Origin: Bacteroidota bacterium
GTDB lineage: Bacteria; Bacteroidota; Bacteroidia; Chitinophagales; Chitinophagaceae
Direction: 5' to 3'
Assembly: GCA_013286425.1 (NCBI GenBank)
Contig: JABDFS010000011.1
Span: 6,839 to 48,725, forward strand
DNA: 41,887 bases
A program made the translations under genes and the position numbers. Of this stretch, positions 1-41,887 are shown piece by piece. The stretch's first letter is position 1. Each line of letters begins with the position of its first letter. The notes beneath the pieces were generated by a model. It saw only the letters and a program-made list of their open reading frames with translations, searched no databases and was not told where the DNA came from.

Positions 1-1382
1 ATTTTGTAACGATGATCCGTTACTTTCAAAGCATGCTGCAACAAAAAAATGCATATGATGTTGCAGTACAAGTTGGCAACAATTACAATTTTTTCTATTG
101 ATGTTTTGCCAATGCCGCGCACCGGGTAATTAATAATGCGGCGCAATGCTTCTTCATCTCTTGTGTTCACAATTACACGTAAATACCCAAGAAAATCTTT
201 TATTTCTTTTCGCTGATAAAAACTGATACCGCCATAAATTCTATAATTAATTCCCATACGGCGAAGGCTTTCTTCATACGCACGGCTTTGTGCATTTGTT
301 CTATATAAAATAGCAAAATCTTTATTGTAATAATGATTGCGCAGTTTTTGTTCCTGTATAGTATCTGCCACATACTTACCTTCTTCATTATCTGTCATCG
401 TGCGCACGAGTTTTATTTTTTCACCATGCGCATTTTCTGTCCATAATTTTTTTGGTAACTGGGCTTTGTTGTTTTTGATCACTTCATTCGCCACATTCAA
501 AATGCTTTGTGTGCTGCGATAATTCTGCTCAAGCTTTATCACTTTTACATCATCATAATCTTTTTGAAACTGTAAAATATTTTCAATGGTTGCGCCGCGA
601 AAACTGTAAATGCTTTGCGCATCATCACCCACCACACAAATATTTTCATTCACAGCCGCAAGCAATTTTGTTATCTGGTATTGAACAGGATTCGTATCCT
701 GGTATTCATCAATTAAAATGTATTTAAACTTATGCTGATACTTATGTAGTGCTTCAGGAAAATCGCGCAGCAGTTCATACATCTTAAATAAAAGATCATC
801 AAAATCCATTGCACCATTCTTGAAGCAACGCGCATTGTATGCCTTATACACCTGCGCTATTGCAGGACGATTCGCGCGCACATCTTCCTGCTGAATGTAA
901 GAATCGTTTGCATATTCATCAGGACCAACCAATGCATTTTTTGCGGAAGAAATCCTGTTATGAACAACATTCGGTTTGTATAATTTATCATCAAGGTTTA
1001 ATTCATTCACTACCGTTTTTATAACAGAGCGGCTGTCGTCTGTGTCATAAATAGTAAAGTTGTTTGGATACCCAATGCGATGCGCTTCTGCCCTTAAAAT
1101 TCTTGCAAACACGCTGTGGAAAGTTCCGATATATAAATTGCGCGCTTCATTGTTGCCGAGAATTTTTTGTATGCGTTCCTTCATCTCGGCAGCAGCTTTA
1201 TTGGTAAAGGTTAACGCAAGAATATTAAATGCATCAACACCGTTCGCCATTAAATGTGCAATACGCGTGGTAAGCACTTTTGTTTTGCCGCTACCTGCGC
1301 CGGCGACTATCATTAAAGGTCCGTTGATATGTGTTGCTGCTTCACGTTGAGGTTCGTTCAATCCTTTCAAATAATCCTGCAT
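1..1382 (-). CDS. uvrD: UvrD/PcrA-type superfamily 1 DNA helicase, C-terminal part cut by window edge
   Basis: ATP-driven 3'-5' DNA helicase of the UvrD/PcrA/Rep family, which acts in nucleotide excision repair, mismatch repair and replication-fork clearance. The reading frame starts at ATG 1382 (MQDYLKGLNEPQ) and stays open to base 1, giving about 460 residues of a family that is usually 700-780 long. Visible motifs in order are the Q-motif-like LNEPQREA, Walker A AGAGSGKT at residues 27-34, TFTNKAA (motif Ia), DEYQDTN (Walker B/motif II), GDDAQSIYSFRGA (motif III), QNYRS (motif IV) and ILYRTNAQSR. The last 25 residues before the edge are less typical but keep the hydrophobic pattern of the family, so I read the frame as intact. 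UvrD, PcrA and Rep cannot be told apart with certainty from this part. Confidence 0.93.
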   Translation of the reverse strand, partial: MQDYLKGLNEPQREAATHINGPLMIVAGAGSGKTKVLTTRIAHLMANGVDAFNILALTFTNKAAAEMKERIQKILGNNEARNLYIGTFHSVFARILRAEAHRIGYPNNFTIYDTDDSRSVIKTVVNELNLDDKLYKPNVVHNRISSAKNALVGPDEYANDSYIQQEDVRANRPAIAQVYKAYNARCFKNGAMDFDDLLFKMYELLRDFPEALHKYQHKFKYILIDEYQDTNPVQYQITKLLAAVNENICVVGDDAQSIYSFRGATIENILQFQKDYDDVKVIKLEQNYRSTQSILNVANEVIKNNKAQLPKKLWTENAHGEKIKLVRTMTDNEEGKYVADTIQEQKLRNHYYNKDFAILYRTNAQSRAYEESLRRMGINYRIYGGISFYQRKEIKDFLGYLRVIVNTRDEEALRRIINYPVRGIGKTSIEKIVIVANLYCNIICIFLLQHALKVTDHRYK

Positions 1383-1485
1383 GGACGCAAGTTAGCCTCC
1401 ATCTCTAAAAGGGGAGAAAAAAATTGTTGACAAATGACATAAAATCGGAGAAGCGTAATGATATGCAGCACAAGTGTTGCGAGGT

Positions 1486-1501
1486 CCCGAAAAAATTCGG
1501 G
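1486..1501. repeat. Short perfect inverted repeat between helicase and sugar transporter genes
   Basis: CCCGAA / TTCGGG arms of 6 bp around a 4-nt A tract, lying 38 bp downstream of the transporter stop codon. It could be a weak hairpin at the end of the transporter transcript, but no U tract follows the stem, so a terminator role is doubtful. Confidence 0.35.
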
Positions 1502-1539
1502 GTGATGCCATGAAATACGAATGCCGGTAACCAAAAAAT

Positions 1540-2838
1540 TTACTTCACTCTCTTACCAATTTTATTCCCGGCAACAGCATAATAAAAAATATAGAGATAA
1601 CAAGGAATCATTATCCAGAACGCCTGTTGTAATCCAACATACTCACCCAATATTGCCCAGACTTTCGGCAGAATGGCGCCACCGGCAATACCAACGATCA
1701 GCAAAGCAGAACCTGTTTTAATATATTTTCCAAGGCCATCAATTGCGAGGGGCCACAATGCAGGCCAGACAGGTGCATTGGCGAAACCAAGTAAAGCAAT
1801 GAACATAATAGATGTATAGCCTGAAGTGAAAATTGCACCCAGCGAAAAAATAACACCGAGTATCGCTGCAACGCGCAAAGCTTTTTCCTGGCTTACATAT
1901 TTTGGAATTAATGCAATGCCCAATAAATAAGATGCAAGCATTGCGATCATAGTATAAGTAGTGAAATGTTTTGCAATGTCTAAGGGAATATTTATTTCTT
2001 TTCCATAGACCTGTATAATATCGCCGGCCATAACTTCAACGCCAACATATAAAAACAAAGCAACAAAGCCTAGCAGCAAATAGGTATATGAAAAAAAGTT
2101 TCGCTGTTTGCCTGCGGCAACATTATTGATTTCATCTTCTGTTTGAATATCCGGCAAAGAGGAAAGCCGTATCATAATTGCCAGTACCACTAACACAATA
2201 GCAAGAATACTATACGGCATAATAACCTGGGATGCCAATGCATCAAGCTTTGCAGCTTTATCTGCTGCGCTTAATGTTTTAAGACTTGCTTCAAAACCAT
2301 TCATGTCCTTTAATAAAATAGCACCCATTATTAATGGTGCGATTGCACCGGCTGTTTTATTACAAACGCCCATAATGCTCATGCGCTTTGCGGCACTTTC
2401 AATCGGGCCAAGAATAGTGATGTAAGGGTTGGATGCTGTTTGCAATAATGCGAGGCCGATACCAATTACAAATAATCCTGTAAGGAATAACCCAAATGTG
2501 CGTTGATGTGCTGCAGGAATAAAAATTAATGCACCAATTGCCATTACCAATAAGCCATACATCATCCCGTTTTTAAAACCTACTTTATTGATCACCCATG
2601 ATGAAGGAAAAGCCATCACAGCATAAGAAATATAAAATGCAAATGTTACCCAAACAGCCTGCGATGTATTCAGTTCACATGCAATCTGCAGGTATGGAAT
2701 TAATGTGCTGTTCACCCATGTTACAAAACCGAAAATGAAAAACAATGTGCCGATAATAAAAATTGATTTTGATGTACCCGGCTTTGTTATAATAGGATTT
2801 AATTTTACTAATGACGTATTTTCTTTTGTTTCCGGCAT
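1540..2838 (-). CDS. Sugar MFS transporter, fucose:H+ symporter (FHS) family, FucP/NagP/GluP-like
   Basis: Inner-membrane sugar:proton symporter. The 432-residue protein has about 12 hydrophobic segments. After a short polar N-terminus the first segment reads IFIIGTLFFIFGFVTW, followed by NSTLIPYLQ, a signature of the fucose/glucose/galactose/GlcNAc porter group common in Bacteroidota. A second diagnostic stretch is the loop with QTASNPYITILGP. Length is normal for the family and no residue block is missing. The start ATG at 2838 is the only plausible one before TM1. The gene is divergent from the secreted GH43 glycosidase, which suggests uptake of a released sugar. The exact substrate (fucose, glucose/galactose or N-acetylglucosamine) cannot be decided from sequence. 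Confidence 0.88.
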   Translation of the reverse strand: MPETKENTSLVKLNPIITKPGTSKSIFIIGTLFFIFGFVTWVNSTLIPYLQIACELNTSQAVWVTFAFYISYAVMAFPSSWVINKVGFKNGMMYGLLVMAIGALIFIPAAHQRTFGLFLTGLFVIGIGLALLQTASNPYITILGPIESAAKRMSIMGVCNKTAGAIAPLIMGAILLKDMNGFEASLKTLSAADKAAKLDALASQVIMPYSILAIVLVVLAIMIRLSSLPDIQTEDEINNVAAGKQRNFFSYTYLLLGFVALFLYVGVEVMAGDIIQVYGKEINIPLDIAKHFTTYTMIAMLASYLLGIALIPKYVSQEKALRVAAILGVIFSLGAIFTSGYTSIMFIALLGFANAPVWPALWPLAIDGLGKYIKTGSALLIVGIAGGAILPKVWAILGEYVGLQQAFWIMIPCYLYIFYYAVAGNKIGKRVK

Positions 2839-2867
2839 ATTGACTTTGGTTTCTTACAATTTGATTA

Positions 2868-2900
2868 TTGCGTGTCACAAATAAAGGATAAATATTTTTG
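2868..2900 (+). promoter_or_regulatory. Bacteroidota-type promoter for the GH43 gene
   Basis: TATTTTTG at 2893-2900 fits the Bacteroidota -7 consensus TAnnTTTG, with TTG at 2868-2870 as a possible -33 element (spacing 22, slightly long). The predicted transcript starts near 2907, about 30 nt before ATG 2937. This argues against the upstream in-frame TTG at 2898, which lies inside the promoter box. Confidence 0.5.
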
Positions 2901-2936
2901 TATCACGATTATGTTTCTAAATTTAAACTGATTGTA

Positions 2937-4694
2937 ATGCTAATAAGAAAACAAACGATTGCATTTTTTATTGTGATGATATTTTTTTGTTTCCCACAAT
3001 TGTATGCGCAACAAAAAACCTATTGCAATCCCATCAACATAGATTATGGTTTTACGCCTATTCCAAATTTTTCTGAACAAGGAAGGCATCGCGCAACGGC
3101 AGATCCTGTGATTGTTTTGTATAAGGATAAATATTTTTTGTTCTCTACCAATCAATGGGGTTATTGGTGGAGCGATGATATGTTGCGCTGGAAATTTATT
3201 CCGCGCAAATTTTTAAAGCCTGGTGCCAATGTGTATGATGAATTGTGTGCGCCTGCTGTTGCAGTGCTGCATGATACAATGATCGTAATTGGTTCGACTT
3301 ATACACAAGCGTTTCCGTTATGGATGAGCACCAATCCAACAGTTGATGACTGGAAATATGCAACAGATTCTTTTAAAGTGGGCGCATGGGACCCCGGGTT
3401 TTTAGCAGACGATGATGGCAAATTGTATATCTATTTTGGTTCAAGCAATACATATCCAACTATGGGACAGGAAATAGACAGAAAAACATTTCAGCCGATT
3501 GGTGTACGTGATTCTTTGTTGCATTTGAACGATACGATCCACGGCTGGGAACGCTTTGGCGAATATCACGACAATACATTTCTCAAACCATTTATTGAAG
3601 GCAGCTGGATGACGAAGTACCACAACAAATACTATTTGCAATACGGTGCACCTGGCACAGAGTTCAGCGGTTATGGTGATGGTGTTTATACAAGTGATAA
3701 CCCGCTTGGACCATTCACTTATCAATCACACAATCCATTTTCATATAAGCCCGGTGGCTTTGCAACAGGCGCAGGCCACGGGGCAACATACCAGGATGTA
3801 TATGGCAACTGGTGGCATGTAAGCACGATGATCATCAACATAAAAAATAATTTTGAGCGCCGCATTGGTATATGGCCTGCCGGCTTTGATAAAGATGATA
3901 TTTTGTATTGCAATACTGCATTTGGTGATTATCCAACTTATCTGCCATCACATAAAGACGAAGATCATATCAAAGGAAATTTTACGCGATGGATGTTGCT
4001 GAATTATAACAAGCCCGTTATGGTTTCTTCAACATATGGCAATTATGAACCGAACAATGCAGTGGATGAAAGCATCAAAACATATTGGTGTGCAAAAACA
4101 GCAAACAAAGGTGAATGGATTCAATCTGATTTAGGAAATGTTGATACTGTAAAAGCTATCCAGATTAATTATGCCGACCAGGATGCAGATATTCTCGGTA
4201 AGTCAACAACTATTTATCATCAGTATAAATTGTATTCATCATTAGATGGAAAAACATGGAAGGTACTGGTTGATAAAAGCAGTAACAAAACAGATGTACC
4301 GCATGATTATGTTGAATTTCCTGACCCAACATTAGCACGTTATATCAAGCTTGAAAACATTCATATGGCCGATGGAAAATTTGCCATCAGCGGTTTGCGT
4401 GTATTTGGAAATAGTAATGATACAAAGCCTGACACTGTAAAACATTTTGTTGTATTGCGCGGCGATACCGAACGCAGAAATGCATGGCTGAAATGGCAAC
4501 AAAGTAATGATGCGTATGCTTATGTTATTTACACAGGTATTGCACCCGATAAATTATATACAAGCATTATGGTGTATAATGTGAATGAATATTATTTCAG
4601 CGCGATGGACAGAGATCAACCTTACTACTTTCAAATAGAAGCGATTAATGAAAATGGTGAAAGCGCAAGAACAAGTGTAATTAAGGCTGAATAG
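2937..4694 (+). CDS. Secreted glycoside hydrolase family 43 protein with F5/8-type C and fibronectin III-like domains
   Basis: Exported glycosidase of the GH43 five-bladed beta-propeller family (arabinofuranosidase, xylosidase or galactosidase activities are typical). A signal peptide occupies residues 1-24 (hydrophobic core AFFIVMIFFCF, cleavage after YA). The catalytic triad is visible: base Asp56 in ATADPVIV, the pKa-modulating Asp in WDPGFLADDDGKLYIYFG (near residue 150) and the acid Glu in FIEGSWM (near 218). From about residue 365 a discoidin/F5-8C module follows (SSTYGNYEPNNAVD, TYWCAK, GEWIQSDLG), then a fibronectin III-like end (about 510-585). I chose ATG 2937 over TTG 2898 because it begins the signal peptide and sits downstream of the promoter box. 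Substrate specificity is not deducible. Confidence 0.9.
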   Translation: MLIRKQTIAFFIVMIFFCFPQLYAQQKTYCNPINIDYGFTPIPNFSEQGRHRATADPVIVLYKDKYFLFSTNQWGYWWSDDMLRWKFIPRKFLKPGANVYDELCAPAVAVLHDTMIVIGSTYTQAFPLWMSTNPTVDDWKYATDSFKVGAWDPGFLADDDGKLYIYFGSSNTYPTMGQEIDRKTFQPIGVRDSLLHLNDTIHGWERFGEYHDNTFLKPFIEGSWMTKYHNKYYLQYGAPGTEFSGYGDGVYTSDNPLGPFTYQSHNPFSYKPGGFATGAGHGATYQDVYGNWWHVSTMIINIKNNFERRIGIWPAGFDKDDILYCNTAFGDYPTYLPSHKDEDHIKGNFTRWMLLNYNKPVMVSSTYGNYEPNNAVDESIKTYWCAKTANKGEWIQSDLGNVDTVKAIQINYADQDADILGKSTTIYHQYKLYSSLDGKTWKVLVDKSSNKTDVPHDYVEFPDPTLARYIKLENIHMADGKFAISGLRVFGNSNDTKPDTVKHFVVLRGDTERRNAWLKWQQSNDAYAYVIYTGIAPDKLYTSIMVYNVNEYYFSAMDRDQPYYFQIEAINENGESARTSVIKAE

Positions 4695-4752
4695 ATAATT
4701 GAAATTCTGCAATTACAAACATCATGATTTAAAAAGGCAATCATGCCGGGAA

Positions 4753-4780
4753 CTTGTAAACTTCATATAAAATTTACAAG
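4753..4780. repeat. 8-bp perfect inverted repeat upstream of the lipoprotein gene
   Basis: CTTGTAAA at 4753-4760 and TTTACAAG at 4773-4780 around a 12-nt centre. It lies between the GH43 stop and a possible TAAATTTG promoter box at 4800-4807. It may be an operator or a weak transcript-end hairpin; no T tract follows, so I favour neither strongly. Confidence 0.35.
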
Positions 4781-4822
4781 GCAAGTCTTTATGCTGTATT
4801 AAATTTGAAAAAACAATTATCT

Positions 4823-5575
4823 ATGAAAAAGATCAATCTTACCTGCACCTTACTGGTGCTTCTTCTTGGTATTTACAGTTGCAAAAAAGAATCAATCGAA
4901 ACATCATCTCTTTCATCAAAAAATACTTCAAATGCTGTTGTTGACGATACAGTTTGCAGAAGTGACTGGTATGGAATATTTAATCAAAATACACCGGACA
5001 GAACAATTTACACAACAGCGCACAAAATTATTTTTGACGGCTATGCACACGTGAAGGTGCCGGTAGGATTTGCACGCAGTGCATACGAAACAGAGATCGA
5101 TCTTACTACACCTGATTGTGCAGCGGTTGATGGAGACAGTGTACAAATGAGCGTTAATGTTATGAACCCGACCGACAGTGCAAACTCGCAATATACTGCC
5201 AGTGTTTATCTATATATGTTTGGCAGCGAAGATTCTGCATATGTTCAATTCAATGGTTATTACAGCAAGAATACAAAGCTCGGTGTTGGAAGGTATAAAG
5301 AGTTAGATATTCCAGGCCTGTATCATTTATTCAGCTCATACGAAGTTGTATCGCTTGTTGCAAAAGATCATATCATTTCTGTTTACAGAGGTGAAAAGCT
5401 GATAACACAGGTTGATTATACAGGAACAAATATCGGCCAATTAAAACGTATTGCTGTTGGTTTCAGAGGTTCGGGTTATGTTGATTATGTGAAGTTGTAC
5501 AACAGTACTACGGGCGCAATGATCATGAAGGAAGATTTCAATATCCCTCATAAATCTACTGATACCTGGTATTGA
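4823..5575 (+). CDS. Lipoprotein of unknown function, possible ConA/LamG-like beta-sandwich
   Basis: Not recognised as a named family. A lipoprotein signal peptide is clear: MKKINLTCTLLVLLLGIYSC with lipobox I-Y-S-C (Cys20) followed by KKES. The 250-residue product is beta-rich and ends with VDYVKLYNSTTGAMIMKEDF, which resembles the closing strands of concanavalin A-like (LamG/DUF1080-type) sugar-binding folds; this is inference from pattern only. ATG 4823 is chosen over the in-frame TTG at 4805 because TTG overlaps a promoter-like box and would put six extra residues before the signal peptide. It follows the GH43 gene by 128 bp in the same direction and may act on the same polysaccharide at the cell surface. 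Confidence 0.75.
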   Translation: MKKINLTCTLLVLLLGIYSCKKESIETSSLSSKNTSNAVVDDTVCRSDWYGIFNQNTPDRTIYTTAHKIIFDGYAHVKVPVGFARSAYETEIDLTTPDCAAVDGDSVQMSVNVMNPTDSANSQYTASVYLYMFGSEDSAYVQFNGYYSKNTKLGVGRYKELDIPGLYHLFSSYEVVSLVAKDHIISVYRGEKLITQVDYTGTNIGQLKRIAVGFRGSGYVDYVKLYNSTTGAMIMKEDFNIPHKSTDTWY

Positions 5576-5595
5576 TGCTATTGTTTGATCAAATG

Positions 5596-5627
5596 AAAAA
5601 CCTCTGTTCAACAAAGCAGAGGTTTTT
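5596..5627. terminator. Bidirectional rho-independent terminator between convergent genes
   Basis: Perfect 11-bp stem: AAAAACCTCTG at 5596-5606 and CAGAGGTTTTT at 5617-5627, with a 10-nt loop and A/T tracts on both flanks. It serves the lipoprotein gene on the + strand and overlaps the stop codon of the P-loop gene on the - strand. Confidence 0.85.
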
Positions 5628-6117
5628 ATTTATTAATAATATCAAACACTTCTTTTGGTGAAAGCGTTCCATCAATAAAAGGTATGTTTCTTTTTATTGA
5701 TTCCTGTTCAAGCCAATCTCCCCAGGTGATCATTTCGCCTGCGCCAAAATCCATTAAAGAATTTTTTCTTGAGTTGAGTAGCCTTTCTTTTTGAATTTGT
5801 GTATCCTCTTTTAAAAAGAATACTTTATCAAACAAATCAAATATCTTGAATGTATTCCCTGAGCCGCCAAAAAGGTATACATCATTAAACTGTGCTAAGA
5901 AATTTTCAAGAAATTGTTTATCCCACAGAAATGAATAATGATTAGTGAGTGCTTCATGTGCTGATGTTGGCGTTGGTATTTTTTCTCCATGCTGATTATA
6001 CCATGCTGATAAGCCTTCAACAACATCTGCATCATAAGCATTGATGCCTGATTGCTGCAATGCCTTTACAATATATGTTTTGCCTACACCTGACGGACCG
6101 AAAACTAAAACCTTCAT
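5626..6117 (-). CDS. Small P-loop NTPase / kinase-like protein
   Basis: A 163-residue P-loop protein of the adenylate-kinase/shikimate-kinase-like fold. Walker A GPSGVGKT is at residues 7-14, directly after the first beta strand (MKVLVF). Further marks of the fold are an acidic DAD segment near residue 30, the strand NDVYLFGGSG and the basic stretch QIQKERLLNSRKN, which could be a lid. The true substrate is unknown. It begins 43 bp downstream of the acyl-CoA ligase stop codon on the same strand and is probably co-transcribed with it. Its stop codon overlaps the bidirectional terminator. Confidence 0.75.
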   Translation of the reverse strand: MKVLVFGPSGVGKTYIVKALQQSGINAYDADVVEGLSAWYNQHGEKIPTPTSAHEALTNHYSFLWDKQFLENFLAQFNDVYLFGGSGNTFKIFDLFDKVFFLKEDTQIQKERLLNSRKNSLMDFGAGEMITWGDWLEQESIKRNIPFIDGTLSPKEVFDIINK

Positions 6118-6160
6118 GTTTGAAATTATGCTTCCTTAATTCCAGAATTAATTAACAAGT

Positions 6161-7948
6161 CTAAACATCGTAAATACGATCTATAACATTTTTGAATTTC
6201 TCTAATACTACCTTTCTTTTCAGGCTCATTTTGGGTGTCATTTCACCAGTATCAAGGCTCCATTCTGCAGGTAGCAATTCAAACTTTTTAATTTGTTCAA
6301 CGTGGTTAAACTGCTGGTTGATCTCATCGACTACTGCAGTATATTTTTTTATCACTTCGGCATTCTTAACCGCATCTTCATTAGTAGTGAAAGGAATATT
6401 ATGCAGCTGCATCCATGTTTTAAGGTAAGTAAATGAAGGGACAATCAATGCGCTTACAAATTTTTTGCCTTCGCCTATAACCATTATCTGCTCAATAAAA
6501 GGACTGCCTTTGAAAATATTTTCCAAAGCCTGCGGCGCTACGTATTTACCACCGCTGGTTTTGAATATCTCTTTTTTCCTGTCGGTGATTTTTAGAAATT
6601 TACCTTCTACAAATTCACCGATATCGCCTGTATGCAGCCATCCGTCAGTTATGGTTTCAGCAGTAAGATCGGGGCGTTTATAATAACCTTTCATTACGGT
6701 TAAGCCTTTAACACAGATCTCCCCGTCTTCTTCAAGCTTCACTTCAATGCCTTCTATTACCGGGCCAACAGTTCCTATTACCAGTCCGTCCGGTGTAAAC
6801 CTGTTCACTGCAATCACCGGGCTGTTCTCTGTAGGGCCATATCCTTCATACACCGGTATTTTAGCGGCATTAAAAATGCGCAGCAACTTTACCTGGCAGG
6901 CCGCGCCGCCTGTAATAATAAATTTGATATTACCACCCAACGCTTCTCTCCACTTACTTAAAACAAGTTTGTTTGCAATTGCCAGTTTCATTTTATAGAT
7001 GGAAGAATTGGCTTCAGGTGTTGCATATTTCTCAGCAAGCTTTACGCTCCAGAAAAATAAAGATTTTTTAATGCCTGTAAGCTGGCTGCCTGTGGTCATT
7101 ATGCGCTCAAAGACTTTTTCCAATAAACGGGGTACCGTTGTAAAACCATCGGGTTTTATTTCTTTTAGATTAGCGCCAATGGTATCAAGACTTTCCGCAT
7201 AAAATATTCCAATGCCACTGAACAGGTAAATGTATGTAACGGCTTTTTCAAAAATGTGATTGAGTGGCAAAAAGCTGAGCACTTTATATTCAGGTGCATC
7301 AACAAAAGGAAAACTGATCTTGCTATACATTACGCAGGTATAAATGTTCGTATGCGTAAGCATTACACCTTTTGGCGTGCCGGTTGTTCCTGATGTATAA
7401 ATAATGGTTGCAAGATTTTCGGGAGAGATGGATCTTTTTATTTCCACCAGTTTTGCCTTTGAGGCGTCTGTTGCCAATGATAAAATGGTGTTCCATTTAT
7501 CAACGCCATCAATATCATCAAAACAAAATATTTTTTTTAGTGATGGAACACTGGGTTGAATGCTGCTGATCTTATCATACAATTCTTTGTTGCTTACAAA
7601 CATGTACTGAATACGCGCATCATTTAATATGAATTGTATTTCGTTGATACCTGTAGTTGGGTAAAGCGGAACCAGCACTGCGCCTGTTTGCTGAACAGCC
7701 AGATCAGTAAATATCCATTCAGGGCGATTATTGCTTATGATGCCTATTTTATCTGTGCCTTCATCGCTTCCGTCGTTTGCGCTGACACCCAATTCAATTA
7801 ATCCCGCACTAAAATCTTCAACTATACTTTTTACTTCTGCCGTACCATAACTTTTCCATGCTCCTTTCTCTTTTGCATTCAACATATCCGGTTTAGGAAA
7901 ATGCGCCAACTGGTGATCTATACAATCGAACAAACGTTTTATATCCAT
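6161..7948 (-). CDS. Long-chain fatty-acid--CoA ligase (AMP-forming)
   Basis: Activates long-chain fatty acids to acyl-CoA through an acyl-adenylate, for beta-oxidation or lipid synthesis. The 595-residue protein has the ANL superfamily signature IIYTSGTTGTPKGVMLTH (P-loop-like, about residues 183-200), YEGYGPTENSPV (adenine-binding motif), GWLHTGDIGEF and ITDRKKEIFKTSGGKYV (hinge and C-terminal Lys region). It belongs to the FadD15/ACSL-like subgroup common in Bacteroidota and Actinobacteria. ATG 7948 is preferred to the in-frame TTG at 7954, two codons upstream. The gene is divergent from the RND efflux operon, and the 209-bp gap between them holds a strong palindrome. Confidence 0.93.
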   Translation of the reverse strand: MDIKRLFDCIDHQLAHFPKPDMLNAKEKGAWKSYGTAEVKSIVEDFSAGLIELGVSANDGSDEGTDKIGIISNNRPEWIFTDLAVQQTGAVLVPLYPTTGINEIQFILNDARIQYMFVSNKELYDKISSIQPSVPSLKKIFCFDDIDGVDKWNTILSLATDASKAKLVEIKRSISPENLATIIYTSGTTGTPKGVMLTHTNIYTCVMYSKISFPFVDAPEYKVLSFLPLNHIFEKAVTYIYLFSGIGIFYAESLDTIGANLKEIKPDGFTTVPRLLEKVFERIMTTGSQLTGIKKSLFFWSVKLAEKYATPEANSSIYKMKLAIANKLVLSKWREALGGNIKFIITGGAACQVKLLRIFNAAKIPVYEGYGPTENSPVIAVNRFTPDGLVIGTVGPVIEGIEVKLEEDGEICVKGLTVMKGYYKRPDLTAETITDGWLHTGDIGEFVEGKFLKITDRKKEIFKTSGGKYVAPQALENIFKGSPFIEQIMVIGEGKKFVSALIVPSFTYLKTWMQLHNIPFTTNEDAVKNAEVIKKYTAVVDEINQQFNHVEQIKKFELLPAEWSLDTGEMTPKMSLKRKVVLEKFKNVIDRIYDV

Positions 7949-8058
7949 TATCAATCGTTAAAAAATAAAAATACAACTTTTGAAAATTGGTCAACTAAGT
8001 TTACGGTTTCATCAACGTTATATTGTTGTTCCTCTCATTTAATATAACCACTCTTAAA

Positions 8059-8080
8059 AAATTAAACACTTGTTTAATTT
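8059..8080. promoter_or_regulatory. Perfect 10-bp inverted repeat, candidate TetR-type operator upstream of the efflux operon
   Basis: Left arm AAATTAAACA (8059-8068), 2-nt centre CT, right arm TGTTTAATTT (8071-8080). It lies immediately upstream of a TATTTTTG box (8088-8095) of the Bacteroidota -7 type, about 80 bp before the tolC-like start. Size and symmetry fit a TetR/AcrR-family operator. No such regulator is encoded next to it. Confidence 0.55.
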
Positions 8081-8087
8081 CATTTAT

Positions 8088-8095
8088 TATTTTTG
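8088..8095 (+). promoter_or_regulatory. Promoter -7 box for the efflux operon
   Basis: TATTTTTG matches TAnnTTTG, giving a leader of about 55-60 nt before ATG 8158. No well-spaced -33 TTTG is seen; the nearest TTG at 8070-8072 sits inside the palindrome and is only 15 bp away. Confidence 0.45.
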
Positions 8096-8157
8096 CCCTT
8101 CATTCCGTTTCTTCTTATGCAATATTGTATTGAAGAAGCTTAGAATCCAAGGATTTT

Positions 8158-9471
8158 ATGAGCAAGCACCAGCTAGTTATTATCAGTTTTATTCTTTTTA
8201 CCATCTCAGCAGACGCTCAACAAAAGAAGGATTCACTACCTTCCACAGCTACCCTGCAGGAATGTGTAAATTATGCTTTATCGCATCAGCCTGATGTAAG
8301 CAAATCTCTGCTGGATGAGCAGATCGTAAATGCAGAAATAAAATCAAGACTGGCAGATTGGTACCCCCAGATAAACCTTGATTACACAATACAGCATTAT
8401 TTCCAGGTACAGCGGTTTACAGGTGGGGCAGTTACAGCGCTTACTGCTGAAAATTATTCTACGGCTTATTTTTCTGCAACACAAAACATTTTTAATCCGG
8501 ATGTTTTGCTGGCAAGTCAAACTGCCGGAAATGTAAGAACACAGACCAAACAATTTACAGAAAACAATAAGATAAACACTGCAGTTAATGTAAGCAAAGC
8601 CTTTTATAATGTGTTGCTTTCACGCTCGCAGATAAAACTGGTTGACCAGGATATTGCGCGTTTATCAAGAAGTGTTCAGGATGCATATAATCAGTACAAG
8701 GCCGGTATTGTTGATAAAACAGATTATAAACGTGCACAGATATCTTTAAATAATTCAGTAGCAGAAAAAAAACAATACGAACACGATCTTACTGCCCAAT
8801 TTTCTGTGCTGAAATTATTCATGGGTTACCCGCAGGACTCTTCTTTCAATCTTGATTATGATAGTACAGCGTTGGTAAGTGAAATTTATCTTGATACATT
8901 ACAACAGGTAAATTATACTTCCCGCATCGAATATAAAATTCTGCAAACTCAGCAAAGCCTTTTGCAGGCAAACCTTAAATATTATAAGTGGAGTTTTATC
9001 CCAACCTTATCAGCTTACGGAAATTATAACCTTACTTATGCCAACAACGATTTTGGTAAGCTGTATAGCAAAAGCTTTCCATCATCCTATATTGGTCTAT
9101 CATTAGGATTTCCCATATTTCAGGGGGGGAAGCGCACATCGGAGATAAAAGCAGCCAATCTTCAGTTAGACAGGTTGCAGTATGATTTTAATTCGCTGCG
9201 CGATTCTATTCAAACAGAATACACACAATCATTAGAAACTTATAAAACCGCATTAAATGATTATTATGTTCAGCATGATAATCTTGACCTTGCAAATGAC
9301 GTGTACAACACTATTTATTTACAATATAAGTCGGGCGTTAAAACTTACCTTGAAGTAATAGTTGCAGAAAGCGATCTGCGCTCTACCCAGGTAAATTATT
9401 TAAATGCTTTGTTTGAAGTTTTAATCAGCAAGCTTGATGTTGAAAAAGCAGCAGGCTCTTTAACTTATTAA
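8158..9471 (+). CDS. TolC-family outer-membrane efflux protein
   Basis: Outer-membrane channel and periplasmic tunnel of a tripartite exporter. The 437-residue protein has an N-terminal signal peptide (hydrophobic LVIISFILFTISADAQ) and two outer membrane efflux (OEP) repeats. Repeat 1 starts at LQECVNYALSHQPDVSKS (about 30-50) and repeat 2 follows QVNYTSRIEYKILQTQQSLLQ (about 245-265). Long amphipathic helices and the pore-lining YGNYNLTY strand segment are typical. ATG 8158 has a purine-rich AAGGA 5 nt upstream. It is the first gene of an operon with the MFP adaptor (4-nt gap) and the RND pump. Confidence 0.93.
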   Translation: MSKHQLVIISFILFTISADAQQKKDSLPSTATLQECVNYALSHQPDVSKSLLDEQIVNAEIKSRLADWYPQINLDYTIQHYFQVQRFTGGAVTALTAENYSTAYFSATQNIFNPDVLLASQTAGNVRTQTKQFTENNKINTAVNVSKAFYNVLLSRSQIKLVDQDIARLSRSVQDAYNQYKAGIVDKTDYKRAQISLNNSVAEKKQYEHDLTAQFSVLKLFMGYPQDSSFNLDYDSTALVSEIYLDTLQQVNYTSRIEYKILQTQQSLLQANLKYYKWSFIPTLSAYGNYNLTYANNDFGKLYSKSFPSSYIGLSLGFPIFQGGKRTSEIKAANLQLDRLQYDFNSLRDSIQTEYTQSLETYKTALNDYYVQHDNLDLANDVYNTIYLQYKSGVKTYLEVIVAESDLRSTQVNYLNALFEVLISKLDVEKAAGSLTY

Positions 9472-9475
9472 ACAC

Positions 9476-10606
9476 ATGAGAACGTTCATACCACTTGTTT
9501 TATTTATTGCATTAATTACAACAATATTTTCCTGCGGTGATAAAGGCAATCAGCAACCAACCCGTCCTCCTGCAACCAGTGTGAATACAGATACTGTGAA
9601 AGAAGGTGCTACGGTTTATTATGATAATTATCCTGCAACAGTAACTGCATTAACACAGGTTGATATAAAACCGCAGGTATCAGGAAACATTACGGGTGTA
9701 TTTTTTACTGATGGCGATCATATACACAAAGGCGAAAAATTATATACAATAGATCAGCAACAATATGCAGGTTCGTACGGACAGGCAATGGCTAATGTAG
9801 ATGTTGCAAAAGCAAATCTTGTAAAAGCGCAAAAGAATGCCGACCGATATCTTGAATTGCAGAAAAACGACGCTATTGCAACACAAACAGTAGATGATGC
9901 TTTGGCAGATCTTGATGCTGCCAAACAACAGGTAGCGGCTGCGCAGGCAAATGTGCAGGCTGTTGAAACCAACTTAAAATACACAACTATTTATTCTCCG
10001 ATAGATGGAACCATTGGAATTTCGCAGGTTAAAGTTGGAACATCTGTGTATCCGCAAACACTGTTAAACACTGTTTCAACAGACGATCCTATTGCGGCAG
10101 ATATTGCAGTTGACCAGGTATTGATTCCTAAGTTCACCAGCCTTATTAATAGTGGGGCTACAAAAAAGGATTCAACATTCACTGTTACATTGCCAGATGG
10201 CAGTGTTTACCCGCATCCGGGTTATATAAGTTTCCTTGACCGCGCAGTTGATGCTGCTACAGGAACTATACGGGCAAGAATAGTTTTTCCCAATCCTGAA
10301 AAAATGTTGAAGGTTGGTGCTACAGCGTCTGTTCGCGTTGAGAATAAAAGCGATACCAACACTATTGTTATTCCTTATAAATGTATAGTAGAACAGTTGG
10401 GGGAATTTTTTGTTTACCAGGTTCAGGACACTATTGCTTTACAGAAAAAAGTTACGTTAGGCAACAAGATAAATGGCATGGTTATAATCAAAAATGGAAT
10501 AAAAGCAGGAGATGTTATTGTTTCAGATGGTGTACAAAAACTAAGAGACAGCGCTGCGATAAGCACAGGTAAATTTAAAGCACCACAGTCTTCACAGGCT
10601 AAGTAG
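9476..10606 (+). CDS. RND efflux periplasmic adaptor (MFP/HlyD family) lipoprotein
   Basis: Connects the inner-membrane pump to the TolC-like channel. It is a lipoprotein: lipobox T-I-F-S-C with Cys20. Domains in order are a barrel-sandwich half motif (VDIKPQVSGNITGVFFTDGDHIHKGEKLY, about 65-95), an alpha-hairpin (about 100-160), a lipoyl return half (TTIYSPIDGTIGISQVKVG), a beta-barrel (FPNPEKMLKVGATASVRVE) and a membrane-proximal domain (IKAGDVIVSDGVQKLRDSA). At 376 residues it matches AcrA/MexA-type adaptors. It is the middle gene of the tripartite operon. Confidence 0.94.
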   Translation: MRTFIPLVLFIALITTIFSCGDKGNQQPTRPPATSVNTDTVKEGATVYYDNYPATVTALTQVDIKPQVSGNITGVFFTDGDHIHKGEKLYTIDQQQYAGSYGQAMANVDVAKANLVKAQKNADRYLELQKNDAIATQTVDDALADLDAAKQQVAAAQANVQAVETNLKYTTIYSPIDGTIGISQVKVGTSVYPQTLLNTVSTDDPIAADIAVDQVLIPKFTSLINSGATKKDSTFTVTLPDGSVYPHPGYISFLDRAVDAATGTIRARIVFPNPEKMLKVGATASVRVENKSDTNTIVIPYKCIVEQLGEFFVYQVQDTIALQKKVTLGNKINGMVIIKNGIKAGDVIVSDGVQKLRDSAAISTGKFKAPQSSQAK

Positions 10607-10646
10607 TAAAATGATCAGGATAGTTTATTGAAATAGAAAGATGAAA

Positions 10647-10672
10647 AGCTTGATCTTAATTAAGGTTAAGCT
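10647..10672 (+). repeat. Hairpin in the adaptor-pump intergenic leader
   Basis: AGCTT (10647-10651) and AAGCT (10668-10672) flank the self-complementary CTTAATTAAG (10655-10664). Allowing two G-U pairs, the whole 26 nt folds as one stem with a 2-nt loop in the mRNA. It ends 12 nt before the pump ATG and has no U tract, so it is more likely a translational or mRNA-stability element than a terminator. Confidence 0.4.
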
Positions 10673-10684
10673 AAAACAAAAATT

Positions 10685-13600
10685 ATGAGCGAGACTTCAT
10701 CAAATGTATTTCTTAAAAGACCGGTTACAGCTATTGTAATTTCAATTGTAATAGTAATGGTTGGAACATTGGCAATTCTTAATATGCCGATCAGCCAATA
10801 TCCCAATATTACACCGCCAACCGTATCTATTACCGCTAATTTTACAGGTGCGGATGCGCAAACTGTTGAACAAACGACCACTACTCCTATTGAAACATCT
10901 GTTAACGGTACGCCGGGCATTGAATACATGCAAAGTAACAGTGCCAACAACGGCCAGGCAAGCATTACTGCCACGCTTAATATTGGTGCAAATCCTGATA
11001 TTGTTGCATTAGACATTCAGAACCGTGTAGGCATTGCAACCCCAACATTGCCAAGCCAGGTTCAGAAATTAGGCATAACAACATTAAAGCGCAATCCAAG
11101 CATTTTGATGCTGGTAGCTATTTACTCACCCAAAGGTTCACATAGTGTTCCTTTTATGGATAATTATGCGAACATTTATGTACGCGACCAGTTATTGCGT
11201 GTTCCGGGTGTGGGTGATGTATTCAGCCGCGCTGATAATTTCAGTATGCGTATTTGGCTCGAGCCTGATAAACTTGCCCAGCTTGGTTTAACGTATGCTG
11301 ATGTTCAAAATGCAATTAATGAACAAAACTTACAGGTAGCTGCAGGATCTGTTGGCTCACCTCCGCAAAACTCAACTACTCCATTTGAATTCACTGTTTT
11401 TACAAACAGCCGCCTTACATCGGAAAAGGATTTTGAAAATATTGTTGTGCGTTCCAGCCCTCAGAATAATTCAATTGTTTATTTAAAAGATATAGCGCGT
11501 GTACAATTAGGCAAAGTAAGCTATACTGCAAATTCTTTTGTTGACGGAAAAAGGGCTTCTTATTTATTGGTTTACCAGGCACCTAACAGCAATGCCTTGC
11601 AAACGGCCGATGGTGTTTACCAGGCCATGGAGAATATGAAAAAATATTTTCCCGCAGATGTTGATTATACTGTTCCTTTTGAATCTGTAACCGTAGTAAA
11701 AGTTTCAATCAGTGATGTTGTACATACATTATTAATTGCATTATTGCTTGTAACAATAGTTGTATTTCTTTTCCTTCAAAACTGGCGCTCTACTTTAATT
11801 CCGGTGCTTGCCATTCCAGTAGCAATAGTAGGCACGTTTATATTTTTTATACCGCTTGGTTTTACCATTAACACACTTACCATGTTTGGTTTTGTACTGG
11901 CAATTGGTATAGTGGTAGATGATGCTATTGTGGTGGTAGAAGCGGTACAGCATTATATAGATACCGAAGGGCTTTCTCCAAAAGAAGCAACGGCAAAAGC
12001 TTTGAAAGATATTACCGCGCCTGTTATAGCAATTGCGTTAATACTTGCTGCCGTATTTGTGCCGGTAGGTTTTGTGCCGGGTATTGTTGGAAAATTATAC
12101 CAGCAGTTTGCTATTACAATTGCCATTTCCGTTTTGCTTTCAGCTTTTATTGCACTTTCGCTTACCCCTGCATTATGTTCTTTATTATTAAAGCCGCAAC
12201 ACCTGGATAAAAAAGCAAAAGGTTTAAATAAATTCTTTTACAAGTTTGATGTTGGGTTTGAAAAACTTACCAAAAGCTATACTTCAGGTGTGAAAGCATG
12301 GATCAAAAGGGCCCCACTCGTTATAATATTATTGGTGTGCATTTTTGTAGCAGATGGATTATTGTTTTCGCATAAACCTACCGGTTTTATTCCAACAGAA
12401 GATGACGGGCGTTTAATAATGACTTTCGAAATTCCGGAGTCCGGTTCTACCACACGAAGCCTTACAGTTATTGACAGTATGATGAAGCTGGCACAAACAG
12501 TTCCCGGTGTGCTGCATGTTGCTGCATTAGGTGGTTTAAACTTTTTAACCGGTGGTATAAAATCCAGCAGTGGCAGCATGTTTATGCAGTTGAAACCCTG
12601 GGATCAACGTACAAAAGAGTCGGAAAAAATAGATGGCATTGTTGCAGAATTAAACAAACGGTTTGCATCAATTAAACAGGCAAGGATTGTTGTGGTAAAA
12701 CCACCCGCTATTCCGGGCTTGGGTAATGCAGGTGGATTCAGCATCCAGATAGAGCAACGGCAATCCAATGACAGCATTAAAGATTTTTCAAAGGTGGTAA
12801 ACAATTTTGTTGCTGAACTAAAGAAACAGCCTGAAATTGATAACAGCCCGCAGGGAGCATTTACTTTCTTTACAGCAAATACGCCGGGATACCAGGTAAA
12901 TGTAGATCGCGATAAAGCGAAAAAACTTGGCCTTAATTTATCTGATGTATATAATACAATGCAGATGTATATGGGCAGCACCTACATCAACCAGTTAACG
13001 ATTTATGGAAGAAATTTCTACGTGGTTGCACAGGCTGATACTAATTTCAGAAATGACATTTCCCAAATAGGAAATTATTATGTAAAAAATTCTGCCGGCA
13101 ACATGCTTCCGTTAAGCACTGTGGTTAGTTATAATGTTACTGAAACAGCGCCGCTTATTTCACACTTTAATATTTACAGAAGTGCGGAAGTTGATGGCAA
13201 TGCAAAACAGGGTTACAGCAGCGGGCAAGCTTTAGATGCATTAAAACGTGTAGGAGATAAATTACCGGAAGGATATGGGTATGAATTTTCCGGTTTAACT
13301 TTACAGGAGATCAAATCCGGATCGAGCGCCGTTTATATATTTGCCCTTTCCATTGTGTTTGTATTCCTGTTTCTCGCAGCATTGTATGAAAGCTGGGCTG
13401 TGCCATTTTCTGTATTGCTCGCAGTGCCAATAGGGGTGTTCGGCGCGATACTAACACTTACATTAATTCCCCGTTTAACAAACAATGTTTATGCTCAAAT
13501 AGGTTTGATTACATTGATTGGTTTATCTGCAAAGAATGCAATTCTTATTGTAGAATACGCAAAAGAAAGGGTTGACAGGGGAATACCAATTGTTGAATCA

Positions 13601-13891
13601 ACATTACAGGCAGTAAGCCTTCGTCTGCGGCCGATATTAATGACATCTATTGCGTTCCTGTTAGGAGTTTTGCCATTAGCACTTGCTTCCGGCGCAAGCT
13701 CAATTGCCAGGAATACGATTGGGTGGACCGTACTGGGAGGTATGCTTGCAGCAACTTCCCTGGCAATTTTTATTGTACCTGTTTTATTCGTGGTTATAAC
13801 AAAAGCTTCTTATGGACAGAAGAAACTGGCAAAATTAAAAGAGGAAGCTGAAGATCGGGATAATCCTAAAATGCCTGATAGTGAACATTGA
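10685..13891 (+). CDS. RND multidrug efflux permease, HAE1 (AcrB/MexB-like) family
   Basis: Inner-membrane proton-driven exporter of hydrophobic compounds. The 1068-residue length is usual for HAE1 pumps. TM1 follows FLKRPVTAIVISIVIVMVG. The periplasmic porter start shows the GADAQTVEQ motif. TM4 carries the proton-relay pair in AIGIVVDDAIVVVE (near residue 410), and the TM10 region has the relay Lys in LIGLSAKNAILIVEYAKE (near 950). Further HAE1 features are FIPTEDDGRLI and the second porter half. It is the third gene of the operon, 78 bp after the adaptor, with a hairpin in that gap, and it converges tightly (4 bp) with the next leftward gene. Substrate range is unknown. Confidence 0.95.
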   Translation: MSETSSNVFLKRPVTAIVISIVIVMVGTLAILNMPISQYPNITPPTVSITANFTGADAQTVEQTTTTPIETSVNGTPGIEYMQSNSANNGQASITATLNIGANPDIVALDIQNRVGIATPTLPSQVQKLGITTLKRNPSILMLVAIYSPKGSHSVPFMDNYANIYVRDQLLRVPGVGDVFSRADNFSMRIWLEPDKLAQLGLTYADVQNAINEQNLQVAAGSVGSPPQNSTTPFEFTVFTNSRLTSEKDFENIVVRSSPQNNSIVYLKDIARVQLGKVSYTANSFVDGKRASYLLVYQAPNSNALQTADGVYQAMENMKKYFPADVDYTVPFESVTVVKVSISDVVHTLLIALLLVTIVVFLFLQNWRSTLIPVLAIPVAIVGTFIFFIPLGFTINTLTMFGFVLAIGIVVDDAIVVVEAVQHYIDTEGLSPKEATAKALKDITAPVIAIALILAAVFVPVGFVPGIVGKLYQQFAITIAISVLLSAFIALSLTPALCSLLLKPQHLDKKAKGLNKFFYKFDVGFEKLTKSYTSGVKAWIKRAPLVIILLVCIFVADGLLFSHKPTGFIPTEDDGRLIMTFEIPESGSTTRSLTVIDSMMKLAQTVPGVLHVAALGGLNFLTGGIKSSSGSMFMQLKPWDQRTKESEKIDGIVAELNKRFASIKQARIVVVKPPAIPGLGNAGGFSIQIEQRQSNDSIKDFSKVVNNFVAELKKQPEIDNSPQGAFTFFTANTPGYQVNVDRDKAKKLGLNLSDVYNTMQMYMGSTYINQLTIYGRNFYVVAQADTNFRNDISQIGNYYVKNSAGNMLPLSTVVSYNVTETAPLISHFNIYRSAEVDGNAKQGYSSGQALDALKRVGDKLPEGYGYEFSGLTLQEIKSGSSAVYIFALSIVFVFLFLAALYESWAVPFSVLLAVPIGVFGAILTLTLIPRLTNNVYAQIGLITLIGLSAKNAILIVEYAKERVDRGIPIVESTLQAVSLRLRPILMTSIAFLLGVLPLALASGASSIARNTIGWTVLGGMLAATSLAIFIVPVLFVVITKASYGQKKLAKLKEEAEDRDNPKMPDSEH

Positions 13892-13895
13892 TCAA

Positions 13896-14651
13896 TTAAT
13901 TGTTGGTCTTGTGCTCTTTTAAGTATGCATAATTTTTATAGCATTGCTCAATATAAAAACCTAATTCAAGATCATTCATTGCCAGCACTTCTTCATAACT
14001 GGGGCGATAAATATTCATAAAGTCTTCCAATTCTTTACCGTCAAGGCTTGTAAGCTTTTTTACAAGGAGCTTTGAGTAGCGGTGATCAATATATTTATCC
14101 TGTTCATCCTGTAATAATCTTTCTTGAAAAGCAAGCATTTCCCGGTTTCGCTTAAAACGAAAAGAGTTTATTATTTCATCCAAATCCAGACCGGCTGTTA
14201 CACTTCCCGGAACATAATTATTGGCTGAAGGCGTGTTTTGAGAAAATCGTAACCCGGGTTTTCTAAAGTTGAATACGTTTGCGTACGTCTGCCGGTTCTC
14301 TATAGAATCTAATTTATAATCTTTCGTGTGAACAGTTACTTCAGGCAACCATCGTGCATCAATATATAATGCAATATCAAAGCTCTGCGGATGCGTTATT
14401 GTATCTACAGAGTATTTCATGGTTTTCTTATTAAGATAACTAAACCAAACTGAATCTTTTTTTTCTGTATTAATTTCATAGCGTCCAAGTGAATCGCTAA
14501 TAGTATAATGGCCCGAACTGGTTTCTACGGTTACTGCATCCAAAGGCATTTTACTAAAATAATCTGAAACAGTTCCCGATAAGGCAACCTGGCTTTGAGC
14601 GGAGATGGTCATCAAACAAATGCAACAAAAAAATAAAACAGGGAGTTTCAA
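13896..14651 (-). CDS. Exported protein with carboxypeptidase-regulatory-like (CNA-B/DUF4480-type) N-terminal domain
   Basis: Envelope protein of unknown role. The mature N-terminus VALSGTVSDYFSKMPLDAVTVETSSGHYTISDSLGRYEI is the beta-sandwich seen at the start of TonB-dependent receptors and many stand-alone Bacteroidota proteins. The remaining ~150 residues are polar and helical, with RYSKLLVKKLTSLDGKELEDFMNIYRPS. The start is uncertain: no ATG precedes the signal peptide. TTG 14651 gives a compact signal peptide (MKLPVLFFCCICLMTIS), whereas TTG 14702 gives a longer N-region. It follows mnmG on the same strand and may be co-transcribed. Confidence 0.7.
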   Translation of the reverse strand: MKLPVLFFCCICLMTISAQSQVALSGTVSDYFSKMPLDAVTVETSSGHYTISDSLGRYEINTEKKDSVWFSYLNKKTMKYSVDTITHPQSFDIALYIDARWLPEVTVHTKDYKLDSIENRQTYANVFNFRKPGLRFSQNTPSANNYVPGSVTAGLDLDEIINSFRFKRNREMLAFQERLLQDEQDKYIDHRYSKLLVKKLTSLDGKELEDFMNIYRPSYEEVLAMNDLELGFYIEQCYKNYAYLKEHKTNN

Positions 14652-14719
14652 ATAAATATGTTGAAATGTAATATTACAAACTGCAGCAAGATTATTGTGC
14701 AATCAAAAGTTAAACCTGA

Positions 14720-16588
14720 TTACCTGCCCATGTAAACCATCAGTATCTGCACATCACTGGGATTTACTCCGGAAATTCTGCTGGCTTGGCCAAGGGTTCT
14801 TGGTTTAATCCTTTTGAATTTTTGCAAAGCTTCTGCACTAAGTGCAGCAATACGATCGTAATTAAAAGTTTCCGGAATTAAAGCATTTTCCATTGTTGAC
14901 ATGCGTTGTGCAAGCTCTTGCTCTTTTTCAATATAACGCTCATATTTAATCTGAATTTCTGCTTGTTCAAGAGAATCCTTTGGCAAATGTCTAAATTTAT
15001 TATTCAATGCAGGAACTTCATTAATCATATCTTCCAGATTCACATCCGGGCGAAGCACAAGCTTTATTGCTTTTTGCTTTTCATCAATACACGAGGAATT
15101 TATTTTCTGAAGATATCCATTTACTTCATCCGGATGTAGCGAAACATTCTGCAAAACAGACTTTATTTCTTTTACATTCTTTTGCTTAGATAAAACTTTT
15201 TCAACTCTTTCATGGCTTGCTAATCCAAAATGAAAACTTTTTTCTGTTAATCTTAAATCTGCATTGTCTTGCCTCAATAGTGTTCTGAATTCAGCGCGGC
15301 TGGTGAACATGCGATAGGGCTCTTCTGTTCCCTTACTAATAAGATCATCAATTAAAACACCTATATAAGCTTCGTCCCTGCTAAGTATAACAGATTGATT
15401 ATCAACAACTTTATGATGAGCATTTATCCCGGCCATAAGTCCCTGGCAAGCTGCTTCTTCATAGCCGGTAGTTCCGTTTATCTGACCCGCAAAGAAGAGG
15501 TTATCTATTAATTTCGTTTCAAGAGAATGTTTTAATTGTGTGGGCGGGAAGTAATCGTATTCTATGGCATACCCCGGCCGGAACATCTTTGCATTTTTAA
15601 ATCCATCCATTTTTTTGATTGCTTCGTATTGGACTTCTTCAGGTAATGATGTTGAAAATCCATTTACATACACTTCAACTGTATTAAACCCTTCAGGTTC
15701 AACGAATATCTGGTGTCGGTCGCGATCGGCAAACCGGTTTATCTTGTCTTCAATACTCGGGCAATATCTTGGACCAATTCCACCTATACGTCCGGAAAAC
15801 ATCGGGCTTTTTTTAAAGCCTGTTTTCAGGGTTTCATGAACTTCTGTATTGGTATAAGTTATATAGCAAGGCAATTGTGCTGATGGATTAATTTTTTCTA
15901 TTTCCAAATAAGAAAATCCTGTAATCTCATCATCACCCTTTTGAATTTCCATCAGTGAGTAATCCAAACTTCTGCCGTCAATACGGGGAGGGGTTCCTGT
16001 TTTAAGCCGGTTGCTTTCGAAACCAAGCTCAACCAGTTGTTCTGTGATACCGGTTGAGTTCTTTTCTGATATTCGCCCGCCGCCGAAATTTTTTTCCCCG
16101 ATATGAATTATGCCATTAAGAAAAGTACCACTGGTGATAACTACAGCGCTCGAAGCAATATGGTGGCCAAGACCTGTAATTACTCCTTTCGCCTGTTTAT
16201 TTTTTACAATTATTCCCTTTACTGAATCCTGATAAAAATCAATGTTTTTGGTTTGTTCAAGCATGTGCCGCCACGTACCTGCAAAAAGCATTCGATCACT
16301 CTGTGCTCTTGGGCTCCACATAGCTGGCCCCTTACTCCTGTTAAGCATTCTAAATTGAAGCAGGCTTTTATCAGTAACAATTCCGCTATATCCACCCAAC
16401 GCATCAATTTCCCTAACTATCTGGCCTTTTGCTATACCGCCCATTGCAGGGTTACAGCTCATTTGGGCTATAGTTTGCATATTCATCGTTATCAACAGCA
16501 CTTTGCTGCCAAGATTCGCAGCAGAAGCTGCCGCCTCACAACCCGCGTGACCGGCACCCACAACAATTACATCATATTCTGAAAACAT
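14720..16588 (-). CDS. mnmG: tRNA uridine-5-carboxymethylaminomethyl modification enzyme MnmG (GidA)
   Basis: FAD-dependent partner of MnmE that installs the cmnm5 group on wobble U34 of certain tRNAs. The 622-residue protein has the Rossmann FAD motif VVGAGHAGCEAA (residues 9-20), the GidA signatures GGIAKGQIVREIDALGG and GYAIEYDYFPP, and QINGTTGYEEAACQGL. The C-terminal MnmE/tRNA-binding helical domain ends with RISGVNPSDVQILMVYMG. Length and motifs are complete. The start ATG at 16588 is well supported by the FAD strand. No mnmE is visible in the window. A parS-like site lies 19 bp upstream. Confidence 0.97.
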   Translation of the reverse strand: MFSEYDVIVVGAGHAGCEAAASAANLGSKVLLITMNMQTIAQMSCNPAMGGIAKGQIVREIDALGGYSGIVTDKSLLQFRMLNRSKGPAMWSPRAQSDRMLFAGTWRHMLEQTKNIDFYQDSVKGIIVKNKQAKGVITGLGHHIASSAVVITSGTFLNGIIHIGEKNFGGGRISEKNSTGITEQLVELGFESNRLKTGTPPRIDGRSLDYSLMEIQKGDDEITGFSYLEIEKINPSAQLPCYITYTNTEVHETLKTGFKKSPMFSGRIGGIGPRYCPSIEDKINRFADRDRHQIFVEPEGFNTVEVYVNGFSTSLPEEVQYEAIKKMDGFKNAKMFRPGYAIEYDYFPPTQLKHSLETKLIDNLFFAGQINGTTGYEEAACQGLMAGINAHHKVVDNQSVILSRDEAYIGVLIDDLISKGTEEPYRMFTSRAEFRTLLRQDNADLRLTEKSFHFGLASHERVEKVLSKQKNVKEIKSVLQNVSLHPDEVNGYLQKINSSCIDEKQKAIKLVLRPDVNLEDMINEVPALNNKFRHLPKDSLEQAEIQIKYERYIEKEQELAQRMSTMENALIPETFNYDRIAALSAEALQKFKRIKPRTLGQASRISGVNPSDVQILMVYMGR

Positions 16589-16607
16589 TTTGCAAAGATA
16601 CTATTGA

Positions 16608-16623
16608 CATTTCACGTGGAACT
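16608..16623. promoter_or_regulatory. parS-like ParB-binding site, copy 1
   Basis: CATTTCACGTGGAACT matches the conserved bacterial parS consensus (TGTTNCACGTGAAACA, read on either strand) at 13 of 16 positions, with an unbroken core TTTCACGTGGAAC. It overlaps the stop codon of the CAP-domain gene and lies just upstream of mnmG. Confidence 0.6.
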
Positions 16624-17290
16624 ATTGCTGACTGCAAGCAAAGTCTTCCACAAGGAAGGAATTACCATTACTATATTTTTCAATAGAAATACCGGTAATA
16701 ATATAATAAGGGTTTAACAGGGTTTTTCGATGACCTAAGTCACTCACATTAATATCGAGGTAAAGCAAAACAAGCATAAACAATGGACTCGTATTTCCTG
16801 ACCCATAACTTATATTTTCCCCACCGCAATTTTTTAAACCAAATTTTTTAAACCTGTCACCGAAAGTATCTCCATTGGAAGAATTATGGGATGGTGAAGC
16901 ATTATTACCAGTAATATCCTTAGCGTGATAAGAAGACATTCGTGACAGCATTTCATTTAAAGAAAGCAAGGGAAGAGTATTAGCATTTTTCATATCAGTT
17001 TTAAGCGAAGCAAAATTTTCTCCCTTTAGTTGTGGGAACTCCTGAACCAACTGAACAACTACACTGTCATAAAAGGCATTTGGCTTTAACCTGCTGTAGT
17101 TTGCCCAATAATAAAAAGCTCTTTTATCGGAAGTTAGTTTCGTATAACCAGCCTGGCTCTCATTCCAACTTAATACGGCCTCATTGCTCATCGCTGGGTT
17201 AATAACCTCCGCATCTTTAAACACCAACATCTTTTGGCTTTTACATGAAATAGCAATGAATAAAAGGCAACAGGCAAACAAATGCTTCAC
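16622..17290 (-). CDS. CAP-domain (SCP/PR-1-like) lipoprotein
   Basis: Exported member of the CAP superfamily (cysteine-rich secretory/antigen 5/PR-1 fold); bacterial members have poorly defined roles. Lipobox A-I-S-C with Cys16. CAP motifs in order are WANYSRLKPNAFYDS (helix 1), LSLNEMLSRMSSYHAKDI (His region, about 105-122), SHNSSNGDTFGDRFKKFGL, GENISYGSG and GHRKTLLNPYYIITGISI, ending in DFACSQ. The start is GTG 17290, overlapping the ybeY stop in a GTGA arrangement that suggests translational coupling. The start codon lies inside parS-like copy 2. The 222-residue length suits a single CAP domain. Confidence 0.82.
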   Translation of the reverse strand: MKHLFACCLLFIAISCKSQKMLVFKDAEVINPAMSNEAVLSWNESQAGYTKLTSDKRAFYYWANYSRLKPNAFYDSVVVQLVQEFPQLKGENFASLKTDMKNANTLPLLSLNEMLSRMSSYHAKDITGNNASPSHNSSNGDTFGDRFKKFGLKNCGGENISYGSGNTSPLFMLVLLYLDINVSDLGHRKTLLNPYYIITGISIEKYSNGNSFLVEDFACSQQ

Positions 17291-17298
17291 GTGAAACT
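17283..17298. promoter_or_regulatory. parS-like ParB-binding site, copy 2
   Basis: TGCTTCACGTGAAACT matches parS TGTTTCACGTGAAACA at 14 of 16 positions. It spans the ybeY stop and the start of the CAP-domain gene, 660 bp from copy 1. Confidence 0.65.
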
Positions 17299-17715
17299 AA
17301 TTTTCTTTAAATAATGATCTTCTCTTTTTCGCATTTGCTTTTGAGCTTCGTTCGTCTTATCAGTATAACCACACAAATGCAAGGCTCCATGAATCATAAC
17401 TCTTAATAATTCATTTTGGTAGCTGTTATGAAATGATTTTGCATTTTCTTTAATGCGGTCAACGCTTAAATAAACTTCTCCATAAACAGGCTCCCCGGGA
17501 TTGGAAAAGGTGAACGTAATTACATCGGTCAGGGTTGAATGTTTTAGAAATTTAATATTAACTGGTAACAGGTATTCATCTGAACAAAAAATGTAATTAA
17601 TACATTCAAGTTTATAATCTTCCTCATGAAAAAGGGAACGTATTAGCTGCTTAACTTCCCTTCTGCTTTCAAGGTTAACAGGCCTGTCAGCACTATGCAG
17701 AAATACTTTATTCAT
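17287..17715 (-). CDS. ybeY: Endoribonuclease YbeY (rRNA maturation)
   Basis: Metal-dependent single-strand endoribonuclease involved in 16S rRNA 3'-end maturation and ribosome quality control. The family signature appears as MIHGALHLCGYTD near residue 110. The first two His ligands are present, but the third position, usually His in HGxLHLxGYDH, is Asp; I recall this variant from Bacteroidota YbeY proteins. The other conserved block is ITFTFSNPGEPVYGEVYLSVDRIKENA. I chose ATG 17715 (MNKVFLHSADRP, 142 residues); the longer frame would begin at TTG 17745 with no family support. It is the first gene of the leftward ybeY-CAP-mnmG cluster. Confidence 0.92.
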   Translation of the reverse strand: MNKVFLHSADRPVNLESRREVKQLIRSLFHEEDYKLECINYIFCSDEYLLPVNIKFLKHSTLTDVITFTFSNPGEPVYGEVYLSVDRIKENAKSFHNSYQNELLRVMIHGALHLCGYTDKTNEAQKQMRKREDHYLKKISFT

Positions 17716-17767
17716 TTCTTTCAAAATTCGTAAAGTTAAATGCAACGCATACCAATAGTTTTGTAAA

Positions 17768-17775
17768 TATTTTTG
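17768..17775 (+). promoter_or_regulatory. TAnnTTTG-type box just before the feoA-like gene
   Basis: TATTTTTG ends 4 nt before ATG 17780. If used, transcription would start at or inside the start codon, giving a leaderless mRNA. No clear -33 element is seen, so chance occurrence in AT-rich DNA is quite possible. Confidence 0.3.
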
Positions 17776-17779
17776 TTAC

Positions 17780-18001
17780 ATGAAGTTATCTGATTTGGTA
17801 GTTGGCCAGCAAGCGACAATAATTGATTTTTCAAAAGACGAGATATCAATAAAACTAATGGAAATGGGTCTTATTCCCGGTGAAATAATTTACATAGAAA
17901 AGTTTGCTCCGCTTGGAGATCCCATCTCTATAGCTGTGGCGGGTTACAGCTTAAGCTTAAGGCTGAATGAGGCGGAAAATATAATGGTTGAGCTTGTATA
18001 A
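17780..18001 (+). CDS. feoA: FeoA-domain protein
   Basis: Small SH3-like protein of the FeoA family, which assists the FeoB ferrous iron transporter. The 73 residues show MKLSDLVVGQQATI, then KLMEMGLIPGEIIYIEK and GDPISIAVAGYSLSLRLNEAENIMV, the complete FeoA core. No feoB is next to it; nadD follows 22 bp downstream. It could still act with a FeoB encoded elsewhere, or as an independent FeoA-like protein. Confidence 0.88.
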   Translation: MKLSDLVVGQQATIIDFSKDEISIKLMEMGLIPGEIIYIEKFAPLGDPISIAVAGYSLSLRLNEAENIMVELV

Positions 18002-18023
18002 ATTGCTGTAAATCATTACATTG

Positions 18024-18593
18024 ATGAATATTGGTTTGTTTTTTGGTTCTTTTAATCCCATACATAACGGCCACCTGATTATTGCCAATACTGTTCTGAA
18101 TACATTCCTGGCAGATAAGGTTTGGTTTGTTGTTTCTCCTCAAAATCCGCTAAAAGAAAAATCGGAATTATTAGCTCCTGAATTACGTTTTCAAATGGTT
18201 GAAAAAGCAATTGCAGGAGACAACCGCTTAATTGGCAGTGATATTGAATTTAACCTCCCTTTGCCCTCTTACACAATTGATACTTTAAACTATCTTGAAA
18301 GTACTTATCCTGATAATCAATTCTATCTTGTTTTGGGTTCTGACGCATTCAAATCTTTAGCCAAATGGAAAAATTATGAACAATTAATTAGAAAGAAAAT
18401 GATAGTTTATCTGCGTCCCGGCTATTTAATATCCGAAAAAACAATCTCCGGTAATATCACACTATTAAAATCTCCTTTAATTGAAATATCATCAACAGAA
18501 ATAAGACATCTTATAAAATCAAAAAAAAGTATTCGTTATTTAACTCCTCAGCCTGTAATTGAATTAATAGAAGAAAATCATTTCTACATGTGA
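18024..18593 (+). CDS. nadD: Nicotinate-nucleotide adenylyltransferase
   Basis: Converts nicotinate mononucleotide and ATP to deamido-NAD in NAD biosynthesis. The nucleotidyltransferase motif [14 protein letters not shown] is at residues 8-21. [21 protein letters not shown] and the C-terminal [11 protein letters not shown] (ISSTxIR) complete the family signature. I chose ATG 18024; the preceding TTG 18021 would only add one residue. At 189 residues it is of normal length. The last 10 bp overlap the end of the convergent chrA gene. Confidence 0.95.
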
Positions 18594-19852
18594 TAATAGC
18601 TTACCGCAATTCCTAACAACAAACAAAACAGGGGAATGAACTGCGGCCTGAGTTTGGTAAAGGCCAGCAAAGAAAATGTACCTGCTATCACCATAATATT
18701 TGCAAAGGGAACCAAGGAACCCACCGTTATATCAACAGAAACATCTTTCATCAGGAAGACAGTAGATCCCACCATAATCCCAACAACAGAGGCATTAATG
18801 CCCTCGAGCGACCGGTAAATTACAGCATACTTTTTCAGGTTATGCCACACCGGAAAGAAAAACAACACCAGCAAAAAACTTGGCAGGAACAAGGCTACCG
18901 ATCCAATAACACATCCGAGTATCTGCTTTTGATATCCATCTTCCCTGAAAGCAATTCCGCCCATGTATGCTCCTATGGAAAAAACAGGACCAGGAATTGC
19001 CCGTACCATGCCCGAACCGGTGAGGAAATCACTTTTATCAATTTTTAATGCCCCCGGGTTTTTTTCTTCTATCCGCTCCGTAGAAGGGCGAACCACGTAT
19101 TGCTGGTACATCATAGGTATTAAAACATCACCACCACCAAAAACCAGGCTTCCGAACCGATAAAAGTTTTCGAATAAATTATATGGCCCGCGGTTTGGCC
19201 AGCTTTGTTTGCGTGCCGTTTCACTCACATATCCCGCCAGCGCAAACACTGCGAAAAATATAAGTATGTTGGCCCATTTTATTTTCTTTGGTGGAATCCC
19301 TTTTTGAGGGATGCGTTTGCTGCTAAAATTAGTGGCGATGCCGGCGGCTACAATCACGGCCGGGAACGACCATGGTGTTTTAAAAAGCAGGAAACTTATT
19401 ATAGCAGCTGCAATCGAGATAACAATGGTAATTGTATTGGTAATTGCAACTTTAGACATTTTGTAGGCAGAGAAAGCTATAAACCCAACAGACATCGGTT
19501 GAATAAAATTAAAGATGCCGGCAACTGCCTGCCTGTCTCCGATGTATTCAACAATAAAAGACAGTGTACCCATCAATACGCTTGCCGGCGTTATCCATAT
19601 AAGCAGGGTTAAAATAGCCAACGGAATCCCGCCCCGCTTATAACCAATCAATGTAAGTGTTTGTGTGGAAGATGCACCCGGCAGCATCTGGCAAAAAGCA
19701 TTGTATTCAAGCAATTCCTGTTCGGTAACATCATGCCGGCGGTGCACAAAATTCTTTATCATCATTCCAAAATGCCCCTGCGGACCACCAAACGCGCCAA
19801 TACTATGCAGTAAAACAGCTTTCAGAAATGGAATATGTCGGCGGATGTTCAA
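18584..19852 (-). CDS. chrA: Chromate transporter ChrA family (two CHR domains)
   Basis: Inner-membrane anion transporter of the CHR superfamily; characterised members export chromate. The 422-residue protein has the duplicated long-chain form. Domain 1 has [14 protein letters not shown] and [21 protein letters not shown] (about 18-75). Domain 2 has [16 protein letters not shown] and [23 protein letters not shown] (about 230-305). About ten hydrophobic segments are visible. It lies 17 bp downstream of the 2OG-oxygenase stop on the same strand, so co-transcription is likely. Whether the natural substrate is chromate is unproven. Confidence 0.92.
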
Positions 19853-19869
19853 TGCTGGTTTTGTAACGA

Positions 19870-20820
19870 TTATTTTTTTAATCCTATTTCTCTTAAACGT
19901 TCATCAAGGTATTCCCCTGCTGTAATATCCTTATATGCTTTCGGATGACCGGCATCAATGCATTGTTCAAGACAGGCAAGGCTCATTTCGCTGCGCGGAT
20001 GCAAAAAGAAAGGCATGGAAAATCTACTCGTATGCCACAACTCTCTTAGGGGATTCACCACCCTGTGCGTTGTACTTTTCAGTTTGTTGTTTGTTAGCCT
20101 TTGCAACATATCACCAACATTCACCACTATTTGCTCCGGCAGGGAAGTAACACCTACCCATTCATTTTGCCGGGTTAGAATTTGCAGGCCGTCTGCAGAA
20201 GCACCCACCAGCAGGGTGATAAGATTAATATCTTCATGCTGCTCAGACCGTATAGCGCTTTTTGGTTCCTGTGTTATCGGTGGATAATGAATGCATCGTA
20301 AAATAGAATTACCATCTTTAATATATTCATCAAAATAACGCTCAGGTAGTTTAAGGTACAATGCAATAGCACTCAACAAGGCGGCACCTGATTTTTCAAA
20401 ATGCCTGTACACATTATATAAAGTGCTTTTGAATTCAGGTATTTCCTTTACAGATACATTTTCAGGGTACGTTTCTTCATGACCGGTTTTCTTTTCTTCA
20501 ACAGTTTGCCCAAACTGAAAGAACTCTTTCAGATCCGGCGCATCGCTACCTTTTGCATGCTCTTTTCCAAAACTTGTATAACCTCGTTGGCCGGCAAGTC
20601 CTTTTATCTCATAGTTTTTCTTTTTTTCAAGCGGAAGTGAAAAGAACCGTTGCACTTCACTATACAGATCGCGGATAAGTTCATCTGGAATACCATGATT
20701 TTTTACTGAAACAAAACCAACCGTTTCATAAGCGCTGCCTAATGCATTTACAAATGCATTTTTCTTATTGGTATCACTGCTTAAAAAACCGGCAAGGTCA
20801 ACCACAGGGATTGTTTCCAT
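19870..20820 (-). CDS. 2-oxoglutarate/Fe(II)-dependent oxygenase, isopenicillin-N-synthase-like
   Basis: Non-heme iron dioxygenase of the plant-like/IPNS group. The 316-residue protein has the N-terminal DIOX_N region ([21 protein letters not shown]) and the double-stranded beta-helix core. The iron triad is visible: His and Asp in [13 protein letters not shown] (about residues 195-199) and the distal His in [10 protein letters not shown] (near 250). The 2OG-binding Arg-x-Ser is [10 protein letters not shown]. The substrate is unknown; related bacterial proteins are usually annotated only by fold. A 16-bp palindrome lies about 40 bp upstream of ATG 20820. It precedes chrA in the same transcription direction. 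Confidence 0.9.
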
Positions 20821-20857
20821 AAAAGCAAGTTTGTTACAATGGCAAAGTACAAATTAC

Positions 20858-20873
20858 TTGATTGTTCAATCAA
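20858..20873. promoter_or_regulatory. 16-bp palindrome upstream of the 2OG-oxygenase gene
   Basis: TTGATTG (20858-20864), TT, CAATCAA (20867-20873): perfect 7-bp arms. It is centred about 45 bp upstream of the oxygenase start, as expected for a MarR- or TetR-type operator. Confidence 0.45.
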
Positions 20874-20973
20874 ATAAAATTATTTGGTATGCAATACAAT
20901 GTTTTTATAAACGCCTTCTTTCTTTGAAAAGTTTTTCCACAAAAAATACAAGTGCTATTATAACTAATCAATA

Positions 20974-21009
20974 TAAAAAAAGAACCCCGCTGAAATCAGC
21001 AAGGGTTCT
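20974..21009 (-). terminator. Rho-independent terminator of the PspC gene
   Basis: Outer stem AGAACCC (20981-20987) / GGGTTCT (21003-21009) with a nested GCTGA/TCAGC stem inside. On the - strand a run of seven T follows. It is 25 bp downstream of the PspC stop codon. Confidence 0.85.
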
Positions 21010-21033
21010 GCTTAGTCCCAACCTTAACCTTCT

Positions 21034-23181
21034 TTATAAAGACAACCGCTCAAAAAATGAAGAAGCGATATCTGTAATATTTACCTTATTCTTTATGTTG
21101 ACTGATTTGCCTAACTGTGCCTCAACCTTTTTAACTGTATCCGGTTTGGTATTGTTAGCAGGCTGATAATGATATTTTGAGCTATCAGTAGCAGGCGGCG
21201 GTGCAGGCGTAGCCGGAGCTGCCTGCTGATCTGAGTTATTATCATCGTCATCGTTGTTATTATCTTCTGTTGATGGATGAGTAGGCTTTAAACCATCTTT
21301 TGTCATTATATACTCAACATCATTGCTCCAGTCATAGCCATCATTATTTCTTCTCCAGTTCCAATCATCTACATCATGTCCAAAATCTATATGAAAATCA
21401 TTTCCCCATCCAATATTATCACCCACATAAATTCTTTTTCCTACAGGAACATAAATAGTTACATATACTGACTGGTTGCGGAATTTATCATCTTTTGTAA
21501 CAGGGATACCCCTGTCAAAAATTAGTGTTGTATCTGACTGATTTATGTTGAAACTAATATTCTCTGCACGCTTGTCAGCTACTTCCCTTGATGTGCCATA
21601 AGCCAGTTTTAAAGCCTTTACTTTAAAGCTGTCGTTGTCTGATTTAAGAATACGCAGGTGAATATTATTGATGGAAACCGTGTCTTCATCAACATAGGCA
21701 AATGGTTCAAAATGAAAGAAATTATTGTCGAAGTAATACCTGTCGTTGTTACTGAATTCAACTTCCAGCTTCCCCACGGCGGAATTTGACAGCGGCACAT
21801 TGTATTCAATAGGATTGCTATGATAAGAGAAATCATCGCTTAAAGAAGCCAGTAATCCTATAAAGCAAACCCATCCCAGGATCCACATGGCAGCAAAACC
21901 AAAACGCATTACGTTGCTGTTAGATCTTGCACGTGTAATTTTTCTTATGATCCACGTAATAATACCAATAACAGATATCCAGATAAAGAAAATGTAAGTA
22001 CCCCAAAGAAGGAGACTTTGCCAGCCATTATCTATAAGATATGGTTTGAAACGGAGTAATCCTGTAGCAGCTATGCCAAGGCCAAAAAGAACACTTACAA
22101 GTGCAAGCAACACAACTGCAAGAATAAAATAAGCAAAGATTTTAAAGATGAGTGCGATCACATCTCCAAATGTTCTACCAGACCTGCGTGCAACATGTCC
22201 GGCTTCAGAACTGAATTGCTTACCACGCTGGCCAATTTCAGTGCCTAATTTAGAAGCACGGTCGCCTACTTCTTTACCAAATTCCTTTGCTCTTTCGCCA
22301 AAACCCTCCATATCTTTCTGGATAGTATTTTTTATACTGTTCAGGTCAACTTTTTCACCCTTCATTTCCAGTTTGTCTGAAGTACTTGTAGCTTCAGGTA
22401 TAACAAGCCATAAAATGATATATAATATCATAGCGCCCGGGCTGAAAGAGAGGTTGATAAAGTTGGGAAAATTAAATACCCCCCAATGGTTCCAGTTTGT
22501 TGCAAACGTTAAAAAAGGAATTAAGAACAACACTCTTGGGATCCAGACATTTACACCGAAGTAAGAGGAAAGTCCGCCGCACACACCACCAATCAATTTA
22601 ATCTCCGGGTCGCGAAATAACCGTTTACGGTATGAACCGATCTTTTCAGATGCTGAACTTGGTATAGCCACCCATAAAATAAGGTAAGCTACAATACCAA
22701 ATGCAAATGCAAAGGTGAAGATCACAAACAGTATTCTTACAACCAGCTTGTCAATGCCAAAATAATTGGCCAATCCTGCGCAAACACCACCAACAAGTTT
22801 GTTGTTTTCATCCCTGTAAAACCTTTCATGGCGCACAAATCCCTGCTGAGGCCCGGCATCTGAAGCATAAGTTCTATTTCCTGTTGTTGATGTTTTTGCT
22901 CCCTGGTATTCTGCATCGTCGGCTTCAAAATCTTCAGGCCTGCCAATGCTTGCTATTACAGTTTCAACATCTGCGTCGGTAATGCAGGAAGAGCCCTTTT
23001 TTAGTTGTTCATCAAATAGTTCGCCAATGCGACTTTCAATGTCGTTTATGATTTCTTCCTTGCCTTCTTCATTGGCAAAGAATTGCCTCAGGCTTTCAAT
23101 ATATCGCTTTAAAATTTCATAGGCGGTCTCCTCTATAGGAATTACCCGGCCCTGAAAATTTATATTAATTACCTTTTTCAT
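21034..23181 (-). CDS. PspC-domain membrane protein with two PspC modules
   Basis: Envelope-stress-type membrane protein. The 715 residues comprise an N-terminal cytosolic region of about 90 residues (KEEIINDIESRIGELFDEQL, TDADVETVIASIGRPEDFE); PspC module 1 (NKLVGGVCAGLANYFGIDKLVVR plus TM, about 125-180); PspC module 2 (IKLIGGVCGGLSSYFGVNVWIPR, about 190-270); a helical linker with repeated RAKEFGKEVGDRASKLG; further TM segments (about 345-460); and a beta-rich C-terminal domain. It ends with an acidic and Pro/Ala-rich low-complexity tail. It is coupled to padR (11-bp gap), an arrangement frequent in Bacteroidota. No pspA or pspF is seen. Confidence 0.88.
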   Translation of the reverse strand: MKKVININFQGRVIPIEETAYEILKRYIESLRQFFANEEGKEEIINDIESRIGELFDEQLKKGSSCITDADVETVIASIGRPEDFEADDAEYQGAKTSTTGNRTYASDAGPQQGFVRHERFYRDENNKLVGGVCAGLANYFGIDKLVVRILFVIFTFAFAFGIVAYLILWVAIPSSASEKIGSYRKRLFRDPEIKLIGGVCGGLSSYFGVNVWIPRVLFLIPFLTFATNWNHWGVFNFPNFINLSFSPGAMILYIILWLVIPEATSTSDKLEMKGEKVDLNSIKNTIQKDMEGFGERAKEFGKEVGDRASKLGTEIGQRGKQFSSEAGHVARRSGRTFGDVIALIFKIFAYFILAVVLLALVSVLFGLGIAATGLLRFKPYLIDNGWQSLLLWGTYIFFIWISVIGIITWIIRKITRARSNSNVMRFGFAAMWILGWVCFIGLLASLSDDFSYHSNPIEYNVPLSNSAVGKLEVEFSNNDRYYFDNNFFHFEPFAYVDEDTVSINNIHLRILKSDNDSFKVKALKLAYGTSREVADKRAENISFNINQSDTTLIFDRGIPVTKDDKFRNQSVYVTIYVPVGKRIYVGDNIGWGNDFHIDFGHDVDDWNWRRNNDGYDWSNDVEYIMTKDGLKPTHPSTEDNNNDDDDNNSDQQAAPATPAPPPATDSSKYHYQPANNTKPDTVKKVEAQLGKSVNIKNKVNITDIASSFFERLSL

Positions 23182-23192
23182 TTTACTTTAGT

Positions 23193-23564
23193 TTATTGGT
23201 TATTGTTGGGAATTTCTTCGGACACTTCTAATGTGCCGCTTGTTGAGGTTAGTGCCTGAACAGCATCTGCAAGTTCTTTCCAGGTGCGCTCCAGCTCGCC
23301 ATAAAATTGCCGGCCTGCGTCAGTCATTAAAAAATATTTACGCGGTGGCCCAGAATTACTTTCTACCCACCTGTAAGTAAGATAACCTGCATTTTTCAGC
23401 CTGGTTAATAAAGGATAAAGTGTACCTTCTAAAATATGAAGGTTTGCGCCTTTCATTTTATCAACAATATCACTCGGATAAACTTCACCTTGCTGTATAA
23501 TTGATAAAATGCAAAACTCCAGTACACCTTTTCGCATCTGGCTTTGTGTATTCTGAATATCCAT
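23193..23564 (-). CDS. PadR-family transcriptional regulator
   Basis: DNA-binding winged-helix repressor of the PadR family. The 123 residues show the characteristic core LEFCILSIIQQGEVYPSDIVDKM and LHILEGTLYPLLTRLKNAGYLTYRWVESNSGPPRKYFLMTDAG (about 14-85), followed by a C-terminal dimerisation helix. It lies directly upstream of the PspC gene and probably controls this operon. A well-formed promoter with an overlapping palindrome lies upstream. Confidence 0.93.
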   Translation of the reverse strand: MDIQNTQSQMRKGVLEFCILSIIQQGEVYPSDIVDKMKGANLHILEGTLYPLLTRLKNAGYLTYRWVESNSGPPRKYFLMTDAGRQFYGELERTWKELADAVQALTSTSGTLEVSEEIPNNNQ

Positions 23565-23592
23565 ACAAGAGTTTTTTATTTTATTTATGACA

Positions 23593-23629
23593 CAAAACTA
23601 TGTAATATTTTAATACTATGCAATGCATA
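23593..23629 (-). promoter_or_regulatory. padR-pspC promoter with overlapping 13-bp palindrome
   Basis: On the - strand, TTG (23621-23623) is spaced 20 bp from TAGTTTTG (23593-23600), fitting the Bacteroidota -33/-7 promoter. The predicted transcript starts near 23588, about 24 nt before the padR ATG. TATGCA/TGCATA arms around one A (23617-23629) overlap the -33 element and are a candidate PadR operator. Confidence 0.6.
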
Positions 23630-23826
23630 ATACCAAGTTTTTTAAGGTAACTAACTTTGTCCATTAATAGTTATTGCATTATTAGTTAAAAATCAACGAG
23701 TTAATAATAAGAGTGTCGAAGAGGATTGGGATAAGCGGTTGTATTTCTTGATGAACCGAAGCAAATATGGCAGTTGGTTTTAAGTAAGCTTAACTATACT
23801 GTTGCCTGCGCTTTCACAGCAGGTAA

Positions 23827-23881
23827 GGTCTCTATATGGTCTCTATAAGGTCTCTGTAAGGTCTCTGTAAGGTCTCTGTAA
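23827..23881 (+). repeat. Five tandem 11-bp repeats with GGTCTCT core
   Basis: Units GGTCTCTATAT, GGTCTCTATAA and three of GGTCTCTGTAA, each 11 bp, with the seven-base core unchanged in all. The period is about one helical turn, so all copies face the same side of the DNA. Confidence 0.9.
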
Positions 23882-23902
23882 TGTTACATAAGGAGTAATA
23901 AA

Positions 23903-23938
23903 ATGAAAGAAAATTTTAGCTGCGGGAGCCTGAATTGA
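23903..23938 (+). CDS. Possible 11-residue leader-type peptide ORF
   Basis: ATG 23903 opens MKENFSCGSLN and stops at TGA. A full AAGGAG (23890-23895) lies 7 nt upstream, an unusually good Shine-Dalgarno for this phylum. It starts 21 bp after the phased repeats. There is no proof of translation, and no rightward gene follows that it could lead. Confidence 0.2.
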   Translation: MKENFSCGSLN

Positions 23939-24099
23939 GTAATTGCAGTGATCTAAAGATACATGAATTTAGCTTTTTTATTAGTTTTCCAGGTAGTTTT
24001 TATAACGACAGAAATTTTAATTCTTTGGATACGCTAACTTGTTATGTTGCTATTCATTTTCAATAATTTAGGTTGAGCCATTTCCTGTGGCTTCCCTGG

Positions 24100-25245
24100 C
24101 TAATTGCCTGAGGAAAACGCCTTTATCATCCGGAAAGTCTTTTTATTGGCTTCATTATTAAGAGAGTTGGCTATTCCTTTCTTTTCTATTGCGGTCAGAT
24201 GAAAACTTAAAGAAGCCGAAGTGGCATTAGATACTGCCTCATAACTAAAAGTTGTTTTTACCAGGTTTGGCCCATACGCGCTTAGCATATAGTTTACCTG
24301 GTCTTTTTCATAATAATCCTGGAGGTTAAACCAGTTATTCTGAAGCAGGAACATTGGCTTGGTAATTAACCCCATAATAGAATTTACTTCATATGGCCTC
24401 GACCAATCTTCATTAGGCCTGTCGCGTAATTCAACAATAATAACTTTGGAAGTATTTTGTTGCAACCAGTCTTTAAAGTAAGAGATAAACCGAAGGCAGG
24501 TTTCGTGGCCGAAATTATCGCGGAAGCCACCATCCATTACATCAAATTCAGGATTTGCGGGCATTTCAACATTAGGCAGTACAAAAGGAAAGGTTGCGTT
24601 CATGCGCAATGTTGTAAGAAAGGAAAGATTTTTGGAATCCTGGTTCGCAAAAAAAGATTGAAAATCTAACCCGTCAATATCGTAATTGCTAAGATTACTT
24701 GAATTGGACTTAGCCTGCATCATGAACCTTACCGGATGAGTGGCTATAAACATCTTTCTTCCATCCCGTGTTATAGCTGTATTGAATATCATTGAAGGGA
24801 TTACAGCTTTGTGCTCGGCTAAACTGTAATCTGCGAGCCTTTTATTTAAAAGCCCTTTTGTATTTGCATTCAGCTTCTGTTCAAATGAATACCCTCTGTC
24901 ACGAATGTATGAATTACCGCTGTATTCAAACTGGCTTATGGGCCCAATCATATCTCTTGCAACAAGAGAAGAAAAGACCGGGTTTAAAAGGTCTTTGCAG
25001 ATATTATCTATATATTGTTTTTGCTGAAGCGAACTGATTTGTCCATATTCCTTTTCCAAATACAATTCCCTGAAATATGCCGCGCCAATCATTCCTCCGG
25101 AAGCGCCTGTTATCAAACCACACTGTGAAAAGAATTTGCCTTGCGTAAGTGTATCAAGTTTGGTTAAAACATTCATTGTAAAAGCGGCACTGCGATTACC
25201 ACCGCCGCTTACATCCAAAAAAAAACAACACGGGTTTTTGTTCAT
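24100..25245 (-). CDS. Patatin-like phospholipase half of a frameshifted membrane-patatin protein
   Basis: Ser-Asp dyad lipid acyl hydrolase domain. The oxyanion motif DVSGGGNRSAA starts near residue 11, the nucleophile Ser sits in ITGASGGMIGAAYFRELY (G-x-S-G-G), and the catalytic Asp is in FDVMDGGFRDNFG (D-G-G). The ATG at 25245 (MNKNPCC) is probably not the natural start. In the other frame the upstream membrane protein reads QKPVLFF directly into the T9 tract, and one T fewer joins it to LDVSGGG. The Bacteroidota family as I recall it is a single chain of about 750 residues, and the fused length here would be 743. This half might be made independently from this ATG. Confidence 0.85.
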   Translation of the reverse strand: MNKNPCCFFLDVSGGGNRSAAFTMNVLTKLDTLTQGKFFSQCGLITGASGGMIGAAYFRELYLEKEYGQISSLQQKQYIDNICKDLLNPVFSSLVARDMIGPISQFEYSGNSYIRDRGYSFEQKLNANTKGLLNKRLADYSLAEHKAVIPSMIFNTAITRDGRKMFIATHPVRFMMQAKSNSSNLSNYDIDGLDFQSFFANQDSKNLSFLTTLRMNATFPFVLPNVEMPANPEFDVMDGGFRDNFGHETCLRFISYFKDWLQQNTSKVIIVELRDRPNEDWSRPYEVNSIMGLITKPMFLLQNNWFNLQDYYEKDQVNYMLSAYGPNLVKTTFSYEAVSNATSASLSFHLTAIEKKGIANSLNNEANKKTFRMIKAFSSGN

Positions 25246-26332
25246 GCTGCCTTACTTTCCAATTATTAAGTATAGATATGAATTCCAGGCTGTCTTTTGC
25301 AACATCTGATTTATTCATAAGATCAGAAAGCGCTTCTTTATTGTATTCAGGCCTTGGTTTATTTGAAGTATAATCTAACCCGTAAGCTTTATTCCTTGGA
25401 TCAATCCAATGTTGCTGATACATCCAATTCACCAAAAGATAAATTGCCAGAACAACAGGAACACTCCAGTTACCTAAAAAAAGCGAAAGCGCTCCTGCAA
25501 CTGCAATCAGGATAGCAAAAAATAAAGTGATGCTGGCACCTGCCGGAATCTGGCAATAACGATTCTCTGTAAAAAGCCCGATCAGAACCAATGCTATCAA
25601 TGCTATAAAAACAGCTTTAACAGCAGCTACATGGTGGCGTTTAAAAATTGAATTCAAAAATTGCTGGCTGTAATGTTTTGTATTTCTTGGTTTTCTTAAT
25701 CCGAATGTTGCACTCAAAAACCAATCAATACGCATCTCTCCTTTTTCGATCTTTGAATTTTTGATCATCCGGGAAGCGCGCTCATATTTTTCTTTAGCAG
25801 TTGTAAAATCGGTCACCATCTTCCTGTAGATCTTTTTATCTGTACCGAAAAAATATCCGAAAGCAATGGCGAGTGATAAAATAAATCCTCCTAAAAAACC
25901 TCCAACCAAAGTAAGTATTTCTACTGAAGATGATAACTCTTCTACCCGTTGATAACTTATTGCGAAAAATAAATAACTCAATAAAAAAATAACCGGAATA
26001 ACCGCATTATTGATGCAATATTTTAAAAAAGGCTGAGCTGTTGTAGCGAGAAATTTTATATGCCGGCTATGTAAAATGAATGTGGTAATATTCCAACTCA
26101 TTATGTAAGCGCCAATAGCAAACCCAACAAATGCAGTGCTTGCAGCGCTTACATGCCCCAAATATTCCGGTGCAAGCATTAAAGAATCAGCACCATAAGG
26201 TTTTAAAAACTGGCCGCCGATTGTTGCAAAAAGAATGACCCAGAACAGCAGTAAAACCTGGTACCTGCGGAAATGCAGAAAAACCAGTTGCACGGGAAAT
26301 GAATAAAAGAAACCTGCTAAATATTTCTTCAT
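25196..26332 (-). CDS. N-terminal membrane half of the frameshifted membrane-patatin protein
   Basis: A hydrophobic region with about seven to eight membrane segments (VLLLFWVILFATIGGQFL; AFVGFAIGAYIMSW; IPVIFLLSYLFFAI; GGFLGGFILSLAIAFGYFFG; AVFIALIALVLIGLF; ASITLFFAILIAVAGALSLFLG; VVLAIYLLVNW), followed by a linker to EQKPVLFFF. After the T9 tract the frame continues only into GCKRRW and a stop, residues with no place in the family. The two frames overlap by 50 bp. The start ATG is 26332. The membrane region probably anchors the lipase domain at the inner membrane. Confidence 0.8.
   Translation of the reverse strand: MKKYLAGFFYSFPVQLVFLHFRRYQVLLLFWVILFATIGGQFLKPYGADSLMLAPEYLGHVSAASTAFVGFAIGAYIMSWNITTFILHSRHIKFLATTAQPFLKYCINNAVIPVIFLLSYLFFAISYQRVEELSSSVEILTLVGGFLGGFILSLAIAFGYFFGTDKKIYRKMVTDFTTAKEKYERASRMIKNSKIEKGEMRIDWFLSATFGLRKPRNTKHYSQQFLNSIFKRHHVAAVKAVFIALIALVLIGLFTENRYCQIPAGASITLFFAILIAVAGALSLFLGNWSVPVVLAIYLLVNWMYQQHWIDPRNKAYGLDYTSNKPRPEYNKEALSDLMNKSDVAKDSLEFISILNNWKVRQHEQKPVLFFFGCKRRW
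25217..25225 (-). other. T9 tract carrying the frameshift in the membrane-patatin gene
   Basis: Nine A on the + strand (nine T in the coding strand) at the exact junction. Eight T would give EQKPVLFFLDVSGGGNRS and a single open frame of 744 codons (26332 to 24100). Confidence 0.85.
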
Positions 26333-26392
26333 CAGTGTTTAATGACTTTTCAAGACATGATCATTTATGCAAATGCTGTTTAGTAAAAATAC

Positions 26393-26423
26393 AGAAGGTG
26401 CTTTATGTTTAAAAGCACCTTCT
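26393..26423 (-). terminator. Rho-independent terminator downstream of asnS
   Basis: Perfect 12-bp stem AGAAGGTGCTTT (26393-26404) / AAAGCACCTTCT (26412-26423), 7-nt loop, followed on the - strand by GTATTTTTAC. It is 42 bp after the asnS stop codon. Confidence 0.8.
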
Positions 26424-26465
26424 CATATTTTATTCAGGATATGAAAATCTATATCTGAAGTATTA

Positions 26466-27902
26466 TTAAAACTCGCAGTTCCTGGGCGTTCTTGCAAATG
26501 GAATTACGTCGCGGATATTGGTCATCCCGGTTACAAACAAAACCATACGCTCGAAACCTAATCCAAAACCTGAGTGCGGTACTGAACCAAAGCGGCGTGT
26601 ATCTAAATACCATTGCATTTCCTCAACCGGCACGTGCATTTGTTCCATGCGTCCGGTAAGTTTTTCAAGCCTCTCTTCACGCTGTGAACCGCCAACAATT
26701 TCGCCAATACCAGGTGCGAGAATATCCATTGCAGCAACCGTATTGCCGTCCTCATTCATGCGCATATAAAATGCTTTAATGGCTGCAGGATAACCGGTAA
26801 CGATAACAGGCTTTTTAAAATGCTTTTCTACGAGATAACGTTCATGTTCGCTTTGAAGGTCAATACCCCATTTTACTTCGTATTGAAATTTTTTCTTTTT
26901 GTAAGCAGCGCTGTTTAATAAAATGTCAATTGCTTCTGTATAAGTAATCCTTTCAAAAGCATTATTCAAAACGAATTCAAGCTTTTCAATCAATCCTAAT
27001 TCGCTGCGCTTATCCTGAGCCAATTGTTTTTCTTCTTCGACCAAACGTTGTGCAAGAAATTCAAGGTCTTCGCGGTTATTATCCATAACATACTGAATAA
27101 TGTATTTGATGAATTCTTCCGCGAGGTTCATGTTGTCTTCAATATCATAAAAGGCCATTTCAGGCTCAATCATCCAAAACTCTGCAAGATGCCTTGTAGT
27201 ATTTGAATTCTCTGCCCGGAATGTTGGGCCGAAAGTATAAATATCACTGAAAGCCATTGCTGCGAGCTCGCCTTCCAATTGTCCGCTTACTGTAAGATTG
27301 GTGCTTTTTCCAAAGAAATCTTCTTTAAAGTTGATGCTTCCATCTTCATTGCGAGGCGGATTATCAAACGGCAAAGTTGTTACCCGAAACATTTCACCGG
27401 CACCTTCTGCATCGCTGGCAGTGATTATTGGTGTATGCAGATAGACAAAACCTTTATCATTATAAAACTTATGAATAGCGAAAGCCAGTGAATGACGTAT
27501 GCGGAATACAGCGCCGAAAGTGCTGGTGCGAAAACGCAGGTGCGCAATCTCTCTTAAATATTCGAGGCTGTGTTTTTTGGGTTGCAGTGGATATTTCTCA
27601 GCGTCACTATCGCCCAATATTTCTACTGATTTTGCTTTTAGCTCAACTTTCTGGCCTTTACCTAAACTCGGCACCAACTCTCCCACCACTTTCAACGAAG
27701 CGCCGGTTGTAATACGTTTCAACGTTTCATCACCCAATAAACCCAAAGCAGCAACTACCTGTAAATTTTGATTGCAGCTTCCGTCATTCAAAGCAATAAA
27801 CTGGTTGTTGCGAAAGGTGCGCACCCAACCCATAACCGTTACTTCCTGGTTTGCCGGTTCTGTTGCCAGCAACGCTTTAATTTTCGTTCTCTTGTTAAAC
27901 AT
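26466..27902 (-). CDS. asnS: Asparaginyl-tRNA synthetase
   Basis: Charges tRNA-Asn with asparagine; class IIb synthetase. An N-terminal OB-fold anticodon-binding domain ([22 protein letters not shown], about 16-40) is followed by the catalytic core: motif 1 region with [17 protein letters not shown], motif 2 [24 protein letters not shown], and motif 3 [21 protein letters not shown] at the end. I chose ATG 27902 ([12 protein letters not shown], 478 residues) over the in-frame TTG 27926. The NTTRHL variant distinguishes AsnRS from AspRS. A terminator follows. Confidence 0.97.
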
Positions 27903-27990
27903 AATGCTTTGTAAAAAGGAGGGCAAAGATAAAGGTTGGCGGGAAGATAGGGAAGGATGTTTGAGGTGATGGTTGATTAAGCAAAATGAA

Positions 27991-29148
27991 TTACTCCCCT
28001 ATTTTGCCAACCCAAAACCAGGGAATACCCAGGTATCCGCTTTTAAGGTATACATTAACCATATCTCCTTCTTTTTCGGCATTATACAAGTCCGGGGAAA
28101 CTTCTACATCATCGGGTTCCGTGTACTGACCCCAGGCATCAAGATTAAGGTAATAACTGGTATGCTTACCGGTACTGATATGTTTACCTTTTACGGGTAC
28201 AGTAAAAACCTTTCCGGGAGTTTTGTCGTAATAACAATTTATTACAACCACCGAACCATATGCATAACAGCATAAGCATACCAGCAGGGAAATTAAGGTA
28301 GAGGATTTTTGTGCAGTTTGATTGTATAATTCGCGACATAACCACCATGCAATTGGCAGTATAATTACCAGCATTATCGTAACCGGTTTGTATACCCTGG
28401 CGTAATCATAAATATCATAATCAAGCAAAGCCCGAATCAACAGTACGAGTGTTAATAAAACAGCACTGATAACGGAAGGATAGGCAGTTTTTTTACCGTC
28501 GGTTATTCGCACGAGGCCTTTAAAATGCCAGATAACAACTAATGCAATAAAAGGAACAACAAGTAATAAAACAATTACAACATTATAAGGAACCGGGTAA
28601 ATAAAGCTCCAGAAGAAAACAATATAAGCAACTATATTTACCAGCTTTGCTGTTTGTTTTGCCTGCTTCAATCGGTTTGCCCTGTCGGTTTCTGAAAATC
28701 CAAAATGCTCATCTGCGAGAATAGATTCGGTTTCCTGTTGCACAGTAATAGCATCTATATTAGGAAGATGTTTTTCCAGCCATGCCTGTATCTCCTCCTT
28801 ATTTTCAAAACTGCTGCTAATGGTCATTTTTTTCTCAATACCGCCGGGAACAGGCAATATTTCAATTCCACCTTTATCCAGCAGCCGGAATCCCTGTATA
28901 TCACTTAAAGGTAAAGTTCTGAATGATGAACTGTTTATGAGCGTTATGCTATCATCATTCAATGTAAGGCAGGATGATCTTACCTCCTTTAAAAGATACC
29001 AGCCAATACCAATGAGAAAGGGGCCAATAAAAATAAAATACACCTGGCTGAAAAAAGCATAGCCGAACAAAAAAATGCCGCCTGCAAAAAATAGCACACT
29101 GAAAATATAACTGGCTATTCGGGCTGAAGAAGAAAACCGGAATTCCAT
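27991..29148 (-). CDS. Unknown multi-pass membrane protein
   Basis: Not recognised. The 385-residue product from ATG 29148 ([14 protein letters not shown]) has two N-terminal TM segments, then a soluble beta-rich stretch ([32 protein letters not shown], about 70-100) resembling a bacterial PH-like domain. Four to five further TM segments follow (about 175-305), and a C-terminal periplasm-like beta segment carries [25 protein letters not shown] and [30 protein letters not shown]. That last part resembles the C-terminal portion of DUF3592-type proteins. The longer frame from 29205 adds an unsupported Cys-containing N-terminus and overlaps the adk terminator. Confidence 0.75.
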
Positions 29149-29191
29149 ATAAGCGGGGGTTTTGGTTCTGCAAAAATAAGAGGTATACATT

Positions 29192-29220
29192 AAAAAAGCA
29201 CTCACTATTGTGAGTGCTTT
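29192..29220 (-). terminator. Rho-independent terminator of adk
   Basis: Perfect 11-bp stem AAAGCACTCAC (29195-29205) / GTGAGTGCTTT (29210-29220) with a TATT loop. On the - strand a run of six T follows. It is 22 bp after the adk stop. Confidence 0.88.
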
Positions 29221-29242
29221 CTACTAATGTATAGTGGAAAAC

Positions 29243-29821
29243 TTATTCCTTTCTCTTATCAATCTCTGCACAAAGCGCATCAAATATTTCCTCTACACTG
29301 CCTTCACCTTTTATGTGTACCACTTTATCAAAACTGTTGTAGTAATCAGCCACAGCTTTGGTTTTGTTTTCATATTCTTCAATGCGGCTGCGGATAACTG
29401 ATTCATTGGTATCATCACTGCGGCCACTGCTTTGTCCGCGGATAAGTAAACGTTTCACCAACTCTTCTTCAGAAACATCCAAAGCAAGCATTACCGCAAT
29501 AGAAGTTTTTTTAAGTTGTAATAATTTATCCAACGCTTCTGCCTGTGCTGCAGTGCGGGGAAATCCATCAAACAAAAAACCCGCTACATCAGGGTTTGTT
29601 TCAAGCGCTGTGCTTATCATTCCAATCACTACTTCATCGGGTACAAGCTGTCCCTTATCCATGAAGTTTTTTGCTTCAATTCCAAGCGGAGTCTGATGAG
29701 CGATCTCGCTGCGCAATAAATCGCCGGTTGAAAGATGCTTCAAACCATATTTTTCAAGTAGTTTCTGACTTTGTGTGCCTTTTCCGCTACCCGGCGGACC
29801 AAATAAAATGATATTAAACAT
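29243..29821 (-). CDS. adk: Adenylate kinase
   Basis: Interconverts ATP + AMP and 2 ADP. The P-loop GPPGSGKGT is at residues 8-16, the AMP-binding region has LSTGDLLRSEI, and the core signature FDGFPRTAAQAEALD is near residue 82. The LID is short, with RGQSSGRSDDTNESVIRSRIEEYENKT and no zinc cysteines. At 192 residues it is the short bacterial type found in Bacteroidota. A strong terminator follows directly, so it is probably transcribed separately from the downstream membrane protein. Confidence 0.97.
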   Translation of the reverse strand: MFNIILFGPPGSGKGTQSQKLLEKYGLKHLSTGDLLRSEIAHQTPLGIEAKNFMDKGQLVPDEVVIGMISTALETNPDVAGFLFDGFPRTAAQAEALDKLLQLKKTSIAVMLALDVSEEELVKRLLIRGQSSGRSDDTNESVIRSRIEEYENKTKAVADYYNSFDKVVHIKGEGSVEEIFDALCAEIDKRKE

Positions 29822-29928
29822 TTGCCTGCGTTAATCGCAAATATAATTGCTGATGCTTATAAATTAACAAGCCGCCCACATAAAAAGCAATCTGCATGAT
29901 AAAGAGATTCGTAATTTGATAGAGATTT

Positions 29929-30483
29929 ATGAAGCAGCTCCGGATTCTGTGTGCAATTTTTCTATCAGTATTTATTCTATCTTGTAATAACAATTCTAAA
30001 AAAACAGCAATGGAAAACAATTCGAACAATCCCGATTATTCACACACAGATACAAATAAAGTGGTGGTTAGCAATGATGCCTGGAAGAAAAGGCTTTCGC
30101 CTGAAGTTTATCGTGTTGCCAGGGAAAAAGGAACAGAACGCCCATGGAGCAGCGCGTATGAAGAGTCAAAAGAGATCGGCACTTATTATTGCGCTGTTTG
30201 CGGCAATCCTTTATTTGAAAGCGATACAAAATTTGAAAGCGGGTGCGGCTGGCCAAGCTTTTATAAACCCATCTCAAAAAGTTCTATTATTTATGAACAG
30301 GATAGCACCCATGGAATGCGCCGTACTGAAGTTATGTGTGGCAGATGTGGTTCGCACCTCGGCCATGTTTTTGATGACGGTCCTCCGCCAACAGGCCTGC
30401 GTTATTGCATAAACGGTGTGGTGCTTGATTTTGCAAAAGCACAAGAAGCCGAAAAAAAATATAATAAGGAAAATAATGAGTAA
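29929..30483 (+). CDS. msrB: Peptide-methionine (R)-S-oxide reductase MsrB, lipoprotein form
   Basis: Repairs methionine-R-sulfoxide in proteins. The signal is of lipoprotein type: lipobox F-I-L-S-C (Cys19) followed by NNNSKK, so it likely works in the periplasm rather than the cytosol. The MsrB domain spans about 50-180: zinc cysteines in [11 protein letters not shown] and [14 protein letters not shown], the substrate motif [11 protein letters not shown], and the catalytic Cys in [12 protein letters not shown]. At 184 residues it is normal for MsrB plus a leader. A bidirectional terminator separates it from the convergent carbonic anhydrase gene. Confidence 0.95.
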
Positions 30484-30486
30484 AAT

Positions 30487-30516
30487 AAAATGGCCTGAAA
30501 AATTTCAGGCCATTTT
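30487..30516. terminator. Bidirectional terminator between msrB and the carbonic anhydrase gene
   Basis: Perfect 14-bp stem AAAATGGCCTGAAA (30487-30500) / TTTCAGGCCATTTT (30503-30516) with an AA loop. It lies in the 35-bp gap between convergent stop codons. Confidence 0.85.
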
Positions 30517-30518
30517 AC

Positions 30519-31154
30519 TTAAAGATCATCATATGCGTAAATGGGGTTAATCTCTGAACCCGGCGGCATATCAAAAAGAGATTTTATTATTCCGTCTTTT
30601 AAACCATACACCCATCCATGCAACAGGGGTGCATTCCTTGTTTTCCATGCACGTTGAATAATAGAAGTTTTTGCAAGTTTTAAAACCTGTTCTTTTACGT
30701 TAAGTTCTACAAGCTTATCTGCTCTTGCTTCTTCATCAGGTATACTGTCAAGCTCCTGCTGGTATAATCTATATACATCTTTAATATTACGCAGCCACAT
30801 ATTTAAAACCTGGTTATAATCGTGCCTTCCCATGGCTGCTTTAATACCGCCGCAACCATAGTGGCCACAAACAATTACATGGTTTACTTTAAGATGATTC
30901 ACTGCATAATCCAACACGCTTAAGAGGTTTACATCTGTATGTATAACAAGATTTGCAATATTGCGGTGAACGAATATTTCTCCCGGCTCAGTCCCTGTAA
31001 TTTCATTGGCCGGCACGCGGCTATCGCTGCAGCCGATCCATAAAAATTCAGGCGTTTGAAGATGCGCAAGCCGGTTAAAATAATCCGGGTCTTCTTCTAC
31101 CATTTCCCGTGCCCAGGCTTTATTTTCCAATAAAAGTTTCTCGTAAGGTTTCAT
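30519..31154 (-). CDS. can: Beta-class carbonic anhydrase
   Basis: Zinc enzyme that interconverts CO2 and bicarbonate. Zinc ligands are Cys42 ([14 protein letters not shown]), His98 and Cys101 ([12 protein letters not shown]); the Asp44-Arg46 dyad is intact. The 211-residue length suits a single-domain enzyme. Its start ATG at 31154 lies inside the end of the SulP gene (35-bp overlap in another frame), which implies coupled translation. The pairing suggests that transported bicarbonate and CO2 are handled together. Confidence 0.96.
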
Positions 31155-32730
31155 AATGTATAATTTTTACTGATTGTTGTAAAACAGGTTCTGTAATATG
31201 TTGATGTGTGCTTTTTCCTTTGCTCTTCTTTATTTCTGTTCTGATATTTTTAAGATGTGCATGTTGCAGAAAATCATTAATAACTTCTATTACATCTTTA
31301 TCAATAAAATCTGCTCTTGAAATATCAATCAGCACAGAAGAATTTTCAGGAACGCTTTCAAGTTTATTCTTTAGCAACGGCTTATTTAAAAAAGAAACAT
31401 CTTTTCTTAAACGAAAAAGATATCTGGTGTCATCATGCACAACAAAAATTGATGTTTTAAAATTACTGCGCAATATGAAAAACAAACCTACGCCAATACC
31501 AATTACAATTCCAATCAAAAGGTCTGTAAATATAATGGCAACAATTGTTATAACAAAAGGAATGAATTGCTCCAGGCCTTTGCTGTACATTTCTTTAAAC
31601 AAAGATGGCTTTGCCAGTTTATAACCTGTATAAATTAACACTGCAGCCAACGCTGATAAAGGAATTAAATTAATAAGGAACGGAATTAAAGCAACTGCAA
31701 GCAATAGCAACATACCATGCATAATGGCTGACGTTTTTGTTTTTGCACCTGCATTTACATTGGCTGAAGTTCTTACTACAACTGAGGTTACGGGCAACCC
31801 TCCTATTAACCCGCAAATTAAATTGCCAATACCCTGTGCTTTTAATTCCCTGTCTTTTGGTGTTACACGTTTGTATTGATCAAGTTCATCGGAAGCTTCT
31901 ATGTTCAACAATGTTTCAAGGCTTGCGACAATAGCAATGGTTATTCCTGTTATCCAAACTTCAGGCATATTCAAATAACTGAAATCGGGCAGCATGAAAA
32001 ATGAAAAGAATTCATTCACGTTTGCAGCTGCAGGAATATTTACCAACTGTTCTTTATGCAACAGCAACGTACTTCCGTTTGATAAAAACATATTCATGCA
32101 AACACCTGCGATAACAACAATAAGCGGTGCCGGAATTATTTTAAAGAACTTCCCTTTTTTCACTAATACCTTATCCCAAAAAATCTGGATGCCCAATGAA
32201 ACAAATCCGATAACAACTGCCAGCGGAGTAATTTTTGAAATAGCAGTAAATATGCCGCTGAATGTATTATGCTCATCATGCTGGGCAAATGCATAATCTC
32301 CTTCAAAGTCTGCATCATAACCCACCAAATGCGGAATTTGTTTTAAGATGAGAATGATGCCGATTGCAGAAAGCATTCCTTTAATAACATTCGTTGGAAT
32401 ATAATCTCCAAAGACACCTGCTTTTATAAATCCTAATATTAACTGAACAACACCTGCAATTAATACGGAAAGCAGGAATGCTTCAAACGTTGGCACTTTT
32501 AAAATGCCTGCTGCAACAATTGCAGTTAAGCCTGCGGCTGGTCCACTTACGCTTAAGTTGGAACCACTTAAACTGCCTATAACAATGCCGCCAATTATGC
32601 CGGCAATCAAGCCTGAAAATAAAGGCGCGCCTGAGCCCAAAGCAATGCCGAGGCAAAGCGGCAATGCAACTAAAAATACTACTACTGATGCTGAAAAATC
32701 AGCACCGATAGTCTTCAAAATATTTTTCAT
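31120..32730 (-). CDS. SulP-family anion transporter with STAS domain, probable bicarbonate transporter
   Basis: Inner-membrane anion transporter of the SLC26/SulP family. The 536 residues from ATG 32730 begin [34 protein letters not shown], the SulP TM1-TM2 signature. About ten to twelve membrane segments follow, with [21 protein letters not shown] (TM3 anion-site region) and [26 protein letters not shown]. The C-terminal STAS domain (about 425-510) contains [24 protein letters not shown]. The longer frame from 32898 adds 56 residues without family resemblance. Overlap with a carbonic anhydrase gene favours bicarbonate as substrate over sulfate; this is inference from context. Confidence 0.92.
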
Positions 32731-32931
32731 TTGTTTTGATTTAGTGTAAACAATACCTTCTTCTGACTTAGAAGCTGTTTGAATTGATGCTGATTGTTTG
32801 AACAGCAAACTGTAGCTGCATATTGATATACAGTACAAGGGAGTGACACAAGGAACGATGCCATTGGTTCGCTTGCCGGTAAACAAAAAATAATTCAAAC
32901 AGGTCCTGTCTGAGGCAACAATCGTTATATG

Positions 32932-33228
32932 TTACACTAAATTGGGAGGAGGTGTGGGAACGTCTGCAACGTGCTGCTTTACCAAACGTGCATGTGCGTA
33001 CATGCTGTGGTTACTGATATCAGAAAGTATTTTTACCTGAACACTGAGAAAAGGGTAATTGGTGTGCAGCTCTTTTTCTTCAGAAAACTTTTTCCCGAAA
33101 TCCGAGCCGTGTGCTATTTCCTCAGTCAACTGGTTGTTGAATAATATAGCGCCGATTTGCCGCAGGGGAATAACCTGTGTACTGAGTACGGTCAAACAAA
33201 TAACTGCTATTATTTTTTTCAACTTCAT
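32932..33228 (-). CDS. Small exported protein of unknown function
   Basis: Not recognised. The 98 residues from ATG 33228 start with a likely signal peptide or N-terminal membrane helix (MKLKKIIAVICLTVLSTQVIP). A soluble part follows (QIGAILFNNQLTEEIAHGSDFGKKFSEEKELHTNYPFL), then a His-containing end (NHSMYAHARLVKQHVADVPTPPPNLV). It lies 201 bp upstream of the SulP gene on the same strand. I cannot assign a function. Confidence 0.55.
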   Translation of the reverse strand: MKLKKIIAVICLTVLSTQVIPLRQIGAILFNNQLTEEIAHGSDFGKKFSEEKELHTNYPFLSVQVKILSDISNHSMYAHARLVKQHVADVPTPPPNLV

Positions 33229-33301
33229 CGGGCTGCAAATAAATAAAACAATTATAAACAGCAATGCGCTGTATAAAAACTTAACAATAAAAAGGCAATT
33301 A

Positions 33302-34057
33302 TTAAATGCTTAGGCCGCCGCAGATACTTATAACTTCCCCGGTTATATATGCGCTTAAATCGCTTGCAAGAAATAAAGAAAGATTGGCAACTTCTTCTGC
33401 TTTGCCGAATCTTCCGAGCGGAATATCTTTTAAGAAATTTTCACCAACAGTTCCTTCTTTTAAATAATGCGTCATATCAGTTTCTATAAATCCGGGAGCA
33501 ATTGCATTACAGCGAATATTGCGGCTGCCTAACTCGATAGCAATAGATTTTGTAAATCCGATGATGCCTGCTTTTGAAGCTGCATAACTTGACTGGCCTG
33601 CATTTCCACGGATACCTATAATAGAACTCATGTTTATAATGCTGCCTGATTTTGCTTTCATCATCGGGCGCACTACCTGCTTTGTCATATTGTAAACACT
33701 GTTAAGGTTTACATCTATTACCTGGCTCCATTGGTCTTCTGTTAAACGCAACAGCAGATTATCTTTTGATATGCCTGCATTGTTCACACACACATCTACT
33801 TTTCCAAATTCTTTTACTACATCATTTACCAGCGTTTCGCATTGCGCAAAATCAGAAGCATTGCTTTTATATGCTTTTACCTGCACACCCAAATTGCTTA
33901 ATTCATTCTCAAGTGCAGCAGCTTTATCAGCGCTTGAATCACTTACATATGTAAAAGCAACATGCGCACCGCTCTCTGCAAATTTTTTCACAATGGCAGC
34001 GCCAATTCCACGCGCTGCTCCGGTAACAATACAAACCTTATCTTTTAGTAATGACAT
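33302..34057 (-). CDS. fabG: 3-oxoacyl-ACP reductase FabG-type short-chain dehydrogenase
   Basis: NADPH-dependent reductase of the classical SDR family, with all FabG marks: cofactor motif TGAARGIG (residues 12-19), NNAG (about 92-95), catalytic Ser in INMSSIIG, Tyr-x-x-x-Lys in SSYAASKAG (near 156-160), and PGFIETDMT. At 251 residues the length is exact for FabG. ATG 34057 begins MSLLKDKVCIVTG. It is 64 bp downstream of the GH3-family gene on the same strand. Other fab genes are not nearby, so it could be a specialised paralogue rather than the main fatty acid synthesis enzyme. Confidence 0.93.
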   Translation of the reverse strand: MSLLKDKVCIVTGAARGIGAAIVKKFAESGAHVAFTYVSDSSADKAAALENELSNLGVQVKAYKSNASDFAQCETLVNDVVKEFGKVDVCVNNAGISKDNLLLRLTEDQWSQVIDVNLNSVYNMTKQVVRPMMKAKSGSIINMSSIIGIRGNAGQSSYAASKAGIIGFTKSIAIELGSRNIRCNAIAPGFIETDMTHYLKEGTVGENFLKDIPLGRFGKAEEVANLSLFLASDLSAYITGEVISICGGLSI

Positions 34058-34121
34058 GAGTAATTTTTTTCTGATATGGCGGCAAAAATAATTTTATTGA
34101 AGTTATTAACGAAGCTTTTAT

Positions 34122-35630
34122 TTATAAAGTGAACTGAAGAATCTCATCAATATATCTTCTGTCGTTGCTTAACCTGGGAACTTTATGTTGTCCGCCGAGT
34201 TTTCCTTTTTGCTTTAACCATGAATTAAAAATGCCTTGCTTTAATACATGCACAACAGGCATACGCAAAGCAATATTCTTATGGCGTTTTGCTTCGTAAT
34301 CGCTGTTTAAATTTTTTAGAGATGAATCAAGTTCATATACAAACTGTTCAAGGTTTTCGGGCTGTTTTTCAAATTCTATCAGCCATTCATGAGCACCATT
34401 TGCTTGTTCGCTAAAATAAATTGGTGCTGCAGTATAATCTTTTACATTGGCGCCGGTTTTTTCACTTGCAATGGCAATAGCAGCATCTGCATTTTCAACA
34501 ATCACTTCTTCGCCAAATGCATTAATAAAATGCTTCAACCTCCCGGTAACTTTTATTCTGAAAGGAAATAAAGAGGTGAATTGAATTGTATCACCAACCA
34601 AATATCTCCACAAACCACTGTTGGTTGAAATAACCAATGCATACTGTTTGTTCAACTCAACTTTATTCAGGCCGATTGTTTTTGGATTTGATTTTCCATA
34701 TTCTTCAACAGGCATAAACTCATAAAAAATTCCGTGGTTTAAAAACAACAACATGCCTTCATTGTCAAGATCATCCTGTGCTGCAAAAAAACCCTCGCTT
34801 GCATTATACATTTCCATGTAACGAACATCATCGCCCAATAATTTTTTAAAGTTGTTTTTATATGGAGTGAAGGAAACGCCACCATGCATATACAGTTCAA
34901 TATTTGGCCAAACTTCTTTCATGTTTTGCTTGCCCGATATTTCAAGAATGCGTTTGATTAAAACCTGCGTCCATGTTGGAACGCCCGATACAGATGTTAC
35001 ATTTTCTATGATGGTTGATTGTGCCAGCGATTCAATTTTCTTTTCCCATTCATCAAGCAATGCAATAGCAAGTTCGGGCGTGCGGATCCAGTGGCCCCAC
35101 ATCGGCATGTTCTGCATCAGCACTGCACTCAGGTCACCAAAAAATAATTCTTCATTTAATTGACTTACCTGGTGACTTCCGCCAATAACCAATCCTTTAC
35201 CCGTAAGCAAATTGCTTTCAGGATTAAAATGATAATACAACGTAATCACATCTTTGCCTGCCTGGTAATGACAGTCTTCCAAACTCTCTTCTGTTACAGG
35301 AATGAATTTACTTTTATCGCTTGTTGTGCCACTGCTTTTTGCAAACCAGTTCACAGGCGAATCCCACAACTGGTTTTGCTCGCCGTTCATTAATTTTTCG
35401 ATCCATGGTTTTATATCATCATACTCGTGAATGGGAACTGCTTCTTTAAAAGTTTTAATTGTAAACAGGCTTCTTAAATTATATTTTCTTCCGAATGCTG
35501 TATGTTGCCCGTGCGTTACAAGATCCTGCAAAATTTCACGCTGTGCGGTAACAGGATTGTTCATCCATTCTTCAATACGGCTGTAACGCAATCTTACCAG
35601 TTTGGATATAGTTGGAGAGAACAACTTCAT
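34122..35630 (-). CDS. GH3 auxin-responsive-promoter family protein (acyl-adenylate/amide-forming enzyme fold)
   Basis: Member of the GH3 branch of the ANL superfamily. Plant members conjugate amino acids to hormone carboxylates through acyl-adenylates; bacterial roles are poorly known. The 502-residue protein shows the ATP loop AKSSGTTSDKSKFIPVTEESL (about 92-112), the second motif MEMYNASEGFFAAQD (about 272-286), and the GH3 core LNKQYALVISTNSGLWRYLVGDTIQF with TGRLKHFINAFGEEVIVENAD. Length and motifs are complete. ATG 35630 precedes the typical KLFSPTISKLVRLRYSRIEEW. Confidence 0.92.
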   Translation of the reverse strand: MKLFSPTISKLVRLRYSRIEEWMNNPVTAQREILQDLVTHGQHTAFGRKYNLRSLFTIKTFKEAVPIHEYDDIKPWIEKLMNGEQNQLWDSPVNWFAKSSGTTSDKSKFIPVTEESLEDCHYQAGKDVITLYYHFNPESNLLTGKGLVIGGSHQVSQLNEELFFGDLSAVLMQNMPMWGHWIRTPELAIALLDEWEKKIESLAQSTIIENVTSVSGVPTWTQVLIKRILEISGKQNMKEVWPNIELYMHGGVSFTPYKNNFKKLLGDDVRYMEMYNASEGFFAAQDDLDNEGMLLFLNHGIFYEFMPVEEYGKSNPKTIGLNKVELNKQYALVISTNSGLWRYLVGDTIQFTSLFPFRIKVTGRLKHFINAFGEEVIVENADAAIAIASEKTGANVKDYTAAPIYFSEQANGAHEWLIEFEKQPENLEQFVYELDSSLKNLNSDYEAKRHKNIALRMPVVHVLKQGIFNSWLKQKGKLGGQHKVPRLSNDRRYIDEILQFTL

Positions 35631-35743
35631 ATAAGCATAGCAAATTAAAGAAATGCTTTCATATAAGCGTAACAGCTTTTATTCATAAATATGTATTTCA
35701 TTATCCGGTTTTAATATTTTTATCTTCAATTTAAACTTGCCTC

Positions 35744-38141
35744 ATGCAGAAATTTTTTTTTATCGGTTACATTACTGTTCTGTTATGTATTTATTTCAGC
35801 GCAAACCATCAACAACGATATACTCACAAAATTGTGGGCAGCAAAATGGATAGATGTTCCAAATACTGATGCGCATGCTTATGGTGTATATCATTTCAGA
35901 AAAAGTTTTTTCCTGAATGATAAGCCGCAACATTTTATTATTCACGTATCTGCAGATAACCGTTATAAATTATTTGTGAATGATTCGCTCGTTTCTTTCG
36001 GGCCTGCAAAAGGAGATCTGTATCACTGGAATTTTGAAACAGTTGATATAGCACCTTATCTCAATCAGGGAAAAAATATTGTAGCTGCGTTGGTTTGGAA
36101 TTTTGGTGATGATAAGCCTGTCTGGCAGATCTCTTATCAAACTGCATTTATACTGCAGGGTGATACTAAGACCGAAGAAATTTTAAACACAGATACTACA
36201 TGGAAATGTATGCGTGATGCTGCATACAATCCTTTACAGCCGCAATTAATTTATACATATTATGCAGCAGGCGCAGCAGAAAAAATTGATATGAATGATT
36301 ATCCCGAAAACTGGACTGCAATAAATTATGATGATGCAAGCTGGATGAATGCACATGAGTTGTTTGAAGGTATTCCTAAAAATGTGAATCACTGGAGCAC
36401 AGGATGGATGCTGGTGCCGCGCTCAATCCCGATGATGGAATTAACACAACAACGATTGCAGCAAATAAGAAAACAGGAAAATATAAACGCTGATGAAAAA
36501 TTTTTGCAAGGCAATCACCCTGTAAAAATTCCGGCAAACACAAGTGTGCATTTGTTATTCGATCAATCTTTTGAAACTACTACGTTTCCTGTATTAAAAT
36601 TCAATAGCGGAAAAAATGCTGTTATCAATTTAACTTATGCAGAAGCATTATACGTTAATGAAGCGGACAGCATTGACTGGCGCACACAAAATCAAAAAGG
36701 TAACCGCAATGAAATTGAAGGCAAACATATTGTTGGTGTGAAGGATGAAATAATTTCTAATGGTAACTCAAATCAAACATTTACTGCTCTAAGTTTTCGT
36801 ACATACCGTTATGTTGCCTTAGATATTACAACAAAAGATGAAGCGCTTACTATTGATGATCTGTATGGAATGTACACAGGTTATCCGTTCAAAATGAATT
36901 CAGGTTTTGCAAGCAGTGATACATCACTCAATAAAATTTTAGAAGTCGGCTGGCGTACTGCAAGATTGGATGCGCAGGAAACGTACACTGATTGCCCTTA
37001 CTACGAGCAACTGCAATATGTTGGCGATACGCGCATACAGGCGTTGGTAAGTTTATACAATTCAGGTGATGACAGGTTGATGCGCAACGCGATTAGTGAT
37101 ATAGCTTATTCAACATTGGCAGAAGGTTTAACAGAAAGCCGTTACCCGCATAATATTCACCAGGAAATTCCAACATTTTCTTTGATATGGATAAGCATGT
37201 TGCATGATTATTTTATGTACAGGAGCGATACAAATTTTATAAAAGATCAGTTGAGAATATCAAGAGGTGTGCTTTCATTCTTTCAAAAATTTCAACAGGC
37301 AGATGGCAGTTTAAAGAATGCGCCATACTGGGAATTTACAGATTGGGTTGATGCGCCCGGTTGGGATGGAGGTGCTGCACCAGTTGATAAAGATGGCAAT
37401 TCTGCTTTGCTTGATCTGCAGTTATTAATGGCGTATGAATCTGCGTATGATTTGGAAAAAAATACCGGTATGAATGCGTATGCAAATTTGTATTTGATGC
37501 AGATCAATCAGCTTAAAAAAATCATTCAGCAAAAATATTGGGATGATAATAAAAAACTTTTCAGTGATACAAAAGAGAAAAAATATTATTCGCAACATGC
37601 AAACGCATTGGCTATTATAACAGGCGTTGCAAATGCAACAACAGCACATGAGATCGGTAAAAAATTAATGGAAGATAATTCGCTGGTAAAAGCTTCTGTT
37701 TACTTCAGGTTTTATTTATACCAGGCTTTAACCAAAGCAGGTTATGGCGATGATTATTTAAACTGGTTGGGTATATGGAAAGATAATCTTGCAATGGGTT
37801 TAACAACATGGTCAGAGATCGATGATCTCAATCATGCACGCTCTGATTGCCATGCATGGGGAAGCAGTCCTAACATTGAAATGTATAGAATTGTTTTAGG
37901 CATTGATGCTGATGCACCAGGCTTCAGTAAAGTAAAAATAGAACCGCATTTAGGAGCCTTGACCAATGCCTCGGGAACGATACCACATCCAAATGGAAAT
38001 ATAAAAGCAAGTTATGTTCTGCAAAACGGCAATTGGAATGTTGATATAACATTACCACAAACAATTACCGGAAGATTTGTATGGAAAGGAAAAGAATATG
38101 CATTGAAGAGCGGAGAAACTAAGTTTGAGCTTGATAAATAA
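35744..38141 (+). CDS. GH78 alpha-L-rhamnosidase-like protein, frameshifted in the signal peptide
   Basis: Exported glycosidase of the GH78 type. Domains are an N-terminal lectin-like beta domain (KWIDVP, YHFRKSF, VSADNRYKLFVNDSLV), then the (alpha/alpha)6 catalytic domain with TYTDCPYYEQLQYVGDTRIQAL and WVDAPGWDGGAAPVDKDGNSALLDLQLL, then TTWSEIDDLNHARSDCHAWGSSP and a C-terminal beta domain. From ATG 35744 the frame meets nine T (35753-35761) and then runs to an early stop. With eight T it reads a normal signal peptide (MQKFFLSVTLLFCY, then ISAQTIN) straight into LWAAKWIDVP, 798 residues in all. Without the shift the intact frame has only a TTG start at 35832 and no signal peptide. Confidence 0.85.
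35753..35761 (+). other. T9 tract carrying the frameshift in the GH78 gene
   Basis: Nine consecutive T nine bases after ATG 35744. Removing one T makes the coding length 2397 nt, exactly 799 codons including stop, and restores the signal peptide. Confidence 0.85.
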
Positions 38142-38144
38142 ATT

Positions 38145-38187
38145 ATACGTACAAAATATTTTATTTACACGTATGATTCTATCTTTG
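38145..38187 (+). promoter_or_regulatory. Promoter and possible operator of the toxin-antitoxin pair
   Basis: TATCTTTG (38180-38187) fits TAnnTTTG, 15 nt before the antitoxin ATG. ATACGT (38145-38150) and ACGTAT (38169-38174) form a 6-bp inverted repeat with an 18-nt centre just upstream, as expected for an autoregulated antitoxin operator, but arms this short can arise by chance. Confidence 0.4.
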
Positions 38188-38202
38188 CTGGAAATATAAG
38201 TT

Positions 38203-38460
38203 ATGGATGCAAAGATCACCTTAAGTTTTAATGAAGCCATTGCAATCAAAGCAAAAAAGTACGCTGAAAAAAATAATGTAAGTCTAAGCCGGCTTGTTGA
38301 ATTTCTTTTAGATAAAGTAACTTCTTCCGGCTACACTTCTTTTGAAGAATTTCCTGTTGCAGATTGGGTAAGCCAGGTAGCAGAAGGCTCTGCAGTTTAT
38401 CAAACAAAAGCGCGTTCAGCAAAATCATTAAAGAAAGAATATTACAGTGCCAAAAAATAA
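38203..38460 (+). CDS. Antitoxin-like protein (DUF6364 type) of a type II toxin-antitoxin pair
   Basis: Small protein (85 residues) with an N-terminal ribbon-helix-helix-like segment: MDAKITLSFNEAIAIKAKKYAEKNNVSLSRLVEFLLDKV. This is the DNA-binding half usual in DUF6364-type antitoxins. The C-terminal half (EEFPVADWVSQVAEG, then basic KARSAKSLKKEYYSAKK) should wrap the toxin. It overlaps the PIN-domain gene by 14 bp, typical of translationally coupled TA pairs. Confidence 0.82.
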   Translation: MDAKITLSFNEAIAIKAKKYAEKNNVSLSRLVEFLLDKVTSSGYTSFEEFPVADWVSQVAEGSAVYQTKARSAKSLKKEYYSAKK

Positions 38461-38875
38461 AGTCTTTGTTGATGCAAATATTCTAGTTTCAGTATTAAAT
38501 AAAGAATACCCGCTCTTTACTTATAGTGCACGCATACTAAGCCTTTCAGGCAATAATAATTTTGAGATTTATACCTCGCCGACCTGTCTTGCTATTGCAT
38601 TTTACTTCGCTGAAAAAAAACATAACACAAAACCTGCGAGAGAAAAAATTGCTTTATTATGCAAACATATTTTTATATCGCCGGCAACAGAAGATGTTGT
38701 TGAAAAAACTCTCGCTAATAAAAAAGTAAATGATTTTGAAGATGGTCTTGAATACTATTCTGCCATTGAAAGCAATTGCAATTTCTTTGTTACAGAAGAT
38801 GTGAAAGATTTTTACTTCTCGACCATACCTGTTTTAAATGCAAGAAACTTTTTTGAGAAGCATGTGGCTATATAA
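38447..38875 (+). CDS. PIN-domain toxin (putative ribonuclease)
   Basis: VapC-like ribonuclease toxin. The 142-residue PIN fold starts with KVFVDANILVSVLN (first catalytic Asp at residue 9). A mid-domain acidic block NDFEDGLEYYSAIESNCNFFVTEDVKDF (about 95-122) holds the other metal-binding acids. It starts at GTG 38447 inside the antitoxin's last codons. Cellular target unknown. Its stop is 2 bp from the convergent bcp stop codon. Confidence 0.88.
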   Translation: MPKNKVFVDANILVSVLNKEYPLFTYSARILSLSGNNNFEIYTSPTCLAIAFYFAEKKHNTKPAREKIALLCKHIFISPATEDVVEKTLANKKVNDFEDGLEYYSAIESNCNFFVTEDVKDFYFSTIPVLNARNFFEKHVAI

Positions 38876-38877
38876 TA

Positions 38878-39351
38878 TTACGCTTCTTTTTCTTTCCAGA
38901 ATTTTACAATATCTTCTGCATGTTGTTTATTACGAGGCTTTAAATATACTTTTTGAATGATGCCCTTTTCATCAATCAAAAAAGTTGTACGGTGAATGCC
39001 CATAAATTTTCTTCCATACAATTGCTTTTCCCCCCAAACACTGTAAGCATTTATAATTTTATGTTGCGGATCCGCAACCAATGTAAACGGCAGGTTGAAT
39101 TTTGCTTCAAACTTTTTGTGGCTTGCACTATCATCAGGACTAACGCCAACAACTTCAAAACCTTCTTTCTTCAATAAACTATAATTGTCTCTTAAATTAC
39201 AAGCCTGAACTGTGCAGGTGGGCGTATCATCTTCAGGATAAAAATATAAAACAAGTTTTTTCCCTTTGTAATCGCTTAAAGAAACTGTATTACCGTTTTG
39301 ATCTTTGCCTTTGAACGCAGGCGCTTTCGTACCAACTTCCGGTTTTGACAT
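38878..39351 (-). CDS. bcp: Thioredoxin-dependent peroxiredoxin, Bcp/PrxQ family
   Basis: Reduces hydrogen peroxide and organic peroxides. The active-site segment is YFYPEDDTPTCTVQACNLRD, with peroxidatic Cys46 and a resolving Cys51 four residues later, as in atypical two-Cys PrxQ enzymes. The usual Gly before the Cys (TPGCT) is Thr here. The Arg region FMGIHRTTFLIDEKG is intact. I chose ATG 39351 (MSKPEVGTKAPAF, 157 residues); the longer frame from 39408 overlaps the preceding peptidase gene. It lies 10 bp downstream of the M23 peptidase stop. Confidence 0.95.
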   Translation of the reverse strand: MSKPEVGTKAPAFKGKDQNGNTVSLSDYKGKKLVLYFYPEDDTPTCTVQACNLRDNYSLLKKEGFEVVGVSPDDSASHKKFEAKFNLPFTLVADPQHKIINAYSVWGEKQLYGRKFMGIHRTTFLIDEKGIIQKVYLKPRNKQHAEDIVKFWKEKEA

Positions 39352-39361
39352 ACTGCAATAA

Positions 39362-41068
39362 TTATTTTGTGAAGGTATATGATTGTGTAACGCCGTTACC
39401 CGCAACATCAGTTGCTGTTATAACCAATCTATGATTTCCCGCAGAGCAATGTTCATCAAATGTATAAATGAAGTTATCACTCTTTTTTGCGAACATCAGC
39501 CAGTTGCCATCAAGTAATGCAGTGAATGATGCAACCGTTCCAAGATCATCCGTACATTTTATAACCATTGTTTTCTGGTTACTAAAATTTGATCCGTTCT
39601 TCCATCCAACAGGAATAATTACCGGCGCAGTTGTGTCAATCAATAAACTTGCATCACCTAACTCATCAAAACTGCTCATCATCCAATCGCCTTGCCATAA
39701 CCCTTTCTTCACTATTGATGAATTGCCGCTTTTCAATTGCATTACCACTTTTTCTTTTAATGATTCATTTAAAGTTGTTGCCCTGATCATAACATTATAA
39801 TCATCATGCACAGGAATTGTATAATCACTTATATGTATTGTTGGTGAAACCTGTTTTGAGGTCTCAGCATTCGTTTCAGAAACAATTATTGGCAACGCAT
39901 CATAAAATGCATTTGCACTGAAATGAATGCTTGCATTTGCAGTTTTAATATTGTTAGGTTCATGCACATCACAAACAACTGTATTGGATGGAATGCTATA
40001 ATTCTTTTGCAGTGCGGCGATGTATTGCATTTGAAAATTTACTGTGCTTGTATTTTCATTTTCATCACTCACAATAATCTTTATTGCATGAATGGTTCCA
40101 TCACTCAAAACTATTTTTCCATCAGTCTTCAGAGAAGTAAATATGTTTAGCAGATTTCCAGGCAATAAAGAAAGATATTGTATGCCCTGCTTATTTTTTA
40201 CCCATCGTGTGTAATCCATACTTGCATTTACGTAGCGGCTGCTGTCATAAGAAAAATTATTCAGCCTGAATTCAAACTGCAATACATCATCAACATACAA
40301 AGCAGCATGATACACGCCAAACTTAAATGTAGAAGCATTGTTCATGTCTTCCATTCTCAATCCCAAAGAAATATCAGGTGACCCAACTTTTACAATTGAA
40401 GATGTTGTTGAATATGCTTTGCCTTTCTTTACAATTGAAATGGCTTGTGGCTGTACACTGTAAATGCTGTAACGCCTGTCGTACCAATATAAATTGTAAA
40501 TGACAGGCGCAATATGATCCGGCATATCCATTCCAAACAATAAAGGATTTAAGTTGTTGCCTGTTTTTGTATCACGTATTTCAAAATGCAAATGCGGGCC
40601 CTGCGAACCTCCCGTATTCCCACTGTTTGCAATGAACTGGCCTTTTGTTACAGGGAACATATTTGCAGGAATTTCAAGATCCTGTTCCCATCTTTTATCT
40701 GCATATTGCTTGCTCTTTACATATTGCGCAAGCTGCTGATAAAAAGAATTCAGGTGCGCGTATAAAGTTGTATATCCATTTGGATGAGTGATATAGATCG
40801 CCTGTCCATACCCATACTTTTCAATCTTTATTCGACTAACATACCCATCTGCTGCGGCAAACACAGGAAGATTTTCTCTTCCTTGTGTGCGGATGTCAAG
40901 ACCCATGTGAAAATGGTCTGTCCTTAACTCACCAAAATTTGCAGCAAGCTGAATGGGAATATTCAACGGGTCTCTGAAATAATGTTGGGGATAATTGTTC
41001 TGTGCCGCTACATAAACAAAATGAAACAAAACAGCAATTATAAAAACTATGCGTGTAGTAATTTTCAT
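39362..41068 (-). CDS. Secreted M23-family metallopeptidase (LytM-type) with C-terminal beta domains
   Basis: Zinc endopeptidase of the lysostaphin/LytM family that can cut peptidoglycan cross-links. The signal peptide is MKITTRIVFIIAVLFHFVYVAAQ. The catalytic domain is at about residues 40-180: HFHMGLDIRT (His and Asp ligands), TTLYAHLNS and GPHLHFEIRD (HxH with the last His ligand), so the zinc site is complete. A long C-terminal part of about 380 residues is beta-rich, probably Ig-like (ending HRLVITATDVAGNG). ATG 41068 is chosen over TTG 41080. The downstream gene bcp is 10 bp away. It may remodel the cell wall. Confidence 0.93.
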   Translation of the reverse strand: MKITTRIVFIIAVLFHFVYVAAQNNYPQHYFRDPLNIPIQLAANFGELRTDHFHMGLDIRTQGRENLPVFAAADGYVSRIKIEKYGYGQAIYITHPNGYTTLYAHLNSFYQQLAQYVKSKQYADKRWEQDLEIPANMFPVTKGQFIANSGNTGGSQGPHLHFEIRDTKTGNNLNPLLFGMDMPDHIAPVIYNLYWYDRRYSIYSVQPQAISIVKKGKAYSTTSSIVKVGSPDISLGLRMEDMNNASTFKFGVYHAALYVDDVLQFEFRLNNFSYDSSRYVNASMDYTRWVKNKQGIQYLSLLPGNLLNIFTSLKTDGKIVLSDGTIHAIKIIVSDENENTSTVNFQMQYIAALQKNYSIPSNTVVCDVHEPNNIKTANASIHFSANAFYDALPIIVSETNAETSKQVSPTIHISDYTIPVHDDYNVMIRATTLNESLKEKVVMQLKSGNSSIVKKGLWQGDWMMSSFDELGDASLLIDTTAPVIIPVGWKNGSNFSNQKTMVIKCTDDLGTVASFTALLDGNWLMFAKKSDNFIYTFDEHCSAGNHRLVITATDVAGNGVTQSYTFTK

Positions 41069-41139
41069 GTATGCAGTCAAAAGTAATAATTGAGTTTTTT
41101 AATAGCGAATTCTTATTACTCAGTTTATTAACAAGCCAA

Positions 41140-41147
41140 TATTTTTG
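41140..41147 (+). promoter_or_regulatory. TAnnTTTG box before the MscS-type gene
   Basis: TATTTTTG ends 9 nt before ATG 41157, which would give a leader of only a few bases. No good -33 element is seen. Confidence 0.3.
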
Positions 41148-41156
41148 CAACATATT

Positions 41157-41887
41157 ATGAAAGAATTTTTAAGTAAAATATGGGAAGGAAATTCTTTGCA
41201 GGAGTATGCGATCGTTCTCGGGCAAATGATAATTGTATGGATACTATTCAAACTTTTCAGAAAATTTATTTTATCCATATTTAAACGCGCGGCAAGTAAA
41301 ACTACTTCGGAAGCAGATGATGCAATTGTAGTGGCAGCAGAAAAATTTATTATTCCTTATATATACTTTCTGATCAATTATGGCATTCTTCAGCAGCTAA
41401 ATTTTACAGAGCATGCAGACCATATTCTTAAAGTTGCAATGGCTGTAATAACAACTTATTTCTTCATTCGCTTTATCAATCATTCCATCCATTTATCGGT
41501 GTTGTTATATATGCAACGCAAGGAAGAGCCGAAAGAACGAATCAGCCATTTGAGCGGAATATTACTCGTACTTAAAGCGCTTGTCTGGATAGGCGGCATA
41601 TTAATGCTGATTGACAATCTTGGTTACAATATCACCACGATCATTACAGGCCTTGGCATTGGCGGTATTGCTATTGCGCTCGCTGCACAAAATATTCTTA
41701 CAGATCTCTTTAGCTACTTTGTTATATTTTTTGATAAGCCTTTTGAAATAGGCGATGTTATTTCTGTAAATAATATCACAGGAACCGTTGAACATATAGG
41801 AATAAAAACTTCGCACATAAGAAGTGTTTCGGGTGAGCAATTGATAATGCCTAATACTGAATTAGTAAAATCAACTATAAAAAATAT
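41157..41887 (+). CDS. MscS-family mechanosensitive ion channel, 3' end cut by window edge
   Basis: Membrane-tension-gated channel that protects against hypo-osmotic shock. The open frame from ATG 41157 gives about 243 residues. Three to four TM segments are visible, ending in the pore helix GLGIGGIAIALAAQNILTD. The beta domain follows with FFDKPFEIGDVISVNNITGTVEHIGIKTSHIRS and LIMPNTELVKS. These are the hallmark MscS motifs. The cytosolic C-terminal domain lies beyond the window. Confidence 0.93.
   Translation, partial: MKEFLSKIWEGNSLQEYAIVLGQMIIVWILFKLFRKFILSIFKRAASKTTSEADDAIVVAAEKFIIPYIYFLINYGILQQLNFTEHADHILKVAMAVITTYFFIRFINHSIHLSVLLYMQRKEEPKERISHLSGILLVLKALVWIGGILMLIDNLGYNITTIITGLGIGGIAIALAAQNILTDLFSYFVIFFDKPFEIGDVISVNNITGTVEHIGIKTSHIRSVSGEQLIMPNTELVKSTIKN

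Follow-up and report, generated by a model that had tools for sequence, protein, structure and literature searches.

The phased GGTCTCT array in the window (the whole stretch of 41,887 nucleotides that was analysed) is probably a solo head, standing without its gene, of a dispersed element made up of an array and a gene, and its units are candidate protein-binding sites. In its complete form the element consists of an 11-bp phased direct-repeat array in one orientation, a leader and an open reading frame (ORF) of about 230 aa, and solo heads, one internally deleted copy and decayed ORFs lie scattered in the two genomes that we studied closely. There is good support for the identity of the element and for its dispersal; the binding role of the units and the nature of the mover are what we infer beyond this.

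The array and its site in the window

The array occupies 23827..23881 of the forward strand and is formed by five 11-bp units of the type GGTCTCT[AG]TA[AT], as established by TRF, pattern matching and comparison of the units. The GGTCTCT cores start at 23827, 23838, 23849, 23860 and 23871, a step of 11 bp, and TRF gives a period of 11, 5.3 copies and a 93% match at 23824-23881, which is the top score among the 24 rows obtained for the window. With up to two mismatches allowed, the paired pattern GGTCTCT-N4-GGTCTCT matches the window four times, every time within the array, against a mean of 0.05 and a maximum of 2 matches in the shuffled window, confirming that the five tandem units of the original prediction stand far above chance. 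Immediately to the left, degenerate 11-bp units (agtaagcttaa, ctatactgttg, cctgcgctttc and acagcaggtaa) continue the same register on the forward strand at 23783..23826 and make up the left part of the head, the last two of them resembling the equivalent units of other copies.

The sense direction of the array is rightwards and both flanking genes point leftward. The left neighbour is a syntenic PadR-family regulator (23193..23564, reverse strand) and the right one a syntenic patatin-like phospholipase (24100..25245, reverse strand). Patatin is present in all eight genomes of the genus, and the order of patatin and PadR is preserved in the seven congeners examined, all of which lack the array at this place. 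The two genes are separated by 535 bp in the window vs 246 bp in the congener G006 and 190, 214, 193, 193, 193 and 186 bp in the others, and the lag-11 score of the intervening DNA is 0.76 in the window vs 0.36-0.41 in the seven congeners. The wider spacing and the array-less congeners thus indicate that the array arrived as part of some 300 bp of inserted DNA, whose approximate extent, taken from what is missing at the syntenic site in the seven congeners and not base-exact at its ends, is 23757..24098, with no strand assigned. A search for the exact ends and the target duplication of this insertion found neither. Downstream of the array, on the forward strand, the window carries a tail (23882..24029) that is common to four further array copies of the genome, at 79-81% identity to the window copy, with 23900-24029 corresponding to G000:C11:30738-30867.

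As a side observation, the patatin gene and the ORF next to it form a single open frame of 746-753 aa in six of the seven congeners and of 685 aa in the seventh. In the window the corresponding gene is split between the overlapping frames 24100-25245 and 25196-26332 and therefore looks frameshifted, either by mutation or by assembly error.

Dispersed copies in the host genome

The assembly from which the window comes (G000) is of 3.45 Mb and 64% complete. It contains 28 exact matches to GGTCTCT-N4-GGTCTCT at 17 places, with none for the reversed pattern used as control, which disposes of the possibility, foreseen in the original prediction, that the paired pattern might have no other occurrences. 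A 24-mer search with up to three mismatches yielded 70 hits (control 0), and the host genome holds at least 20 arrays of the window kind, many of them with common flanks. Among 59 relatives the exact paired pattern was found in two, the host and G006, and within the genus both the array word and the protein described below occur in two of the eight genomes. The 26 arrays that we read comprise 20 with the window word, four with the word CTTTGGTCTCT and two from G006; L078 (C94), having no cluster of at least two hits, was dropped from the set. The places of this second word are L081-L084 (G000:C22, C61, C62 and C91).

By their flanks, the window copy groups with L069, L071, L073 and L074 (class A), and nine further copies share other flanks (class B). 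The class A consensus recovered the five known copies in G000 and none in G006, together with two matches of ~25 bp in G003. Between the nine class B copies, pairwise identity amounts to 89% in the array, 66% in the leader and 62% in the left part. At L074 an array is present in both the host and G006, with different words (GGTCTCT vs GGTTACT), which may reflect either turnover in place or two insertions.

The complete element and its protein family

At G000:C37 a class B head and leader are followed by an intact ORF of 230 aa, and decayed 5' parts of the same ORF remain at L063 and L080. The 230-aa protein has 13 matches at eight distinct places of G006, most of them broken; at L085 the interior of the ORF is missing with the 3' end retained. 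In every stretch fetched from G006, 11 bp is the strongest of lags 10-12, with words such as GGTTACTATAA and CATCCCTATAA. No remnant of the 230-aa gene was detected in the tails of the five class A copies, and the window copy is therefore linked to the gene through the common array and the left units only.

The protein has no match in Pfam at E up to 1 (G000 member) and none in NCBIfam (three members), and a search of 14 members against Pfam and PHROGs gave single-member matches alone (E 0.014-0.045); the best E against the PDB was 0.51. No DNA-binding domain was recognised in these Pfam, PHROGs, NCBIfam and PDB searches, and one structure model, with a pLDDT of 33, was useless. When the bacterial family (294 genomes, 101 genera) was searched with an HMM of the protein, 19 genomes in 14 genera gave matches, up to nine each; one named carrier is a Niastella MAG, which places this relative in the Chitinophagaceae. 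In a wider search of the phylum, 16 of 395 genomes including the host were positive, many of them with matches to the N-terminal part only. Proteins of 148-252 aa beginning MA[RK]QKG[IL][IV]KL.GT.GDITF (L185-L192) have this N-terminal part in common with the array-linked family, and three of them, when scanned against Pfam, gave no match. A peptide-pattern search of viral_contigs returned no relative of the G000 protein, and within ~1.5 kb of the array-linked genes no neighbour is common to more than two of 29 loci.

Pairing of array and gene

The 450 bp preceding each of 30 gene copies, a non-independent set drawn from 19 genomes, were analysed for periodicity, a lag-11 score of at least 0.55 being taken as an array. 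Over lags 5-30 the strongest upstream period is 11 bp in 25 copies, 22 bp in three, 21 bp in one and 10 bp in one, and the threshold is reached in 28 of the 30 upstream stretches, compared with 0/30 stretches further upstream, 1/30 downstream, 0/600 shuffles and 0/93 tiles of the window, these tiles being fixed and splitting the window array, for which a centred tile scores 0.76. The medians over the 28 loci are ~105 bp for the array and 74 bp for the leader between array and ATG. The wider search supplied 11 loci, of which L183 (identical with the gene L123), L184 and L193 score 0.55 or more and the eight distant homologues L185-L192 score less. Starting from the array instead, eight places in five other genomes, from two other genera, have the gene within ~1.5 kb in two cases, a weak gene remnant in one and no gene in five.

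The stretch between array and ATG was scored with the Bacteroidota promoter consensus motif, and no enrichment was seen (observed mean 6.79, shuffled 6.80). RNA structure was likewise sought in 28 related arrays and none was found (z -1.8 to 2.0); both analyses were carried out on the set without L120 and L135.

DUF6266 genes

DUF6266 (PF19781) resembles the 230-aa family in size, in having 10/11-bp arrays upstream and in being multicopy, with fragments, in the same genomes; it differs from it in the words and in the inverted arm that follows some of the arrays. For 16 full-length DUF6266 genes, a count that omits 13 of 29 rows as fragmentary (some with arrays and some without), the top upstream period is 11 bp in ten and 10 bp in three, and seven of the 16 reach 0.55 at lag 11. 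DUF6266 genes or fragments stand behind (TTGTTCGATAG)n or (CTTCGATATAA)n arrays at L150, L151, L154, L156, L164 and L165, and after these arrays comes an inverted arm, for example (ATCGAACAACT)n, array and arm together forming a long phased palindrome. At L147 (DUF6266, G000:C28) a complementary word similar to CTTTGGTCTCT lies upstream. Homology between the two families was considered and is unsupported, with an hhalign probability of 2% and no match of PF19781 to the 14 members of the 230-aa family (alignment A4) at E up to 0.1; among 32 sequences, a DUF6266 profile found one member of the 230-aa family at E 0.006, and the first 98 columns of the alignment between both families are colinear.

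A text search of the open-licence literature found neither DUF6266 nor the three array words. We put forward, tentatively, a broader proposal, namely that an undescribed class of Bacteroidota elements might exist in which a self-propagating gene is coupled to its own centromere-like 10/11-bp array, protein and word co-evolving, with at least two families (230-aa and DUF6266) of this build and with solo arrays scattered over host genomes as recognition platforms.

Ends and mobility

A comparison of 15 gene segments with G006 gave an orthologue for five of them and insertions at L076 and L080, L072 and L062 being uninformative. Compared with G006, L076 (G000:C70) carries 488 bp of inserted DNA, bordered by 8-bp direct repeats and ~18-bp terminal inverted repeats as read by eye; MITE-like ends TGCATTTCAAATTTT enclose this array-bearing insert. 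L075 (G000:C67) shows short matches to the L076 flanks in the opposite orientation. Copies in G006 end in TTAACGTGAG..CTCACGTTA with TAAACTA or TATTTA as candidate direct repeats, also read by eye, and at L086, L096, L098, L101 and L103 of that genome a repeat of ~210 bp with TAACGTGAG-type ends adjoins the array cassette on its left. Mobility of the element is supported by the empty sites and by the direct and terminal inverted repeats of L076. A link to RAYT/REP systems was also considered: of the five Y1_Tnp matches in the genome just one is near a listed array, namely the RAYT-like Y1_Tnp gene at L077 (G000:C93), at a distance of about 600 bp.

Alternatively, the array might serve mainly for recognition at the end of a mobile element, whose heads, with or without the gene, would be moved in a MITE-like manner by a transposase acting in trans or by the 230-aa protein. 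This reading, which we find somewhat doubtful, would account for the empty sites of the window copy and L076, for the terminal and direct repeats of L076, for the G006 ends and their candidate direct repeats, for solo heads in the host genus and two other genera and for arrays better conserved than their flanks; however, the terminal repeats are unlike between copies (TGCATTTCAAATTTT at L076, TAACGTGAG in G006), the G006 terminus is found internally too, the array is located at one end only and the element has no known transposase. The differing terminal repeats and the internal G006 terminus suggest that ordinary MITEs may only have carried the cassette, and since the copies differ in their ends, hitch-hiking inside MITEs may account for some of the spread.

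Array words, units and proposed function

The array words vary between loci (GTCGCTATAAG, CCAGTATAACT, CCCCTATAACT, CATCAGGAGAA and others), and in 17 of 27 loci they agree with GGTCTCTATAA at eight or more of the 11 positions, a level of agreement seen in 2.4% of shuffled words, and the sense orientation fits better in 25 of the 27. Word similarity tracks protein similarity (Mantel r 0.49, reached by none of 2000 permutations); L120, L124 and L135 were left out of this analysis and L093 was added. The correlation between word and protein would also follow from common descent of the cassette, but even below 35% protein identity 48 of 332 pairs agree at nine or more word positions vs 0.16% of shuffled pairs.

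If slippage had produced a neutral tandem repeat that chance duplications then spread together with its flanks, one would expect units alike inside an array and unlike between arrays, as is the case here for arrays of 3-7 units. Slipped-strand expansion, suggested originally, may homogenise the units and could explain the stronger conservation of the arrays, but it fails to explain why the same period (11 bp, or 10 in a few), place and orientation recur, along with related words, ahead of homologous genes across many genera, and it is already opposed by the controls of the pairing test; neutrality is thus very unlikely.

A comparison of 97 units, taken from 20 arrays of the host genome, shows conservation at each of the eleven positions. 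It is weakest at position 8 (66 A, 30 G) and position 1 (72 G), and at the supposed spacer positions T9 is kept in 94/97 and A10 in 97/97 units. The number of units is 4-7 in 19 of the 20 GGTCTCT arrays, with an overall range of 3-7. The unit is therefore an 11-mer and not a 7-bp box plus a free spacer: from the original description of a 7-bp core with a 4-bp spacer the period is retained and the free spacer is lost. OmpR/PhoB-type boxes are 7-bp sites arranged as direct repeats at an 11-bp period with a loose 4-bp spacer; the arrays share that period but have a conserved spacer and mostly 4-7 units. An Rfam scan of 23300-24300 produced a single match of 12.6 bits vs a gathering score of 40, and the 11-codon ORF MKENFSCGSLN (23903..23938, forward strand) possesses an AAGGAG site in one of five sister copies, differs in length among them and is probably not a gene. 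Ordinary response-regulator boxes of the OmpR/PhoB type from which a small RNA or peptide close by would be regulated, as first proposed, agree with 11-bp direct repeats on one DNA face but not with the conserved spacer, the insertion missing in congeners, the lack of an RNA family at the locus and of RNA structure in related arrays, or the unconserved ORF, and are highly improbable.

We thus favour the reading of the window array as a solo head of the element. A phase that is held while the words drift, the absence of RNA structure and a nearly fixed place and orientation fit protein-binding sites on one DNA face. Each 11-bp unit may represent the site for one protein, encoded either by the element itself or by the host, and this putative binder would load along one face of the DNA. 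Loading might then control the linked gene, mark the recognition end for copying of the element, or both. With only the head left in the window, a relic or a spare binding platform is likelier than a promoter of a neighbour. The isolated repeat thereby becomes the mark of a gene family unnamed in the libraries searched, and the phased array a sequence-level handle for finding such elements; if protein and array co-evolve, the many natural protein/array pairs, with their graded word divergence, would be a ready set of specificity variants.

Comparison with known systems

The window copy is short, gene-less and intergenic with an empty site in seven congeners, as MITEs and solo transposon ends are, and L076, empty in G006, adds terminal inverted repeats and 8-bp repeats. 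The element departs from MITEs in having a phased array as its conserved core and, in the complete form, a gene for an uncharacterised protein instead of a recognised transposase. TAACTGA repeats, also found in some Bacteroidetes, are intergenic direct repeats of undefined role (MacGregor 2015, PMC4679880); in Beggiatoaceae they are mostly right before the start codons of functionally mixed genes, and some Bacteroidetes relatives are described there as having shorter intergenic regions without them (PMC4679880). They differ from our arrays in being heptamers, and that description connects them neither with 11-bp phasing nor with a single gene family (PMC4679880).

Closer parallels are provided by plasmids. 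The bind locus of the rolling-circle plasmid pGL2 (RepB) is reported to contain 11-bp repeats (PMC3387028); it differs from the arrays in sitting beside the nick site of a plasmid origin. In parC of R1 and pB171, as described in PMC9426499, 10- or 11-bp direct repeats of system-specific sequence precede the cognate gene, ParR of R1 requiring at least two 11-bp repeats and ParR of pB171 binding 10-bp repeats. The gene-linked relatives of the window array likewise carry 10-11-bp direct repeats upstream of a gene, the window copy itself being without one. Unlike in ParMRC, the array-linked protein has no Pfam family and copies of the array lie scattered over the genome; no adjacent parM with a ribbon-helix-helix parR was seen, as judged by the Pfam searches of the protein and by shared neighbours. 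By analogy, the repeats of parC (R1 and pB171) and of bind may be considered mechanical parallels to the arrays.
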